Shown: one piece after another, positions 1 to 64,000 of the stretch | Layout of the letters: each line of letters begins with the position of its first letter | Position numbering within the stretch: position 1 is the stretch's first letter | Position numbers and translations under genes: made by a program | Notes under the pieces: model-generated | What the model was told of the DNA's origin: nothing | What the model saw: only the letters and a program-made list of their open reading frames with translations | The model's database searches: none | Assembly (NCBI GenBank): GCA_021805205.1 | Contig: JAJZFV010000002.1 | Location: 124,001 to 188,000 of the forward strand | Reading direction: 5' to 3' | DNA: 64,000 nucleotides | From: Actinomycetes bacterium | GTDB lineage: Bacteria > Actinomycetota > Acidimicrobiia > Acidimicrobiales > Acidimicrobiaceae

Positions 1-1
1 T

Positions 2-223
2 GACGTTGCTCACAACGAAAACGATCTAACCATTGCAAGGAAGTTGATCGTTGGCTCCGGCTCCATAGAAGAGTCGATTCAGATTGCTCAACGCTACTGC
101 GATGAGGCCGCTTCGATATCGAAAGAATTTGGAAATCCTACTGCGGACTACCTCGGTTCGATGGCAGATTCACTACTTTCCACAATTACCGATATCGCTC
201 GAGAGAGAGTAAAGTCCGCCTAA
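2..223 (+). CDS. Polyprenyl synthetase family protein, C-terminal fragment
   Basis: An open frame runs in from the left edge and ends at TAA 221-223, giving the last 73 residues of a protein. It contains GSGSIEESIQIAQRYCDEA followed by a helix with LGSMADSLL and a tail near DIARERV. This matches the end of all-trans polyprenyl diphosphate synthases, where helices after the second Asp-rich motif close the protein; the Asp-rich motifs themselves lie outside the window. Such enzymes extend allylic diphosphates with IPP for menaquinone or carotenoid side chains. The family call is moderately firm because only the least conserved part is visible; chain length and gene name cannot be assigned. Confidence 0.6.
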   Translation, partial: DVAHNENDLTIARKLIVGSGSIEESIQIAQRYCDEAASISKEFGNPTADYLGSMADSLLSTITDIARERVKSA

Positions 224-272
224 CTTCCCGACATCAGTGACAAATAGTCGTAGCTGGCGAATTTTGGATACT

Positions 273-755
273 TTAGGCTGCTTCCAACTCCTTGGAATCG
301 GCTCCAGAAAACATAAACTTATTGAAGATAAAAAATTTGCCTATCCAGAGTATTCCAAAGGCAAAGAGTGACGCCAAGTTCACAGCGAGAGCCGCACCGA
401 GGTGGGAAAAGTTGTGACTCTTTGCAAATCGGTCCGCAAATGCAACCGTGACCATGGAGACTGCTAGACCCAGAAAGGCTAGAGCCCAGAATGGAAATAC
501 TTCCTTCCAGAAATGCGACTTTCCACTCTTTCCCCACGCCCAATTTCTATTCATATAGTACGCCGGAACTGCGGAAACTCCGGTAGCTATTACGTTTGAA
601 GATGTAGCGCTGAATTTACGAAAGACCCCGTAGAGGATAAAGAGCGTAACTTGGGCCACAGCAACTGAAACTCCGGAGGTAACGACGTAACGGAAAGCCT
701 TAACATACTTACCATCAGCGCGGAATTCATTTAGTAAACTCTGATTTTCTGACAA
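273..755 (-). CDS. GtrA-family membrane protein
   Basis: A 160-residue protein with four hydrophobic segments at about residues 23-44, 52-68, 87-106 and 120-140. The family-typical polar turn NRNWAW at 70-75 lies between helices 2 and 3. GtrA/DPMS-type proteins are small four-helix membrane proteins thought to help flip or present polyprenyl-linked sugars for cell-envelope glycosylation. The gene converges on the polyprenyl synthetase fragment, which loosely fits polyprenol metabolism, but no glycosyltransferase partner is next to it. The sugar substrate cannot be inferred. Confidence 0.8.
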   Translation of the reverse strand: MSENQSLLNEFRADGKYVKAFRYVVTSGVSVAVAQVTLFILYGVFRKFSATSSNVIATGVSAVPAYYMNRNWAWGKSGKSHFWKEVFPFWALAFLGLAVSMVTVAFADRFAKSHNFSHLGAALAVNLASLFAFGILWIGKFFIFNKFMFSGADSKELEAA

Positions 756-970
756 ACCTATCTCCGGCCTTCAGTTTAAGCTAACCTCTCAATGCTATCC
801 GAAGTTATCGGAAATTCCGACGATCTGCTAAAGCAATCAATTTAGCTGCGCGATTGGCCTTTCATCGGAGCCAATCAAAATTGAAATTCACGCAGCCTCG
901 ATTGAATTGAACAGATCGCCACTTACAATTTCTCAAGGAGAGTTACGTCAGAACGTAGCTAAATGGATAT

Positions 971-1831
971 ATGACTGAAAGCCTAGAAAACCTAATTTCG
1001 ATCCTCGACCTAGAGCAGATTGAGGTGAACATCTTTAGGGGATACACTCCGGATGAAAAGCGAATCAGAGTATTTGGAGGCCAGGTAGCAGCTCAGGCGC
1101 TGATAGCTGCAGGAAGAACGGTAGACGGACTGTCAGTGCACTCGCTTCATGCCTACTTCTTGCGCCCTGGAGACACCAAAATTCCTATCGTCTACGTAGT
1201 CGATAGGATTCGTGATGGTAAGTCATTTGCAACTCGAAGAGTCGTCGCATACCAACACGGAGAAGCAATTTTCAACCTCTCCGCCTCCTTCCACAAAGAA
1301 GAGGTTGGAATAGACCATCAAATCAAAATGCCAGATGTTCCTCCACCCACCTCGCTTCCCACCTTCAAGGAGAAGATGGCCCCATTTGCCAGGAGAATGG
1401 GGGACTGGTATTCAAGGCCCAGACCTCTCGATCAGCGCTATGTTACCGAACCTAATATGTTCAAAACAGATTTACCGAGAGAACCCCTTCAGCGGGTTTG
1501 GGTTCGAGCAGATGGCACCCTCCCCGACGACCCCCTACTTCACGCCTGTGTCATTGCTTACGCCTCAGACATGACACTTTTGGATTCTGTGATGCTTCCG
1601 CACCAGATCTCATGGGACCAACCTGGGATCATGGTAGCCAGTTTGGACCACGCAATGTGGTTTCATCGCCCCTTTCGCGCCGATGAATGGTTCTTATACG
1701 ACCAGCAGAGCACAAACGCCTTTGGGGCACGAGGACTCGCCCGTGGCGAGATCTACTCCGAGGATGGAACTCTTTTAGTCTCGGTTGTGCAAGAGGGCCT
1801 CATCCGAATTACCGATCGCAATGCAATGTAA
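971..1831 (+). CDS. tesB: Acyl-CoA thioesterase II (TesB-like)
   Basis: A 286-residue double hot-dog thioesterase that hydrolyses acyl-CoA to free fatty acid and CoA. The E. coli TesB catalytic set Asp/Thr/Gln appears as D200 (in YASDMTLL), S224 (in ASLDHAM) and Q274 (in VVQEGL), with the same spacing as in E. coli. The N-terminal hot-dog carries GGQVAAQAL and HSLHAYFLRPG. A strong AAGGAG at 935-940 lies 30 nt before the ATG. A small hairpin (arms near 941-947 and 954-960) falls between them and could bring the two together, or the ribosome site may be weak. It is transcribed alone and ends at a shared terminator facing gltA. Confidence 0.92.
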   Translation: MTESLENLISILDLEQIEVNIFRGYTPDEKRIRVFGGQVAAQALIAAGRTVDGLSVHSLHAYFLRPGDTKIPIVYVVDRIRDGKSFATRRVVAYQHGEAIFNLSASFHKEEVGIDHQIKMPDVPPPTSLPTFKEKMAPFARRMGDWYSRPRPLDQRYVTEPNMFKTDLPREPLQRVWVRADGTLPDDPLLHACVIAYASDMTLLDSVMLPHQISWDQPGIMVASLDHAMWFHRPFRADEWFLYDQQSTNAFGARGLARGEIYSEDGTLLVSVVQEGLIRITDRNAM

Positions 1832-1838
1832 TTAATGC

Positions 1839-1877
1839 AAAAAGGGCGACACCAAGCAATTAGGGTGTCGCCCTTTT
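1839..1877. terminator. Bidirectional intrinsic terminator between tesB and gltA
   Basis: A perfect 14-bp inverted repeat (arms 1840-1853 and 1864-1877, GC core GGGCGACACC) with a 10-nt loop. The A-run on one side and T-run on the other serve both strands. It sits 8 bp after tesB and 21 bp after the convergent gltA, as expected for a shared terminator. Confidence 0.92.
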
Positions 1878-1898
1878 AGTTGCAGACCGTTGAAGTTA

Positions 1899-3167
1899 CT
1901 ACCTCTGATCCATCGATACGTACTTACGCTCTCCCTCACCGGTATATAGCTGTCGAGGGCGGACGATCTTGAGATCTTGATCTAGCAGCTCAGACCAGTG
2001 CGATAGCCAACCGGAGATACGTGGTATTGCAAAGAGGACTGGGAACATGTCCACCGGGAATCCCATGGCTTGGTAGATGAGTCCGGAGTAAAAGTCCACA
2101 TTTGGGTACAGCTTGCGCGAGACGAAGTAGTCGTCCTTTAGAGCTACATCCTCCAGCTTTAGCGCGATGTCAAGGAGTGGATTTTTTCCCGTTACCTCGA
2201 AGACATCGTATGCAACCTTTTTGATGATTCTAGCTCGCGGGTCATAGTTCTTATAGACCCGGTGGCCAAAGCCTTGAAGGCGGCCGCGCCCCTCTTTTAC
2301 ACCTTGAATAAACGAGTCTACGTTATCGATAGAACCGATCTCGGTCAACATCTTGACAACCGCCTCATTAGCTCCACCGTGGCGTGGTCCATAGAGCGCC
2401 GCACATGCAGCTGCTGCAGAGGAGTAGGGATCGGCATGTGCTGATCCAGCGGTTCTCATCGCAGTAGTGGAGCAGTTTTGCTCGTGATCGGCGTGGAGGA
2501 TAAACAGGACATCGATCGCCTTTGTCAAAGCTGGGTTTGCCTCGTAGCGTGGCTCTGCTACCTTCCACATCATCGACAGGAAGTTGGCAGCAAAAGGTAG
2601 CTCATTGTCTGGATAGACGAATGGCATACCGACACTAAAGCGATGCGCAGCAGCCGCCAAGGTCGGCATCTTCGCAATGAGTCTGACTATCTGCTTTTCT
2701 CTCGACTCTGCGTTGTAGATGTCTTTGGCGTCTAGGTAGAAGGTTGATAGTGCTGCAACTGCCGAGACCAACATACCCATTGGATGGGCATCGTAGTGGA
2801 AGCCCTCTAGGAATCGCTTGCGAACGTTCTCGTGGATAAAGGTGTGGTGAGTTACCTCTCGTACCCAAGCATCGTACTGCTCTTTGTTGGGAAGTTCACC
2901 CTTGAGAAGAAGGTAGGCTACCTCGAGGTAGGTCGACTCCTCTGCCAATTGCTCAATCGGGTACCCACGGTATCGCAGAATTCCTTCATCACCATCGAGG
3001 TATGTGATCGAACTTTCACACATAGCAGTAGTCGTTAAACCGGAATCGTAAAACCACAGCCCTGGCAACATCGAGCGCCACGCGTCACTCGACACCCCGC
3101 CGTCTTTAATTGGAATCTCTACGGACTTGCCAGTTCGGTTATCCGTGATAGTAATTGACTCTGGCAC
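1899..3167 (-). CDS. gltA: Citrate synthase
   Basis: A 422-residue type I citrate synthase, condensing oxaloacetate and acetyl-CoA to enter the TCA cycle. Both catalytic histidines are in recognisable motifs (HADHEQNCSTTAMR and GFGHRVYKNYDPRA), and the late Asp motif is present (NVDFYSG). The N-terminus has the short beta-rich segment (ITITDNRTGKSVEIP) typical of the hexameric bacterial and actinobacterial type. The start is GTG with a GGAGG about 10 nt upstream. It is monocistronic. Distinguishing it from 2-methylcitrate synthase is not absolute by eye, but the N-terminal domain and length fit true citrate synthase. Confidence 0.93.
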   Translation of the reverse strand: MPESITITDNRTGKSVEIPIKDGGVSSDAWRSMLPGLWFYDSGLTTTAMCESSITYLDGDEGILRYRGYPIEQLAEESTYLEVAYLLLKGELPNKEQYDAWVREVTHHTFIHENVRKRFLEGFHYDAHPMGMLVSAVAALSTFYLDAKDIYNAESREKQIVRLIAKMPTLAAAAHRFSVGMPFVYPDNELPFAANFLSMMWKVAEPRYEANPALTKAIDVLFILHADHEQNCSTTAMRTAGSAHADPYSSAAAACAALYGPRHGGANEAVVKMLTEIGSIDNVDSFIQGVKEGRGRLQGFGHRVYKNYDPRARIIKKVAYDVFEVTGKNPLLDIALKLEDVALKDDYFVSRKLYPNVDFYSGLIYQAMGFPVDMFPVLFAIPRISGWLSHWSELLDQDLKIVRPRQLYTGEGERKYVSMDQR

Positions 3168-3377
3168 TTTCTATTGGCCTCCATCATTCGAGCGGTTCAT
3201 ATTTTAGACTCGACCCACCTTGGCCATTTGCCAACTCTGATCGATACTCTGTCTAAGACTAAACAAAATTGTCTGCCAACGACAAATCATAGGATCTAAT
3301 TCAAACCTACGGTATGTCATTCGCATTTCAGACCAAAACCTAGACGCCATCAGCTCCATCTGGTAGCATCAAAACTC

Positions 3378-3818
3378 ATGGGTCGACGCATAAGTACATA
3401 TTTAAATTTTGAAGGGACCTGCGAGGAGGCTTTTAGCTTTTACGCCAACGCCTTCGAAGTCAACTTCAACTCGCAGATTGACCGCTTTAGCGGTCTCTCG
3501 CTTCCCGAAGGTGCTCCAAACTTTGACCCATCGGAAGCGAATTTAGTCCTCCACACTCAACTCGAGATAGTTCCGGGCCATCTGATACACGGCACTGACA
3601 TGCTCAAGTCCATGGGTCACGAGTTGCGAGTCGGAAACAATACCACTATCAGCATTGACTTTGACGACAAAGAAGATCTCGATCGGGTCTTCAACGCCCT
3701 TTCACTAGAATCCACAGAACGCGTCGATCCTATTGTCCAAATGTGGGGCGCATACTGGGCGGTGCTTCTAGATCGGTACAAGATCCGTTGGATGTTCAAC
3801 GCCCCTTTAAGCAAGTAG
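3378..3818 (+). CDS. VOC-superfamily PhnB/YjdN-like protein
   Basis: A 146-residue single-domain protein opening with ISTYLNFEGTCEEAFSFYANAF, the usual start of PhnB/YjdN-type VOC proteins (older label: 3-demethylubiquinone methyltransferase-like). It continues with HTQLEIVPGHLIHGTD and the paired beta-alpha-beta pattern ending in WGAYWAVLLDRYKIRWMFN. Members bind small ligands or metals; few have a proven reaction, so no substrate is assigned. It stands alone, converging on the GNAT gene downstream, with an inverted repeat between the two. Confidence 0.82.
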   Translation: MGRRISTYLNFEGTCEEAFSFYANAFEVNFNSQIDRFSGLSLPEGAPNFDPSEANLVLHTQLEIVPGHLIHGTDMLKSMGHELRVGNNTTISIDFDDKEDLDRVFNALSLESTERVDPIVQMWGAYWAVLLDRYKIRWMFNAPLSK

Positions 3819-3849
3819 CGACGCTTTCAAAGACAAGAATTCTCGATAA

Positions 3850-3888
3850 CGAAGGTACACCTCCGAAGCGGTCAGACGCGTACCTTCG
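3850..3888. terminator. Inverted repeat, possible terminator between convergent genes
   Basis: Arms CGAAGGTAC (3850-3858) and GTACCTTCG (3880-3888) form a 9-bp stem, extendable with a bulge, around a 21-nt loop between the VOC and GNAT genes. A weak T-run follows on the + strand. The long loop makes terminator activity uncertain. Confidence 0.4.
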
Positions 3889-3915
3889 GTTTGAGAAGAT
3901 TTTGAAGTAAGTGAC

Positions 3916-4362
3916 CTACAAATCTCCCTCACTCTTAGGGCTATAGCGATAGACGTTGGTCTTTCGAAGTTCAAATCCCTCCCTAACATAGAGTCGGTTC
4001 GCGGCCTCGCGATCGGGACGAGAGGTTAGGTCGATGCTCTTTGCACCTCTGGCAGAGGCGATCTCGTTGGCCCTCTGGACTAGCAGAGCGCCGACTGATT
4101 TTCCTCGGGCGCTCTCATCTACGACGACGTCTTCTATCCAAGCTCGAATACCGGTCGGGATACGAAAAACTACGAGAGTAAGCATTCCAACAGCAGTATT
4201 GGCATCGTCTCTCGCAACAATCAAAGTCGCATCGCGATCGGCGATAATCTCCGATAGATTGTCTTTTGACATAGGTCCAGATGATCGAGACAGCTGCGGA
4301 ATCAAACGATTGAGCTCCTCAAGCAGTAACTCCGAGAACTCTTTAGCTATTTCAATATGCAA
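3916..4362 (-). CDS. GNAT-family N-acetyltransferase
   Basis: An acetyltransferase of about 148 residues. The acetyl-CoA pyrophosphate loop reads DESARGKSVGALLVQRAN, preceded by the beta-4 strand RAWIEDVVVDE and followed by the C-terminal AANRLYVREGFE signature. The acceptor is unknown. The start is set at TTG 4362 because a GGGGGA lies 8 nt before it; an upstream TTG at 4380 is also in frame but would place that Shine-Dalgarno inside the gene. It stands alone downstream of Nei2 on the same strand. Confidence 0.85.
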   Translation of the reverse strand: MHIEIAKEFSELLLEELNRLIPQLSRSSGPMSKDNLSEIIADRDATLIVARDDANTAVGMLTLVVFRIPTGIRAWIEDVVVDESARGKSVGALLVQRANEIASARGAKSIDLTSRPDREAANRLYVREGFELRKTNVYRYSPKSEGDL

Positions 4363-4461
4363 AACACTTCCCCCAAACAACTTCGTTCAAGATGTAATTA
4401 GCTTTTGGCTAATCGTCACCTTATAAAACTCTCTTTAGAGTAGTTCAAGGAGCAACTTAAG

Positions 4462-5262
4462 TCATAGTTGACAGTTAGGGCAGTAAAAGATCGGCCTCGG
4501 TACCCTTTCGCTGGGTGCGCCCATAACCTTTCGAATCACCTTTTTACCGCAAATATGACAGGGGAGTCCTCCACGGCCATAGACAAAAGTTCCCTCAACT
4601 TCATCGTCGAATATCCGTTTAAGATTCGAATTCTCCCTGGCATTGAAGTTAAGGTTGACACGAGCTACCTCTAGCATCGCTCCCAACTCTTCGACCGAGA
4701 TCGACGAGGCAGGGCGATAAGGCGAGATTCTCGTCTTGAATAGTGTCTCACAGCGATAGATATTTCCAATTCCAGATACGACCCGTTGGTCCAATAGGGC
4801 CTCACCTACTAAAACATCTTTCGAAAATTGTTTGAACCTTTCGAAGGCCACCTCGACGTCTATATCGCCTCTAATTAGATCAGAGCCAAGCTCTGTTCGA
4901 AAGGTTCCGAGCGTCCTCTCTACGCCTCTCCCAAGTTGTATCAGTGGAACATCGAAGGCTACTGCCACTACATCACCGGCTTCAATTATCGCCACCACAT
5001 TACGTGCAGATCTCTTCCATGTCACTCCATGAGAGTAGAGGTGCCACGTTCCAAACATCTTGGAGTGGGATCGCAAGATGACGTCTCCCTCAAAGACGAT
5101 AAAGAGATTCTTCCCTATAGAAGTGACATCGTCAATCTTCTTTCCTAGCAGGATCTCTTGTGCATATGGAACGGCTCGAATATAAATCTTCGTAACGCTC
5201 TTTTGAATCATGTAGCGTCCCAGATTCTCTGAAATTCGAAAGATGGTATCGCCCTCTGGCAC
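4462..5262 (-). CDS. nei2: Fpg/Nei-family DNA glycosylase, Nei2 type
   Basis: A 266-residue base-excision glycosylase/AP lyase. The N-terminus MPEGDT supplies the Pro nucleophile and Glu of the family, with the Nei2-like GDT rather than GPE. The helix-two-turn-helix region contains LLDQRVVSGIGNIYRCE. The C-terminal zinc finger has CxxC pairs (CHIC...YCPNC) and ends at once after it. It removes oxidised pyrimidines or purines. GTG start at 5262, six bases after the lhr stop, so it is translated as the second gene of an lhr-nei2 pair, an arrangement seen in other actinobacteria. Confidence 0.9.
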   Translation of the reverse strand: MPEGDTIFRISENLGRYMIQKSVTKIYIRAVPYAQEILLGKKIDDVTSIGKNLFIVFEGDVILRSHSKMFGTWHLYSHGVTWKRSARNVVAIIEAGDVVAVAFDVPLIQLGRGVERTLGTFRTELGSDLIRGDIDVEVAFERFKQFSKDVLVGEALLDQRVVSGIGNIYRCETLFKTRISPYRPASSISVEELGAMLEVARVNLNFNARENSNLKRIFDDEVEGTFVYGRGGLPCHICGKKVIRKVMGAPSERVPRPIFYCPNCQL

Positions 5263-5268
5263 CCTTAC

Positions 5269-8200
5269 CTACCTACTTGGGTTGTGAAAGTTTCGACCAG
5301 GTACAAATCCTCGGGGAGTCTCGACTAAACCCATCTCAGTGCAAAGTCTTCGGAGGGGACTCTCTGGTCCCAACTTTACATAGGTTTCCCCCTTACCTTC
5401 ACCATATCGTTCAAAGAGCATGGTAAGTGCGCGGGTCATAACTAACACGTCTAAATCTTCATCTTCAAAGGTTTCCACCAAAGTAGAAGAGGTGAGGTTG
5501 TAAAAGAGCTTAGGTACACCGTCGTCGAAGAATACAACCGAGCGTCGCCTAAATTGCGAACTTGTACGCTCAAGAACACGATCGCCGTAGTCGACCGCCT
5601 TTCCAAATGGATTCGCAGAGTCCTTCTCGAAGAGCCAGATGAGCGATCTAACACCTCTAGCTGTACCTCCGACTTCGCTGCGCATTAGATCTGCGACTGC
5701 AGGCCTCATATATTGAAGATGGCCCAACCGCTCCACGAAGACGCCCTTTACTAGGTGTCCGCTTGAAACTAATGTATCTAGCGACCTTCGGTACTTCGAA
5801 AACCCTCCTTGGATGCCAATCGTCGCAAACGACTTTGGAGTCAAAACTATCTGACGATCCACCAAGGAAAGTAGTAAGTCAACTTCAGTACCACTCGATT
5901 TCAAGAGGTCAAGCCGACGAAACCGTGCCGCCGCTAGGCCATCGCGCTCTCTTTCAATCGCGGCAGCAATTCCCCTTCTCAATCCACCCCTACGAATCGC
6001 GTTCCGAGAGCTACTTAATCCTCCGACGTGAAGCCGGGAGAGGCCATGCCTTATCAATTTCATCGAATCGCAAGTTAACTCCCCAGACCTAAGAGCCTCA
6101 ATCACCGTCGTGGTGTCACCATATTCATCATCTAAATCACTCAAGGAAAATGCCTCGCGCGACTTAGAAAGTTCCAAGAGCACGTCGCCATTTGACTCTC
6201 CGACCTTGGTTCTAAGTGGACCATCTAGAAAGTATCTAGCCAACTCAGGCGACAAGAAGGCGATCTCGCTCTTCGAACCGACTTTGTAGCGTGTAACGAC
6301 CGGAAGAAAGACCCCCATCCGAATCAATTCGTCGAGGTGTGTCGGCTGGTATCCGACCATCGAAGGTTGTAGCAGCTCCTCCTCCCATTCGGAAATGGAA
6401 AAGGAGTAGCCCTCATGACCGTAGAGAAGCTCTCCGACCGACTCCAAAGAACTTGACGACGGACCAACCCGACGAACTCTAGAGACAACGAACTTCGAGA
6501 ACTCGAAGAGCGGTATCGGGGCTAACGCCCCCTTTGCTATCTCAGATGATGCGATTCGTAGTGCCCTCAAAATATCGGAATCACAATATTCAATACCGAC
6601 AAATCCCGGAGTAAACCCACCCCTAAGCAGGTCTCCCCTTTCTACCGCGCTATCAAATAACTCCTCTACTAGGCGACGCTCTAAACCATAACGTTCTGCA
6701 AAAGATCCTACTGTAAAGGGCAAGTTCACCTTGGAAAAACGAAGGAGCAGCTTGTAAAGGGGGTCAGTTACCGGTTCCAAGAATTCGGTGGGGACAAACG
6801 AAGGAATTACCACTCCGAGGCCGTCTCGGTACTTGGAGCTATCAAGGGGAGTTATCAAACGCGCCTTTGCACCTATCTTCAATTGAATAACAGACCTTCG
6901 ATCAATTGCCCTTTGAACGAATTCATCAACATCAACTTCGGGTGCAAAGAGGCGGCGAATCTCATCGCGATCCAAATCACCAACGATCCCCAAAGTCCTA
7001 GATAGATCTTCGAGCGATGCCTTCGAATTGAGGCTTCCGAATCTCTTAATTCTCTCTTCAACCTCGACAAAGGCATCTATCTCTAAGAAAGAACGAAGTT
7101 CTCCTTCGCCAAGTAACTCTTGGAGCAGTTGGTGATCTAGAGAGAGGACTATTGACTTTCTTTCACCACTTGGGGCATCGCTATCGTAGAGAAAAGACGA
7201 CACATAGTTGTAGGCCAAAGTAGAGGAGAAGGGAGACGGACGAAGAACCATTCTGGGAGCTAGTCCGATCCGGCCATCCGCAATCTCCCTCAATATGTCC
7301 TTGAGGGCATCGAGATCATATGCGCTACTTAGTAGTTCACGCACTGTTTCATAGGTAACCGGGAAGTCTTGATCTTCGCCAAGTCTTCCAAGAAGAGTAT
7401 TGGAACGCTGCCTCATGCGCCAAAGTGGCGTCCTTGAATTTGGTCGACCTTTCAAGATCATCAGTGACCTGTATGCGCAATCTCTGAAGGTGGATCCAAA
7501 GAGAGGGGTGGATGAAATTCCCGCTAGGAGCAGATCATCAACCTCCTTTTCATCAACTGCTATCAGGTCGCAGATCTCGTCAACCTCAGGGGTGGGTGAG
7601 CGGAATACAATTCCGTCGTTATCTGCAATAACAGAGATACTGTCGCCGTATGTTGCCAATATTCGTTCCGAGATAATCGTTGCCCAAGGTCGATTTACAC
7701 CAAGGCCAAACGGCGAAAGGACTACGACTCTGTACTCTCCGAAGTCATCCTTCATTATCTCGACTGGCATCCGCCTCGGAGTAGGTAGCCCCACCTCGCT
7801 AACGTGTTGTTCCCGCAAGTACTCTTCTAGGTTGCGGTAGAAGTCATCGTCTAAATTGAGCGATCCTCCCTTCTCAACCCGCTTCGAACGGGAGTAACCG
7901 CCATAGATCTCCAAGAGGCGTCTACCCAACTGACTACTTCGGCCGAGAGAATCACCTTTCCAAAATGGCATCTTTCCCGGAAGTCCAGCCGCTGGTTCGA
8001 CCTTGACTCCTACGTCGTCGATTGAGGTAATCCTCCATGAGGTCGATCCCAAGATAAATACTTCGCCGGGGCGTGACTCAAAGACCATCTCTTCATCAAG
8101 CTCACCTACCCGAGAACCGTCGGGCGCCGTGACTCGATAAAGGCCGCGTTCCACAATGGTTCCAATGTTACTCAAAACTGCAAGTCGAGCTCGTTTGGTG

Positions 8201-9735
8201 GGGCGAATCGTCATCGAAGCAATGTCTAAATCGATCAGAATCGGGAGGTAGGCCTCACCGTCACGATTTGCTTTACCACTCAACATCTCCAACACTTTGC
8301 GAAGAGCCCCATACGAGAGATCGCGATATGTATAGGTCGAACGCACTATCTTCAACAGGGTTTCAACATCTAAGTCGCGTTGATCTTGGTCGGCCTCAAG
8401 GGCCATAGATACGATCTGTTGCGCAAGCACGTCGAGAGCATTCTTAGGGACCGAGATCGCCTCGATCTCCTCCTCCATCATCATTAGTGCGGTGGCATAG
8501 CTAACTACTAGATCATGGCGATGCTTAGGAATAAAGACAGCCCTTGAAACCTCGCCGACTCTGTGGCTGGCGCGTCCAACTCTCTGTATTCCTGATGCGA
8601 CAGAATTGGGAGACTCTACCTGTATTACGAGGTCGACAAAGGCCATATCGATACCAAGTTCAAGACTGGAAGTGGCAACGAGAGCCTTCACCTCTCCTCT
8701 CTTTAGTCGATCTTCTATCTGGCTGCGGGTCTCCTTCGACATCGAACCGTGGTGAGCAAAGACGATCTCATCGCCCACCTCTTCATTGATTCGATTGGAT
8801 AGTCGCTCCGCCTGCCTCCGGGAATTTACGAAAATAATCGCCGAGTTAATTCCCTCCAGCCTCGCCACTATGGACTTGGCAATGTGGGGCCAGATCGAGA
8901 ATCTGATTAGGGGATCAGTGACAGCGCTTCCTGCCAGAAGTGGAGAGCCATCACTCGACGTTACCACGCCTCCGACGTCTGCCATATCCTCTACGACGCT
9001 GGTTAATTCGATCTCCATCTGGCGCCGACTCTTAGACGTAACGATCTTTACCGGCCTAGGAAGTGAACCCTCATCCACGCCACCTAAATAGCCCGCAACC
9101 TCTGATAGCGGCCTTTGCGTCGCAGATAGACCAATCCGAATTGGCCTATCGCCGCCAGTCCTGGCGACCAAGGAGTCTAAGCGCGCAAGTGATAGAGCAA
9201 GATGTGAACCACGTTTATTGGGGGCAAGTGCGTGTATCTCATCGATGATGACATAACGAAGCTGCTTTAGTGTTGAACTCGCCCTTGAGGATAACATCAG
9301 ATAGAGCGACTCTGGAGTAGTAATCAATATGTCAGGCGGGTTCTTGATCAGGCGACGCCTCTCTTTAGAGTCGGTATCACCACTTCGAACTCCAACATCT
9401 ATCGATACTTTGGCACCACCACTCGACCGTGCTAGGACTTCAATTCCTCGAAGGGGAGCCCGGAGATTTCGCTCTACATCAACTGCTAGCGCTTTGATTG
9501 GTGAGACGTACAACACCGTAGTTCCGTCGGGAGTACCTCCACTTACTACAAGTTCGTTGATGCATGCTAGAAATGCTGCAAGGGTCTTTCCTGAACCGGT
9601 AGGCGCTGAGATCAGCGTGTCAAATCCTTCAGAGATTGACTTCCATCCCTCAATTTGAATGTCAGTGGGAGCTTCAAAGCTTCTGGCAAACCACTCGCTC
9701 ACGATCGGAGTAAAGTTAGGCGGGAAAGATGACAT
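5269..9735 (-). CDS. lhr: Lhr-type long superfamily 2 ATP-dependent helicase
   Basis: A protein of about 1488 residues, full length for bacterial Lhr (roughly 1500). The core shows Walker A APTGSGKT (44-51), the DEIH box (165-168) followed by ALAPNKRGSHLALSL, GLSATQRPL, and motif VI QRVGRASHR. The winged-helix/beta-barrel module and a long Lhr C-terminal domain follow. Lhr is a 3'-to-5' helicase that prefers RNA:DNA hybrids and takes part in DNA damage responses, including interstrand crosslinks in mycobacteria. The ATG at 9735 (MSSFPPNF) fits family length better than an in-frame GTG at 9756. It is co-directional with nei2, 6 bp apart. Confidence 0.93.
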   Translation of the reverse strand: MSSFPPNFTPIVSEWFARSFEAPTDIQIEGWKSISEGFDTLISAPTGSGKTLAAFLACINELVVSGGTPDGTTVLYVSPIKALAVDVERNLRAPLRGIEVLARSSGGAKVSIDVGVRSGDTDSKERRRLIKNPPDILITTPESLYLMLSSRASSTLKQLRYVIIDEIHALAPNKRGSHLALSLARLDSLVARTGGDRPIRIGLSATQRPLSEVAGYLGGVDEGSLPRPVKIVTSKSRRQMEIELTSVVEDMADVGGVVTSSDGSPLLAGSAVTDPLIRFSIWPHIAKSIVARLEGINSAIIFVNSRRQAERLSNRINEEVGDEIVFAHHGSMSKETRSQIEDRLKRGEVKALVATSSLELGIDMAFVDLVIQVESPNSVASGIQRVGRASHRVGEVSRAVFIPKHRHDLVVSYATALMMMEEEIEAISVPKNALDVLAQQIVSMALEADQDQRDLDVETLLKIVRSTYTYRDLSYGALRKVLEMLSGKANRDGEAYLPILIDLDIASMTIRPTKRARLAVLSNIGTIVERGLYRVTAPDGSRVGELDEEMVFESRPGEVFILGSTSWRITSIDDVGVKVEPAAGLPGKMPFWKGDSLGRSSQLGRRLLEIYGGYSRSKRVEKGGSLNLDDDFYRNLEEYLREQHVSEVGLPTPRRMPVEIMKDDFGEYRVVVLSPFGLGVNRPWATIISERILATYGDSISVIADNDGIVFRSPTPEVDEICDLIAVDEKEVDDLLLAGISSTPLFGSTFRDCAYRSLMILKGRPNSRTPLWRMRQRSNTLLGRLGEDQDFPVTYETVRELLSSAYDLDALKDILREIADGRIGLAPRMVLRPSPFSSTLAYNYVSSFLYDSDAPSGERKSIVLSLDHQLLQELLGEGELRSFLEIDAFVEVEERIKRFGSLNSKASLEDLSRTLGIVGDLDRDEIRRLFAPEVDVDEFVQRAIDRRSVIQLKIGAKARLITPLDSSKYRDGLGVVIPSFVPTEFLEPVTDPLYKLLLRFSKVNLPFTVGSFAERYGLERRLVEELFDSAVERGDLLRGGFTPGFVGIEYCDSDILRALRIASSEIAKGALAPIPLFEFSKFVVSRVRRVGPSSSSLESVGELLYGHEGYSFSISEWEEELLQPSMVGYQPTHLDELIRMGVFLPVVTRYKVGSKSEIAFLSPELARYFLDGPLRTKVGESNGDVLLELSKSREAFSLSDLDDEYGDTTTVIEALRSGELTCDSMKLIRHGLSRLHVGGLSSSRNAIRRGGLRRGIAAAIERERDGLAAARFRRLDLLKSSGTEVDLLLSLVDRQIVLTPKSFATIGIQGGFSKYRRSLDTLVSSGHLVKGVFVERLGHLQYMRPAVADLMRSEVGGTARGVRSLIWLFEKDSANPFGKAVDYGDRVLERTSSQFRRRSVVFFDDGVPKLFYNLTSSTLVETFEDEDLDVLVMTRALTMLFERYGEGKGETYVKLGPESPLRRLCTEMGLVETPRGFVPGRNFHNPSR

Positions 9736-9842
9736 CCTTACTAAGCCTACTTCCACACCAAATCTATCGAAAGCACACCGTAATCTATATGTAAGGCGAA
9801 TTGCAACGACCTACTTATCATTCCTTGATAGCCTTAAGTGTT

Positions 9843-10532
9843 GTGGAAATATCAAAAGCAACCCTTCTTAGATGGTCTGAAGCTATCGCCGCATCGGCGA
9901 TGACTGGAATCGGCTTTACTGAAAACCTATACGAGGTAGAGCGCTTCGAAGAGATGCTCAAAATCGCATCTGAGATTAGAGCAACCGCCCATATAGATGG
10001 CCTTGGCATCTCAGAGGACGCCAATTCCGACGAGATCTTTGACTACTACCACAAGAACATAGGAAGCGGCATTAGCGGTTACGTGACACCTAAAGCTGCC
10101 ATCGGAGCAGTCGTAGGAAACGAAAATGGTGAGATCCTGCTGATACAGAGGAGTGACTCCGGAATTTGGCTCTACCCTACCGGATGGGCTGACGTGGGGT
10201 ATTCGCCAGCAGAGGTAGCTGCTAAAGAGGTATTCGAAGAAACTGGAATCGAAGTAGAAGTCGTCTCTCTCCTTTCGGTAATCGACGGTCTAAGAAGAGG
10301 ATTTACTGCGGTACCACTCTATTCAATGCTGTTTCTCTGTCGCGCCATCGGTGGTTCTTTGAAGGCGCATCCCCTCGAATGTAAAGACGTTGGTTGGTTC
10401 TCACGAGACAATCTTCCCACCCCAATGATCCGGCATGAGGCATGGGTAAAGATGGCATTCGACGCAATCGACGGCAAAATTCCCCCAACTCACTTCGATC
10501 AAGTTCGCTCTCCATTTTGGAGAGAAGGGTAA
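9843..10532 (+). CDS. NUDIX hydrolase with Nudix_N_2-type N-terminal domain
   Basis: About 229 residues. The N-terminal part (RWSEAIAASAMTGIGFTENL...ERFEEMLKIASEI) resembles the PF12535 module found ahead of NUDIX domains acting on nucleoside-diphosphate-linked compounds. The NUDIX box lies at GWADVGYSPAEVAAKEVFEE and continues TGI. It keeps the EExG core but has Tyr instead of the usual first Glu and Lys instead of the usual Arg, so activity may be altered. GTG 9843 is chosen over an in-frame TTG at 9801 because the module starts there. It is divergent from lhr and converges on the PAC2 gene six bases downstream. Confidence 0.87.
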   Translation: MEISKATLLRWSEAIAASAMTGIGFTENLYEVERFEEMLKIASEIRATAHIDGLGISEDANSDEIFDYYHKNIGSGISGYVTPKAAIGAVVGNENGEILLIQRSDSGIWLYPTGWADVGYSPAEVAAKEVFEETGIEVEVVSLLSVIDGLRRGFTAVPLYSMLFLCRAIGGSLKAHPLECKDVGWFSRDNLPTPMIRHEAWVKMAFDAIDGKIPPTHFDQVRSPFWREG

Positions 10533-10538
10533 CTGGAG

Positions 10539-11390
10539 CTACTGTTCGTCTATCTCTCGCAGATACTCTTCAGCCTCTTCTATTAGCTCTTGGATACTCG
10601 ATCTAAGGTCGCTTACTAAATCTCGCAACTCCATGAAATCAGCCTGACTTGCCCATAGGTCTAACTCATTATTTGCCTCGAGTTGGTTCATATTTGCGAC
10701 TCCAGAGGCAAAGACTGAACTTGGATCGAGCTTTAATTTCGAATCCCGAACACGAAAGCCAAACATCCTTTCGAACTCCCCAATTAGATCGAGCGCTCCT
10801 TGAACATCTGTCTCATGGGCTTGAGCTATGGGTGTAGTGAGACTCATGGATACAGCGGACAATTCAAGTCCTTCCAAAATGACTTGGACTGCCCCCATTG
10901 ACCCCGTAATTCCGTTACATTTGTCTATGGATAACCCGTACTCACGCATCAATTTTGGTGAGTTAGACCGAACTAATACCCGTCCAAAGTATGGTTTGGG
11001 GTCAGCTGAAATGATGCTGCCAAACAGCACGACTACATCGGGACTAAAACTCGCTACCTTCTCTGCAATCGCGTTACAATAGCTACCCCATCCTCGCTTC
11101 ATTGGAGGAAAAGAAGCGAGGTAGATCCGCTTTGATACCGAGGGGAGCTCGGCAGAGTAGATCAGCACCCGAGGCCAATTCAGTCTCCTACGCCTACCCC
11201 TGACTACCTCGATCGAAGGTTGCACCAGCTCGTCCTCCATGTAGCTATCTACCCTAAGTTCACCACATACCGAAGCAGAGAGAAGTTCGCGCATAAAGGC
11301 GACGGCAATTCCCCCCGAACCCACCGCATCGTCGTCACCCTCGAAGGAAAGAACAAAAACCGAGTCCACCACAAATCCATTTCTTGGCAA
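10539..11390 (-). CDS. PAC2-family protein
   Basis: Up to 283 residues, resembling actinobacterial PAC2 (proteasome assembly chaperone 2-like, PF09754) proteins: VLSFEGDDDAVGSG at the N-terminus, a central SFSPDVVVLFGSI strand, and SMGAVQVILEGLELSAVSM followed by AHETDVQGALDLI. The acidic C-terminal tail is a predicted helix (IQELIEEAEEYLREID). Bacterial members are of unknown function, and a link to a proteasome cannot be claimed since no prcBA or arc gene is in the window. The start is uncertain: TTG 11390 or GTG 11369 are both possible. Confidence 0.72.
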   Translation of the reverse strand: MPRNGFVVDSVFVLSFEGDDDAVGSGGIAVAFMRELLSASVCGELRVDSYMEDELVQPSIEVVRGRRRRLNWPRVLIYSAELPSVSKRIYLASFPPMKRGWGSYCNAIAEKVASFSPDVVVLFGSIISADPKPYFGRVLVRSNSPKLMREYGLSIDKCNGITGSMGAVQVILEGLELSAVSMSLTTPIAQAHETDVQGALDLIGEFERMFGFRVRDSKLKLDPSSVFASGVANMNQLEANNELDLWASQADFMELRDLVSDLRSSIQELIEEAEEYLREIDEQ

Positions 11391-11555
11391 TCAAAGGGGT
11401 CCATCCCGAAATTTACTTTAAAGATACCAAAAAATAAGAAGATGAAGATAAAAATAGTCGACTTTATTTTTAAAAAAGGAGCTACCCAAGTAGATTGGTA
11501 ACTCTGAAAGTTAAGGAGCTACCCAAGTAGATTGGTAACTCTGAAAGTTAAGGAT
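11391..11555. other. AT-rich intergenic region without a recognised gene
   Basis: Between the PAC2 and NIL genes lies a strongly A-rich stretch (11400-11475), including a short hairpin AAAAATA/TATTTTT around GTCGAC near 11450-11471, followed by a perfect 37-bp tandem duplication listed separately. No convincing coding frame was seen. Confidence 0.6.
11476..11549. repeat. Perfect 37-bp tandem direct repeat, two copies
   Basis: Copy one is 11476-11512 and copy two 11513-11549, identical base for base, followed by five bases (AAGGA) of a third. Each copy holds GCTACCCAAGTAGATTGGTA, an imperfect inverted repeat (ACCcAA...TTGGT). The repeat lies just beyond the NIL stop codon on the minus strand. 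It could be a recent slippage duplication or a doubled protein or RNA binding site. Confidence 0.95.
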
Positions 11556-11798
11556 CTAGCTTTCTACGACATCGCCAAGCGTATCTACTTCAATTCCCAT
11601 CTCCGACAACCATTCAAAGGCTCCTTTGAGGTTCTCTGAAGTACCTTCTAATTCGCAGATCAGCCAACCATTACCATCTTCAACATTGGCTCGCCTGATA
11701 TCGGCCAAAACGTTGAAGTCGAGGGCTAAACGTGCAATCACCGGCCTCTTGACTTGAGATACTGGATATACCAATTTTGCTCTTACGTTTGCCATCAA
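11556..11798 (-). CDS. Free-standing NIL-domain protein
   Basis: An 80-residue protein consisting of one NIL domain (PF09383, ACT-like fold): ANVRAKLVYP, PVIARLALDFNV, NVEDGNGWLICELEG and a closing helix/strand. NIL domains bind methionine in MetN ABC ATPases. In methanogens a NIL-ferredoxin protein works with a COG1900 protein in sulfide-dependent homocysteine formation. Here it lies six bases after larE on the same strand, so the two are almost certainly co-translated. That pairing suggests a sulfur-transfer role, which is inference. Confidence 0.82.
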   Translation of the reverse strand: MMANVRAKLVYPVSQVKRPVIARLALDFNVLADIRRANVEDGNGWLICELEGTSENLKGAFEWLSEMGIEVDTLGDVVES

Positions 11799-11804
11799 AA
11801 ACCC

Positions 11805-12614
11805 CTATTCCTGCGCTTTAATCACTCGGTTAAGTGAACCACTCTTCAGTGGCTCAAGTGAAATTGATACAAAGTCGTATCCGATCTTACGAAGTTCCGT
11901 CGCAATTACAATTTGATCGGCGGCTGAACCCAACGAATCATCACCACCGACTTCAATCATTGCGATCTGACCGAAATCTCGAACCCGCACGTTCGCTAGT
12001 CCTCGATGCCTTAGGTACCTCTCTGCGCGTTCTACCCGTCCCAGAAGTCCAATGGTGATCGGAGTACCATACGGAATTCTGGAAGATAAGCAAGGAGCAG
12101 CCGGCTTATCCCAGTTTGGGACGCCGAAATCATTTGCCAGCTTCCTCACCATATCTTTGGTGATACCGGCTTCTAAGAGCGGAAACCTAGCACCCCTCTC
12201 TTTGGCAGCTCGCTGACCAGGTCGATAGTCGCTAACATCGCTCAAGTTGACGCCAAGGGCAACAACGGCATCGAGATCGTTTGCTACGGGCTCGAGGCAA
12301 TCCATCAACGAGCTCTTGCAGTAATAGCAACGAAGGGAGTCGTTTTGAAGATAGTTATCGTCGCTGAATTCATCAGTAACTACGACTCGCACCTGAAAAC
12401 CCAAGTTAGCCGCAATATCCAATGCATCATCTAACTCATCACGAGCCAACGACGGCGAATCGGCAATGACTGCCGTCACATTCTCTTGACCAAGAAATTT
12501 TGTAGCCAAGTAGCTTAAGAGCGTCGAGTCGACCCCTCCAGAGTAACCAACCACTAAACGCCGGCACTCTTGAAGAATCGACTCTAACTTTTCAACTTCC
12601 GCAATATGTTTCAC
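11805..12614 (-). CDS. larE: LarE-like ATP-dependent sulfur transferase
   Basis: A 269-residue PP-loop ATPase with GYSGGVDSTLLSYLA at 23-37. It has Cys96 and Cys99 (CYYC) and Cys175 in PCLSSRIPYG, the place of the sacrificial cysteine of Lactobacillus LarE. The three-cysteine pattern resembles those LarE proteins that hold a [4Fe-4S] cluster and pass on sulfur catalytically rather than sacrificing a cysteine; this comparison is from memory. Canonical LarE makes the nickel-pincer cofactor of lactate racemase, but no larA, larB or larC lies in the window, while a NIL-domain gene follows six bases downstream. The substrate is therefore open. Confidence 0.85.
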   Translation of the reverse strand: MKHIAEVEKLESILQECRRLVVGYSGGVDSTLLSYLATKFLGQENVTAVIADSPSLARDELDDALDIAANLGFQVRVVVTDEFSDDNYLQNDSLRCYYCKSSLMDCLEPVANDLDAVVALGVNLSDVSDYRPGQRAAKERGARFPLLEAGITKDMVRKLANDFGVPNWDKPAAPCLSSRIPYGTPITIGLLGRVERAERYLRHRGLANVRVRDFGQIAMIEVGGDDSLGSAADQIVIATELRKIGYDFVSISLEPLKSGSLNRVIKAQE

Positions 12615-12648
12615 TCAATTTAGTCTACTTGAGTGACGGTCGATGGTA

Positions 12649-13359
12649 CTAGAAGCTGCTCTCTAGTACCGACTCTAAGGATCCAATTACACCGGTATAG
12701 AAGGGTCCAAACTCTCCATATAGTGCAGATCCTTCATCGTAGCGCATGGTATAGACGACCTCCTTGAGAAAGTCGGGCTTCGTAGCGAACAGGGTTACAC
12801 CCCATTCGTAATCATCGACTCCGGTTGAACCTGTTACCAATTGAATCACTCGACCCGCAAATGCTCTCCCTGAAGCGCCGTGTCCAAACATCAACTTTTC
12901 GCGCTCTTCATATGGAAGGGTATACCAGTTGTACTTCTCGCCCCTCTGCTTCGACATTCCGTAGAAGCAAATGTTGTACATTCCCTTTGGTGGCAACACC
13001 GGATATAGGCGTGGTGCCCTTCGATCGGCCGGGAGATCCTTTGCGTACTCCGAAACTTCAGTCATCGATACATAGCTATCCACAACTTCAAGTCCAGCGC
13101 GCTCGATATCTCGCTGGAACTGCCTTAGCTTGACAAAGTTCCGGCCGTAGGCAAGAAATCCAACTTGAGCTTTGTGGCCCAACATCGAAAAAGGAACCAA
13201 ATGATAACCAGGCTCAGAGAGCGCCTTGGCAGCAACGACTATCGCTGCTTTATCAAGCTCACGATTCGCTTTGCAAAACAAGTGAAGAACAGCCAAGCCT
13301 TCTGTTGGGGTAAAAGTCTCGTCTTCTGGAGAAAGCTCAGGAAGAACCTCTTCTGACAT
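12649..13359 (-). CDS. chdC: Coproheme decarboxylase (HemQ/ChdC)
   Basis: A 236-residue chlorite-dismutase-fold protein with the coproheme decarboxylase pattern: KYNWYTLPYEEREKLMFGHG contains the catalytic Tyr and, in FGHG, the proximal heme His. It is followed by TGSTGVDDYEWGVTLFA and YGEFGPFYTG. It carries out the last step of the coproporphyrin-dependent heme route of Gram-positive bacteria, turning coproheme III into heme b. The Arg that marks true chlorite dismutases was not seen, and length and motifs fit ChdC. The ribosome site AGGAGGA is strong. A terminator lies just upstream, so it starts its own transcript. Confidence 0.92.
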   Translation of the reverse strand: MSEEVLPELSPEDETFTPTEGLAVLHLFCKANRELDKAAIVVAAKALSEPGYHLVPFSMLGHKAQVGFLAYGRNFVKLRQFQRDIERAGLEVVDSYVSMTEVSEYAKDLPADRRAPRLYPVLPPKGMYNICFYGMSKQRGEKYNWYTLPYEEREKLMFGHGASGRAFAGRVIQLVTGSTGVDDYEWGVTLFATKPDFLKEVVYTMRYDEGSALYGEFGPFYTGVIGSLESVLESSF

Positions 13360-13379
13360 AATGATCCTCCTCGGAAAGA

Positions 13380-13406
13380 GACGTATCCGCTCGAGGCGGA
13401 TACGTC
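13380..13406. terminator. Terminator-like hairpin downstream of the FtsH-like gene
   Basis: A perfect 11-bp inverted repeat (13380-13390 and 13396-13406, GACGTATCCGC and its complement) with a 5-nt loop. It lies 40 bp after the FtsH-like gene and 20 bp before chdC on the minus strand. The weak TCTCTTT tail makes it a probable but not textbook terminator. Since it ends just before the chdC ribosome site, it could also affect chdC translation. Confidence 0.7.
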
Positions 13407-13446
13407 ATATATTCGCTTACTTAATGCTACCTAGCCGCGGTCGCAA

Positions 13447-15888
13447 CTACATGTCATCGGGATTCGTCATAGGCTTTACGCCATCGAGCGAAAACTCGGT
13501 AGTTATCAACTTGGAATCAGCCGAGACGTATGTCTCAGTATTCGCTGGCATAGGAAGGGCAATTTCAGGTGTGCGGTGATCCTTATGCGCAGCTAGTGCG
13601 GCATAGTGATAGGCCTCTAGCTTGGCAATAAACTCTGGATCGTTGTATACAGTGCCGTCTATCAACGGCCCCTTGGTGCCGTTTACGATAGCACGTATGT
13701 CTTCACCTGTTACTGTCTTATAGGCCTCAAGCGCATGTGCTACAGCGAAGACTTTATTTCTGTTATCTTCCAACAGAAGTCTCGTCTTACGATAGAGGTC
13801 ATCGAGCTTAGCTTCAATACGATCTCCGAGCATCGCTGGAGACTCTTTGGTTCCCTTACCACTTCGGCCCCCAGGGCGCGCACCGCCAGCTCCGCTCTGC
13901 TGGCTAATCGAGTGAGAAGATATTGTGGATCCCATGCCCCAATTACCTTCCATCAAGGTCGCAACTGTAGTAGCTGACTCTAGATCTCCAGATACTCCCG
14001 AGGAGTTATCGCCGTCGAAGAACATACGCTCTCCGGCGAGAGAGGCAAGCGAGACCATGATGTCTGCCTCGTACTCGCTCCTCCATCTCGTGAACTGATC
14101 CTCCGGCGGTATTGAAGCTACGAGGCCAAGGAAGTTGCTACCCTTCTCGATAGTTGCGATGTCAATAGTGAGGTGCTGCCGAATCGTGATTGCGGCAATC
14201 GCATGGCACGCCTCGTGGATTGCAACAGCGTGACGATCTCTCTCGATGTACTCGACGTCATCGGGTGGACCGAAGTCCTTTAGTTGCTTAGCTCGGACGA
14301 TATCCTTCCAAGTTATTACCTCACGCCCGTCTCGGATAGCGATGATCAATGCTTCATTCACTAGGTCCTTGATGGTGGCTCCGGTGGCATAAGGGGTAAT
14401 TGTCGCTAGGCGATCTATCTCCTCTTCGGTCAAGACGTGAGCAACCTTATTTAGATAACCCTTATAAGTTCTGACTCGACCGGCCTTAGATGGATAGCCG
14501 ACCCTGTAGATCCTATCGATACGACCTGGCCTAAGCAATGCTTCATCGAGAGCATCTGGCATATTTGTCGCCATCATGATAAGCATCCTATACTTTGGCG
14601 GCTCCTTGGGCTTGAGACCGAATGCTCTGCGAACTGTCCTATTGAAGAATCCTCGAGGTTTCTTAAGTCCTGATATCTCGGTTAGAAGCGCCTGGAGAGT
14701 GCCTGTTCCTCCGCCGCCCATACCACCCATTCCACCCGCGCCTGCGACGAAGCGCGAGAAACGACCACGGCGGACTTCCACCTCTTCATCAGCAGGGCGG
14801 TTGGCGTTGAAGATGTGCCCTAACGAAGACGCCGAAATGTAATTCGAACCATTGCATGAATTTATGTGGCTTGCAAACGACGAGAGTGGAGAGTTGAAGC
14901 TACCTCCAGTCCCCGCAAGGCTGCCGCGGCTACCGAGAGAGTCAGCCTCGTCGAAGAAGACCACAACACCGCCGTATCTAACCGCGAGCTTTCGAAGCTT
15001 GCGGAAAAGGCCCTTTACCTTAAGTACGCCGATACCCATGAACATGTTGATGAATGCACCTGGATCAACGAATACGAAGGGGTTTTCTGTCTCTCCCGCA
15101 ACGGCCTCTGCCATCAGAGTCTTACCAGTACCAGGAGGGCCCCAAAGAAGGATACCGCCGGGGACATAACCACCCTTTTCTTCAATGATGTCGGGCTCTT
15201 TGAGGAATATAATATTTTCTTTAATCCGCTCCAGGACCGCATCTTGACCCCAGACGTCACTAAAACGGGTTTTGACGTCACCAGGGAAGTATACGTCGAT
15301 GCCACCCTTTGACAGGAACCAGAACAGGCCGACGAACTGAAGTATTACGAAGACGAATGCGAAAGCTAACTGAAGGATCAGCGGAAGCGACGCTGACAGA
15401 GCGGCAGGTGCTTGGAAGATAGCAGTGAAGACAGATAGGTGGTAGTGCGCGGCCAAAAATATGTCGAGAGCCACCAGGACTCCGACGTACTTCAATGCCC
15501 TACTAACTCGGTACTTCGTCCAATCGTTCATGGTTGCCGATCGTCTATTTACTCCCGAGAAGAGAACCTTAGAGAAGAAGGTATTCCACTCTGGGGACCT
15601 CTCGGCTATAAGGTAGTGGACTTGGCGGAGTCCTTCAATTACGAAAAGACCAACCAGCCACCAAGCGGCCCCCATCTCATGAGCAATTCCGTCCAGCACG
15701 CTCATGAGGGGATTTTGCGACAGCACATTTACCGTCAGGAAAAGGAAGAGTCCCAAGATGGCGATGAGGAACTTTGATCTATCCCACCCCGACATCTTTG
15801 GTCTAACTTCCATATCAACAGGAACACTTTTATAAGGTTCTGTTATCTCTGAATCGAAGACGTCTCCGCCTTTATTCTTCTTTCCCAC
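13447..15888 (-). CDS. Divergent FtsH-like AAA+ membrane metalloprotease
   Basis: An 813-residue protein. The N-terminal 200 residues hold about four hydrophobic segments (40-56, 76-88, 134-150, 168-192) in place of FtsH's two helices plus periplasmic domain. The AAA module has Walker A GPPGTGKT (250-257), pore-like MFMGIG (282-287), FFDEAD (311-316) and LLRPGRIDR (451-459). About 120 residues separate Walker B from the ATN motif, far more than in FtsH, with a Ser/Asn-rich stretch and a GGMGGMGGGG run. The M41 zinc motif is HEACH (558-562), with the likely third ligand D635 in GVSGDLESAT. It probably degrades membrane proteins, but these changes set it apart from housekeeping FtsH. Start GTG overlaps the upstream stop by one base. 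Confidence 0.85.
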   Translation of the reverse strand: MGKKNKGGDVFDSEITEPYKSVPVDMEVRPKMSGWDRSKFLIAILGLFLFLTVNVLSQNPLMSVLDGIAHEMGAAWWLVGLFVIEGLRQVHYLIAERSPEWNTFFSKVLFSGVNRRSATMNDWTKYRVSRALKYVGVLVALDIFLAAHYHLSVFTAIFQAPAALSASLPLILQLAFAFVFVILQFVGLFWFLSKGGIDVYFPGDVKTRFSDVWGQDAVLERIKENIIFLKEPDIIEEKGGYVPGGILLWGPPGTGKTLMAEAVAGETENPFVFVDPGAFINMFMGIGVLKVKGLFRKLRKLAVRYGGVVVFFDEADSLGSRGSLAGTGGSFNSPLSSFASHINSCNGSNYISASSLGHIFNANRPADEEVEVRRGRFSRFVAGAGGMGGMGGGGTGTLQALLTEISGLKKPRGFFNRTVRRAFGLKPKEPPKYRMLIMMATNMPDALDEALLRPGRIDRIYRVGYPSKAGRVRTYKGYLNKVAHVLTEEEIDRLATITPYATGATIKDLVNEALIIAIRDGREVITWKDIVRAKQLKDFGPPDDVEYIERDRHAVAIHEACHAIAAITIRQHLTIDIATIEKGSNFLGLVASIPPEDQFTRWRSEYEADIMVSLASLAGERMFFDGDNSSGVSGDLESATTVATLMEGNWGMGSTISSHSISQQSGAGGARPGGRSGKGTKESPAMLGDRIEAKLDDLYRKTRLLLEDNRNKVFAVAHALEAYKTVTGEDIRAIVNGTKGPLIDGTVYNDPEFIAKLEAYHYAALAAHKDHRTPEIALPMPANTETYVSADSKLITTEFSLDGVKPMTNPDDM

Positions 15889-16607
15889 TATCTCTCCTTA
15901 ACGCTCCAGGAGCTTACGATCGTTTGTATCGTCGACTTATTGGAATTGAAACACGTCAGATCGCACCCGACACCAATTAGGTACACCCAATCGGTATTGG
16001 CATCGACCTCCGCAACTTGGTCAAGCACAGCAGTGGGCTTACCCGATTGCTTAACGTAAACAACCATATGTGATCCGCGCATTCCGTTGCTTGTAACAAA
16101 TTCGTTGTAAGACTTCGGCACGTATGTTACCCCAGCCAAAGAATTAGAAGATGAAAGGGGGTCCACCGGCAGTAACAACATTCGAATCGTAGCAAGCGAA
16201 AACGAGTCACGTTGGGATGCCGATAACTTAGTCGCCTGCGAGATACCGAAGGGTGCATTAGAGTAGATACCCGTCAAACTTGCGAGAGAAGTCGCCTTTT
16301 CCGCGGTGAAAACTGTTGCCCAATTTCCAGTCTCAATAGATGCCAATTGAGACGCAGTCAATGTGACTTGCGGTGTCGAATAGACATCCTTGGGACCGAA
16401 GTTACTCCAAGACTGTGGCACCTTGAAGTACATATCTGCACCTGAAGGATTCGTATAGTTAAAGAAATTGTAAGGAGATAGCCCACAGCTAGATGCCACT
16501 ACCGCGACAGATGCAGACCCAAGAAGGATGGGCAACTTGCCCCCCCGCCCTACAAAATCCTCAAAATACTTTGATCGTGTCAGGAAACTTCGCAAAGTCC
16601 TTCTCAT
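15888..16607 (-). CDS. Secreted or lipid-anchored protein of unknown function
   Basis: A 239-residue protein. After a basic N-terminus, a hydrophobic stretch (about 27-40) ends in VVASSC, a weak lipobox, followed by a Ser/Thr/Asn-rich extracellular-type domain with SWSNFGPKDVYSTPQVTLT and an ending VGCDLTCFNSNKSTIQTIV. The two late cysteines may form a disulfide. No family is recognised. Its stop overlaps the FtsH-like start (TAGTG), so the two are translationally coupled. It may be a partner, sensor or substrate of that protease on the outer membrane face; this is inference only. Confidence 0.7.
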   Translation of the reverse strand: MRRTLRSFLTRSKYFEDFVGRGGKLPILLGSASVAVVASSCGLSPYNFFNYTNPSGADMYFKVPQSWSNFGPKDVYSTPQVTLTASQLASIETGNWATVFTAEKATSLASLTGIYSNAPFGISQATKLSASQRDSFSLATIRMLLLPVDPLSSSNSLAGVTYVPKSYNEFVTSNGMRGSHMVVYVKQSGKPTAVLDQVAEVDANTDWVYLIGVGCDLTCFNSNKSTIQTIVSSWSVKER

Positions 16608-16711
16608 TCTCCAAACATCGAACGTCTAACTACAAGGATACGCTATTTCCCTCCTTATAGATAGTGGCCATATCTGTAATTTCCCTTAGAAAAAACTTGC
16701 CATAAAATGAC

Positions 16712-16745
16712 AAAAGGCGAGTACCCCAATGGGTACTCGCCTTTT
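16712..16745. terminator. Intrinsic terminator downstream of groEL
   Basis: A perfect 15-bp stem (arms 16712-16726 and 16731-16745, AAAAGGCGAGTACCC and complement) with loop CAAT and runs of A and T at its ends. It lies 50 bp after the groEL stop on the minus strand and could end transcription in both directions. Confidence 0.92.
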
Positions 16746-16794
16746 TAAGGCACTTCAGTGAGCCAAAGTGCCGCAGTTGCAAACTACTAATCTC

Positions 16795-18441
<1,647 letters not shown>

Positions 18442-18468
18442 TTAGCACTCTCAATACTAGAGTGCTAA
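18442..18468 (-). promoter_or_regulatory. CIRCE operator (HrcA binding site) of groEL
   Basis: TTAGCACTC at 18442-18450, nine bases, then GAGTGCTAA at 18460-18468: an exact match to the CIRCE consensus TTAGCACTC-N9-GAGTGCTAA. It lies 28-54 nt upstream of the groEL start, in the untranslated leader or over the promoter. HrcA bound here represses groEL until heat shock. No hrcA is in the window. Confidence 0.97.
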
Positions 18469-18511
18469 TGCCAAAAATTGTGCACTATCAAAAAATTTTT
18501 TGGCGCTAAAT

Positions 18512-18793
18512 CTACCTCGAACCGCCCGCAACTGCGGGAACAATGGAGATGACTTGCCCCTCTGAGACCGGGGTGTTAGAACCATCTAAAAAGCGGACAT
18601 CCTCATCTGCAAGGAAGACATTGACGAATCGCCTAATTGCACCGGTTTCGTCGAAGATTCGATCCTGAAGCGTAGGAAATTGGGTTCCGAGGTCTGCCAG
18701 TGCCTCTCCAACAGTGGAGCCTGATACCGATATCTCAGATACACCCTGTGTGAGGCTACGTAGTTGGGTAGGTATACGGACGCTAACGGTCAT
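18512..18793 (-). CDS. CysO/MoaD/ThiS-family sulfur carrier protein
   Basis: A 93-residue ubiquitin-like protein: VSVRIPTQLR, GSTVGEALADL, IRRFVNVFLADEDVRFLDG, and a C-terminus VPAVAGGSR. It resembles M. tuberculosis CysO closely in the RFVNVF..DEDVRF segment and the PAVAGG end. Such proteins are thiocarboxylated at the terminal Gly-Gly and donate sulfur to a PLP enzyme. Here two residues (SR) follow GG, so trimming by a JAMM-type peptidase would be needed. It follows the threonine-synthase-like gene by two bases and shares its riboswitch, pointing to sulfur amino acid synthesis. Confidence 0.85.
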   Translation of the reverse strand: MTVSVRIPTQLRSLTQGVSEISVSGSTVGEALADLGTQFPTLQDRIFDETGAIRRFVNVFLADEDVRFLDGSNTPVSEGQVISIVPAVAGGSR

Positions 18794-18795
18794 TT

Positions 18796-20037
18796 CTAAC
18801 TGTTCCTTTGCTCATTAAGAAATTGAAAAAACTGGTCAAGCTTTGGTTCGATGGTGATTGTAGCTTGAGTCGTTGGAGCCATGGCTTCTACGGTCTTTAG
18901 ACCATTGCCGGTAATGTAGGCGACCGTCTTTTCACTCTTACTGATTACGCCTTCGCGCACCAACTTAACAAGCGTTGCAATCGTCACACCACCAGCGGTC
19001 TCGGCAAATATACCCTCAGTGCGGGCAAGCAGCCGAATTCCATCCAGAACCTCTTCATCGGTGACCGAGCCGAATCCCCCGCCGCTTTTTCGCACTACAT
19101 CGAGTGCGTAATAGCCGTCGGCTGGGTTTCCTATAGCTAAGGACTTAGCGATGGTATCGGGCTTTACCGGCCTGATTACGTCGCTCTTTGAGGCAAATGC
19201 AGTTGCAACTGGAGAGCAGCCTGCTGCCTGAGCACCACTTATCTTAACGCTGGGCTTGCGATCGAGCAATCCGACACGGTGAAGTTCGTCAAAGCCCTTG
19301 TAAATCTTGGTCAACTGACTACCTGAAGCAACAGGAACTACAACGTGATCGGGAGAGTCCCAACCCAATTGCTCTGCCACTTCGAAAGCAAGTGTCTTTG
19401 AACCCTCAGAGTAGTAGGTTCGGACGTTAACGTTTACGAATGCCCACTCTGGCTCTTCAGATGCGATCTCGGCGCAAAGACGATTCACGTCGTCGTAGTT
19501 ACCGTCTATAGCCACTACGTTACCGCCGTATACGGCCGTGGTTATGATCTTGGCACGCTCAAGATTCGCAGGAACAAAAACATAGGACTCCATATTTGCC
19601 CACGCTGCATGAGCGGCAACCGAGTTTGCAAGGTTGCCGGTGGATGCGCACGCCGCTATCTTTAGCCCAAGTTCGCGAGCCTTGCTCAAGGCTACCGAAA
19701 CAACCCTGTCTTTGAAGGAGCCAGTTGGATTCAATGTGTCGTTCTTGATCCATAGCTCTTCTAGCCCTAGGTAATTTCCTAATCTCTCTGCCCGTACCAA
19801 CGGAGTAAAGCCCGCTCCCAAAGAGACGTAATCGGTAGATTCAACCGGTAGCAGCTCGCGGTATCTCCACATATTGTTCGGTCCTGCTGCAATCGACTCA
19901 CGAGATACTTTGGAAGCAATAGCGTCGTAGTCGTACTTTACCTCGAGGGGGCCGAAGCAGAATTCACAGACGTGTAGGGCCTTTGCTTCATAGCTCTTAC
20001 CGCACTCTTTACATACGAGTGCAATGACGTTAGACAT
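18796..20037 (-). CDS. thrC: Threonine-synthase-like fold-type II PLP enzyme
   Basis: 413 residues. An N-terminal zinc-ribbon-like segment (C9, C12, C24, C27) precedes a fold-type II PLP domain with the Schiff-base lysine K109 in NPTGSFKDR, phosphate-binding STGNLANSVAAHA and C-terminal ITGNGLKT. Standard annotation is threonine synthase, making threonine from O-phosphohomoserine. The SAM-I-type riboswitch directly in front and the CysO-like gene two bases behind are unexpected for threonine synthesis. They raise the possibility that O-phosphohomoserine is instead converted to homocysteine with carrier-bound sulfide. Start is ATG 20037 with GGAGGA 7 nt upstream. The fold is certain; the reaction is open. 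Confidence 0.85.
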   Translation of the reverse strand: MSNVIALVCKECGKSYEAKALHVCEFCFGPLEVKYDYDAIASKVSRESIAAGPNNMWRYRELLPVESTDYVSLGAGFTPLVRAERLGNYLGLEELWIKNDTLNPTGSFKDRVVSVALSKARELGLKIAACASTGNLANSVAAHAAWANMESYVFVPANLERAKIITTAVYGGNVVAIDGNYDDVNRLCAEIASEEPEWAFVNVNVRTYYSEGSKTLAFEVAEQLGWDSPDHVVVPVASGSQLTKIYKGFDELHRVGLLDRKPSVKISGAQAAGCSPVATAFASKSDVIRPVKPDTIAKSLAIGNPADGYYALDVVRKSGGGFGSVTDEEVLDGIRLLARTEGIFAETAGGVTIATLVKLVREGVISKSEKTVAYITGNGLKTVEAMAPTTQATITIEPKLDQFFQFLNEQRNS

Positions 20038-20046
20038 CTTTATCCT

Positions 20047-20133
20047 CCTCATCGCTCGGGCGTTGGCACCTTCTTCGCATAAAGCGGTTGCCGCGGCGTC
20101 GTAGGGCCCGTCCCTCGACCGCTCTTGATGAAA
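20047..20133 (-). promoter_or_regulatory. SAM-I-clan riboswitch upstream of the thrC-like gene
   Basis: Read on the minus strand, the leader has the S-box core in order: P1 TTTCAT, AAGAG, P2 arm GCGG, kink-turn GAGGGA, GGGCCC, a GA-containing return arm to GCCGC, GGCAACC, a short P3 (CGC-TTTAT-GCG), AAGGTGCCAA, a minimal P4 (CGC-CCGA-GCG) and P1 closing ATGAGG. Each block lines up with B. subtilis yitJ, but P3 and P4 are very short, like the SAM-I/IV variant group. The P1 closing strand contains the GAGG of the thrC ribosome site, 10 nt before its ATG. SAM binding should therefore block translation. No terminator follows the aptamer. Confidence 0.88.
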
Positions 20134-20193
20134 TATTTATTTCTGCAAAGTCTACCTAGAGCAGTTGACTAGAAAGCTTCGATTGAACTAGAT

Positions 20194-21210
20194 CTAGCGA
20201 TATTGGCTTATCTCACGGTCAAAAAGTTCACCCGTCGCCAGTGCAAGCGATGAATAGGGTTCATTGATAGCTCTTTCGACGCCCACCAATTCGCTCATTG
20301 TTACCAAAGCATTTGACATTGCGACAAGTTGATGGTTCTTCGGCAGGGTCGAGTCGCCGCAGAGTAAAAAGACCGGCTTCGAAGCGGACTTTGCCAGCCT
20401 CACCACCTCTCCAACGACCTTGCCGTGAAAACTTTCTTCATCTAAAAGTCCCTCTCCTGTGACAATGACATCACAGTCTTCGGCTTCACGGGCCAGATCC
20501 AACACCTCAGCCACGTAATCGAACCCTTTTACCAAAGAGGCACCGGCACAGTACAAAAATCCAGACAAACCCCCCGCCGCACCACTGCCCGGGACGTCAA
20601 GAGGCGAGATACCGTAGACGCCCGAATATATCTGCGCAGTACCCATGAGTCGTCGTCTAAGAAATTCAACCTGCTTTGGTGAGGCTCCTTTTTGAGGCGC
20701 AAAGTCATTTGCTGCGTTTAGGAACGTAGTTTCGACGTCGTAAAGGCACGTAATGTCGACCCTGTCGAAGCCGCGAAGGGTACGTAAAACTTCAAATGCG
20801 CCTAAGCCGCCATCGGTTGTCGCCGATCCTCCGCAACCAACTACGACGCTATTAAATCCCCTCTCAATCGCAGCTTTGATCAATTCGCCTGTCCCGATCG
20901 TCGAAGCAGCGATCGGATCGTTACCCGCTTTCCCGCCAGCAAGTATTAGTCCTGACGCCCTAGACATCTCAATCAGGGCGGCGCCGTCTATAGATCGACC
21001 AAACTCTGATTGAATCCATCCATCAAGTGGACCATGCACAGAAACTGAAAAACGCTCGGTAGAGATCGCATCTAGCAGGCCTTCTCCCCCGTCGGAGAGT
21101 CCAATGCCTCTTACCTGCGTCCAGTCAGGTGCAACTGAAGCCACAACATCGATAACCTCGCGAGCGCTCAGGGTGCCCCTAAATTTATCGACCAAGAGTA
21201 GGACCTTCAC
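20194..21210 (-). CDS. Glycerate kinase (GckA/GlxK family)
   Basis: About 338 residues, slightly shorter than the usual 370-380. Family marks: KVLLLVDKFRGTLSA start, GLSDGGEGLLDA, ALIEMSRASGL, VVGCGGSATTDGG nucleotide motif and VTGEGLLDEESFHGK. It phosphorylates D-glycerate to 2-phosphoglycerate, linking photorespiratory-type or serine/glyoxylate breakdown to glycolysis. Start GTG 21210 is preferred because MKVLLLVDKF matches the family start; a TTG at 21216 is in frame. It lies upstream of the riboswitch on the same strand and diverges from otsA. Confidence 0.87.
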   Translation of the reverse strand: MKVLLLVDKFRGTLSAREVIDVVASVAPDWTQVRGIGLSDGGEGLLDAISTERFSVSVHGPLDGWIQSEFGRSIDGAALIEMSRASGLILAGGKAGNDPIAASTIGTGELIKAAIERGFNSVVVGCGGSATTDGGLGAFEVLRTLRGFDRVDITCLYDVETTFLNAANDFAPQKGASPKQVEFLRRRLMGTAQIYSGVYGISPLDVPGSGAAGGLSGFLYCAGASLVKGFDYVAEVLDLAREAEDCDVIVTGEGLLDEESFHGKVVGEVVRLAKSASKPVFLLCGDSTLPKNHQLVAMSNALVTMSELVGVERAINEPYSSLALATGELFDREISQYR

Positions 21211-21293
21211 GTCCAATGATGCTAATGACTTTGAAGCCCCATGAACAACCTATGGATCCTTTGAGGTGATGAACCTCGCTAAGTTATAAGACA

Positions 21294-22694
21294 ATGAACT
21301 CATACATCATCGTTTCCAATCGGGGTCCAGTATCTGCGAAGAGATCGCAAAATGGTCAGGGCATTGCGGTAAGCAGAGCTGGTGGCGGGCTAGCATCAGC
21401 AATCAGTCCTTTAGTCCACAATGACCTTGCGAAGTGGCTCTTCCCCATATCAAACGACTTGGAGGTTGAAGCCTTCGAGGCCGGAACGCTGACCCAAGGA
21501 GATTCAAACCTAATTCCGGTTCCTGTCCCTCAAGGCGTACACCATGCCGCCTACAACGAAGTTTCAAACAAGGTCCTATGGTACCTACTGCATGGAATGT
21601 TTCCTCTTACCAGGTCGCCAAAGTTTGATACTCAGTTCTACCTCGACTGGAAGAACTACAGTGAATTTTCTGAGCTGATTGCAACTGCTATTGCCAAAAT
21701 TGCCCCAGAAGGCACCAAGGTACTTCTCCAGGACTACCACATGTTTTTGGTGCCCAACTATCTCCGAAAACTTCGAGACGATATCTCGATTTCACTTTTT
21801 CTACACACTCCATTTTCATCGGCATCGGAGTTTGAGGTTCTTCCCGAGGAGGTTCGCAACCAGCTCCTTGAGTCAATTTCGCAGGTCTCAAATATTGGCT
21901 TCCATGCGAGTCGCTGGAGGGATAATTTTCATGAGGTTTACCTTCGCTTTGCACCCCAGTTGAAGGTGCCTAATCTCCACGTCAACCCACTCGGCACCGA
22001 TATCGAAGACATAACCTCTTCAGCAAATCGTGAAGTTGTCACTACCGAGCGAGCAAAGATTGCGGAAATAGCAGCTGGAAGAAGGATTATCGCCAGAGTC
22101 GACAGGATGGAGCCATCTAAGAACATACTTCGCGGCATTGACTCGGTCGTCGAACTATTTCGCTTCTACCCCCACCTTATGAGATCCGTAATCCACATTG
22201 CTAACTGCTATCCAAGCCGAGAAGCACTCGATGACTACACCTCCTACGCCAAGGAGGTAGAGGATAAGATCGAAGAGTCGAATGCATACCTCAAAGATCT
22301 AGCTTCACGTCTAGGGCTAGTTTTACCAACTGACCCGATCTACAAATTCACCGAAGACAACTTTGCACTATCGCTCGCGCTGCTCCAAGAAAGTGACGTT
22401 TTGCTAGTAAATCCAATTAGAGACGGATACAACTTGGTAGCAAGCGAGGGACCCCTCATCAATCAACGCAATGGCGGCCTGGTGCTATCGAAAAATGCAG
22501 GAATAGCGGAGGTAATTGGGGATCGAGCCAACTTGGTCAACCCATACGACATCCGAGAGACCGCTCTTGCCATGTTTTCAATACTTGACCAAAGTGAGCA
22601 GAATCGCGCCATACGCTATCAGGATTTGGTTCAGGAGCTAAAGCAGCGCAACCCAGCCAAGTGGCTACAACAGCAAATCTCATGGTTTGAGTGA
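21294..22694 (+). CDS. otsA: Trehalose-6-phosphate synthase-like GT20 glycosyltransferase
   Basis: A 466-residue GT20 enzyme expected to join a nucleotide-activated glucose to glucose 6-phosphate. Recognised: VSNRGPVS, GGGLASAI, LLQDYHMFLVPNYLR, HTPFSS, NPLGTD, donor-phosphate binding RVDRMEPSKNILRG, and PIRDGYNLVASE. It differs from E. coli OtsA in the glucose 6-phosphate region (WYLLHGMF where OtsA has the WPAFHYR type segment). The trehalose-6-phosphate phosphatase gene is directly convergent 17 bp away, which supports trehalose synthesis. Donor preference (UDP-, ADP- or GDP-glucose) is not visible. Confidence 0.88.
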   Translation: MNSYIIVSNRGPVSAKRSQNGQGIAVSRAGGGLASAISPLVHNDLAKWLFPISNDLEVEAFEAGTLTQGDSNLIPVPVPQGVHHAAYNEVSNKVLWYLLHGMFPLTRSPKFDTQFYLDWKNYSEFSELIATAIAKIAPEGTKVLLQDYHMFLVPNYLRKLRDDISISLFLHTPFSSASEFEVLPEEVRNQLLESISQVSNIGFHASRWRDNFHEVYLRFAPQLKVPNLHVNPLGTDIEDITSSANREVVTTERAKIAEIAAGRRIIARVDRMEPSKNILRGIDSVVELFRFYPHLMRSVIHIANCYPSREALDDYTSYAKEVEDKIEESNAYLKDLASRLGLVLPTDPIYKFTEDNFALSLALLQESDVLLVNPIRDGYNLVASEGPLINQRNGGLVLSKNAGIAEVIGDRANLVNPYDIRETALAMFSILDQSEQNRAIRYQDLVQELKQRNPAKWLQQQISWFE

Positions 22695-22711
22695 TCGGTA
22701 GCGACAGTCTT

Positions 22712-23515
22712 CTACTCCAGAAAATCAGAGATCACGGTGGCGAGTTGGACTTGGTCCTCGACGATCAAGTCCACAACTCCTCCTACCAAATCCTCGGTCA
22801 CGCTGCTTCCCCTAACGAGGACTGTAAAACCCTTAGGTTCTTCAAGATCTGCCACCACTTGGAAGGCTTCGACGTCACCGAGATCATCCCCCGCGAAAAA
22901 TATCGCCTCAAAGGCACCTGCGAATGAAGCGATTGTTGTGCCCTTGGTAGGTACGCCAACTATCATCACCTCAAAGACCATCTTGCCTCCGTGTAACTCG
23001 AGCATGTCGAGACCAAGTTCTTCAAGGTTTTCGACGATCCGATCTCGAATCACTTCCATCTGTGATGGATTTGAACGAAAGTGATACCCAGTCGACGTGC
23101 CTTTCTCTTCGATAAAACACCCCTCGGGCATAAGCAGCGCCATCGATAGTTCAAGGCTCTTGAGTTGCTCCAGCGCGCTTGGGTTCAATCGATAGGTGCT
23201 CGTTACACCACCATCCAACGTTCCCCTCTCGATGCCATACTTTCCAAAGATCTCAACTGGCCACTTGGCGGATTCGAAGACGACTTTGAGCTTTTCACGC
23301 AAGAAATTTACGGGTCGACCAGATATCACTTTGATGGTTGCCAGATCCGCCAGAGCACTTAGCGGCTCGAATAAGGCTGGGCTGACGGTTGCCATCGAAG
23401 GTTCGTCGACGATAGGTGATAGCGTTCCGTCAAAGTCGAATACGAAACACGGACCCTGAGGCTTGTTCAGTAAAGCTTTGAAAAATCTCCTCTTATCGTC
23501 TACCGCGTAAGGCAT
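22712..23515 (-). CDS. otsB: Trehalose-6-phosphate phosphatase (HAD family)
   Basis: A 267-residue HAD phosphatase. Motif I is FDFDGTLSP, motif II VISGRP, the Lys motif lies in GTSTGYHFR/PTKGTT, and motif IV is FAGDDLGDVEAF. The cap region KYGIERG is typical of OtsB. It removes phosphate from trehalose 6-phosphate to release trehalose, a compatible solute and stress protectant. The gene faces otsA tail to tail with only 17 bp between, so the pathway pair is split over opposite strands rather than forming the usual operon. It may share a transcript with the LytR_C gene upstream. Confidence 0.93.
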   Translation of the reverse strand: MPYAVDDKRRFFKALLNKPQGPCFVFDFDGTLSPIVDEPSMATVSPALFEPLSALADLATIKVISGRPVNFLREKLKVVFESAKWPVEIFGKYGIERGTLDGGVTSTYRLNPSALEQLKSLELSMALLMPEGCFIEEKGTSTGYHFRSNPSQMEVIRDRIVENLEELGLDMLELHGGKMVFEVMIVGVPTKGTTIASFAGAFEAIFFAGDDLGDVEAFQVVADLEEPKGFTVLVRGSSVTEDLVGGVVDLIVEDQVQLATVISDFLE

Positions 23516-23536
23516 TGGAACTACTTCTACCGCCCT

Positions 23537-24412
23537 CTACTTCGCAGCGACATCGAGGCCCAGGACTACGTTGACGTCAGATGGCGCTACCGCGCCGATT
23601 TCCACCCCTGAGGTATATCGCTCGACTTGCGATTGAGGGACGCCAAGAATCCTCGCAACTGCATCTCCAGCGACTTGGAAACCCGAGCTGTAGTAGACGA
23701 TAGTTGAGGGTGGATTTATTGTCGGTGCATTCGCTGGCCCCAAGACGTTAAAGTCTAGATTTCCAAGCTCTTCGGTAACCGCCGTTGCGGCTCCAGCAAC
23801 ATTCGTGGCATTGGCAACCCTCACCGTAATGTTGGCGTTAGCTGGATTTACGCCCGGAGGTAACGTCGAGTTTGTCGAAGCAGAGGAGGCAGCTGCCACC
23901 GACGATACGGTAGTCGTCGTTGAAATCACTGTCGTTGGAGGGGTATTAGTAGTCTTTGGCGCCGTGGTGGTTGAAGGCGCCGTGGTGGTTTGGGTGTTTT
24001 GAACATTTTGCGCGAGAGTGGTGGGCGCCGAATCACGCACCACAGAGGTGGTCGATCCAGGCGACGATGCAGCTTTTTGGTTCGATGGCAAAGATGAAGT
24101 ATCCCCAACCGTGGCCGGAACCGTAGTAGCGCCGCTCGCCAAGCTCGATGTCTTCGAAGGGCCTCCACTTGCCAAGCCGTACCAAGTTAGTCCAACGAAG
24201 CCAACCGCCAGCAGAGCACCTACTATTATCTTGCGCGCCGATCCACTATCAACCGACGAACCTTTGGATGATGAATGGGCGCGAGTGGACTCATTTTTTT
24301 TCTTTTCCAAACCAATAGGCGAAGATTTTCGGGTCGGTGAACTTGGATTCCTACGCCTAGCAGTGGCAGGTGCGAATATTTCGTCGTCGGGATACTGGCC
24401 GTCTGTCAACAA
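23537..24412 (-). CDS. Membrane-anchored protein with LytR C-terminal (LytR_C) domain
   Basis: A 291-residue protein. A basic, Ser-rich cytoplasmic tail (1-60), one membrane helix (IIVGALLAVGFVGLTWYGL, about 63-81), and a Ser/Thr/Pro-rich linker of about 110 residues with TTT and PSTTTAP runs precede a LytR_C domain (PF13399: ITVRVANATNVAGAATAVTEEL...STIVYYSSGF...VARILGV). The domain is often found behind LytR-Cps2A-Psr catalytic domains or alone in actinobacteria. The catalytic LCP part is missing here, so a cell-wall-binding or accessory role is inferred. The linker probably spans the wall. Confidence 0.85.
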   Translation of the reverse strand: MLTDGQYPDDEIFAPATARRRNPSSPTRKSSPIGLEKKKNESTRAHSSSKGSSVDSGSARKIIVGALLAVGFVGLTWYGLASGGPSKTSSLASGATTVPATVGDTSSLPSNQKAASSPGSTTSVVRDSAPTTLAQNVQNTQTTTAPSTTTAPKTTNTPPTTVISTTTTVSSVAAASSASTNSTLPPGVNPANANITVRVANATNVAGAATAVTEELGNLDFNVLGPANAPTINPPSTIVYYSSGFQVAGDAVARILGVPQSQVERYTSGVEIGAVAPSDVNVVLGLDVAAK

Positions 24413-24566
24413 AATCTCCCTTGTGAATCGTGCAACGATCCTAGATTAAGGAGTGAAAATATACGGAATAACAGTCATGTTATTCACTACCTTTAACAGT
24501 AGCAATTGAAGTTCCAAGTTTGCAATTAAAGTTGCAAAAAAGTTTCTTCAATCTGTATTGGCACCG

Positions 24567-24595
24567 GTAACACTATCGGTGGGTCAAGTTATAAT
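24567..24595 (+). promoter_or_regulatory. Promoter of tRNA-Thr(UGU)
   Basis: A perfect TATAAT at 24590-24595 lies 12 bases before the tRNA, with GTAACA (24567-24572, 4 of 6 consensus bases) 17 bp upstream. A CACCG/CGGTG inverted repeat overlaps the spacer. Upstream, GCAATTRAAGTT is repeated directly at 24502-24513 and 24522-24533. Confidence 0.6.
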
Positions 24596-24607
24596 GTTAT
24601 GCCTATT

Positions 24608-24680
24608 GCCGGTGTGGCGCAGTTGGTAGCGCAGGCGATTTGTAATCGTCAGGTCGTCGGTTCGAGCCCGACCACCGGCT
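24608..24680 (+). tRNA. tRNA-Thr(UGU)
   Basis: A full cloverleaf of 73 nt: acceptor GCCGGTG pairs with CACCGGC, D arm GCGC-AGTTGGTA-GCGC, anticodon loop TTTGTAA giving anticodon TGT, and T arm GTCGG-TTCGAGC-CCGAC. The discriminator is T and no CCA is encoded, so CCA must be added by the nucleotidyltransferase. It reads ACA and, by wobble, other Thr codons. Confidence 0.95.
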
Positions 24681-24689
24681 CTCCTCACA

Positions 24690-25508
24690 TCAAGAACCTT
24701 GATGGCCACGACTACGTGCTATCTCAAACATCCCTATGGAAGCTGCGACTGATATATTCAGCGAGTCCAACCTTCCAAATTGCGGGATCTTCGCGACTAT
24801 GTCACACCTCTCCGAGGTTAGACGACTCATTCCTTTGTCTTCGGCTCCGAGAACTAAAGCAACTGGAGTATCTTCGAACTTAGGGAGGTCATAAATTGTC
24901 GAAGATCCATTGAGATCTAGTCCCACGCACATAACGTTCAACTTTTGAAGTTCCATAAGCGCCGATGGGATACCTGGAACCAGCGAGAAGTCCAAGTACT
25001 CGATAGCGCCAGCAGCGGTCTTTGTCGCAGAAGGAGTCACAAGAGCAGACCTATGTGAGGGCAAAACTACGCCGGTCACCCCAGCAAGCTCACCTGAACG
25101 TAGGATTGCGCCAAGATTTCGAGGATCGGTAATGCCGTCGATCACCAGTAGAAAGGGGTTTGTCTTTGAAGTAACTAGGTCGGAGAGTTCAACTTCGCGA
25201 AGTGCGGCGCAAAAGGCTATTACACCCTGAGATCCTTCAGATCTTACAGCGCTTTCGAAGCGCCGGGTTGAAACAGTGTGAACCGGAATCCGACGATTGA
25301 CAGCCTTTTCTATAATCTCGTTTACGATTCCCTTGCGGACGACCGTCTCTTCGATCCAAATCTGCTCGACACTTCGGCGATTAGCAAAAACGAGCTCCTT
25401 AACCGATTGACGACCCTCAACTTGATCGCCTCCAACCGATCGGCGACGCTTCGAATAGTCCTCGCCCCGACCATCGCCTCTGCCGTTACGTTGATTTGGC
25501 CTAGCCAT
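24690..25508 (-). CDS. rlmB: TrmH/RlmB-family rRNA 2'-O-methyltransferase
   Basis: About 272 residues of SPOUT type. A basic N-terminal tail (NGRGDGRGEDYSKRRRS) comes first, then the substrate-binding domain (RRSVEQIWIEE...), then the knotted domain with DGITDPRNLGAILRSGE, LVLGAEDKGMSRL and LNISVAASIGMFE. It methylates the 2'-hydroxyl of a conserved 23S rRNA guanosine. ATG 25508 with GAAAGAAGGG just upstream is the start; the frame extends further but then overlaps ispF. It forms an ispD-ispF-rlmB run, the order common in actinobacteria. Confidence 0.9.
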   Translation of the reverse strand: MARPNQRNGRGDGRGEDYSKRRRSVGGDQVEGRQSVKELVFANRRSVEQIWIEETVVRKGIVNEIIEKAVNRRIPVHTVSTRRFESAVRSEGSQGVIAFCAALREVELSDLVTSKTNPFLLVIDGITDPRNLGAILRSGELAGVTGVVLPSHRSALVTPSATKTAAGAIEYLDFSLVPGIPSALMELQKLNVMCVGLDLNGSSTIYDLPKFEDTPVALVLGAEDKGMSRLTSERCDIVAKIPQFGRLDSLNISVAASIGMFEIARSRGHQGS

Positions 25509-25539
25509 AAACCCTTCTTTCAGGAGTAAAATTGAAAAA

Positions 25540-26025
25540 CTAAATAATCTGACCGTTGGGAGCAAGGCACAGAGCGGTTGCGAATGCGACAACCCCTTCT
25601 CGGCGTCCGAGGGATCCCACCTCTTCAGGACTTTTTGCCTTGACAGTGACAGGCGACCCAACGACTTTTGAGAGCCTCACTTGCATCTCAGGCCTAAAGT
25701 GCTTGACCTTGGGTTGTTGTAAAACTATGGTGCAATCAACGTTCAAAATCTGAAACCCCGAAGAACGAACCATGTCGACCACTTTTTTCAAAAGTTCCAT
25801 TGAGTCAACATTCTTCCACTGCGGATCAGTATCAACAAAGTGGTCACCGATGTCTCCCATTCCGCTCGCCCCCAAGAGTGAGTCAGCAACCGCATGGCAA
25901 AGAGGGTCGCCATCGGAGTGGCCAATAGGGCCGTTAAAGGGCTGAAGCTCGACACCACCAACTATAAAACGGCGCTCCGGATCTTGAGATAACTGATGGA
26001 TGTCAAGACCGCTACCAACACGCAT
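25540..26025 (-). CDS. ispF: 2-C-methyl-D-erythritol 2,4-cyclodiphosphate synthase
   Basis: About 161 residues. Zinc ligands appear in RVGSGLDIH and GHSDGDPLCHAVADSLLGA; GDIGDHFVDTDPQWKN, KAKSPEEVGSLGRREG and a hydrophobic C-terminus follow the family pattern. It cyclises CDP-ME 2-phosphate in the MEP isoprenoid route. ATG 26025 (MRVGSGLDIH) is chosen since E. coli IspF begins at the same place; a TTG at 26040 is also in frame and lies one base from the ispD stop. The two genes are thus almost fused, but separate. Confidence 0.94.
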   Translation of the reverse strand: MRVGSGLDIHQLSQDPERRFIVGGVELQPFNGPIGHSDGDPLCHAVADSLLGASGMGDIGDHFVDTDPQWKNVDSMELLKKVVDMVRSSGFQILNVDCTIVLQQPKVKHFRPEMQVRLSKVVGSPVTVKAKSPEEVGSLGRREGVVAFATALCLAPNGQII

Positions 26026-26041
26026 GCAGGATATGTCCAAC

Positions 26042-26707
26042 TTAGATTACCTCCCGATCCATGGCTAACAGAAGAGCTCTAACGAGGAAGATGTCATCGG
26101 GATAGGTAACCTTTACGTTTGCTCGTTCGCCTTCCACCGTTGATACGCTATAGCCAAGCATCTCCGCGGCACCAGATTCATCTGTACTTTGAAGCTTCGC
26201 ATCTAGCAACCGTCGTCGCACTTGATCAGATAGTCCTTGAGGTGTTTGCACGATATATTTGTCGCTACGGTCAATGCTTGCAAAACCACTATCAGTTTTG
26301 ACCTTCAGTGAATCGACAACTGGTACGACCGGAATCACAATATCGTCGCCACTACGAACTTTGTCGATAACCTTTTGAAAGAGCGTCGCGCTTGCAAGAG
26401 GTCGACTCGCGTCGTGCACGAGGACTACAGAAAATCCATCAAGCCCCTCAAGTGCATTTAAGACACTCTCAGATCGGGTTGATCCACCTCGTACACATTG
26501 GTACCCCTTGACCAGGCAGTAATCAAAGGTCTTCCCCGAAGCCGCAACTACCACGCTTTGGCTCACTGAGCGAGCAACCTCATAGGAGTAGTCAAGGACC
26601 TTAGTTGAACCATTGAGCTCTTCTAGGCACTTATCCCGTCCATAGCGAGATGAAGAGCCAGCAGCCATTAGAACTACTGCAACATCGTCTTCTTTAGGGT
26701 GCAACAA
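26042..26707 (-). CDS. ispD: 2-C-methyl-D-erythritol 4-phosphate cytidylyltransferase
   Basis: A 221-residue nucleotidyltransferase. The N-terminal CTP-binding loop reads VVLMAAGSSSRYGRDKCLEE, followed by LVHDASRPLAS and VVDSLKV, and the C-terminal DESGAAEMLGY. It makes CDP-ME from MEP and CTP, two steps before IspF in the same operon. The glycine loop uses GSSSRYG where many members have GxGxRxG, a mild deviation. CarD lies 22 bp upstream on the same strand, an arrangement also known from other actinobacteria. Confidence 0.92.
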   Translation of the reverse strand: MLHPKEDDVAVVLMAAGSSSRYGRDKCLEELNGSTKVLDYSYEVARSVSQSVVVAASGKTFDYCLVKGYQCVRGGSTRSESVLNALEGLDGFSVVLVHDASRPLASATLFQKVIDKVRSGDDIVIPVVPVVDSLKVKTDSGFASIDRSDKYIVQTPQGLSDQVRRRLLDAKLQSTDESGAAEMLGYSVSTVEGERANVKVTYPDDIFLVRALLLAMDREVI

Positions 26708-26728
26708 TGGCCAACTGCCTCAAAACGC

Positions 26729-27229
26729 CTAATTGAGGGCCTCGTCCAAACGCGACTCAGCCTCACCCTCTGGTACATCTAGCGCGAACGTTAACTCCGA
26801 CACCAAAATTTGACGAGCTTTGGAGAGCATCCTCTTTTCTCCGGCACTTAAGCCCTTGTCATTATCACGAATCGTCAAGTTACGAACTACCTCAGCTACC
26901 TGGTAGATATCGCCCGACTTCAGCTTTTCCACGTGATTCTTGTAACGCCGAGACCAGTTGGTTGGCATACGAGCGTCTTTTTTCTTGAGGACTGCAAAGA
27001 CTTCTTCAACTTCTTCATCGTTAATGACCTCGCGAATTCCGACCTCTTCTGCCCTCTCAACTGGAACTTTAAGGGTTAGGTCACCAAATGCAAGCTTCAA
27101 GACAAGATACTCAGTGGTGGTACCATTGAAGTCGATATTCTCGCGCTTTTGAATTATTGCAGCTCCGTGATGGGGGTAGACAACTTTGTCTCCAACCTCG
27201 TACTTCATGATGCTCCCGAAGCTAGACAT
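26729..27229 (-). CDS. carD: CarD-family RNA polymerase-binding regulator
   Basis: A 166-residue protein. The N-terminal Tudor-like RNA polymerase interaction domain has KYEVGDKVVYPHHGAAII, and the helical C-terminal domain has RMPTNWSRRYKNHVEKLKSGD, with the conserved Trp that inserts into the promoter bubble, and KGLSAGEKRMLSKARQIL. CarD stabilises open complexes at many promoters in actinobacteria and responds to starvation and oxidative stress. ATG 27229 has no clear ribosome site; ATG 27208 (MKYEVGD), with GGGAG just ahead, matches the mycobacterial start and may be the real one. Confidence 0.94.
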   Translation of the reverse strand: MSSFGSIMKYEVGDKVVYPHHGAAIIQKRENIDFNGTTTEYLVLKLAFGDLTLKVPVERAEEVGIREVINDEEVEEVFAVLKKKDARMPTNWSRRYKNHVEKLKSGDIYQVAEVVRNLTIRDNDKGLSAGEKRMLSKARQILVSELTFALDVPEGEAESRLDEALN

Positions 27230-27303
27230 TTAACTTACTGTTAAATTTTAACCGTAATTTGGCCCACGTAGGACCAAAGATGCATCGAATGTCTTCTTAG
27301 GCC

Positions 27304-27309
27304 TATAAT
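27304..27309 (+). promoter_or_regulatory. -10 element of the Crp-family gene
   Basis: TATAAT at 27304-27309 in the carD/crp divergent region. No good -35 is seen at 16-18 bp, suggesting an activator-dependent promoter. It overlaps an in-frame ATG at 27308, which argues that translation starts at the GTG downstream. Confidence 0.45.
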
Positions 27310-27337
27310 GGCCGTTTTATTTAGATATGGTATATGT

Positions 27338-27997
27338 GTGGACGTTGCAAATCTTTTATCAAATACATCACTCTTCGCGGCCCTAACTGACAGCGAACTT
27401 CAAGAGGTGGTAAAGGGTCATCGCGTGCTCTCACTCAAGCGAAATGACGAGCTATTCAAAGAAGATGCACCGGCTAATTCGCTCTACATCGTCTCATCTG
27501 GACGCATTGGCATAGTAAAGGCCTTCCTAGACCGTAAAGAGTCCATAGTGGCGATGATGGAAGGTGGCGACCTCTTCGGCGAGATGGGTCTATTCGACAA
27601 AGGGGTCCGCTCTGCCACAGCGAGGGCCCTTGAGCGCTCCGAAGTGATTGAAGTCGAATACGACCCAATTCGCTCCGTCTTAGAGGGCAGGCCATCCCTG
27701 CTGTGGTCTCTACTCGATCTCTTGGCTCGCCGAATGCGACAGACAGACGACGCTCTCACAGATGCAATGTTCCTGGATGTAACCGGGAGATGTGCGAAGC
27801 GAATTTTAGAGCTCTCTCAGGGAAACGATGAATTCTTCATACCTCTCACCCAAGAAGAGCTCGCTGGATTGATTGGTGCCTCGCGCGAAAGAGTCAACAA
27901 GACAATCGCAACATTCATTCGCGCTCGCTACATAGAGGTAAACGACCGTAACTACAAGATCCTCAACCGCCACCAATTAGAGATTATCGCAGGCTAA
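27338..27997 (+). CDS. Crp/Fnr-family transcriptional regulator
   Basis: About 219 residues. The N-terminal cyclic-nucleotide-binding fold contains LFKEDAPANSLYIVSSGRIGI and GGDLFGEMGLFDKGVRSATARAL, the cAMP pocket pattern with GEMGLF and an RSATA phosphate-binding Arg. The C-terminal winged helix has LTQEELAGLIGASRERVNKTI. This resembles the cAMP-responsive GlxR/Crp regulators of actinobacteria; targets are unknown. GTG 27338 is chosen because the -10 hexamer overlaps the only upstream ATG. It diverges from carD and its stop is two bases from the lysS stop. Confidence 0.88.
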   Translation: MDVANLLSNTSLFAALTDSELQEVVKGHRVLSLKRNDELFKEDAPANSLYIVSSGRIGIVKAFLDRKESIVAMMEGGDLFGEMGLFDKGVRSATARALERSEVIEVEYDPIRSVLEGRPSLLWSLLDLLARRMRQTDDALTDAMFLDVTGRCAKRILELSQGNDEFFIPLTQEELAGLIGASRERVNKTIATFIRARYIEVNDRNYKILNRHQLEIIAG

Positions 27998-27999
27998 CC

Positions 28000-29427
28000 T
28001 CAGTCGAAGACCTCAGGACGCATAGCCGGGAAGGCCACTACTTCACGGATTTGAGAGGCGTCGCATAGGAGCATTGCCAAACGATCGATACCAATTCCGA
28101 GTCCTCCCGTTGGTGGAAGGCCATACTCGAGCGCCCTTATGTAGTCTTCGTCCATACTCATCGCTTCGTCGTCACCGGCTCGACCCATCTCGACTTGGTG
28201 CATGAATCTTCGCCGCTGCTCTCGCGGATCGTTTAACTCAGAGAAGGCATTTGCCAATTCGCGTCCGGCAACTATCGTTTCAAAACGTTCCACTCGGCCG
28301 GCCTTAGAACGATGGTCGCGCGCCAGCGGCGACACCTCCACCGGAAAGTCCATTACAAAGGTTGGATTCCAAAGCCGATGTTCGGTCGTAGCCTCGTAGA
28401 TCTCCAAGACTAACTTACCAGGACCCCATTCGGGCTCGATCTTGATCGACAGCGACTTTGCAATATCGACTAACTTCTCAAAGGGGGTCTCGAGCGAAAT
28501 CTCATACCCCAACGATTCACTAGCCAGCTCTTCTAGTGTTGCACGTCGCCAAGGTCGCCTAAAATCGAGAGTCTTTCCCTGGTATTCGATCTCAAGCGAA
28601 CCATTTAACTCCACCGCCAAGTAGCAGAGCAACTCTTCAACTAAATTCATGATGTCGCTGTAATCAACGTAGGCCTGATATAGTTCCAGCATCGTAAACT
28701 CGGGGTTGTGACGAGGAGAAATGCCTTCATTTCGAAAGACTCGGCCGATCTCAAAGACCCTCTCGAAGCCTCCCACTATAAGGCGCTTTAGGTAAAGCTC
28801 AGGGGCGATCCGAAGGTAAAAATTTGCATCCAAGGCATTGTGATGAGTTACAAACGGCTTAGCCAAGGCTCCGCCCGAGATTGGGTGGAGTATAGGGGTC
28901 TCAACCTCAAAAAATCCGCGATCCTCCAGAAAGCGGCGCATTAGCGAAATCATCTTAAAGCGTTTCGCGAAGGTCTCCCTCGAGGCTGGATTCGCCCAAA
29001 GATCGACGTAGCGCTGACGGTAGCGGGTATCGGTATCGCTTACGCCGTGCCACTTATCGCCAAAGTTCCTCTCGGCGCGAGCTAGAAGGGTAAAACTTTC
29101 GACGAATATCGAAAGTTCGCCCTTCTTGGTCTTGCCAATCCGACCTTCAACGCCGATCCAATCGCCAAGATTGAGGGAGTTGAAGAGTGCAAAATCTTCG
29201 ACCTCATTCGATCGAACAAAGAGCTGTATCGAACCGAATTGGTCGCGAAGGTCACCAAAGGAGATCTTTCCTTGACTCCTAAGGAGCATCAGTCGCCCTG
29301 CAACCTTGTAACGATCCTCCGTAACCACGCCGTCTTCTATCTCGGAGTACTTCTTAGTAAGAAGCGCCGTATTTGAGTCAGCTGGGAACGAGTACGGTAT
29401 TTCTACGACTTCACGGTCGCTACTCAA
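28000..29427 (-). CDS. lysS: Lysyl-tRNA synthetase, class II
   Basis: A 475-residue class II synthetase. The N-terminal OB fold (anticodon binding) spans about 38-130 (VAGRLMLLRSQGKISFGDLRD). Motif 1 lies around FLEDRGFFEVETPIL, motif 2 is FRNEGISPRHNPEFTMLE, and motif 3 GLGIGIDRLAML is near the end. It charges tRNA-Lys. A signature of the bacterial LysU/LysS group is RYRQRYVDLW. The gene heads the block that follows coaX and panC on the same strand. Confidence 0.97.
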   Translation of the reverse strand: MSSDREVVEIPYSFPADSNTALLTKKYSEIEDGVVTEDRYKVAGRLMLLRSQGKISFGDLRDQFGSIQLFVRSNEVEDFALFNSLNLGDWIGVEGRIGKTKKGELSIFVESFTLLARAERNFGDKWHGVSDTDTRYRQRYVDLWANPASRETFAKRFKMISLMRRFLEDRGFFEVETPILHPISGGALAKPFVTHHNALDANFYLRIAPELYLKRLIVGGFERVFEIGRVFRNEGISPRHNPEFTMLELYQAYVDYSDIMNLVEELLCYLAVELNGSLEIEYQGKTLDFRRPWRRATLEELASESLGYEISLETPFEKLVDIAKSLSIKIEPEWGPGKLVLEIYEATTEHRLWNPTFVMDFPVEVSPLARDHRSKAGRVERFETIVAGRELANAFSELNDPREQRRRFMHQVEMGRAGDDEAMSMDEDYIRALEYGLPPTGGLGIGIDRLAMLLCDASQIREVVAFPAMRPEVFD

Positions 29428-29483
29428 GTTTTCACCTCTTCGATTGCTAGAAGATCTAAGTCTAAAGTACCCGCAGTCAAATG

Positions 29484-30296
29484 CTATGAGTTGCGCTCAT
29501 AAACCAACCTCAAACCGTGTAACGTTAGCCACGGTTCGATACTTTTAATTGTCTTTGAGAAGGGCGCCACCAGGGGAGCCAGGCCTCCAGTAGCAATAAC
29601 GTGAAGCTCCTCGCCTAATTCATCACGAATTCGCTCAACCATTCCGTCAGTCTGTGCAGCAAATCCGTAGAGCACCCCGGACTGTATCGATTCAACAGTT
29701 GACTTACCAATAACAGAACGAGGAGGTGTTAATTCGACATTCCGAAGTGCCGCCGCCCTTGAGACAAGGGCATCAAGTGAGATCTCAATTCCTGGGCAGA
29801 TCGCACCACCGAGATACTCGCCCTTAGCAGAAAGCACATCAAAGGTTGTAGCTGTGCCGTAATCAACTACTACCAACGGGGCGCGGTAGAGGTCTAGTCC
29901 TGCGATTGCATCACAGATCCTATCTGCGCCAACCTCTTTTGCATTATCGTACAAGATCGAGATGCCAGACTTAACTCCAGGACCAACGACGATTGGCGTC
30001 ACCCCGAACCACTTTGACGCAACCTCACGCATCGTTTGAGTCACCTGAGGAACGGTAGAAGATAGCGCCACCGCCTTGATCGTCTCAAGGTGGTCTACCT
30101 TTCTCATACCGAGAAGTTGGACCAGAAGGAGGGCATATTCGTCTACGGTTCTTTCGGTGACGGTGGCAATTCGAAAGTGGTGGGAAAGTCCAAAGTCTGC
30201 GCTTCGTGATTCGCCCTTAGTTCCAATCTGTAACGAATCCCAAGAGTAGACCCCAATAACGGTGTTTGTATTTCCTACATCAACAACGAGCAGCAT
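29484..30296 (-). CDS. coaX: Type III pantothenate kinase
   Basis: A 270-residue ASKHA-fold kinase with LLVVDVGNTNTVIGVY (phosphate 1 motif), GADRICDAIAGLDLY, VVDYGTATTFD and GGAICPGIEIS, ending GGLAPLVAP. It phosphorylates pantothenate, the first step to CoA, and needs a monovalent cation such as ammonium or K+. It follows panC with 16 bp between, so pantothenate synthesis and use are linked in one operon. No panD lies in the run, so aspartate decarboxylase must be encoded elsewhere. Confidence 0.95.
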   Translation of the reverse strand: MLLVVDVGNTNTVIGVYSWDSLQIGTKGESRSADFGLSHHFRIATVTERTVDEYALLLVQLLGMRKVDHLETIKAVALSSTVPQVTQTMREVASKWFGVTPIVVGPGVKSGISILYDNAKEVGADRICDAIAGLDLYRAPLVVVDYGTATTFDVLSAKGEYLGGAICPGIEISLDALVSRAAALRNVELTPPRSVIGKSTVESIQSGVLYGFAAQTDGMVERIRDELGEELHVIATGGLAPLVAPFSKTIKSIEPWLTLHGLRLVYERNS

Positions 30297-30312
30297 TAAT
30301 TCTCCAAAATTT

Positions 30313-31161
30313 TCAAACTGAGAGGTTATCGATCAAACGAACACCATCCAATGTCCAAGCGGCCACGATACGTAACCCTTCGCTAAATTGAGCTACGGGG
30401 CCAAAGGTCTCATCAACTAGATCCACGTAGTCGAATTGGAAATCCACATTTGCTTCTTTAGCCACAGTTGCGACCTCTTCAATCGCGCTGTTGATTACAA
30501 AGGAAGGATCCTGGCCCTCACGAATGGACTTTGCGGCCTTTTGTAGGTTTTGATACATCAACGGCGCAACTCTTCTCGAGCTTGCCGTGAGGCGTACGTT
30601 ACGTGAAGAGAAGGCCAGGCCATCTTCCTCTCGATAGGTAGAGACGACCTCGATGCGATTTGGAAAGTGGAACTCCTCAACCATTCGCCTCACCACCGAA
30701 CACTGCTGTATGTCCTTTTCACCGAAGTAGACCCTACTTGCCCCAACTATCAAAAGGAGCTTCGCGACAACAGTCGCAACCCCGTCGAAGTGGCCAGGTC
30801 GATAGTAGCCTTCATAGGCTTCGGCCATCGGACCGACTGCAACTTTGAAGTTCATTGGCATGGGGTGCATCACTGAAGCAGTCGGAGCAAAGAGGAGATC
30901 TACTGCTGCATCCTCAAGAAGTGTTCGATCTTGCTCGAGAGTCGAGGGGTAGTTATCAAAGTCGCTCTGATCATTGAATTGAAGTGGGTTGACAAATATA
31001 GAGACGACTACCTTATCGTTCTCTCCCTTTGCTCGCTCGATCAATGACAAGTGCCCCGCATGAAGCGCACCCATCGTTGGCACAAATCCAATTGATCTTC
31101 GTTGTAGTCTCCACTGATCAAGAACCTCACGAGCCTCTTCCGGCCTATAACTTGACTCCAC
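30313..31161 (-). CDS. panC: Pantothenate synthetase
   Basis: A 282-residue enzyme joining pantoate and beta-alanine with ATP. The class I nucleotide-binding motif is GFVPTMGALHAGHLSLI; SIFVNPLQFNDQSDF, the KMSKS-like area YFGEKDIQQCSVVRRM and VVSTYREEDGLAFSSRN are present. The N-terminus carries the SIGFVPT start with only 25 residues ahead. It is separated by 99 bp from folK upstream, so the fol and pan genes may be one long transcript. Confidence 0.95.
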   Translation of the reverse strand: MESSYRPEEAREVLDQWRLQRRSIGFVPTMGALHAGHLSLIERAKGENDKVVVSIFVNPLQFNDQSDFDNYPSTLEQDRTLLEDAAVDLLFAPTASVMHPMPMNFKVAVGPMAEAYEGYYRPGHFDGVATVVAKLLLIVGASRVYFGEKDIQQCSVVRRMVEEFHFPNRIEVVSTYREEDGLAFSSRNVRLTASSRRVAPLMYQNLQKAAKSIREGQDPSFVINSAIEEVATVAKEANVDFQFDYVDLVDETFGPVAQFSEGLRIVAAWTLDGVRLIDNLSV

Positions 31162-31260
31162 TTAGATCACCTCTTCAGATAGACAAAAGTATCACGAGCA
31201 TTAAGCACACCACGGGCCAGAATCAAAGATAGAACTCTGCGCCATGCCACACCTCAATCA

Positions 31261-31803
31261 TCACAGGCTCGCATCAGAAATTCGAGTTATCTCTTGGACC
31301 TCGGCATCTAACTTCGCCACGATAGATTCACCTACTTCGAGTACTCTTAGAAACTGCAACGCCTCGGGTGAAGCTAACTTCACCGCTAACTCTGACGCTA
31401 TTTCATAGGTGGGAAGTAGGACGAAGAGACGAAGAGACGATCTGGGGTGAGGAACGATCAATGGTCCAGCATCTAGCTCGATCTCCTCGATCGAGATAAT
31501 GTCGATATCCATGGTTCGCGCGGCATGGAAGTGGGGCCTGCGCCGATCGAAGTAGTCCTCTATCCCTTGCAAACTCCGCAATAGGCCAATCGGATCCTCT
31601 GCGGTCTCAATGATCGCGGAGATGTTGATGTAAAATCCCTGTTCATCGATTGTCTCTACCGGAGATGTCTGGTAGAGCGACGAGACCGATACCAACTTTT
31701 GGTTGAGCATTTCTATCGCTCGACGACAATTTTCTATCGGATCGTCCAAGTTCGATCCGATGGATATGAGTGCCCTCAAACTACTTTCCTCTTTCGACGG
31801 CAA
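31261..31803 (-). CDS. folK: 6-hydroxymethyl-7,8-dihydropterin pyrophosphokinase
   Basis: A 180-residue HPPK: ALISIGSNLDDPIENCRRAI, SSLYQTSPV, QGFYINISAIIET, and DRRRPHFHAARTMDIDIISI holding the Mg-binding Asp pair, then PHPRSSLRLFVLLP. It transfers pyrophosphate from ATP to the pterin. It overlaps folB by 23 bp, suggesting coupled translation. Confidence 0.95.
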   Translation of the reverse strand: MPSKEESSLRALISIGSNLDDPIENCRRAIEMLNQKLVSVSSLYQTSPVETIDEQGFYINISAIIETAEDPIGLLRSLQGIEDYFDRRRPHFHAARTMDIDIISIEEIELDAGPLIVPHPRSSLRLFVLLPTYEIASELAVKLASPEALQFLRVLEVGESIVAKLDAEVQEITRISDASL

Positions 31804-32155
31804 GGCTTACGCTGATAGAAGCGATGTGAAATTGCATTGGGGGGGCAACCTTCTGTACCTTTACCATAACTCGATCGACCGAGGCAAATTCCGCAATCAA
31901 AGTTACGCCGATTGTGTGAGCTAGTGTCTCAATAAGCGAGAAACTATTGCTCTCTATAACTTCAACGGCAACCCTGCACGCCTTCGAGTAGTCAACCGTG
32001 GCATCGACGCTATCGAATTCAATCGCTGAAGCTAGATTCAACTCAAGCTCAAGGTCCACCACAAACTCTTGCGGGACGATCTGCTCGTGGCGCAAAACCC
32101 CATGGCGTCCGAAGCAAGATAGGCCTTGAACCGAAACAACTCCACGTTTTATCAT
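31781..32155 (-). CDS. folB: Dihydroneopterin aldolase
   Basis: A 124-residue tunnel-fold protein: VQGLSCFGRHGVLRHEQIVPQ, FVVDLELEL, DSVDATVDYSKAC and SFSLIETLAHTIGVTLIAEF. It cleaves dihydroneopterin to hydroxymethyldihydropterin and glycolaldehyde. It lies four bases after folP and overlaps folK by 23 bp in a folE-folP-folB-folK run. Confidence 0.94.
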   Translation of the reverse strand: MIKRGVVSVQGLSCFGRHGVLRHEQIVPQEFVVDLELELNLASAIEFDSVDATVDYSKACRVAVEVIESNSFSLIETLAHTIGVTLIAEFASVDRVMVKVQKVAPPMQFHIASISVSLAVERGK

Positions 32156-32159
32156 GCAA

Positions 32160-32975
32160 TCAGGCTAGACCAGCGAGGCTGATATAGTCACACGTTTCTT
32201 TTACGTCGTGAACCCGCAGCGCACTTACGCCATTTGATATTGACCATGCAACAGTAGCTAAGTTACCCTCTATGCGATCTGTGGGAGCAGCATCTACGCC
32301 CTCAACCTCCCCGATTAACTTTCCTAAAAAGCCTTTACGCGAAGTTCCGATGTATACCGGGGCACCCAGGTTGGTAAAGCGAGGTAGAGCGGCCAGAAGT
32401 TGGAGATTGTGATCCATTGTCTTTCCGAATCCGATACCGGGGTCAACATAGATCTCTTCGATACCGAGGCGGCGCGCTATTGCCACCTTTTTATCCAGAT
32501 AGGAGAGCACCTCGTCGACGACATCTTCATACGTCGGGTTTTTTTGCATATTTGTCGGTGTTCCCTTCATATGCATCGCGACCCATCCGACCCCGTATTG
32601 GGCTGCTACGTCAAATAAAGTCGACGAGATGTCATTAATCTGGCTCGCTCCGGCAGCGATTGCCGCGACGGCTACTTCAGCCTTGAAGGTGTCGATTGAA
32701 ACTCTTCCATACCTCGACAACTCCTCAATGACTGGAACAACGCGACGAATCTCCTCCTCTATAGATATTGGAGTTGCGCCAGGGCGAGTCGACTCACCAC
32801 CAACGTCGACGATCTGAGCTCCATCGCTAAACAACTCTAGGCCCTTGGCCACAGCAATCGATGGATCGAAGTATCGTCCTCCATCTGAGAAGGAGTCGGG
32901 GGTGACATTCAAGATTCCCACAACCGTTACCACTCTGGTTGAAGAGGGGCTATTTTCGGTCAACGATGAACTCAT
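32160..32975 (-). CDS. folP: Dihydropteroate synthase
   Basis: A 271-residue TIM-barrel enzyme, the sulfonamide target, joining the pterin pyrophosphate with p-aminobenzoate. Motifs: VGILNVTPDSFSDGGRYFD, VDVGGESTRPGATPIS, INDISST, WVAMHMKGTP, YVDPGIGFGKTMDHN and TSRKGFLGKL. Its start overlaps the end of folE by four bases. All parts needed for activity appear present. Confidence 0.95.
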   Translation of the reverse strand: MSSSLTENSPSSTRVVTVVGILNVTPDSFSDGGRYFDPSIAVAKGLELFSDGAQIVDVGGESTRPGATPISIEEEIRRVVPVIEELSRYGRVSIDTFKAEVAVAAIAAGASQINDISSTLFDVAAQYGVGWVAMHMKGTPTNMQKNPTYEDVVDEVLSYLDKKVAIARRLGIEEIYVDPGIGFGKTMDHNLQLLAALPRFTNLGAPVYIGTSRKGFLGKLIGEVEGVDAAPTDRIEGNLATVAWSISNGVSALRVHDVKETCDYISLAGLA

Positions 32976-33565
32976 TTCCCGCCAAAGATCATCTGCATCG
33001 CCTCAAAACGGCTTTGACCTTCTAAGGCAAAGGTCCCTTCAGTAGCAAGGCAGGTGAGCGATGTTCCCGAATCGCGCCTCTCTCGCATCGACATACATAG
33101 GTGATGGGCTTTTGTAACCACTAGAACGCCCCGAGCATCCACCCCGCGATAGATGGCGTGAGCTATCTCGTTAGTCAAGCGCTCCTGAAGTTGCAACCTT
33201 TTAGATACAACTCCGATTGCTCGGGCGACGGTGGCTGCACCTGCCACTAGACCCGACTCACTAGGGCGATAAAGTACATCAACGGTGCCGAAGAACGGTA
33301 GGAAGTGGTGCTCGCAGAGTGAATAGAATGCGATCTCTTTGAAGACTATGTACTCCGATGCCGAGGTCTCGAGGCCACCCTTGAAGCACGTTGCCGCATC
33401 CTCGGTCGTGCCAGAGAGAAGGTCGGTCCAAAGTACGGCAAGACGCTTCGAAGTTTCATCCTTCGATGAAGTAACGACCGACTCGTCGTATGGGAGTTCA
33501 TCCAAGATATTTCGTATAAGCGAGGTCAATCTTGAAGGCTCAGACTCTTCTCGTGCTTCATTCAA
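32972..33565 (-). CDS. folE: GTP cyclohydrolase I
   Basis: A 197-residue GTP cyclohydrolase I making dihydroneopterin triphosphate. Zinc ligands Cys and His lie in SLCEHHFLPFFG and KAHHLCMSMRER; LQLQERLTNEIAH and the C-terminal ALEGQSRFEAM are also typical. Remarkably, hpt lies directly upstream with a 13-bp gap, where most actinobacteria have ftsH between hpt and folE. Confidence 0.95.
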   Translation of the reverse strand: MNEAREESEPSRLTSLIRNILDELPYDESVVTSSKDETSKRLAVLWTDLLSGTTEDAATCFKGGLETSASEYIVFKEIAFYSLCEHHFLPFFGTVDVLYRPSESGLVAGAATVARAIGVVSKRLQLQERLTNEIAHAIYRGVDARGVLVVTKAHHLCMSMRERRDSGTSLTCLATEGTFALEGQSRFEAMQMIFGGK

Positions 33566-33578
33566 GGAAGAAACCTCC

Positions 33579-34154
33579 CTAACCTTGATTCTCCTGAAAT
33601 ATTGCTATGAACGGAAGGTTACGGTATCGTTCCGCTACATCCAGGCCGTAACCGACGACAAACTCGTTTGGTATATTGAAGCCAACGTACTTTAGTTCCA
33701 ATTCATCCGCCACGATCGTATCCTTAACCAACAGTGAGCAGATGGTCAATGATGCGGGATTACGAGACTTTAGGTTTCTAAGTAGGTAAGAGAGGGTTAG
33801 TCCAGAGTCGATGATGTCTTCTACGATCAATACATCTCGTCCAGCCAAGTCGATATCGAGATCTTTTAGAATCCGGACCACCCCAGAAGTCTTGGTGGCA
33901 GAACCGTACGAAGAGACCGCCATGAAGTCAAACTGCACTGGCACGGTTACCTCTCGAGCCAAATCGGCCATGAAAAGGAAGGCCCCCTTGAGAACTCCAA
34001 CCATGAGGATCTCGCGACCCGCGTAATCTTCCGATATCTTTGCCCCTACCTCTGCGATTCGTTGCTTGAGCTCAGTCTCTGATATCAAAATGCGAGAGAG
34101 GTGAGGGTCGTTTAAGTGCTTAGCGCTGTTGTCGTTCATCTCATACCTTGCCAT
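33579..34154 (-). CDS. hpt: Hypoxanthine phosphoribosyltransferase
   Basis: A 191-residue type I phosphoribosyltransferase. The PRPP loop is VLIVEDIIDSGLTLSYLL, with MVGVLKGAFLFMADL and the flexible loop DFMAVSSYGSAT; the purine-binding end reads YVGFNIPNEFVVGYGLD. It salvages hypoxanthine and guanine. The start may be ATG 34154 or ATG 34139 with AAGGT ahead. It lies between tilS and folE. Confidence 0.94.
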   Translation of the reverse strand: MARYEMNDNSAKHLNDPHLSRILISETELKQRIAEVGAKISEDYAGREILMVGVLKGAFLFMADLAREVTVPVQFDFMAVSSYGSATKTSGVVRILKDLDIDLAGRDVLIVEDIIDSGLTLSYLLRNLKSRNPASLTICSLLVKDTIVADELELKYVGFNIPNEFVVGYGLDVAERYRNLPFIAIFQENQG

Positions 34155-34222
34155 ACCTTAAGAAATGTAGCCCTAACCACGATAATGCGAAAGTAGAGCC
34201 GATGAAACCTCACCTAGAACAT

Positions 34223-35164
34223 CTAGTCACCAAGCGATTCGATGGAGAGTACTCCCTTCGTGACTTTGGCAACCACCTTCCCCTCCATTTGGAGAGAAAA
34301 ACGCCGCTTCTCGCCCATGAAAGCGAGCAGTCGTTCGATCGATCTCGCCGATGGTGGATATCCAGATATCATCTTTATCCTCTGCCTAAGTACCCTCACC
34401 AAGATTGCCACATCTAGCGACAGTAGTTCCGAAACCAAATTAGTCTCAACACCGCTTGAAAGCTCTGTCAAAAAATCAGCGTCAGATCGCAACAGAGATG
34501 TACTCCTAGCAATAATCGGAACAACGTCCCTCTTTGAAATTTGGTTTAGAAGTGGGATAACCTCGGTTCGAACTAGATTGCGGCGGTACTTTGGGCTCTG
34601 GTTACTTTCGTCTTCAACTGGATTAAGTGAAAAGATCTCACAGACTCTGAGAGTGTCTGCCTTGCGCAAGTTAAGGATCGGCTTTTCTGGACTTGGCCGC
34701 ATGCTTGCCAATCCATCGATTCCCGAGCCGCGCAACATATTGAGGATGAAAGTCTCCGCTTGGTCATCCATAGTGTGGCCGGTTGCTACTTTTGCGGGAA
34801 AAAACGATTGGCGTAAATTACGGGCACTCGCCTCGACGTTTCGCTCTGGGACATTTGCAGCAAAACTATGAACCGGTACTCTGAGCCACTCTCCAAAAGA
34901 TCGAACCGCAGCCGACTCATCCTGAGAGGTAGGGCGGATCTTGTGATCGAGATTCCATATCTCCACCTCGAGCCCTGCGCAAAAGGCAATCATTGTCATA
35001 GCCAAAGAGTCGGAGCCTCCAGAAACCGCTGCATGGAAGATTCCCTCTTTTGGAAAATAACATCTCGCAAGGAGCGCCTCGATGGGCTCGAATCTCATAG
35101 AAATTAAAGCTCGGGCAGCTGCTACTGAAATTGAATTTGCACGATCTGAAACTATCTCAAACAT
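34223..35164 (-). CDS. tilS: tRNA(Ile)-lysidine synthetase, short form
   Basis: A 313-residue PP-loop enzyme with AAVSGGSDSLAMTM, WNLDHKIRP, ATGHTMDDQAETFILNMLRGSGIDGL and the DESNQSPKYRRNLVRTEVIP segment. It adds lysine to the wobble C34 of tRNA-Ile(CAU), changing its reading from AUG to AUA. The C-terminal domain of E. coli TilS is absent, the usual state in actinobacteria. It lies between the metalloprotease gene and hpt. Confidence 0.93.
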   Translation of the reverse strand: MFEIVSDRANSISVAAARALISMRFEPIEALLARCYFPKEGIFHAAVSGGSDSLAMTMIAFCAGLEVEIWNLDHKIRPTSQDESAAVRSFGEWLRVPVHSFAANVPERNVEASARNLRQSFFPAKVATGHTMDDQAETFILNMLRGSGIDGLASMRPSPEKPILNLRKADTLRVCEIFSLNPVEDESNQSPKYRRNLVRTEVIPLLNQISKRDVVPIIARSTSLLRSDADFLTELSSGVETNLVSELLSLDVAILVRVLRQRIKMISGYPPSARSIERLLAFMGEKRRFSLQMEGKVVAKVTKGVLSIESLGD

Positions 35165-35196
35165 CTTTCAATGCTCAAGGATAGCCCTTTAGGAAA

Positions 35197-36237
35197 TTAA
35201 GCACCCACTCGCGAGAGATAAGTCTCAACGTCAGAGATCTCTTCTACCGTCGGAAGAGTATCTGGAGATGTAAATATCGAGCGAACGAAGTCATCGGACT
35301 TTCGACTTGCGAGCTCCTCTAAGAACTTACGGCCGTTTGCATACTGACGTACCTTTGCGTCGAAGCCATAGAGTCGAGAGACCAATTTGAAGACAGGCGA
35401 GCCACCTTGGCGTCGTTCGTAGACCATAGCCTCAAACTCTTCGGCACTATCGATCGTACCTTTGGCCACCCGCGACATAACAAAGTCGGCGTGTCCTTCA
35501 AGTATGGTCATCAAGGATGTTATTTTTTTCAAACTTTGGCGCTGGTTTTTGCCTAAGAAAAGCGCCGCAATTCCAGCCTCGTCGATTGGGTTGCGACCTG
35601 CTCTGAGCTCCTCGATTATCGTTACAATCGCCTCGAAGATATCAGATGGAGAGATCTTAGAGGATGCCACGAGGTCGCTGATTAGAGATCGATAGTAGCT
35701 GGCCATCCAGTCGATTCCCTCGAACTGGAGCTTATGGGTAATTTCATGAAGCAGCACCCATTTACCAAATGAACCTGGAGCATAGTTATTGCGGCTCTCA
35801 ATCTCATAGACGTTGGAGCCCACTACGAATACCGGAGCTCCAGCGACGTCAGCATTTGTAAACATCGCTGCGTCGTACTGACCAAGAACTCTCCTCGACA
35901 TCCAGCCAAATAGAAGTCCGAATTGCACCGCCCCGGCTGAAGAATAGATGCTCGATAAAATCTCAGGGATCGAATCGGTCGCATTTTTGAGAATGGGATC
36001 CAGAAGCTTCTGCATCGATTTGGTGTTATTCTCCACCCACTCGCTGCGGCTAGCAAAACGGACTTCAATCGCCTCATCTGAGATTTCAATCCCGCTTGCC
36101 TTTTCCACGCTAGGTAGAACTCCGCTCGCGAACTCTGACATCTCTTTCGAAGAAACTAGGAGTCTCGTCTCATCTTCTCTGGGAAAAGAAGATATTACGC
36201 CTTTGGCTACTTTGGTAGCTAAGTCCCATGAAATCAC
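35197..36237 (-). CDS. COG5282-type zinc-dependent metalloprotease-like protein
   Basis: A 346-residue protein of the DUF2342 family, sometimes labelled coenzyme F420 biosynthesis-associated. The zincin motif HEITHKLQFEG is followed, some 80 residues later, by LEGHADFVMSRVA, a probable further ligand motif, and PVFKLVSRLYGFDAKVRQYANGRKFLEE closes the protein. The function is unproven. It sits immediately upstream of tilS, the same neighbour as in most actinobacteria. Confidence 0.88.
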   Translation of the reverse strand: MISWDLATKVAKGVISSFPREDETRLLVSSKEMSEFASGVLPSVEKASGIEISDEAIEVRFASRSEWVENNTKSMQKLLDPILKNATDSIPEILSSIYSSAGAVQFGLLFGWMSRRVLGQYDAAMFTNADVAGAPVFVVGSNVYEIESRNNYAPGSFGKWVLLHEITHKLQFEGIDWMASYYRSLISDLVASSKISPSDIFEAIVTIIEELRAGRNPIDEAGIAALFLGKNQRQSLKKITSLMTILEGHADFVMSRVAKGTIDSAEEFEAMVYERRQGGSPVFKLVSRLYGFDAKVRQYANGRKFLEELASRKSDDFVRSIFTSPDTLPTVEEISDVETYLSRVGA

Positions 36238-36260
36238 TCGGACCTCCTCCGTGAAAAACC

Positions 36261-36455
36261 CTAATCGAGTTTCTTGCCTCTCGTCCGAGGAACTGTCAGG
36301 GGCTGGTGATTATAACAATACTTACCTGAGTTATAGATCGATAGTTTAGTTTCGCATCCGTCGTACTTACAAGTACGACCCTTTGTGTAGGCTCTCGAGG
36401 GTCTTCCGATTGCGCTAACGGCGACTCCGCTTAGTCCTTCTGTAGTTCTAGCCAT
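36261..36455 (-). CDS. Small conserved zinc-finger-like protein
   Basis: A 64-residue basic protein with one cluster, TCKYDGCETKLSIYNSGKYC followed by YNH (pattern C-x4-C-x12-C-x2-H), flanked by Gly/Arg/Lys-rich tails (GRPSRAYTKGR and PRTRGKK). This CxxxxC...CxxH arrangement with LSxYN is seen in short actinobacterial proteins of unknown function. It could bind nucleic acid or RNA polymerase, but no partner is evident. It lies between the anti-sigma factor and the metalloprotease on the same strand. Confidence 0.72.
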   Translation of the reverse strand: MARTTEGLSGVAVSAIGRPSRAYTKGRTCKYDGCETKLSIYNSGKYCYNHQPLTVPRTRGKKLD

Positions 36456-36493
36456 ATTAAAACTAACTAAGACTAAAGCTAATTATTCCCCGA

Positions 36494-36760
36494 TTAATTA
36501 GCGCTTTGGCTATCCTTTTCGATCAATTGAGAGATCTTGCTACGAAGCATGTCTGGGACCCGATCACGCAATCTATTGGCGACCATCTGACGTAGCTCGG
36601 CCTCAAATTCATATGCTTCAAGGCATGGAGAGCACTCGTCTAGGTGGCGACGAATCCTAATTCGCCTCTCCTCAGTCAATTCACCGTCCAAGAACGTATA
36701 TAGGCGTGCAAGTACATCCTTACACTCCATTGAATCGTTATTGTAGTGATTAGTTCCCAC
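36494..36760 (-). CDS. Zinc-containing anti-sigma factor, RsrA/RshA-like
   Basis: An 88-residue protein with the ZAS zinc motif: C13, then H39 in [11 protein letters not shown]43 and C46. In RsrA-type redox switches the two CxxC cysteines form a disulfide on oxidation, zinc is lost and the sigma factor is released. The start overlaps the sigma gene by 11 bp, the usual coupling of an ECF sigma factor with its inhibitor. GTG 36760 is used; ATG 36730 ([10 protein letters not shown]) is an alternative. Confidence 0.88.
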
Positions 36761-37325
36761 TTCGGCTCGCTACCATTCCTCGATTTGCACCAAACTGATA
36801 CAACTCTTTTTGTAGCGCTTTTCTTCCACGATGGAGGCGAGACATAACTGTACCAATCGGAACATCCATTATTTCTGCGATCTCCTTGTAAGAAAATCCT
36901 TCAACGTCACTTAGTAGAACAGCTAGTCTGAACTGTTCTGGCAATGCCTCGATAGCGGCTTTAACATCCTCATCAGTGAATGAGTCAAGGACCTCTTCTT
37001 CGGCCGAACGTCCCGCTGCCACTGCTTCAAGTCCGCCGAGACGCCTGTAAAGATATAGGTCTTCAACTTCATCTAGATCGCTCTCTTCGGGACGTCGCTT
37101 CTTGGCCCTATAGGAGTTGATGAAGGTGTTAGTCAAGATCCGATAGAGCCACGCTTTGAGGTTGGTACCCTCCTGGAATGAACCATATCCTCTATAAGCC
37201 TTGAGATATGTCTCTTGTACTAGGTCCTCTGCCTCGGCAGAGTTTCGAGTCATACGCATTGCAGCTGAGAAGAGGGCATCGATATAGATCATCGCATCCT
37301 CAGCAAACTTCGATTGATCCGCCAT
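36750..37325 (-). CDS. sigR: ECF sigma factor, SigR/SigH-like
   Basis: A 191-residue ECF sigma factor. Region 2 is [29 protein letters not shown]...[19 protein letters not shown]; region 4 is [44 protein letters not shown]. Together with the overlapping zinc anti-sigma gene this matches the SigR-RsrA disulfide-stress system that controls thioredoxin and mycothiol genes. The acidic insert [16 protein letters not shown] between regions 2 and 4 is typical of this group. No clear GGAAT-type own promoter was found. Confidence 0.92.
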
Positions 37326-37478
37326 TAGTCACTTCCAATTTTTTCTTTGGCTACAGCCTAGGAACAATTAACCGATATGTATTCGAATCTGCGGCCAAAG
37401 TGGTTCTTTTAATTTACGTATCCACAAAAGATTTTCAACTAAACAAATTGCAGCGTCAAAATGGCGTCTTAGAACCTT

Positions 37479-39155
37479 CTAACGACTCAATAATCGAGAG
37501 ATTTCACCCTGCACAAATACCTTGAGTTCAACTGGATTTACAAGTGAAGTAGAAAAAGAAGCTACACGTTGAAGTTCTTCACGACTACATCGCGCAATCA
37601 TAGATCTCAACTTTCCTACGCTAGCTGAGCCTACAGAGATTGAGCTAACGCCAAGTCCGATAAGGAGAGCTGCAAAAAAAGGATCCGCCGCCGCTTCACC
37701 ACAGACGGAGACCCCCTTATTCATCGTCAATCCCGCATCAGAGACCATCTTGATCGCTCGCAGTAGTGCGACATTCCATGGATCATTCAACCGGGCCAAC
37801 TGCGGCGACTCCCTGTCCGAGGCGAAAAGGTATTGGGCCAAATCATTTGTACCTATCGAAACAAAGTCGCAGACCCCAAGGAGCTCTTCCGCGCACAGCA
37901 CTGCAGCTGGCACTTCAACCATGACTCCGACCCTAGCTATACCGTGACCTTTTGCCATCTCAACGAATTGGGCGGTCTCTGAGACGGTCGAAATCATCGG
38001 CGCCATCACCGATACCTTCGCCCCTGAATCAGCACCAGCAAGTGCAATAGCTTCCAATTGTCGTTCTATAACATCTCTGCGAGAGGTAGCCACACGGAAA
38101 CCCCGTACACCAAGTGCTGGATTTACTTCCTTTGCTAAACCCAAAAATGGAAGTGGCTTGTCAGCACCGGCGTCGATCGTCCTTACCACTACCGTCTTAC
38201 CCTCAAACTTCTCGAAGAGCTCACCGTAGTAGATCTTTTGTTCGTCAACCGTCGGTTCGTTAGATCTATTTAGATATAAAAACTCAGTCCTAAACAGTCC
38301 AACACCATCGCATGACTGCGATATAACTTCTTCTATCTCTCTCTTAGTCCCGACATTTACCAGAAGTTGAAAGAGTCTTTGATCACTAAAGTGCGTTGGA
38401 CCAAATGGGATACTCTCGATTGAAAATCGCTCGCCTTTTGAGATTGTCTCAGCGGCCTCCACTTCGTCAACTCCGACACGTATCGAACCAGTATCGCCGT
38501 CAACCAATACCGCAACTCCGTTAGTAACCTTGTCAAGATTTGCAACCGCAACAACAGTTGGTATCCCAAGTGATCGGGCTATTATCGCAGCGTGACAAGT
38601 CGGGCCACCCTTTGCTATCACAATTGCTAGAACAGTCTTTGGATCCAGTGTGGCAGTATCCGCAGGAGCCAAATCATCTGCTGCAAGAATGTAAGGTCGA
38701 TCTGAACTTGGCAACCCCGGAGGTTCAAGACCGACAACCATCGCCGAGATTCGGTTAGTTATATCTTCTAAGTCGCTCACCCGTTCGGCATAGAGTCCGC
38801 CCAAACGCACAAAAAGAACTTTAAAATCTTCGCTGGCATTTGCAATCGCATCCAATAGGGGAATCTCTCTATCTATCGATGCAAATACCTTCTTACGAAG
38901 CGCTGGATCCTTTGCAATTTGAACTTGAGCCTCTATAATCGCCTTAGAGTTACCAGCCGAGTTTTGGGATAGCTTCTCCAGAAAATCTATTACCAATCCA
39001 ACTGATCTGTCGTAGAGATCCTTAGCTTCTTGGTGAATTGGTAACTCGATATTAAGTTCTCTGAAGTCAATAGAGGGTGTCATCCATCGCACAGCACCGA
39101 AGGAAAGACCACTTTGGACACCCACTCCATGAAGCAAAAAGCTATCCATATTCAT
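37479..39155 (-). CDS. ptsI: PTS enzyme I (phosphoenolpyruvate-protein phosphotransferase)
   Basis: A 558-residue enzyme I. The phospho-histidine is H188 in GGPTCHAAIIARSLG. The PEP-binding barrel has FRTEFLYLNR, RTIDAGADKPLP, NPALGVRG and the C-terminal SIGTNDLAQYLFASDR. It passes phosphate from PEP to HPr, encoded 12 bp upstream. It ends the fruR-fruK-EIIA-HPr-EI cluster, with no permease component in the run. Confidence 0.95.
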   Translation of the reverse strand: MNMDSFLLHGVGVQSGLSFGAVRWMTPSIDFRELNIELPIHQEAKDLYDRSVGLVIDFLEKLSQNSAGNSKAIIEAQVQIAKDPALRKKVFASIDREIPLLDAIANASEDFKVLFVRLGGLYAERVSDLEDITNRISAMVVGLEPPGLPSSDRPYILAADDLAPADTATLDPKTVLAIVIAKGGPTCHAAIIARSLGIPTVVAVANLDKVTNGVAVLVDGDTGSIRVGVDEVEAAETISKGERFSIESIPFGPTHFSDQRLFQLLVNVGTKREIEEVISQSCDGVGLFRTEFLYLNRSNEPTVDEQKIYYGELFEKFEGKTVVVRTIDAGADKPLPFLGLAKEVNPALGVRGFRVATSRRDVIERQLEAIALAGADSGAKVSVMAPMISTVSETAQFVEMAKGHGIARVGVMVEVPAAVLCAEELLGVCDFVSIGTNDLAQYLFASDRESPQLARLNDPWNVALLRAIKMVSDAGLTMNKGVSVCGEAAADPFFAALLIGLGVSSISVGSASVGKLRSMIARCSREELQRVASFSTSLVNPVELKVFVQGEISRLLSR

Positions 39156-39167
39156 TCAACCGCATTC

Positions 39168-39437
39168 TTATTCGGCGTCGAGATCACTCTCGATGAGCTT
39201 TGCTATCTTCTCAAGTTGTTCAGCCGTCGCATCCTCGCTTCGGATAGTGACACTATCTCCATGGCTAACTCCAAGGGTGAGAATCATCAAGATGCTTGAT
39301 GCATCGACGAATTCATCGTTGCCATCTTTTGCTATCTCGATCTCCACACCTTCACCCTGAACACTTTCAGCTAAAACCGTCGCGGGACGGGCATGCAAGC
39401 CAACTCGCGAACCGACGGTAACGCTCTTTACCAACAT
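39168..39437 (-). CDS. ptsH: HPr phosphocarrier protein
   Basis: 89 residues. Phospho-acceptor H15 in RVGLHARPATVLAE; the regulatory-serine region reads FVDASSILMILTLGV. The start is ATG 39437 with GGGGGAAG six bases ahead; the frame is open further upstream but without a start signal. It lies between EIIA and EI genes on the same strand, 12 bp before ptsI. Confidence 0.93.
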   Translation of the reverse strand: MLVKSVTVGSRVGLHARPATVLAESVQGEGVEIEIAKDGNDEFVDASSILMILTLGVSHGDSVTIRSEDATAEQLEKIAKLIESDLDAE

Positions 39438-39462
39438 CAAAAACTTCCCCCTGTAAAGTTCA

Positions 39463-39918
39463 CTACTTCTTATTGAAGACTTCCCTGGAGAGAACTTCAA
39501 CGATCTCCTCCTTGCTGGAGGCAGATCGAAGTGCCGACTTGAAAGAGTCGTGTATCAATCGCCTGGCCAAGGATGCGATTATCTTCATATGGTCAGCCTC
39601 GGATGTGGCAGGTACAGCTATCAGAAATACGATATCCGCCTTGCCATCAGCAGCACCAAAGTCAACCCCACCGCTAACCCTGGCAAATGCGACCGAGGCC
39701 TCTCTTACTCCGACGCTCCTAGCATGTGGGAGGCCGATACCGCCTTCTAGGCCAGTTTGCATTATCTCTTCGCGGGCAGCGATATCCTTTACAAGTTGCT
39801 CTCGATCTGTAATCCGTCCAGCTGCCGCGAGGGTAGCAACCATCGCATCGATCAATTCACTCTTAGAGTTAACTGTAGGTTCTAAGAGCACAAAAGACGC
39901 TTCGAGGATCTCGCTCAT
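39463..39918 (-). CDS. PTS EIIA component, fructose/mannitol (PtsN-like) family
   Basis: A 151-residue EIIA with the active-site histidine H65 in GGIGLPHARSVGV and the pattern VDFGAADGKADIVFLIAVPA...HMKIIASLARRL typical of the fructose-mannitol-nitrogen class. It overlaps fruK by four bases. In fructose systems this domain is usually joined to EIIB/EIIC, but here it is a separate protein and no EIIBC gene is nearby. A regulatory role or a distant permease are both possible. Confidence 0.92.
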   Translation of the reverse strand: MSEILEASFVLLEPTVNSKSELIDAMVATLAAAGRITDREQLVKDIAAREEIMQTGLEGGIGLPHARSVGVREASVAFARVSGGVDFGAADGKADIVFLIAVPATSEADHMKIIASLARRLIHDSFKSALRSASSKEEIVEVLSREVFNKK

Positions 39919-40865
39919 CGTCGTCCCTTTCTAGCCATTGGTCTTGCTAGATCAATTCGGTCGTGAATGTACACCGATGACCTGCTGATTTGATTTGCTT
40001 TTGGTAACTTGGTGCCGGGAAGAGCGATCGTCGCTGCGGCCCAAGCTAATCCCTCTGTAAACTTCGCGCGCTCATTAGCCTCGGTAGAGAGAAATCCTGC
40101 CAGAAGGGCGTCGCCGGCACCCACCGCGGATTCGACTCGGATTGGGCGCACTTCACCGTAGATGATGGTGCTCTGATTCATAAATAGCGCACCGTCGCTA
40201 CCCATAGTGATAAGAACCGCTTGTGCACCCTTTTCCATTATCGACTGTCCGCCGTTGACTACGTCCTTCAAGGTAAGGATACGTCCCCCTAGGAGCTCTT
40301 CCATCTCCGCTAAATTCGGCTTTACTAGATTCGGCTGTGCGATGAGCGCCTTTTCTAGGGCTTCGCCGCTGGTATCTACCGCGATTTTGACTCCGGTGTC
40401 TCTAACCCTATCGATGATTCGAGAGTAGAAGTCGGCTCCAACTCCTCGTGGAATCGTTCCCGAGAGAACCAGCCAAGACGTGGAGTCGGCGGCACTGACC
40501 GTCGCCTCCAAAAGTGCCCTCTCCTCTTCTACGACGAGATAGGGTCCTGGTTCGTTAATCTTTGTAACTATCCCACCCGGTTCTACTATCGAAATGTTCA
40601 TTCTGATCGACTCAGCGATTGGAACCAGAACGGTCTCTACTCCGTCATCGGCCAACAATCGAGCAATCTCGCCGCCTTCGACACCGCCTACTGGTAGTAT
40701 CGCCTTAGTCGGAAGGTTAGAAGCTGCCAGAGCACGCGCAATATTAATACCTTTGCCCCCCGCATCGATAGTTACGTGTCTTGCTCGATTTATCTCTCCA
40801 AAGCGGAGGTTGCTAACTTCAAGCGTGCGATCAACGCTTGGATTCGGTGTTAGTGTAACAATCAC
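39915..40865 (-). CDS. fruK: 1-phosphofructokinase
   Basis: A 316-residue PfkB-family sugar kinase. N-terminal TLTPNPSVDRTLEV and DAGGKGINIARALAA, and the C-terminal anion hole AVGAGDALLAGFLS with its catalytic Asp. It converts fructose 1-phosphate to fructose 1,6-bisphosphate. The context with DeoR-type regulator and EIIA supports fruK over tagatose 6-phosphate kinase (LacC). It overlaps both neighbours by four bases. Confidence 0.92.
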   Translation of the reverse strand: MIVTLTPNPSVDRTLEVSNLRFGEINRARHVTIDAGGKGINIARALAASNLPTKAILPVGGVEGGEIARLLADDGVETVLVPIAESIRMNISIVEPGGIVTKINEPGPYLVVEEERALLEATVSAADSTSWLVLSGTIPRGVGADFYSRIIDRVRDTGVKIAVDTSGEALEKALIAQPNLVKPNLAEMEELLGGRILTLKDVVNGGQSIMEKGAQAVLITMGSDGALFMNQSTIIYGEVRPIRVESAVGAGDALLAGFLSTEANERAKFTEGLAWAAATIALPGTKLPKANQISRSSVYIHDRIDLARPMARKGRR

Positions 40866-41623
40866 GCCGTTGCCACCTGTAATCCTGCGCCGACTAATGA
40901 CATCAAATCCCCCTTTGCCAATCCGTCGTCGGTTATGAGTAAGTCGACGTCGCTCAACGATGCAAACCTAACAAACTTTTCATCACCATATTTTGTATGA
41001 TCGGCAACAACTACAACCCGTTTCGCCGCCGCGACCATCGCCCTCTTGACTGCTGCCTCAGCTGGATCAGCGGTCGTAAAACCTCGCTCAATAGAGATTC
41101 CATTTGTTCCTATAAAGGCGACGTCAACTCGTATATCATTGAGCGCATCGAGTGCCCAGCTGTCCACAGTCGCAGCCGTCCTAGTCCTGATCCTTCCCCC
41201 AATCAGAAGAACGTTCAAGTTGGGCTTGAGCGCCAACGACAACGAGATGGGGACGGAGTTAGTTACGACCATCAGCTCTCGGTCGCCTGGGATAAGCGGA
41301 GCGATCCTAGCTGTTGTGGTGCCGGCATCTAAAATAATCGAACCACCATCGGGTATCTCTTCAATCGCCCGTCTTGCAATCGCCTCTTTTTCAGAGCGCT
41401 CTGCCTGTTCACGGGAGTCGAGGTTTGCCTCAAACCGTAGTCGCTCTACAAATATAGCTCCACCATGGACTCTCTTCAAGACCCCAGCATTCTCCAAAAT
41501 AGCCAAGTCTTTTCGAATCGTCTCTGGAGTCACATTTAGGGTGGCTGCGACCTCGGTAACTTCGATGCGTTTATGCACCTTCAACTTCTCGACAATCCAA
41601 TCGTGGCGCTCTTGGGGGTACAC
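40862..41623 (-). CDS. fruR: DeoR-family regulator, FruR-like
   Basis: A 253-residue DeoR-type repressor. The N-terminal helix-turn-helix is RIEVTEVAATLNVTPETIRKDL, followed by LKRVHGGAIF, the phospho-sugar-binding domain with GSIILDAGTTTARIAPLI, the VVTNSVPISLSL strand, and TDDGLAKG. It is the first gene of the cluster and overlaps fruK by four bases, so it probably represses its own operon in response to fructose 1-phosphate or fructose bisphosphate. The leader upstream is AT-rich. Confidence 0.9.
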   Translation of the reverse strand: MYPQERHDWIVEKLKVHKRIEVTEVAATLNVTPETIRKDLAILENAGVLKRVHGGAIFVERLRFEANLDSREQAERSEKEAIARRAIEEIPDGGSIILDAGTTTARIAPLIPGDRELMVVTNSVPISLSLALKPNLNVLLIGGRIRTRTAATVDSWALDALNDIRVDVAFIGTNGISIERGFTTADPAEAAVKRAMVAAAKRVVVVADHTKYGDEKFVRFASLSDVDLLITDDGLAKGDLMSLVGAGLQVATA

Positions 41624-42342
41624 GTGACTCCTAATCGAAGTGGTTGTCTAGATCCTCTAATATAAAACAAAAATTTGGTTTTTAAGCTCAAAAACGACTG
41701 ATTTAAGGAAATTTACCAACATAACAAAAAGATACAGAAATAAATATGCCGTATATCAATAGCAAAACCGAAATATCGAACACTGTTCTCACATTCGGTC
41801 TTTGAACCGACAAATATGAAATAAGATCACCGAAATTGACTCGAATGGCCTGATTGAGCTTTTCCCAGATTTAATCTATGAGAGATGAGGCGGTGGCTCC
41901 TTGAATAAAAGTTCGCCCTTCAGCTTCACTCTCACCCAATGCGAGGGCTATCTAGCGGAAGCTGGGCTTTCTAAAACGCCACCACGATCGAGAAATCGTC
42001 AATAGCGCTCGATTAAATGGTGGAAGAAAGATGAAAATTGCATCGAGACAGAGCCGTCTTTGGCTATTGCCAACCCCGTCACCGATACTAACCGGGCATC
42101 GGATCCAAGTCCAAAACCCTAAAAGGGAAATTTGCGCTTACGTAAATCACTAACCAAAGGGTTTGGCTTTCCACCGATGATCGATCATCGGGCTTTGGTT
42201 TGAACGAATAGTCCGACTAACGCCTTTGCCTTACTTTCAAAGCGCTCTTAGTCGCTTTGGTAGCAATAGAGCTATGCACCACGGTTGAGAGTACTTCTTG
42301 TTATGCCTTGCGAATTGCGATTTGAATGGCAAGCGATTAGCT
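41624..42342. other. Gene-less region upstream of fruR
   Basis: About 720 bp between fruR and the lipoprotein gene. The part next to fruR (41640-41780) is AT-rich and probably holds its promoter and operator. The remainder shows frequent stops in all frames. The one longer frame (minus, about 42272-42541) overlaps the end of the lipoprotein gene and is not credible. A large palindrome at 42152-42200 is listed separately. It may hold decayed sequence, but no gene remnant is recognised. Confidence 0.5.
42152..42200. repeat. Nested inverted repeat with an 18-bp perfect palindrome
   Basis: The central CCGATGATCGATCATCGG (42174-42191) is a perfect 18-bp palindrome. It is flanked by an outer inverted pair AACCAAAG (42152-42159) and CTTTGGTT (42193-42200). 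There is no T-run, and no gene end within 150 bp, so it does not look like a terminator. It could be an operator of a dimeric or tetrameric regulator. Confidence 0.85.
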
Positions 42343-43602
42343 TCACTTCTTCGAATCGATTGTCCCTCCATTTGGAAAGTTGACCATCGTCCAATTTTGA
42401 GCACCATCGCTGGAAAAAGCTAAATACGACCCTTTGACAGTATATGGAACTGCAAAAGCTTGGCTTGGGTCGACAAATCCTACAGATCCCCAACCTTGAC
42501 CGGTTCCCCCTCCTCGACCGGCAATAGGAAGGTCTATCCATGTTTTACCTCCATCGTGGGTCGCGAGTATATCGCCTCTATCTTGACCCAAAATCCACGT
42601 ATTGGAATTAGCCGCCGCAAGCGAAGTGACATAGCCATTTAAACTACCTATAACTTTTCCTTTGCTCCACGTCTTGCCAGCGTCGCTCGACGAGTATGCG
42701 GTCTTTATCTGTTCTCCGGAACCGGGCGGTGATCCGCAAACTAGAGCCAAACCACTTTCCGACCAAGCAGCTAAAGCTGCTGTAAGTGAGCCGGAAAATT
42801 CACAGGGGGTATAGATACTTTTCCACGATCGGCCACTTAGAAGCCTCCATATCTTGTATGGTCCACCTCCAGCTATGGTCGGAGGCGTAAATACAAGCGT
42901 GTAAGGTCCACGAATTAACAGCTGCGCTTGCCAAGAAAAGACGGGGCTGGAGGAGACTTTTTGAATAAGTTGCCCGTCATTTGAGATCTGGTAAAGGCTG
43001 GCGGTACCGCAACTCACACTAATTCCGCAATTATTTATCAGAGCCAAGATCCTGCCTCCACCTGCTTCAATGTCATAAATCGTCCCAGGTGAAGAGACCT
43101 TATCCCAAGAACTACCTCCATCGGTGGTCACATAGAACGCCGAACCAAAGAGAAATCCAAGTTTGGCATCTACAAATCGCACCCCGTTTGCATATTCATA
43201 ATTGTTGTCAGATCCCTGGGTACTGACGTTGATTCCAGCAGTAGCAACCTGCTTCCAAGAGTTGCCATAATTATCCGTCTTAGATAGGACCCCTGGACCA
43301 ATCCCACTTTTAAGTGCACTAGGACTAGGGCCCCACGCCCAACCCACCGCTGAAGAGGTAAAAGATAAAGAGCGCGGTACAAATGTCGTTTCGCCCGCTA
43401 TCGAACTTACCCTCGACGCTGAAGCAACTGCAACATTGCGGGGAAGTATTACCGGTTTGCCTGTTATTGGGTTTGTAACCGTCCGTGCCGGTGTCGATGA
43501 ATGGACTTCACTCTGCGACATCGAAGGCTTAGGTAGACTTTGATTTGTTACACCGCACCCCGAAATCAACAGTACCAAGATCAAAGTCGCAGCCGGTTTC
43601 AA
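42343..43602 (-). CDS. Lipoprotein with BNR/Ycf48-like beta-propeller repeats
   Basis: A 419-residue predicted lipoprotein: signal peptide MKPAATLILVLLISGC with a good lipobox (LISGC), then a Ser/Pro/Thr linker. Repeats of the BNR/Asp-box type follow: TTDGGSSWDKV, SSSDAGKTWSKG, ATHDGGKTWIDL and SSDGAQNWTMV, each with the SxDxGxxW pattern. This suggests a six- or seven-bladed propeller on the outer membrane face, similar to sialidase-like or Ycf48-type folds. No catalytic residues of sialidases are apparent. It stands alone between two gene-less stretches. Confidence 0.82.
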   Translation of the reverse strand: MKPAATLILVLLISGCGVTNQSLPKPSMSQSEVHSSTPARTVTNPITGKPVILPRNVAVASASRVSSIAGETTFVPRSLSFTSSAVGWAWGPSPSALKSGIGPGVLSKTDNYGNSWKQVATAGINVSTQGSDNNYEYANGVRFVDAKLGFLFGSAFYVTTDGGSSWDKVSSPGTIYDIEAGGGRILALINNCGISVSCGTASLYQISNDGQLIQKVSSSPVFSWQAQLLIRGPYTLVFTPPTIAGGGPYKIWRLLSGRSWKSIYTPCEFSGSLTAALAAWSESGLALVCGSPPGSGEQIKTAYSSSDAGKTWSKGKVIGSLNGYVTSLAAANSNTWILGQDRGDILATHDGGKTWIDLPIAGRGGGTGQGWGSVGFVDPSQAFAVPYTVKGSYLAFSSDGAQNWTMVNFPNGGTIDSKK

Positions 43603-44236
43603 CCAATTACCTCTACCGCTAACCGCACGGATCGAAATTACTCCCGATTTCGATACGTATTTTTGCTATAAAGTCTTCTAAATTTTGAACTTTAACACGG
43701 AAAGACACTCAATGCAACCACAGGATACTTAAATATCCAAGAGTGAGCGATTGGTTACTCTGCTTGCATAAATGACTGGCTGTTTCAAATTAAAATCATC
43801 TACCTTTTAGAGATCGAGTACTTCCAAGGTGAGGTGCATCGCTGAAATCCAATTGATCGCTAGGTGGGTCCCACTCAAAACAAGTTTGCACGACTATCGG
43901 ATACCGATCTCAACGTCCACAAATGTATGCAACAAAGGTTAGAGGGGGTCGAGAGTGGACGATCAAAGGCGGGTCGAGAGGGCATCTTTTATCGCCACCA
44001 AGGGTCGCCTTCCCAATGCAACCAAATTGAGGATAGGTCGCTAGAAGTTAGCTCTGCCGGAAAAAAGGGAAAGCGATTCGACAACTTGCTCCTTGTTGCG
44101 TAGTTTTAATCAAAAACGCCTTAAATCCCCTAATCGTGGAGGTCAACTATCAGCTCACATAGAGCAAAATTGCAATTTTGAAGATATAGCGCATACGCAA
44201 AATTTGTAGAGTTAGCCACCGGAGGCCTCAATGGAA
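43603..44236. other. Gene-less region between the lipoprotein and tRNA-Thr(CGU)
   Basis: About 630 bp. A 79-codon + strand frame (43864-44103) has no ribosome site and no recognisable family, and is judged chance. GGTCGAGAG occurs twice (about 43947 and 43975). A perfect 16-bp palindrome CAAAATTGCAATTTTG is at 44165-44180. Leader and promoter of the lipoprotein gene should lie near 43610-43720. No RNA gene or transposase remnant was recognised. Confidence 0.5.
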
Positions 44237-44312
44237 TGGAGCCCGAGAGGGGATTTGAACCCCTGACCTGCTCATTACGAGTGAGCTGCTCTGCCGACTG
44301 AGCTACCCGGGC
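44237..44312 (-). tRNA. tRNA-Thr(CGU)
   Basis: On the minus strand: acceptor GCCCGGG with CTCGGGC (one G-U), D arm GCTC-AGTCGGC-AGAGC, anticodon stem GCTCA/TGAGC with loop CTCGTAA giving anticodon CGT, and T arm AGGGG-TTCAAAT-CCCCT. The discriminator is T, followed by an encoded CCA (44237-44239), unlike the UGU tRNA-Thr of this window. It reads ACG. It lies 16 bp after holB on the same strand. Confidence 0.95.
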
Positions 44313-44328
44313 GCAGAGTACATCCTAA

Positions 44329-45408
44329 TCAAAATGGAGACTTCTTCACACCCACTTCGATAAGTTGCGCAACAATCATCTGCTCATCGCTTCCAAATCT
44401 AAGCTGGCTAAGAAGATTAGAGATTGTGGCCACAATCTGCTCGTAGGCGATATTCGCATAAAGCTGATCTGAGATGTTAGAAAAAGCCTCTTTTTTCAAT
44501 CGCTCAAGAAGAAATCGAGCCCCGAGTTCAATCTCGCTGCGACGCCTAAATCGAACAATCCTAGCGTAGCGATCTTCTACCTCTTTGACGACACCCTTTG
44601 GAGGCGATCCCTTCGATTGCATCTCCTTCAATTTGGACAGCTCACTATCACGCCGCTCTATCACTTGAGCTACAATGTCGTCCAAGAAGTCCATCACAGC
44701 CTTGGTTCTGCCCAAAAGTGATTGCGAACCACCACGACTGGAGTAGATGTTCTCCCAAATTGATATTCGCCTCTCGAAGTTTTCATCGGAGAGCATTTCA
44801 ACAATTACATCTAAATCCCTTTCAGCGGCATCGATTAGATCTCGAGCGCGATGTGGATCGATTGAGTATTTGAATTGTAGAAAGCTAGTCAGATCATCAT
44901 CTTCTGCACGCGGAACTTCGATAGTTACGCACCTAGAGACGATGGTCGCAATAGATGGAGACAACTCTCCAACGACGATAATAAAAACCGTGGTGAGAGG
45001 TGGCTCTTCTATCGTCTTCAGCATGATAGGGGCGACATCTGAAAAGTTATCGAACTCATCTATCATTACAACTCTGCGATGCGACGAGTTAGGAGATAGG
45101 TGGGCCTTTCGCACCAGGGCCCGCGCATCGTCTACGGAGATCCTCCTATTCGAAGAAGTCTCGAAGGAAAAGTCAGGGTGGTTGCCACTCAAGACCCCCT
45201 TGCAGGTAGTACAGCTTCCGCAACCTCCATCAGGGCAGAGTAGAGAAGTAGCAAATACCCGGGCTAACTCCATCTTGCCGCCACCAGACGGTCCATAAAA
45301 AAGGTAACTATTGGTCGGAGCCTCGGCAAATATCTCAAGCTTGGAACAGATCGAGCGATGTAATGGCATCTCGGAGAGGAGCTTCGAAGGACTCACGTCA
45401 ACTCCCAT
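44329..45408 (-). CDS. holB: DNA polymerase III delta' subunit
   Basis: A 359-residue clamp-loader subunit. The zinc module CPDGGCGSCTTCKGVLSGNH, the KTIEEPPLTTVFI motif and VSRCVTIEVPR are typical. The Walker A equivalent reads GPSGGGKMELA, with Met where the Ser/Thr of active loaders stands, so it probably does not hydrolyse ATP, as in other delta' proteins. It overlaps tmk by 11 bp, forming the usual topA-tmk-holB order. Confidence 0.93.
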   Translation of the reverse strand: MGVDVSPSKLLSEMPLHRSICSKLEIFAEAPTNSYLFYGPSGGGKMELARVFATSLLCPDGGCGSCTTCKGVLSGNHPDFSFETSSNRRISVDDARALVRKAHLSPNSSHRRVVMIDEFDNFSDVAPIMLKTIEEPPLTTVFIIVVGELSPSIATIVSRCVTIEVPRAEDDDLTSFLQFKYSIDPHRARDLIDAAERDLDVIVEMLSDENFERRISIWENIYSSRGGSQSLLGRTKAVMDFLDDIVAQVIERRDSELSKLKEMQSKGSPPKGVVKEVEDRYARIVRFRRRSEIELGARFLLERLKKEAFSNISDQLYANIAYEQIVATISNLLSQLRFGSDEQMIVAQLIEVGVKKSPF

Positions 45409-46006
45409 AATCTCTTATCTTTGCCAACCCAAGGTCAAAGAGGCGATCGCAGATCTCGCGGTGGACCTCTCCAATTTTTTGGTCGCCATCGATAGTAAAC
45501 CAATTGACTTGCCGAGCAAGTTCCTTATAACCCTTTCGGACCCTCGCGGCAAAATCTGCCCCAGCGCTTTCAAAACGGTCTTCATCGAGGTTTACCCTAA
45601 AGGAGCCCTCTCGATCGATCAAAAAGGTCACATCGGCCTCTAGCCCTCCGGTTGCAAATTCGTTAATAGCCCGCAACTGATCAAGGTCCATGCCACGACC
45701 ATATCCTTGGTATGCAAAGGTTGAAGCTTCGAAGCGATCACAGATGACCAAGGTATCACCCTCAAGCGCTGGGCGAATTACCGAGTCCACATGCTGACTT
45801 CTCGAAGCAAGCATTAGGAGAAGCTCCGATCTGTCACCCATAGAGTGGTCGGACTTCAATAGATCTCTGAGCTTCTCTCCAATTTCAGTACCACCTGGCT
45901 CGCGAGTCGACATTACCCTGTAACCTGCAGCTAAAAGGCGGTCAACAAGCAGCTCTATCTGCGTACTCTTTCCAACGCCATCGATTCCTTCAAAGACGAT
46001 GAACAC
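45398..46006 (-). CDS. tmk: Thymidylate kinase
   Basis: A 202-residue kinase making dTDP from dTMP. P-loop FEGIDGVGKSTQIE, TREPGGTEIGEKLRDLL, and DRFEASTFAYQGYGRG, the DRY/H-type motif here with Phe. GTG 46006 is the start, since the frame extended upstream runs into the topA coding region and encodes only low-complexity Arg-rich sequence; AGGTGG lies upstream. It lies 13 bp after the topA stop. Confidence 0.93.
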   Translation of the reverse strand: MFIVFEGIDGVGKSTQIELLVDRLLAAGYRVMSTREPGGTEIGEKLRDLLKSDHSMGDRSELLLMLASRSQHVDSVIRPALEGDTLVICDRFEASTFAYQGYGRGMDLDQLRAINEFATGGLEADVTFLIDREGSFRVNLDEDRFESAGADFAARVRKGYKELARQVNWFTIDGDQKIGEVHREICDRLFDLGLAKIRDYGS

Positions 46007-46019
46007 CTCGAAGTTCCAC

Positions 46020-48749
46020 CTAACTCTTTTTTCTGGTTGAGGCAGTCCTCTTCGTTGCAGTCGTCGTCTTTGCCTTAGCAGTTCCACTCGCTCGCGTCGA
46101 CGACTTTGCCCTACTCGCGGTGGCCTTCTTAGTCGTTTCGCCACCATTTGCCGCAACAGCGGCCCTGCGCTCTGCAAGCAACTCTGAGGCTCGCTCTACC
46201 GTAATTCCCATGTCAACTTCAAACTGCTTCACAGTTGCATTTACTTCGCCGTCGGTGACATAGGGGCCAAACCTTCCGGAACGTAGCGTAATCTTACGAC
46301 CATCTGGGTCAACTCCAACCTCAACAGAGGTAGCGCTACGTCGTCCACCCCTGCTCTGTGGTTGAGCAATCAGCTCAAGGGCCTCTCCTAAGGTGACGGC
46401 AAAGATCTGTTCTTCGCCCTCTAGGGAGCGTGAGGTCCTTCCCTTTTTTATATAGGGCCCAAATTTACCATTAGTCGCAAACACCTCTTCGCCGGTACCC
46501 TCTTCCACCCCAACCAAACGAGGCAAGGAGAGGAGGCGCAGTGCATCCTCCAATGAGATGGTCTCAGGTTCCATCGACTTGAAGAGAGAAGCCGTCTTAG
46601 GCTTTTCCCCCTTACCGAGAAGCTCTGCTTCTCCCAATTGCACGAATGGACCAAAGCGTCCCACCTTCACTGCAACTGGCAAGTTGGTGTCGGGGTCGAC
46701 ACCTAAGATACGATCTCCCGAACCCTTTTCAAGAAGTTCCACTGCTTTATCGAAGTTAAGCTCATCAGGAGCCATACCATCGGGGATCGGAGCGCTACGA
46801 TCACCCGCGCTTAGGAATGGACCAAACCGGCCCACCCGAACCTCGATCAACTCACCATCTTCGGTGACTCCAACTGGGATAGAGTTAATCTCTCGAGGGT
46901 CGATTCGATCGAGTTGTGTGGCTACCTGATCTTTGAGGCCAGGACGACCATTTCCAAAGTAGAACTTTTCAAGATAAGGAATCGCCGGTGTATTACCAGT
47001 AGCTATCTGATCCAAAGTGTTCTCTAGCTCAGCTGTAAAGTTGTAGTCGACTAGATCACTAAAGAACTGCTCCAGAAGATTTACAACTGAAAATGCGATA
47101 AATGACGGTACTAGAGCACTTCCGCGTTTGAAGACGTACCCGCGGTCGAGAATTGTGGTGATGATACTGGCATAGGTGCTAGGGCGTCCTACCCCCAGAT
47201 CTTCGAGGGCTTTAACTAGCGATGCTTCGGTGTATCGAGATGGTGGATTAGTGACGTGAGAGTTGACGTCGACCGATTCAATCGAAATAAGCTCGCCCTC
47301 TGTAAATCCTGGCAGGATCGCATCTTCTTCGTCGGATGAGTTATCGTCTGAATCCTCGACGTAGACAGCCATAAAGCCAGTGTGACTAATCACTCGACCA
47401 CTCGAAGAGAACCTAGCTTCACTAGGTGCAAGTCGCCTCCCACCTGGGGAGCCCAACTCCGTAACTCCTTCAATTGGCGTCACAAACTTTACAGTAACCG
47501 TAGTACCTAGGACGTCAGTCATCTGTGAGGCAATTGTCCGCTTCCAGATCAACTCATAAAGGCGGGCTTCATCGCTCGATACAAGCCGAGCCATCTCATT
47601 GGGGTGTATCCAATTGTCCCCAGATGGCCGGATGGCTTCGTGAGCCTCTTGTGCGTTCTTAACGTTATTTTTATAGTCTCGCGAGCTCTTAGGCAGGTGA
47701 CTACTCCCGTAGAGCTCAGAGATAACCTTGCGCGCATAGGCGACCGCAACGTCGGCGAGGTAGGTCGAGTCGGTACGCATATAGGTAATATGCCCGGCCT
47801 CGTAGAGTCTCTGAGCGGCTGACATGGTACGACTCGATGAAAATCGAAGCTTGCGCCCAGCTTCCTGCTGCAGGGTAGAAGTTCTAAATGGAGGAGCCGG
47901 AGAGCGGCGATAGGGCTTCTCCTCAATCGATGCCACCTTCAACATCTTGCCCGTAAGTGCGCCAGAGAGAAGCTCGGCGTCGCTCCCTCCTAGAATGACA
48001 CACGCTTTGTTGGCGTCAGTACCCGTTAGCATTCCATCAGGACCAAAGTCTCGACCGGTCGCCACGCGAACATCATCTAGATGTTGTAGCGAAGCGACAA
48101 AGCGACTCTGCTCCTTAGCCGCTGCCACCTTTAAAGATGAGTATCCGGCGGAGACAAAGTTAATTCGCTCGCGTTCTCGTTGGACCAAGATTCGAGTTGC
48201 TACGCTCTGCACCCTTCCCGCAGAGAGTGCTGGCTTTATCTTCTTCCATAAAACAGGTGAGACTTCGTAGCCGTAAAGGCGGTCAAGAATTCTTCTGGCC
48301 TCTTGTGCTGAGACCAATTTGGTATCGATCTCTCGCGGATGCGCGATTGCGTCGTCTATAGCAGCCTTGGTAATCTCGTGAAATACCATCCTTCTCACGG
48401 GAACCTTGGGAGATAGAACCTCCATCAGGTGCCATGCGATCGACTCTCCTTCGCGGTCCTCGTCTGTTGCGAGGTAGATTTCACTGGCCTCTTTGACAAG
48501 TTGTTTGAGGTGCGAGATGTGCTGCTTCTTCTTATCCGAAACTACATAAAGGGGTTTGAAGCGATTGTTTACGTCTACTCCAAGGCGCGACCACGCCTCT
48601 TTCTTGTAGGCCGCAGGGATCTCGGCTGCACTCTTTGGTAGGTCACGTATGTGGCCAATTGAAGACTCAACAAGGTAGGAGTCGCCGAGAAAGCGAGAGA
48701 TCGTCTTCGCCTTAGTAGGGGACTCAACTATTACAAGTGGCTTTGCCAT
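46020..48749 (-). CDS. topA: DNA topoisomerase I
   Basis: A 909-residue type IA topoisomerase. The Toprim domain starts AKPLVIVESPTKAKTI and has TDEDREGESIAWHL. The nucleophilic Tyr is in ITYMRTDSTYL. The C-terminal third carries repeated GRFGPF/GKFGPY-type modules instead of zinc fingers, and ends in a Lys/Ala/Thr-rich basic tail (KKATASRAKSSTRASGT...), the actinobacterial pattern that gives processivity. It relaxes negative supercoils. ATG 48749 is the family start; a TTG at 48764 is less likely. Confidence 0.96.
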   Translation of the reverse strand: MAKPLVIVESPTKAKTISRFLGDSYLVESSIGHIRDLPKSAAEIPAAYKKEAWSRLGVDVNNRFKPLYVVSDKKKQHISHLKQLVKEASEIYLATDEDREGESIAWHLMEVLSPKVPVRRMVFHEITKAAIDDAIAHPREIDTKLVSAQEARRILDRLYGYEVSPVLWKKIKPALSAGRVQSVATRILVQRERERINFVSAGYSSLKVAAAKEQSRFVASLQHLDDVRVATGRDFGPDGMLTGTDANKACVILGGSDAELLSGALTGKMLKVASIEEKPYRRSPAPPFRTSTLQQEAGRKLRFSSSRTMSAAQRLYEAGHITYMRTDSTYLADVAVAYARKVISELYGSSHLPKSSRDYKNNVKNAQEAHEAIRPSGDNWIHPNEMARLVSSDEARLYELIWKRTIASQMTDVLGTTVTVKFVTPIEGVTELGSPGGRRLAPSEARFSSSGRVISHTGFMAVYVEDSDDNSSDEEDAILPGFTEGELISIESVDVNSHVTNPPSRYTEASLVKALEDLGVGRPSTYASIITTILDRGYVFKRGSALVPSFIAFSVVNLLEQFFSDLVDYNFTAELENTLDQIATGNTPAIPYLEKFYFGNGRPGLKDQVATQLDRIDPREINSIPVGVTEDGELIEVRVGRFGPFLSAGDRSAPIPDGMAPDELNFDKAVELLEKGSGDRILGVDPDTNLPVAVKVGRFGPFVQLGEAELLGKGEKPKTASLFKSMEPETISLEDALRLLSLPRLVGVEEGTGEEVFATNGKFGPYIKKGRTSRSLEGEEQIFAVTLGEALELIAQPQSRGGRRSATSVEVGVDPDGRKITLRSGRFGPYVTDGEVNATVKQFEVDMGITVERASELLAERRAAVAANGGETTKKATASRAKSSTRASGTAKAKTTTATKRTASTRKKS

Positions 48750-48839
48750 CTGATTACCGTACAACCAATCTCGCCATGTACTAACGAACTATTTAAGCTA
48801 CTCGATAGACGACAACATGTGCAATCGACCCTTTTTTAC

Positions 48840-51248
48840 CTACTCGTCATCGTCGTGTGCCGACAAGACCTCGTAATCGGGATTCATGATCGCCATGTGA
48901 CCATCGATATTCCCAATGCGACCGGTAGCTACCACTAATCGCCCGGGTTCGAGACCTGGTATAGTTCTCTTTCCAGGAAATACCAACATAATTCCGCCGC
49001 TTGAGTCTTCGAGGCGCACCGCTAACGAAGGGATCGAGTCAAGGGGCTGCACTCGAACTGACTTTATGCGGCCTGCAACCTTTGAAACCTTACGGTACTC
49101 CACGTCACGGATAGAAGTAGCGCCAAGCACATCGGGAGTTGAAGACTTCTCCATATTGGCGATCACATTTTTAATTTCAGCATCCTCTGCCGTCTTTCGC
49201 CCCAAGATCCTTCGGAGACGATCGTGCTGACTCAAATTAACGTGGAACGGAATGATGGTGGCATTCACGTGTGGCAATTGACTCAAAACTCGAGCCAAAG
49301 CGTCCGCAGTACGATCGTGCAGTATCCTCTGAAAGAATCCAGAGTAGCTTCTACGTGGCAGCAGAACCGTAACCTCAGAGTCGTTGTCCGATACAGCATC
49401 GGCCACTACGTCGATGGCTGCACGGCGAATTCGACGATCGGCACATTCGACAACTTCAAGGTCGATTCGCCTAACTCCCAACTCTGACCAAGCGTTCTCA
49501 AGGGATCGCGCATCTTTTCGATCCAATTCAATATGCACAGCTCGGATCTCATCTGGAGTAAGCGTGCGCGCATATTGAAGAGCGCGTGCGGCCGCCAGAT
49601 CCAGCTCCTCTACAAAGAGGATGACTTTGTGCTTGCGAAGAACAGGAGCTTCACATGCCGCAGTAACGTCGCTTTCGAGCCGCTTTCCCTCCTCAACATA
49701 TTGGCGATTGAGGCGAATAAATCCAAAGACCATCGCGGGGCCAATCACAACTACGACCCAGGCTCCTTGAGTGAACTTAGTAACCAAAAAGACTATTACC
49801 ACGATAAACGAGAGAACCGCGGCTACGAGATTGACGGCGAACCCCTTCTTGTATCCCGGCTCTTTCAATCTGAGGTGATGCTTTAGCATTCCAAGGCCCG
49901 CGATAGTAAAGCCAGTAAATACCCCGATGGCATAAAGTCCAATCAGCGCATTGACGCTGGCACGGGTGACGATCAAGATAATCTCTGACACTACCGTGAG
50001 AAGGATAATCCCATTGGAAAAAGCTAGGCGGTGGCCACGACGTCGAAATTGTCGTGGAAGGAAAGAGTCCTCAGCGGCGAAAGAGACCAGGTAAGGAAAG
50101 CCATTGAACGAGGTATTAGCTGCGAAGATCAGGATCAGATAGGTGCTTATCTGAAGGACGTAGAAGAGCACCTTTCCAAACAACGTAGAACCGTAGACGG
50201 TCTGGGCAATTATCGAGATAACGGTTGGAGTTCCAGATATTCGAGGAACAGGATGAATTCTAGAGGCCAAGTAGGAGAGGCCGAAGAATAAAGTTCCAAG
50301 GATCACTGCCATGTAGACGAGAACCCGTTGGGCGTTCTTCCACTGTGGAGCCTTGAACAACGATACCCCGTTGGAAACGGCCTCGATACCGGTGACAGCC
50401 GATCCACCATTGGCAAATGCCTGAAGGAAAATAAATAATGAGGCTCCCATAAAAAGGCCTGAACCGGGAGTTCCCGGGGTATAGCCGCCGGGAACGTGGA
50501 GAGGAAGGACCTTCAACCCTCCAGTTAGCGACTTGTAGACGCCAACCGCGAGCATGACGAACATATTTCCGATGAACAGGTAGGCCGGTAAGGCGAAGAT
50601 ACGGCCCGCCTCCCTTATTCCTCTCAAGTTTCCATAGGCCAGCAATAAAACGAATAGCAACGATAGTTCTAGGACGTAAGGGGAGAGTGAAGGGATAGCA
50701 GATACAACCGCATCAACGCCCGCCGCAACCGATACCGCCACCGTGATGGTGTAGTCAATCATGATGGCAACTGCTGCGATCTGGGCAATCTTTGGGCCGA
50801 AGTTATCGCGAGCTACAACGTAGGCACCGCCAGCCTTGGGATAGGCCTTGATGACCTGGAAGTAGGAAGCCGCAACAGTCACCAGGATCACCAAGATCAA
50901 AGTCGAGACCGAGAGGACCATCGAGAAGGCGGCCACGCCAATTACCGGTACCAAGATAGTCAAGATCTCTTCAGTGGCATATGCAGAAGAAGAGATAACG
51001 TCTGAAGAGAGTACCGCCATAGCGGTAAAGTTGCCGAGACGCTCCCCTTTTAGGTTCTCATTAACAAGAGGTTTACCTAGAAACTTATTTTTCAGGCGAT
51101 ATAGCCGCGTCTCTGGGATATCGTATGATCCAAGTGGTGCGAGAGTCGCTGGCCTTTGATTGCCACCTCGAACTCCACGAAATGGAATATTTTGATTCGG
51201 ATCAAACGAGTCAGAACCGGCAGCCTCTAACTTTTCACTATCTGACAC
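48840..51248 (-). CDS. KimA-like APC-superfamily permease fused to an OB-fold domain
   Basis: An 802-residue protein. Residues about 70-525 hold 12 hydrophobic helices of APC type, with SSDVISSSAYATEEIL and AYPKAGGAYVVARDNFG, the pattern of KimA (YdaO) K+/H+ importers. Residues about 540-690 form a soluble domain like the KimA cytoplasmic tail. The last part (719-795: KVAGRIKSVRVQPLDSIPSL, FPGKRTIPGLEPGRLV, MNPDYEVL) resembles an OB-fold protein of actinobacteria. It is divergent from two TrkA/Ceo genes, so a role in potassium uptake is likely; amino acid transport is not excluded. Confidence 0.85.
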   Translation of the reverse strand: MSDSEKLEAAGSDSFDPNQNIPFRGVRGGNQRPATLAPLGSYDIPETRLYRLKNKFLGKPLVNENLKGERLGNFTAMAVLSSDVISSSAYATEEILTILVPVIGVAAFSMVLSVSTLILVILVTVAASYFQVIKAYPKAGGAYVVARDNFGPKIAQIAAVAIMIDYTITVAVSVAAGVDAVVSAIPSLSPYVLELSLLFVLLLAYGNLRGIREAGRIFALPAYLFIGNMFVMLAVGVYKSLTGGLKVLPLHVPGGYTPGTPGSGLFMGASLFIFLQAFANGGSAVTGIEAVSNGVSLFKAPQWKNAQRVLVYMAVILGTLFFGLSYLASRIHPVPRISGTPTVISIIAQTVYGSTLFGKVLFYVLQISTYLILIFAANTSFNGFPYLVSFAAEDSFLPRQFRRRGHRLAFSNGIILLTVVSEIILIVTRASVNALIGLYAIGVFTGFTIAGLGMLKHHLRLKEPGYKKGFAVNLVAAVLSFIVVIVFLVTKFTQGAWVVVVIGPAMVFGFIRLNRQYVEEGKRLESDVTAACEAPVLRKHKVILFVEELDLAAARALQYARTLTPDEIRAVHIELDRKDARSLENAWSELGVRRIDLEVVECADRRIRRAAIDVVADAVSDNDSEVTVLLPRRSYSGFFQRILHDRTADALARVLSQLPHVNATIIPFHVNLSQHDRLRRILGRKTAEDAEIKNVIANMEKSSTPDVLGATSIRDVEYRKVSKVAGRIKSVRVQPLDSIPSLAVRLEDSSGGIMLVFPGKRTIPGLEPGRLVVATGRIGNIDGHMAIMNPDYEVLSAHDDDE

Positions 51249-51314
51249 TCTAAGAATCCCTTCACCCGAGAGTCAACTGATCCTCTTGGGTTTTATCGGT
51301 CGCCCTATAACGTA

Positions 51315-51320
51315 TATAAT
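51315..51320 (+). promoter_or_regulatory. Candidate -10 of ceoB in the divergent kimA/ceoB region
   Basis: TATAAT at 51315-51320, 59 bp before the ceoB start. A matching -35 at 17 bp is weak (TTTATC). The leader from about 51327 is roughly 50 nt. No c-di-AMP riboswitch was recognised in front of the permease. Confidence 0.4.
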
Positions 51321-51378
51321 CTAGGCACGTCGGTACAATAAGTAGCCCGACTAACTTTAGATTACTAGGTGAATTATC

Positions 51379-52038
51379 TTGCACGTGATAGTAGTTGGGT
51401 GTGGGAGAGTGGGCTCCGAACTGGCAGCTCGACTCGATCAGGAGGGTCATACCACCTTCATAATCGACAAAAACATCGCCTCATTTCGTAGATTGCCGCC
51501 AAACTTTACCGGCTCTTCGCTCGAAGGTCTCGGCTTCGACCGAGACTGCCTAAAGGCCGCTGGAGTTGAGCACGCCGACGCCCTAGCTGCGGTTACAAGC
51601 GGCGACAACTCCAACATCCTGACAGCACGAATCGCCAAAGAGACCTTTGAGGTACCAAAGGTTGTAGCACGAATCTATGATCCGAAACGTGCAGAAATAT
51701 ATCGAAGACTCGGCATTTCAACTGTCGCTACAGTTACTTGGACTACCGAGCAGGCGATGCGGCGCCTCTTTGACACCGAGGCTAAACCCGACTGGATAGA
51801 CTCTAACGGACAATTTGCCCTCCTAGAGCGTGGCGTTCCCGAGGCCCTAATCGGTCACAGATACAGCGCCCTTCAGTCAAATTTCGAGCCCGTACTTCTG
51901 ACAAGGGGAACTACGACTCGCCGCTACAGCGCAGAGATTGTAATCCAAGACGGAGACATCCTTCACTTTCTAATCGAGCGCGACAATATTGCCGCACTCG
52001 ATGCCACAATTTCAAGGATGGGAGACCACCACAAATGA
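51379..52038 (+). CDS. ceoB: TrkA-family potassium uptake regulator (CeoB-like)
   Basis: A 219-residue RCK protein: Rossmann motif VIVVGCGRVGSELAARLDQEGH, acidic IDKN after strand 2, and EHADALAAVTSGDNSNIL. The C-terminal RCK_C half (LLERGVPEALIGHRYSAL...HFLIERDNIAALD) follows. It gates K+ transport in response to NAD(H) or nucleotides. The start is TTG 51379; GTG 51385 is possible. It overlaps the second Trk gene by four bases and diverges from the KimA-like permease. Confidence 0.9.
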   Translation: MHVIVVGCGRVGSELAARLDQEGHTTFIIDKNIASFRRLPPNFTGSSLEGLGFDRDCLKAAGVEHADALAAVTSGDNSNILTARIAKETFEVPKVVARIYDPKRAEIYRRLGISTVATVTWTTEQAMRRLFDTEAKPDWIDSNGQFALLERGVPEALIGHRYSALQSNFEPVLLTRGTTTRRYSAEIVIQDGDILHFLIERDNIAALDATISRMGDHHK

Positions 52039-52700
52039 AGGTAGTAATCGCAGGTGCAGGAAGTGTCGGTTCCTTCATTGCAGAGGACCTAGGCAACGCG
52101 GGCCATGAAGTCCTCGTAATCGAGAAGAACCGAGATGAAGTAAAGAAACTCAATCCAGATATCAAGTGCACCTATTTATTAGCTGATGCTTGCGAGGTCT
52201 CGTCACTGGAAAAAGCAGGGCTCTCAGATGCGGATGTAGTAGTTGCGGCCACAGGCGACGACGAGGATAATTTAGTCATCTCTCTCCTGGCGAAGCAAGA
52301 GTTCATGGTCCCAAGAGTTGTAGCTCGCGTCAATAACCCGCGCAATCACTGGCTATTCAATAAGACGTGGGGAGTTGACGTCTCGGTCTCGACCCCTCAC
52401 CTGCTCTCGTCTCTGGTTGAAGAGGCAGTATCGGTTGGATCGTTGGTTCGCCTTCTTTCATTTGAAAAAAGTGGTGCTCGTCTAGTCGAGGTGACGCTAG
52501 CCGACAATTCTCCTGCCAACGACAAGGAACTATCGTTACTTCCGTTTCCGCGTGAGGCATCGATAGTTGCAATTATTCGCGAGGACAACGTCATCGTCCC
52601 CCGTGGCGATACTATCCTGCGAAGTGGCGACGAAGTCGTAGTCTTGGTAACGGTCGAATCTGAGAGTGAAGTAAAGACGATCCTTGTAGGTAGTCGTTAA
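52035..52700 (+). CDS. ceoC: TrkA-family potassium uptake regulator (CeoC-like)
   Basis: A 221-residue RCK protein with VVIAGAGSVGSFIAEDLGNAGH, VIEKN and SDADVVVAATGDDEDNLV, then a C-terminal RCK_C part (IIREDNVIVPRGDTILRSGDEVVVLV). It pairs with the preceding gene in a four-base overlap, as ceoB-ceoC do in mycobacteria; the two probably form a heteromeric ring. No TrkH/TrkG channel is in the window; the facing KimA-like permease is the likely partner. Confidence 0.92.
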   Translation: MKVVIAGAGSVGSFIAEDLGNAGHEVLVIEKNRDEVKKLNPDIKCTYLLADACEVSSLEKAGLSDADVVVAATGDDEDNLVISLLAKQEFMVPRVVARVNNPRNHWLFNKTWGVDVSVSTPHLLSSLVEEAVSVGSLVRLLSFEKSGARLVEVTLADNSPANDKELSLLPFPREASIVAIIREDNVIVPRGDTILRSGDEVVVLVTVESESEVKTILVGSR

Positions 52701-52727
52701 TATCAGCCTTAGTGCTAATCTTTCGAA

Positions 52728-54902
52728 ATGACACGAGACGAAAACAACGAACTCGTAGCAGGAATCGTCTCTCGTTGGACATTCTTTATAGAGACATGCT
52801 TTCGGATCCCGCGCCACATCGATAGTGGCGATCTTTCAATTGGCCTCGATACCGTTATAAATGTCGACAAACCAGAGACCGCGATCGAGATAACACTTTC
52901 AAATGCAAAGGTCAATAGTGATATTGGCAAAACAACCCTTGTCATAACTTCAAGTCGATACGAAGCCCAAATTCTAACCCAAAGGGCAAAGATCAGATTT
53001 GGAGACGATTTTGCCTTGGATTTAACCGACAAAATCTCAATCAAAGATATGGCTACCCTTGGATCCCGCAGGCGCCTATTGATCGCAACTCCAGAGATCC
53101 TCCACCGAAAGATTCTTCCCGATAGTTACCGCTTTACACGTTTATTAGGGGGGATTAGAAGCGTTGACCTCTACGATCTTTCAAACTTTAGAGGAGTCCT
53201 CGGTTCACACCTCTACTACATCCTCAAGCGACTAGCCATAGCTAAGGAGGCCACGCAAATTAGATACCGTGCAACGGCCATCTATTTGGGAAATGCACGA
53301 TCGATATTTGCAGCGATCATCGGCTCAAATATCAATGACACTCAAGAGCAGTGGCTAATCGATGGGTTAGAGATCCCGTGCCTGACGGCCTCTATCGAAG
53401 CTGCTAATGCCGCATCATCGCCTTCGTTTTTAGCCGCATCAATCGCGATCCACCTAGAACAGATTGGACTCAAAACCACGATCCTAACCTCGAGCCGGAG
53501 CCAAGCCGAAGTGGTTGCGGAGACAATCGCCTCAATATCAAGCCACGGTGACGGTAGCGAAGTAATGCCACTCCTCTATCGAGGCGGATATATCGAAGAG
53601 GTTAGAGACGACATCAGAGGCGAGATAGCCTCTGGTAAGTTCAAAGTCGCGGTTGCTACTTCACAACTCTCTTTAGAGCTACCCTCATCCGATCTCGTGA
53701 TCTTCCTCGGGATCCCAAAGACGATCGCTCAGATAAGGCGAAACATAGCTACCCTGTCTACCAATTCTTCGGCTCTCATTCTCCTACCTGAGGCAGATAA
53801 CCTCGATCAATGGGTAGTTAGAAATATCGACTCAATAAATTCTCGCCGCGATGAATCAGCTGCGATAAATCCCCACAACCCCAAGGTCGCGGAGTACCAG
53901 ATCTTATGTGCTGCAGATGAATCTTCAATTCTGCCTGAGCAATTCGCTAACCAAGACGATCACAAAGAACTGATAGTTGCGATCCTGGAGGAAAACCGGG
54001 GCCAAGGACGATTGGTAGAGTCACCAAATGGCTTTCTTTACGTCGGTACCCACCGGCCGAGCAGGGCGGGGGGACTGCGAGGTGGCGATAGTGCTACCTT
54101 CACCCTGATAACCGATGAAGGTGAACTCCTAGAGATCTTCGATAGCTCACGGCTATTTTTCAACTTCTACATTGGAGCTATCCACCGCCACCGCGGAAGA
54201 AGATTCCGGATCGACGATATTGACTTAGATCGACGCCTCGTCTACTGCACCTTGGAGAAGTCAAAGCGCTACACCAAACCTCGGATCGAATCGCAATATA
54301 GCCTTTTGAGGACCATAGCTACAGATGAACTCTTAGGTGGACTCGTATCACTGAGCGAGATTGAGGTAACAGAGTTTTTTACCGGCTACGACCTGCTTCA
54401 AGGAAAGGGGGAGGTGATTGAATTCGTTGATTACGAACTCGAACCAAAGACCCTCCAAAGCGAAGCCCTCCTCCTTGCCATCCCCTCAGCTCTGATGGCC
54501 GAGATACCGGTTGGAGAATATGGAGCTGCCCTTCACGCCTTTGAGCACGCCACGATCGGCGTTCTCTCAACTGTCTCGCTCTGTGATCGTTGGGACGTAG
54601 GAGGAGTCTCATTCGTTGTCAATGGGCCCTACAACAATGGAGTCGAAGTAATTAAAGATGGCGGAGCAATTGCTATTTACGATGGAAGTGACGGAGGAAG
54701 CGGCGTGGCTCGAGCCTCTTTCGCAAGATGGAGAGAGTTACTCGCAACATCTATTGAGAACTTAGAGGAGTGCCCTTGCGAAGATGGATGTCCCAGCTGC
54801 ATCGTTAGCCCCAAGTGTGGAAATTCGAATTCGCTCCTCTCAAAAGAGTACGGTCGAATCCTTGCTCAAAGCCTGCGAAGCTGGCTGCTTGCAGCTAGTT
54901 AA
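52728..54902 (+). CDS. Hrq1/YprA-type DUF1998 helicase homologue lacking ATPase motifs
   Basis: A 724-residue protein following the plan of actinobacterial DUF1998 helicases (Hrq1/SftH). Recognisable: TTLVITSSRYEAQ (69-81), LIATPEILHRKIL (118-130), FRGVLGSHLYYILKRLA (154-170), ATSQLSLEL (310-318), a DUF1998 with LHAFEHATIGVLS, AIYDGSDGGSGVA and the Cys cluster C682, C684, C688, C691, C697. Missing: no GxGKS in the first 70 residues; DECH is replaced near 149-153 by YDLSN; SAT is changed to RATA; GRxGR is replaced by ATLST near 341. The core can hardly hydrolyse ATP. The frame is intact over 2.2 kb, so it is not a simple pseudogene. It follows ceoC by 27 bp. Confidence 0.82.
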   Translation: MTRDENNELVAGIVSRWTFFIETCFRIPRHIDSGDLSIGLDTVINVDKPETAIEITLSNAKVNSDIGKTTLVITSSRYEAQILTQRAKIRFGDDFALDLTDKISIKDMATLGSRRRLLIATPEILHRKILPDSYRFTRLLGGIRSVDLYDLSNFRGVLGSHLYYILKRLAIAKEATQIRYRATAIYLGNARSIFAAIIGSNINDTQEQWLIDGLEIPCLTASIEAANAASSPSFLAASIAIHLEQIGLKTTILTSSRSQAEVVAETIASISSHGDGSEVMPLLYRGGYIEEVRDDIRGEIASGKFKVAVATSQLSLELPSSDLVIFLGIPKTIAQIRRNIATLSTNSSALILLPEADNLDQWVVRNIDSINSRRDESAAINPHNPKVAEYQILCAADESSILPEQFANQDDHKELIVAILEENRGQGRLVESPNGFLYVGTHRPSRAGGLRGGDSATFTLITDEGELLEIFDSSRLFFNFYIGAIHRHRGRRFRIDDIDLDRRLVYCTLEKSKRYTKPRIESQYSLLRTIATDELLGGLVSLSEIEVTEFFTGYDLLQGKGEVIEFVDYELEPKTLQSEALLLAIPSALMAEIPVGEYGAALHAFEHATIGVLSTVSLCDRWDVGGVSFVVNGPYNNGVEVIKDGGAIAIYDGSDGGSGVARASFARWRELLATSIENLEECPCEDGCPSCIVSPKCGNSNSLLSKEYGRILAQSLRSWLLAAS

Positions 54903-54905
54903 CTC

Positions 54906-55778
54906 TTGAGCCTCACCAAACAAACATATGCGACTAGGATTACACCTGTGAAGGCAGCCTTCTTTGATCTCGATAAAACCGTCATAGCGAAGGCGTCAAT
55001 GCTCGCGTTTGGACGAACCTTCTACAACGAGGGTTTGCTCTCTCGTCGCACCATTTTACGCTCCGTCTACGCCCAATTTGTCTTCAAATATGCGGGCGCT
55101 AATGAAAAACAGCTCACAAAATTGCGCGAGACTGCCCTCTCTCTAACAAAAGGTTGGGAGAGGTCGCTCGTTTCGGCGATCGTAGCCGAGACAATGACCG
55201 AAATCGTAGAACCCCTCATCTACAAAGAGGCTCTCGATTTGATAGAGATGCATAAGCAAAATGGCGATATGGTCTTTATCGTCTCAGCGTCACCACTTGA
55301 GATAGTTGAACCCCTAGGGGACCGCTTAGCGGTCGATGGCGTCATCGCCACTGAGTCTCGGGTAGATGAAGAAGGAAGATACACCGGAGAGGTTGCATTT
55401 TACGCCTATGGCCCGTACAAGGCCGTTGCAATGGAACGCTTGGCGGAAGAACACGGATTTCTTCTATCGGAGAGCTACGCCTACTCCGACTCCTATACCG
55501 ACCTGCCAATGCTCGAAGCGGTAGGCCATCCCGTAGTAGTAAACCCCGATCGGGTACTAGCAAAGCTAGCAAAAGAGAGGAACTGGGAGATAAAAGCCTT
55601 CTCGAATCCAGTTCGTGTCCGAGAGGGAAGAGTAAAGAATGCGAGACCGACTGCTTTGGTAGCACTTGCGATTGGTGTTACAACCATCGCACTCGCAAGT
55701 GGCTACCTAGCATATCGAGTAAGGCACATTTCGAAGCAGCTACGGATGCTCCTTCGACTATCGCCGGAATCGCTTTAG
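54906..55778 (+). CDS. HAD-IB family phosphatase with C-terminal membrane helix
   Basis: Up to 290 residues. HAD motif I FFDLDKTVIAKASMLAFGRT, motif II FIVSASPLEIVEPL, and motif IV YAYSDSYTDLPMLEAVGHPVVVNPD; this subfamily IB is related to SerB and CicA. A hydrophobic helix at about 252-273 (ALVALAIGVTTIALASGYLAY) suggests membrane attachment, seen also in mycobacterial homologues proposed to act on phospholipid-type phosphates. TTG 54906 is used here; GTG 54948, with AGGA ahead and directly before the domain, is at least as likely. It follows the helicase homologue by three bases. Confidence 0.87.
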   Translation: MSLTKQTYATRITPVKAAFFDLDKTVIAKASMLAFGRTFYNEGLLSRRTILRSVYAQFVFKYAGANEKQLTKLRETALSLTKGWERSLVSAIVAETMTEIVEPLIYKEALDLIEMHKQNGDMVFIVSASPLEIVEPLGDRLAVDGVIATESRVDEEGRYTGEVAFYAYGPYKAVAMERLAEEHGFLLSESYAYSDSYTDLPMLEAVGHPVVVNPDRVLAKLAKERNWEIKAFSNPVRVREGRVKNARPTALVALAIGVTTIALASGYLAYRVRHISKQLRMLLRLSPESL

Positions 55779-55783
55779 GCGAT

Positions 55784-55864
55784 TTAGGCGCTAGCGCGCA
55801 ACTTTTTGAAAGCTAAAGTTCCAAGCGCGCCAAGGATCAGGGCAAAAATCAGCTTTTTAAACAA
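55784..55864 (-). CDS. Possible 26-residue membrane peptide
   Basis: A TTG-started frame encodes 26 residues with one hydrophobic helix between Lys pairs (FKKLIFALILGALGTLAFKK) and an AAAGGTGG about 10 nt upstream. It resembles short actinobacterial single-helix proteins (the DLW-39 style) but is shorter. It would overlap nothing, ending five bases past the HAD stop on the opposite strand. Too short to be sure. Confidence 0.3.
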   Translation of the reverse strand: MFKKLIFALILGALGTLAFKKLRASA

Positions 55865-55951
55865 AGTAGAACACCACCTTTAAGAATTATCTAACCAATA
55901 ACTTACACGGAAGGTCGCCAACTTCGCCAAGCTAGCGACCGAATCAACTTT

Positions 55952-57451
55952 CTAGGCAGGTTCGATAGCTGCAATAGCTGACTCATCGATAGGCTCGCCA
56001 CCTCGACTCTTGTTGACAGGAAGTGCCAACGCACTAAGCGAAGCTCCGATTGCGATAATCGCAGAAATCTTCATCGATAGACCATAACCATGCGCTGACG
56101 CCATCAACGTGCTCGCTTGACGCACTGCAACCGAAGCAGTTGCGGGAATATGTCGGATGGCATTCGATGCGCTGGTGATAGCGACAGTCGAAAGCGCTGC
56201 AAGTCCAACCGCTCCACCGACCTGACGGGAGGTGTTCAGCAGACCCGAGGCAAGTCCGGCGTAACGCCGATCGACTTGACTTGTTGCGGCGAAGGCGAGG
56301 GGGGTGAAGCATAGACCCATACCCAAAGTGATCAGGACCGATGGAATGAAGAGAGTCTTCAAGTAAGAAGCCTCTGGGGTGATACCACCCAATAGAACAA
56401 GGCCTACGGCAGTTATCATAGGACCGCCAATGATCAACGGTCTAGCACCAATTTTGTGAATTAAACGAGACGATACTTGAGCGCCAACGATTATCGCAAG
56501 GGTCTGGGGAATGAAGGCCAGCCCTGCTTTGAGAGGAGAGTAACCGAGGACCTCTTGCATAAAGAGGGACAAGAAGAACCACGATGCAAAGATCGATCCA
56601 CCAACTAAAAACATCGCAGCATTTGCTGCCGACAGTGCCCTGTACTTGAAGATCGAAAGTGGGATGATTGGAGCAACAGCGACACGCGCTTCGTAGAAGA
56701 GGAAACCAATCAGGAGAACGATGCCGACTGCGAAGGCGGCGATGGTCTCGCCCTTTCTCCATCCGATATTTCCACCTTGAACCAATCCAAATACGATCGA
56801 GGTGAGACCCAAGGTCACCATGAGCGAGCCCATCACATCCAAGCGATTGGAGGCCTTGTGCTCGCCCCTCGACTCGCTGATGTATAGGACGGCTAGCAAG
56901 ACCTCTACCATGCCGACTGGAACGTTAATCAAAAAGGTCCAGCGCCATGAGAGGTAGTTGGTGAGCACTCCACCAAACAAGGCTCCTGCGGCACCCCCAG
57001 CACCCGCAGTAGCACTCCAAATTCCAAGCGCTCTAGCCCTCTCTTTGCCTTCGGCAAATGAGGTGGTGATAATGGTGAGAGTCGCTGGAGATACGATCGC
57101 GGAACCAAGTCCCTGAACTGCGCGTGCAATCAGAATCAACGCTTGGGAGTTTGAGACAGCCCCCAAGAGCGAGGCGACTGTGAAGATACCCATACCGATT
57201 ATGAAGATCTTCTTCTTGCCAAAGATATCTCCGAGGCGTCCTCCCAAGAGAAGTAGTCCTGCAAAACTCAGGGTGTAAGCATTCAATATCCAGCCAAGAT
57301 TGTTGGTGTTGAAACCCAACGTAGTCTTGATCGCCGGCAAAGCCACGTTCACGATCGATACGTCTAGCACCACCATAAACTGAGCTAGAGCAGCTACAAA
57401 AAGAAGTAGCCCCTTACGATCAAGGGGCCTCTCAACGCTAGATTTATTCAA
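55952..57451 (-). CDS. DHA2-family MFS drug-type exporter (14 helices)
   Basis: A 499-residue transporter with about 14 hydrophobic segments. Family marks: FMVVLDVSIVNVALPAI (motif D1), LLLGGRLGDIFGKKK (motif A), LILIARAVQGLGSAIVSPA, and the motif C-like GIWSATAGAGGAAGALFGG of antiporters. It exports lipophilic or cationic compounds with proton exchange, in the EmrB/QacA manner; the substrate is unknown. No adjacent TetR or MarR regulator is seen. It lies 80 bp after mrp on the same strand. Confidence 0.9.
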   Translation of the reverse strand: MNKSSVERPLDRKGLLLFVAALAQFMVVLDVSIVNVALPAIKTTLGFNTNNLGWILNAYTLSFAGLLLLGGRLGDIFGKKKIFIIGMGIFTVASLLGAVSNSQALILIARAVQGLGSAIVSPATLTIITTSFAEGKERARALGIWSATAGAGGAAGALFGGVLTNYLSWRWTFLINVPVGMVEVLLAVLYISESRGEHKASNRLDVMGSLMVTLGLTSIVFGLVQGGNIGWRKGETIAAFAVGIVLLIGFLFYEARVAVAPIIPLSIFKYRALSAANAAMFLVGGSIFASWFFLSLFMQEVLGYSPLKAGLAFIPQTLAIIVGAQVSSRLIHKIGARPLIIGGPMITAVGLVLLGGITPEASYLKTLFIPSVLITLGMGLCFTPLAFAATSQVDRRYAGLASGLLNTSRQVGGAVGLAALSTVAITSASNAIRHIPATASVAVRQASTLMASAHGYGLSMKISAIIAIGASLSALALPVNKSRGGEPIDESAIAAIEPA

Positions 57452-57531
57452 TTTTTTCCATCCAACAAGTCATACCTAACACAACTAACCCTTGGATTAA
57501 CAGGACCGACTCGGCTTCATATTCCCGAAAA

Positions 57532-58683
57532 TCAATTCAAAAAATCATCCTGAAAGTACAGTTGCGCCTCAATTTCTTCCAACTTTGCCGTACAAGATAG
57601 GTCAACGATAGGGGGGATCATCTCGGTTGAAAGGCGTCTAGCCAACTCCACGATCGCTGCGACATCTCTACCAGTCACGCCTCTAACGGCGAGTGGATAT
57701 TGGTTCAAAGTTGAATTAGCCACGATCGGAACCTCTCCAAGAAGGTCAAGTTCCTCCGGAAATTCATCCTTGAACTCTCCGAAGATCTTGTAGACCTCCC
57801 CATGACTGCACTCGAAGTAGGCCATGTTGAGGACGTATCCAAGTACTTCGAGCATCTCACGTCGAGCCATATCGAGCATTCGAACGGCTACATTTGATGC
57901 GTTTTCATTGGGAGTTGTAACTAACAACAATTTGGCATCGGGGAGAAGTCGAGAGAGTCCCATCTGAATGTCACCAGTTCCAGGTGGCATGTCAACTAGC
58001 AGATAGTCAAGGTCACCCCAACGCACATCTTCAACGAAGTGCTGGAAGGCTCGATTGAGGATCATTCCGCGCCACATTACCGCCTCACGGCTACTCGCCA
58101 ACATGCCCATCGACATCACCGAGAGTGACCCACTACCGTAGCTTCTAGTTGCTGGGCGGATCGACCAACTCTCCTTTGTTCCGGTAGCTTCAACAGCCTC
58201 CTCGAAGCCGAGTAACTTCGATATTGAAAATCCCCAGATATCTGCATCGAGTACGCCAACTCGAAAACCCGCCTCTGCTAGAGCCAACGCTAGTAGAGAC
58301 GTAATTGTGGACTTACCCACCCCACCTTTGCCAGAAGCAATGGCGATTATTCGGGTTCTAGGCGAGATCGAATGTGGTCTGCGGGCTCGTTCTTTTGCAC
58401 TCTTTCTAGCCACATCCATGGCCCAACGCTTCTCAGTAGCATTCATAACATTTGTTACAAATTGGACTTTGACTCCGAGGCCAAGCGAGTCCACGATCCT
58501 CCGCACTGAACCCCTGAGTTCCTTCTGCAAGGGACAAGCAGCGGTAGTAAGTTTTAGTTCAACGCTCAGTTCGCCATCTCGCTCCTCTACGGCGCCAAGC
58601 ATGCCGAGCTCTTCGATGGTAACTCCAAGCTCCGGATCAACGACAGTACCGATCTTTGCTCGCACCGCTTCTATGTCTGTCAT
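57532..58683 (-). CDS. mrp: Mrp/NBP35-family iron-sulfur carrier ATPase
   Basis: About 383 residues. The N-terminal MIP18/DUF59 domain (VDPELGVTIEELGML, KLTTAACPLQKELRG) is followed by a deviant Walker A ASGKGGVGKSTI, DADIWGFSISKLLG, VDMPPGTGDIQMGLS and a late ECSHGEVYKIFGE. It binds and transfers Fe-S clusters or assists cofactor assembly. The C-terminal CPxC pair of many members is not clear; MAYFECSH holds only one Cys. Start ATG 58683 is chosen over TTG 58692. It is divergent from the erpA/iscA gene, a fitting neighbour. Confidence 0.92.
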   Translation of the reverse strand: MTDIEAVRAKIGTVVDPELGVTIEELGMLGAVEERDGELSVELKLTTAACPLQKELRGSVRRIVDSLGLGVKVQFVTNVMNATEKRWAMDVARKSAKERARRPHSISPRTRIIAIASGKGGVGKSTITSLLALALAEAGFRVGVLDADIWGFSISKLLGFEEAVEATGTKESWSIRPATRSYGSGSLSVMSMGMLASSREAVMWRGMILNRAFQHFVEDVRWGDLDYLLVDMPPGTGDIQMGLSRLLPDAKLLLVTTPNENASNVAVRMLDMARREMLEVLGYVLNMAYFECSHGEVYKIFGEFKDEFPEELDLLGEVPIVANSTLNQYPLAVRGVTGRDVAAIVELARRLSTEMIPPIVDLSCTAKLEEIEAQLYFQDDFLN

Positions 58684-58865
58684 TCGTCTCAACCTTCACC
58701 CTCAATCGATGCCAACCTCTAATTCGATGACACAAGGGAATAATCAACAGTAAGTAATAATTTCCACTACCGATGTAGAATAAATTGTAAAAGTGAGTGC
58801 AATGTAACGCGCCTCTCGGTAGGAATGCGCATTGTCGAATACGTGATTACGAAAGAAGGTTCGAT

Positions 58866-59234
58866 ATGACTAATACGAGCACGATATCGATAGGTAGAAA
58901 GCCTAGCAACATTATCGTCACCGACGCAGCTGTCTCCAAAGTCGCCGAACTGCTAAACGAAGAGAGCGACGGTAGTGAATCTCTTTTCCTGCGCATTGCA
59001 GTAAAGCCAGGTGGCTGCTCCGGCTTCTCCTACGACATGTTCTTTGACTCCGAAGTTCAAGAGGACGACACCGTCGCTGACTTCAACGGAGTAAAGGTAG
59101 CGATAGATTCAGCATCTTTGCCTCTCATAAAGGGTTCTACTCTGGAGTACAAAGATGGTCTTCAGGGCGCTGGATTCCACATCACAAATCCAAATGCAAG
59201 CCGAACCTGCGGTTGCGGATCATCCTTCTCATAA
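58866..59234 (+). CDS. erpA: A-type iron-sulfur carrier protein (ErpA/IscA-like)
   Basis: A 122-residue protein with the three cluster ligands C51 (KPGGCSGFSYDM), C115 and C117 (RTCGCGSSFS). It receives and delivers Fe-S clusters to target enzymes. The start is ATG 58866 with AGAAGG seven bases ahead; the frame extends to 58797 without a ribosome site. ErpA versus IscA or SufA cannot be settled by eye. It is divergent from mrp and converges on the GlnR-like gene. Confidence 0.92.
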   Translation: MTNTSTISIGRKPSNIIVTDAAVSKVAELLNEESDGSESLFLRIAVKPGGCSGFSYDMFFDSEVQEDDTVADFNGVKVAIDSASLPLIKGSTLEYKDGLQGAGFHITNPNASRTCGCGSSFS

Positions 59235-59274
59235 AGACAAATCTACAAGTTTGGCCGCTTTGGGGGACGCTAGC

Positions 59275-59949
59275 TTAGCGCTGGTGCCTTCCAAAGCGAT
59301 AACCCACGCTTCGCACCGTCTCGATCATCGACTCGTGCTTCTCACCAAGTTTGGCACGAAGCCTTCTAACGTGGACGTCGACAGTACGGGCCCCGCCGTA
59401 GTACTCGTAACCCCACACCCGTGATAACAGCGTTTCACGATCAAATACCCTTCCAGGGTGTGACGCCAAAAACGTAAGAAGTTGATACTCCATATAGGTC
59501 AAGTCAAGGGCACGAGATGCAACCGTAGCCTGATAGGTCTCTAAGTTGATCTTGAGCGGGCCATACTCAATAATCTCTTGGACCAGCCCCCGTCCGCTCC
59601 TAAAAAACAACCTCTGAAGCCTTACATGAAACTCTTTGGTATCGAGTGGCAGAGTAACAAAGTCATCGAAGAGGTCCTCCCGAAGTTCGAGTTTATCGAG
59701 CATCGGCCTCTCAATAACGAGAAGTAGAGGCGAGATTTGACGCTCCTTGGTCCTGAGGTGCCTACAGACGAAGAAGGCATCTTCAAGACTCTGATCGGCA
59801 CACACTATTGCGCCTGCCCAACCCTCCGAAGGCTCTAGAGATGATACCCTCGCAATCATAGAGATCGGAGTGAAGGGGTATCCAAATTCCTCTAGCGCCT
59901 TAGAGACGTGGAAAGGAGCCTTCTCTGGATACAAGATTAGCGGCTCCAC
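59275..59949 (-). CDS. glnR: GlnR-like orphan OmpR-family regulator
   Basis: A 224-residue protein with a degenerate receiver and a typical winged-helix domain: [33 protein letters not shown], then [18 protein letters not shown] and VRSVGYRFG. The receiver lacks the usual acidic pocket (ILYPEK at the start, GAIVCADQ at the phosphorylation position), as in GlnR of actinobacteria, which works without a kinase. The start overlaps the glnA stop by one base (TAGTG), so it is co-translated with glutamine synthetase, suggesting nitrogen control and feedback on glnA. Confidence 0.85.
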
Positions 59950-61289
59950 TATAACCTCTCAAGATATCGGTCAATCTCAAATTGTGAGACGTGAGTCTTA
60001 TAGCCAGACCACTCGTCTCGCTTGTTTCTAATAAACCATTCAAAGACGTGCTCGCCCAGGATTTCACGCATCAATGCCGACCGCTCCATCTCCCGTACAG
60101 CCTCATCTAAGTTTCCCGGCAGCGAACGAATCCCGTACTTTTCTACCTCTTCGGGCGAGAGCTTGTAGAGGTTCTCTTGAACCTCTGCTGGCAACTCGTA
60201 ACCATTTTCAATTCCATCTAAGCCAGCACCCAAGATAGCTGCGAAGCCTAAATATGGATTTACTCCGGGATCGAGCGCTCTATATTCAAATCGAGTTGAG
60301 TCGGGGTTGTTGGACTTTGGTTTTGGAACCCGAACCAATGCCGAACGATTGTTTTGAGCCCAAGAGACATAGGTAGGAGCTTCGTAACCAACCACCAGTC
60401 GCTTGTAAGAGTTAACCCATTGATTGGTAATTGCCGTCATTGAAGGCGCATTATGGAGAACTCCGGCGATAAAGCCCTTTGCCACCTCGGAGAGTTGATA
60501 AGGATCGTCTTCATCGTAAAAGGCGTTGGCGTTTCCCTTGAAGAGAGAGAAGTGGGTGTGCATTCCCGAACCCTGCACCCCTGAGATTGGCTTCGGCATG
60601 AACGAAGCCAAGATTCCGTGCGCCGCTGCGATCTCTTTGATGATTAGTCGTGCGGTCATGACGTTGTCTGCCATCGAAAGCGCATCGGTGTAGCGCAAAT
60701 CAATTTCGTGTTGACTTGGAGCATCTTCATGCTGCGAGTACTCAACTGGAATTCCCATATCCTCCAAGGCAAGAACCGTCTTTTTGCGTATCTGCGAGGG
60801 AAGATTAGCAACGGTCAACTCGAAGTATGAGCCATTATCAAGTGGCACTGGGCCATCTTTTAGCTGTTTGTCAAAGTAGAAGTACTCGATCTCAGGCGCT
60901 GCAAAAAAGGTATATCCCAGCTTGTGAGCTCGATCGAGCGCCCGTCTCAAAGTGTTACGAGGACACCCCTCAAATGGAGTCAGATCGAGGTTGTAGATGT
61001 CACAAAAGACCGACGCCACAGATGGATCCGAAGGCATGAGGGTAAAGGTGGTGGGATCTGGCAGAGCGATCACATCACTCTCTTGAACCCGGGAAAAACC
61101 GTCTATCGCTGAACCGTCAAAGGTCATCCCATCTTGGAGTGCATTTTCAAGCTCGGCGGGGGTTATTTGAAAGCTCTTAGGAGTTCCAAGGATGTCGGAA
61201 AACCACAGTTGAATGAAGTTGACTTTACGCTCTTCAACGGTCTTGAGAACGTAACCAATCTTTGAACTTTTTTCTGAAGATGATTCCAC
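59949..61289 (-). CDS. glnA: Glutamine synthetase, type I
   Basis: About 446 residues, of the GSI-alpha size. N-terminal [40 protein letters not shown], metal-binding [25 protein letters not shown] region [19 protein letters not shown] and [21 protein letters not shown]. No adenylylation-type NLYDLPPEE loop is present; the place reads NLYKLSPEE. It makes glutamine from glutamate and ammonia. Start GTG 61289 with AGGAAGA is preferred to TTG 61319. The regulator gene follows with a one-base overlap. Confidence 0.94.
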
Positions 61290-61390
61290 ACCTATCTTCC
61301 TAGTAGCAAAGGGGGGCAAACCAATTCAAAAACTTGGTGGTCACCGTCCAAGTTAACGAATTATTTACAATTGCACTTCGATCAAGGCAA

Positions 61391-62437
61391 CTAAAAACGA
61401 TGTTCGATCATGATCCGACCCCGTCCAGAAGCCTTAATGTCGAGCAACGCAAGATCAGCCGAACGCATCAATTCATCTACCGATATTAGCTGGGACGAAA
61501 TAGAAGCTCCGCAGCTCACAGATGTAACCGTCATGGCGCGATCAAAGACTCGCTTGGCAACTAGCTCGGCGTCTTGAGCGGTCTTAGTTATGCAAAAGAA
61601 GCCAAACTCATCCCCTCCAAGTCGATAACACAGATCTTCACGCCTGAGCGAACGGGATATACGTTCAGCGACCCCTTTTAGGATCTCGTCACCACGGCTA
61701 TGCCCCTCGCTGTCGTTTATCGATTTGAAGTTATCTAAGTCGATTACTCCCACGACCACAAAGTTCCCACCCCGTCGAGCCCGCTCTATCTCACGTGGAA
61801 TCAGCAGAGACCAACCGTGGCGATTTAAAACTCCAGTTAGCGAGTCCCGTATTGCCATAGACCTCTTGACGTGCATCAGATATCCACTGGTAACAGCAGC
61901 AATGATCACGGTCGAGGTAGTTAAAATCCAATCCCCAATCGGCGCTGAGGGACGCTGGCCATAGATAAGAGCCAAGGAGTAAGAGATCAAGATCAGAAGT
62001 ATCTGGCCAATCGACTCAACGATAGAGAGGTAAGCAAAGGTGTATAAGGCGATCCAAATGTAAAAGACAACTGCAAGTTCGCCGGGGTCTCGGTAACCAA
62101 AGAGGTAGAGCTGGTAGCTAATTGCGACAACCGCCGCCGCAAGGGAAAAATCAGTAAAAAGCCGACTTTCGGTCCGTAATAGCATTCGGGCGAGGCCAAG
62201 GATAAATAGACCGACGTCAACTAGATATACGACGCGATGGATCCTGACCCCACCTACGAGCGAAACCACCACCGCTACCACCGCACCTAAAACTAACGGC
62301 ACACCAAGTCGGCTCTTATTGCTCTTGATATTTATGGGCGGTGTCAACGGCGACGTGACAAACCAACCCCAGAAGTCGCTATTTGGGCGTCTGAGCCATT
62401 GGCTCGTCTCTACGCCTCTATCATTGCCCACTTTCAA
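61391..62437 (-). CDS. Membrane-bound GGDEF diguanylate cyclase
   Basis: A 348-residue protein. About six hydrophobic segments between residues 45 and 188 precede a GGDEF domain: DSLTGVLNRHGW, VGVIDLDNFKSINDSEGHSRGDEIL, RLGGDEFGFF. An inhibitory I-site RRED lies five residues ahead of GGDEF. It should make cyclic di-GMP under product inhibition. The N-terminal membrane part is not a recognised sensor domain. It is divergent from nadE and separate from glnA. Confidence 0.9.
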   Translation of the reverse strand: MKVGNDRGVETSQWLRRPNSDFWGWFVTSPLTPPINIKSNKSRLGVPLVLGAVVAVVVSLVGGVRIHRVVYLVDVGLFILGLARMLLRTESRLFTDFSLAAAVVAISYQLYLFGYRDPGELAVVFYIWIALYTFAYLSIVESIGQILLILISYSLALIYGQRPSAPIGDWILTTSTVIIAAVTSGYLMHVKRSMAIRDSLTGVLNRHGWSLLIPREIERARRGGNFVVVGVIDLDNFKSINDSEGHSRGDEILKGVAERISRSLRREDLCYRLGGDEFGFFCITKTAQDAELVAKRVFDRAMTVTSVSCGASISSQLISVDELMRSADLALLDIKASGRGRIMIEHRF

Positions 62438-62592
62438 AGTTAACCAACCTAGTCAGCCGCGACATTGCGGACTCATCGGGTAGCTGAAAGATAGCTACAC
62501 CGAGCATATAAAGTTATCATAACAATCGAAGATGTCGATAGCGTAAAGAACGCCGCCGGCAAACTCTTAGACAAAAAGATTGAGTCACGCAG

Positions 62593-64000
62593 TTGAAGAT
62601 ATTTTCAAACTCCAAGTCCCTAAGTGTCGGGATATGCCAGATAAATCCCATCGTTGGTGATATCTACGGCAATGTCGAGAAGATAGTTGAGGCGATCCTC
62701 GAAGTCAAACGAGGTGGAGCACAAGTTGCGGTCTTACCGGAGTTGGCTCTTTCTGGTTATCCGCCCGAGGATCTCCTTCTTAAACCAAACTTTATTCGAG
62801 AGTGCGCCGCCGCAATAGAGGAGATCGCCCAGCGCACTCCAGATATCTGTTCCATAGTGGGCTACCCCGAAGGAGACCTTGGACTATTTAACTCTGCCGC
62901 AATCAGCAATGGAGGAAAGGTCGTAGCAAGGTATCACAAGCGCCTCCTTCCTAACTACGGCGTCTTCGACGAGCTCCGCTACTTCACTCCAGGAGATGGG
63001 GATATTGAGATATTCCAGATAGGGGAGGTGCGCTTCGGGGTCTCGATATGTGAAGATATCTGGAGTCCAAATGGACCATGTGCAATCGCGGCAGCCCAAG
63101 GCGCCGAAGTTATCTTCAACCTAAACGCCTCTCCCTACTCAGTCGGACGAAAGTGGGATAGGTATCTCATGCTTTCGACTCGCTCAAGCGACTTTTCAAT
63201 ACCAATCGTCTATACCAATCTCGTAGGTGGTCAAGATGAATTGGTATTCGACGGTGGATCTATGGTCTTTGGTAGCGACGGTACTCTCCTATCGTCGTTT
63301 GAAACTTTCGAAGTGCAAAACGCTACCGTGACCCTAGACCTTGATCGCCAGATTCGAGACCATCAACTCGACCCCCGCGGCACCAAGAAGGCCACCCCTC
63401 GCAAGGTGATAGACGTTGGAGAACTGCCAACACCTTTGGCTTCCAACTTCGAGGCTCCCTTTGAAATTGAATTTCTCCACCATCCAATGCTCAACACCAA
63501 TCAACATTGGCTGGAGAGCGTTGACGCCTACCACTTAGAACAGATACTTGATGCACTAACCCTAGGTATCTCCGACTACGTAGTCAAAAACGGCTTCAAA
63601 AGTGTAGTCATTGGCCTTTCCGGAGGAATCGACTCGGCTCTTTGTGCAGCAATATGTTCGATAGCGCTAGGGCCCCAAAACGTTACCGGGATTGCGATGC
63701 CGTCCATCTATAACCCAGATTCATCCCAAAAAGACGCCTACGAACTAGCCAAGAATCTTGGAATCAATTACCACGTACTTCCAATTATTGACGTACATGA
63801 GTCGATCCGAAATGCACTATCACCAGTCCTCGGTGGGCTACCCCAAGGACTCACCGACGAAAATCTTCAAAGCCGGATCAGAGGTCTCTCCCTGATGGCG
63901 TTCTCCAACGCAACAGGTGCGCTCCTTGTGGCTACTGGAAATAAATCAGAGGTAGCGACAGGGTACTCAACGCTTTACGGCGATAGCGCTGGCGGTTTCG
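62593..64000 (+). CDS. nadE: Glutamine-dependent NAD+ synthetase, N-terminal part (runs off the window)
   Basis: 469 codons are visible with no stop. The N-terminal nitrilase-fold glutaminase has its Glu-Lys-Cys set: VLPELALSGYPPEDLLL, RYHKRLLPNYGVFDE, and FGVSICEDIW. The synthetase domain has the P-loop VVIGLSGGIDSALCAAI and ATGNKSEVATGYSTLYGDSA at the edge. It amidates NaAD to NAD+ using glutamine nitrogen. TTG 62593 (KIFSNSKSLSVGICQINP) is the most upstream start after an in-frame stop at 62581. Nearby glnA supplies glutamine. Confidence 0.93.
   Translation, partial: MKIFSNSKSLSVGICQINPIVGDIYGNVEKIVEAILEVKRGGAQVAVLPELALSGYPPEDLLLKPNFIRECAAAIEEIAQRTPDICSIVGYPEGDLGLFNSAAISNGGKVVARYHKRLLPNYGVFDELRYFTPGDGDIEIFQIGEVRFGVSICEDIWSPNGPCAIAAAQGAEVIFNLNASPYSVGRKWDRYLMLSTRSSDFSIPIVYTNLVGGQDELVFDGGSMVFGSDGTLLSSFETFEVQNATVTLDLDRQIRDHQLDPRGTKKATPRKVIDVGELPTPLASNFEAPFEIEFLHHPMLNTNQHWLESVDAYHLEQILDALTLGISDYVVKNGFKSVVIGLSGGIDSALCAAICSIALGPQNVTGIAMPSIYNPDSSQKDAYELAKNLGINYHVLPIIDVHESIRNALSPVLGGLPQGLTDENLQSRIRGLSLMAFSNATGALLVATGNKSEVATGYSTLYGDSAGGF

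Follow-up and report, generated by a model that had tools for sequence, protein, structure and literature searches.

A SAM-I riboswitch and a probable homocysteine-forming metM-metO pair in an Acidimicrobiaceae genome that also carries metY-metX behind a SAM-IV riboswitch

In the window, i.e. the whole 64,000-nucleotide stretch of Acidimicrobiaceae DNA analyzed here, a SAM-I riboswitch directly precedes a gene for a threonine synthase-like enzyme and a gene for a ubiquitin-like sulfur carrier, and we consider it very probable that this locus is a SAM-repressed metM-metO operon which would make homocysteine from O-phosphohomoserine and the thiocarboxylate of the carrier, MetO. The initial annotation had proposed the same chemistry, which remains the best reading, very probably right, and fits the MetM/MetO route as far as the accessible part of PMC12172450 describes it. 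Its further suggestion that the locus resembled an undescribed pathway does not stand: a novel Streptomyces homocysteine synthase, MetM, was reported in 2024 (Hasebe et al., doi 10.1128/aem.01247-24, as cited in the accessible part of PMC12172450), and in S. albulus a SAM riboswitch lies upstream of metM and a carrier gene, metO, exists (same source). Thus, the pathway, having already been published, is not new in kind.

The SAM-I (S-box) aptamer occupies positions 20134-20046 on the minus strand and was matched by Infernal over the full Rfam model RF00162 (1-108), with a covariance score above the gathering score (69.7 vs. 44.4 bits, E = 3.3 × 10−14); no second RF00162 match was reported in this 2.62-Mb assembly (89% complete; G000 in the order sample described below). 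The S-box core motifs that the initial annotation named in the leader of the thrC-like gene are present, and its boundaries for the locus, 18512-20133, proved accurate to within 1 nt. The folding energy of the leader was not lower than that of shuffled sequences (z = −0.44) and the fold predicted for the leader does not reproduce the complete S-box structure; support for the putative riboswitch comes from the Rfam match. A Shine-Dalgarno sequence, AGGAGG (20049-20044, minus strand; located by sequence and Rfam alignment), is separated by 6 nt from the ATG at 20037, which lies 8 nt past the 3′ end of the riboswitch, and four of its six bases belong to the 3′ strand of P1 (20053-20046, minus strand; Rfam alignment). 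Thus, to judge from the alignment, a closed P1 should block translation. The metM start appears best placed at ATG 20037; the alternative ATG at 20052 was rejected, sitting as it does within the P1 3′ strand, with AGGAGG preceding 20037 instead.

The metM-like gene (20037-18796, minus strand) encodes a 413-amino-acid pyridoxal phosphate (PLP) enzyme of the PALP/threonine synthase family, as assigned from the open reading frame, Pfam and NCBIfam matches, the tree and individual residues (304 bits against TIGR00260 thrC, cut-off 167; 311 bits against PRK08197, cut-off 303). The codon of Lys109 (19711-19713, minus strand), in the motif NPTGSFKDR, aligns with its counterpart in this motif of the T. 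thermophilus enzyme, and we take it to be the PLP-binding residue. Separated from the metM stop codon by 2 nt, the metO-like gene (18793-18512, minus strand; open reading frame and Pfam/NCBIfam matches) encodes a 93-amino-acid ThiS-family sulfur carrier (51.3 bits against Pfam ThiS, cut-off 22.5; 58.8 bits against SAMP1, slightly below the cut-off of 60). The arrangement read from the sequence in the initial annotation, a thrC-like gene followed two bases later by a ubiquitin-like carrier ending in GG-SR, is therefore borne out by the TIGR00260 and ThiS matches. The MetO C terminus is VPAVAGGSR, so that trimming would be required to expose Gly-Gly. Window metM thus has both an adjoining carrier gene and an upstream SAM riboswitch, and no damage is seen in either reading frame, the riboswitch or the catalytic motif. 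Compared with the related locus L015, metM has a pN of 0.032 and a pS of 0.841, with synonymous sites saturated; the gene appears to be under strong constraint and its protein little changed. Upstream is a gene of the glycerate kinase family, and downstream of metO is groEL (recognized by eye), immediately preceded by a CIRCE-like inverted repeat, TTAGCACTC-N9-GAGTGCTAA (window 18442-18468). Trehalose-synthesis genes, namely a glycosyltransferase family 20 gene on the plus strand and a trehalose phosphatase gene on the minus strand, occupy window positions 21294-23515.

The initial annotation doubted that the enzyme was a true threonine synthase, and proposed a tree of ThrC proteins. In a quick maximum likelihood tree of 55 rows (drawn from 30 of 80 contig loci and 9 of the 29 order-sample loci from other genomes), 41 MetM and 14 ThrC sequences are split by a branch with SH-aLRT support of 100, although long branches (four ThrC rows and Nonomuraea MetM) make the deep placement unsure. 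At six positions that we take to lie near the substrate (88, 134, 155, 157, 160 and 188 in T. thermophilus numbering), a residue count that took in all 29 order-sample loci from other genomes found L, Y, N, R, Y and S in 61 of 61 MetM proteins vs. T, F, S, N, R and N in 10 of 10 short ThrC proteins; window MetM lacks the canonical ThrC residue at all six, carrying L, Y, N, R, Y and S. Neither pattern holds at all six positions in four full-length ThrC-like proteins, so that these positions alone do not define function. Together with the separate thrC described below, the distinct clade and the fixed residue differences support the view that MetM is probably not the housekeeping enzyme.

To place the locus in context, 99 genomes of the order were compared. 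MetM, counted at 63% identity or more, was found in 47 genomes at 49 loci (split matches in G082 and G090 were merged by coordinates, one of two G010 fragments was dropped, and weaker matches of 36-44% identity in G005, G044, G052, G056, G089 and G094 were not counted). MetX was scored by NF001209, because no control genome reached the TIGR01392 cut-off, and MetY only above the TIGR01326 cut-off. MetM and MetX co-occur in 4 genomes; 43 have MetM only, 46 MetX only and 6 neither, an exclusion with Fisher p = 7.9 × 10−17 when genomes are treated as independent and descent is ignored. For MetM and MetY, the corresponding numbers are 5, 42, 42 and 10. Of the 61 families, 27 have MetX only, 25 MetM only and 3 neither; the mixed ones combine MetM-only genomes with genomes carrying both (3), MetX with neither (2) or MetM with neither (1), and MetM-only and MetX-only genomes never share a family. 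These observations suggest that MetM may be the usual homocysteine route in about half of the order. MetM and MetX nearly exclude one another across the order sample, and this exchange goes beyond what the literature that we found describes.

SAM control of the gene pair, as claimed in the initial annotation, gains support from the same sample: RF00162 matches lie directly upstream, on the same strand, at 48 of the 49 MetM loci (including G028:C62, with 43.7 bits slightly below the gathering score), the exception being a partial MetM match in G068 (query 103-408). This order-wide search, run with stricter filters, gave 68 RF00162 matches, 20 of them away from MetM loci; one genome without a MetM match, G004, has MetX and MetY, and there SAM-I precedes an adjacent metY-metX pair. 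Of the 47 MetM genomes, 42 also have a separate ThrC-like gene at E = 1 × 10−20; none was found at that threshold in G010, G014 (99% complete), G025, G036 and G037. Each of eight further genomes of named loci, including Nitrospira defluvii, has one or more ThrC-like matches in addition to MetM. G025 and G028 each carry two MetM copies, every copy with its own upstream SAM-I match.

The second thrC that the initial annotation proposed to look for was found in the window's own genome, directly after a hom-like gene. A 488-amino-acid threonine synthase-like protein, below every thrC cut-off, is encoded at L005 1201-2667 (C51 of this genome). A metY-metX pair lies on the same contig as the window, and a SAM-IV riboswitch (RF00634, 58.1 bits vs. 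a gathering score of 38; L008 1187-1297, C40) lies upstream of it, with metY starting at 1483. Thus, two routes appear to be placed under different SAM riboswitch classes, SAM-I before metM-metO and SAM-IV before metY-metX, and MetM is not the sole homocysteine route of this genome. The idea of a methionine route without metX and metY accordingly survives for the order, where MetX is absent in 43 of 47 MetM genomes, but not for this genome. The initial annotation had counted a complete metX-metY route combined with the lack of any other thrC as evidence against its reading; the former is present, but so is the separate thrC. Elsewhere in the genome are cysK-, cysE- and trpB-like genes (by eye) and two more ThiS-family carriers above the cut-off, of which one is MoaD-like and the other sits among thiamine-type genes (by eye); none of the ThiS-family matches is near metY-metX. 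One ThiF-family E1 above the cut-off, with a rhodanese domain, is a candidate activator of MetO, and one JAMM-family protein is a candidate trimming peptidase.

Besides this genome, MetM and MetX occur together in G069, G082 and G090. SAM-IV precedes metY in G082 as well; in the fetched stretches of G069 and G090, no SAM-class riboswitch above the gathering score was found near metY-metX. In G082, which belongs to the same family, neither metM nor metO has an unbroken reading frame (L159, G082:C46), possibly owing to sequencing error. Genomes with both routes may either serve separate sulfur supplies or be replacing one route by the other. That a single genome has two homocysteine routes behind two different SAM riboswitch classes is beyond what the literature that we found describes.

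The best 80 of 576 contig loci represent Actinomycetota, Nitrospirota, Nitrospinota and Chloroflexota. At 77 of them, metM is followed by a carrier bearing the end motif [VI]PA[VIM]AGG, and at many of these loci the carrier gene overlaps or almost touches metM; the motif was missed at L061, L063 and L083, L061 having a carrier with a damaged end. Infernal identified SAM-I at actinobacterial loci and at the Dehalococcoidia locus L094; no SAM-I was found at L051, L061 and L063 or at the seven Nitrospirota loci scanned (L033, L034, L067, L071, L074, L078 and L083). The remaining Nitrospirota loci were checked by an S-box core pattern only, which missed five Infernal-positive loci (L017, L062, L087 and L094 by name, Nonomuraea lying outside the pattern scan). 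In Nonomuraea, an actinomycete like Streptomyces, SAM-I, MetM (53% identical) and MetO are consecutive. A Guanidine-I riboswitch was observed at a related locus (L018 6650-6753). At L061, a T-box (3792-4090; RF00230, 102.9 bits) precedes metM-metO, and sulfite reductase-like, TusA-like and AprA-like genes follow (by eye). Its specifier is possibly AUG (Met), in a register that we assume to be that of the glyQ T-boxes, and its UGGU implies that residue 73 of the tRNA is A, as suits Met rather than Cys. The specifier codon is placed 1-5 nt before the conserved GAG in the accessible part of PMC2494555, and a strict reading of this spacing would yield UGC (Cys) or other codons; the L061 reading was kept out of the evidence for the MetM route.

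In the mechanism that we propose from these sequences, MetO would be trimmed to its Gly-Gly end and adenylated by an E1-like enzyme, and the thiocarboxylate would form; MetM, a divergent ThrC paralogue, would generate a PLP intermediate from O-phosphohomoserine, the MetO thiocarboxylate would attack it, and hydrolysis would yield homocysteine for methionine. The 2024 work of Hasebe and colleagues is said to give the MetO thiocarboxylate and O-phosphohomoserine as the MetM substrates. Plentiful SAM would bind the SAM-I aptamer, P1 would close over the Shine-Dalgarno sequence, and metM and metO would stay untranslated. Alongside, MetX-MetY would provide a second route, from acetylhomoserine and sulfide, with its own SAM-IV riboswitch.

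By its published description, as far as accessible, the S. albulus system is alike in its ThrC homologue, neighboring sulfur-carrier gene and upstream SAM riboswitch, and unlike in that the window genome also has metX-metY behind SAM-IV. With ThrC (PDB 1uim, 6cgq, 2zsj and 2d1f), MetM has in common the fold family, the PLP lysine motif and probably the substrate, but it falls into a separate clade with six fixed changes and has an N-terminal cysteine-rich (CxxC) segment and a carrier neighbor. The Wolinella HcyS system, reportedly described by Krishnamoorthy and Begley in 2011 as a thiocarboxylate route in which MetY acts on acetylhomoserine, likewise obtains homocysteine from a protein thiocarboxylate, whereas the window enzyme is ThrC-like and not MetY. 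A system of the HcyS type was also considered for this genome and rejected, there being no carrier gene near its metY. Mycobacterium CysM/CysO similarly joins a PLP enzyme, a thiocarboxylated carrier and a phosphorylated amino-acid substrate, but makes cysteine from O-phosphoserine and belongs to a different branch of the PLP family (PMC12910592, accessible part).

Observations that count against the MetM reading include the genome's own metY-metX, the broken G082 pair, the riboswitch-free Nitrospirota homologues, the five MetM genomes in which no separate ThrC turned up at E = 1 × 10−20, the four ThrC-like proteins with neither residue pattern and the threonine activity of a Microcystis homologue. 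The last, 51.6% identical to S. albulus MetM and adjoining a metO-like gene, formed threonine from O-phosphohomoserine in vitro, also deaminated threonine, and produced no more than an unidentified peak near methionine; it did not raise methionine in cells and has no SAM riboswitch, according to the accessible part of PMC12172450. This activity, together with the NCBIfam threonine synthase name assigned above the cut-off, would suit the view that the window enzyme is another genuine threonine synthase and that the carrier and riboswitch are present for some other reason; given the separate thrC beside hom, SAM-I at 48 of 49 loci with the exclusion of MetX, and the fixed differences from ThrC, we find this very improbable. 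It is somewhat less improbable, albeit still quite unlikely, that the enzyme is a homocysteine synthase using free sulfide in the cell, with MetO merely assisting or serving another enzyme. Na2S was used to mimic MetM activity (PMC12172450, accessible part, citing Hasebe), but the same-motif carrier at 77 of the best 80 of 576 loci, across several phyla and in many cases overlapping or almost touching metM, argues against this.

A carrier ending in Gly-Gly plus two residues and a JAMM peptidase recall CysO, and both features occur in this genome. A cysteine-forming pair of the CysM/CysO kind is nonetheless the least credible of the alternatives: the enzyme is of the threonine synthase family, unlike CysM, cysK- and cysE-like genes (by eye) lie elsewhere, and SAM control and the exclusion of MetX point to methionine. 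The alternative that the pair does make homocysteine but has become redundant since metY-metX arrived, and is being lost in this lineage, seems unlikely, although it deserves more weight than the others. MetX also occurs in 4 of 47 MetM genomes, and metM and metO are broken in G082; however, the window frames, riboswitch and catalytic motif are intact, and non-synonymous change relative to L015, which was compared for metM only, is low. A metM-metO operon making homocysteine remains the reading that we prefer.

In G032, another genome of the same family, metO and a SAM-I-preceded metM stand in a row between a groEL-like and an otsA-like gene, and a ThrC-like gene lies elsewhere; no MetX match at E = 1 × 10−20 and no MetY above the cut-off was found there. 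Acidimicrobium ferrooxidans DSM 10331 was listed as having none of the known homocysteine routes (Price et al. 2018, PMC5764234, accessible part). MetM/MetO is a direct candidate for this missing route, and our literature search, to which most subscription papers were out of reach, returned no paper linking MetM/MetO to this organism. More tentatively, and with less than even confidence, we suggest a broader picture in which the window genome would hold two parallel homocysteine synthases with two sulfur currencies, a protein thiocarboxylate for MetM and free sulfide for MetY, each behind its own riboswitch class, SAM-I over the metM-metO ribosome site and SAM-IV upstream of metY-metX. The routes would be alternatives across the order, in this family one would be giving way to the other by way of genomes that have both, and MetM/MetO would also be the missing route of A. 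ferrooxidans.

Where metM is annotated as thrC, methionine synthesis can look missing although it is present, and MetM/MetO offers an answer to the gap noted for A. ferrooxidans in 2018 (PMC5764234, accessible part). The order-wide exchange between MetM and MetX would widen the Streptomyces finding to an entire order. A genome that combines the two routes, under two SAM riboswitch classes, is a natural setting in which to test why a cell would retain both.
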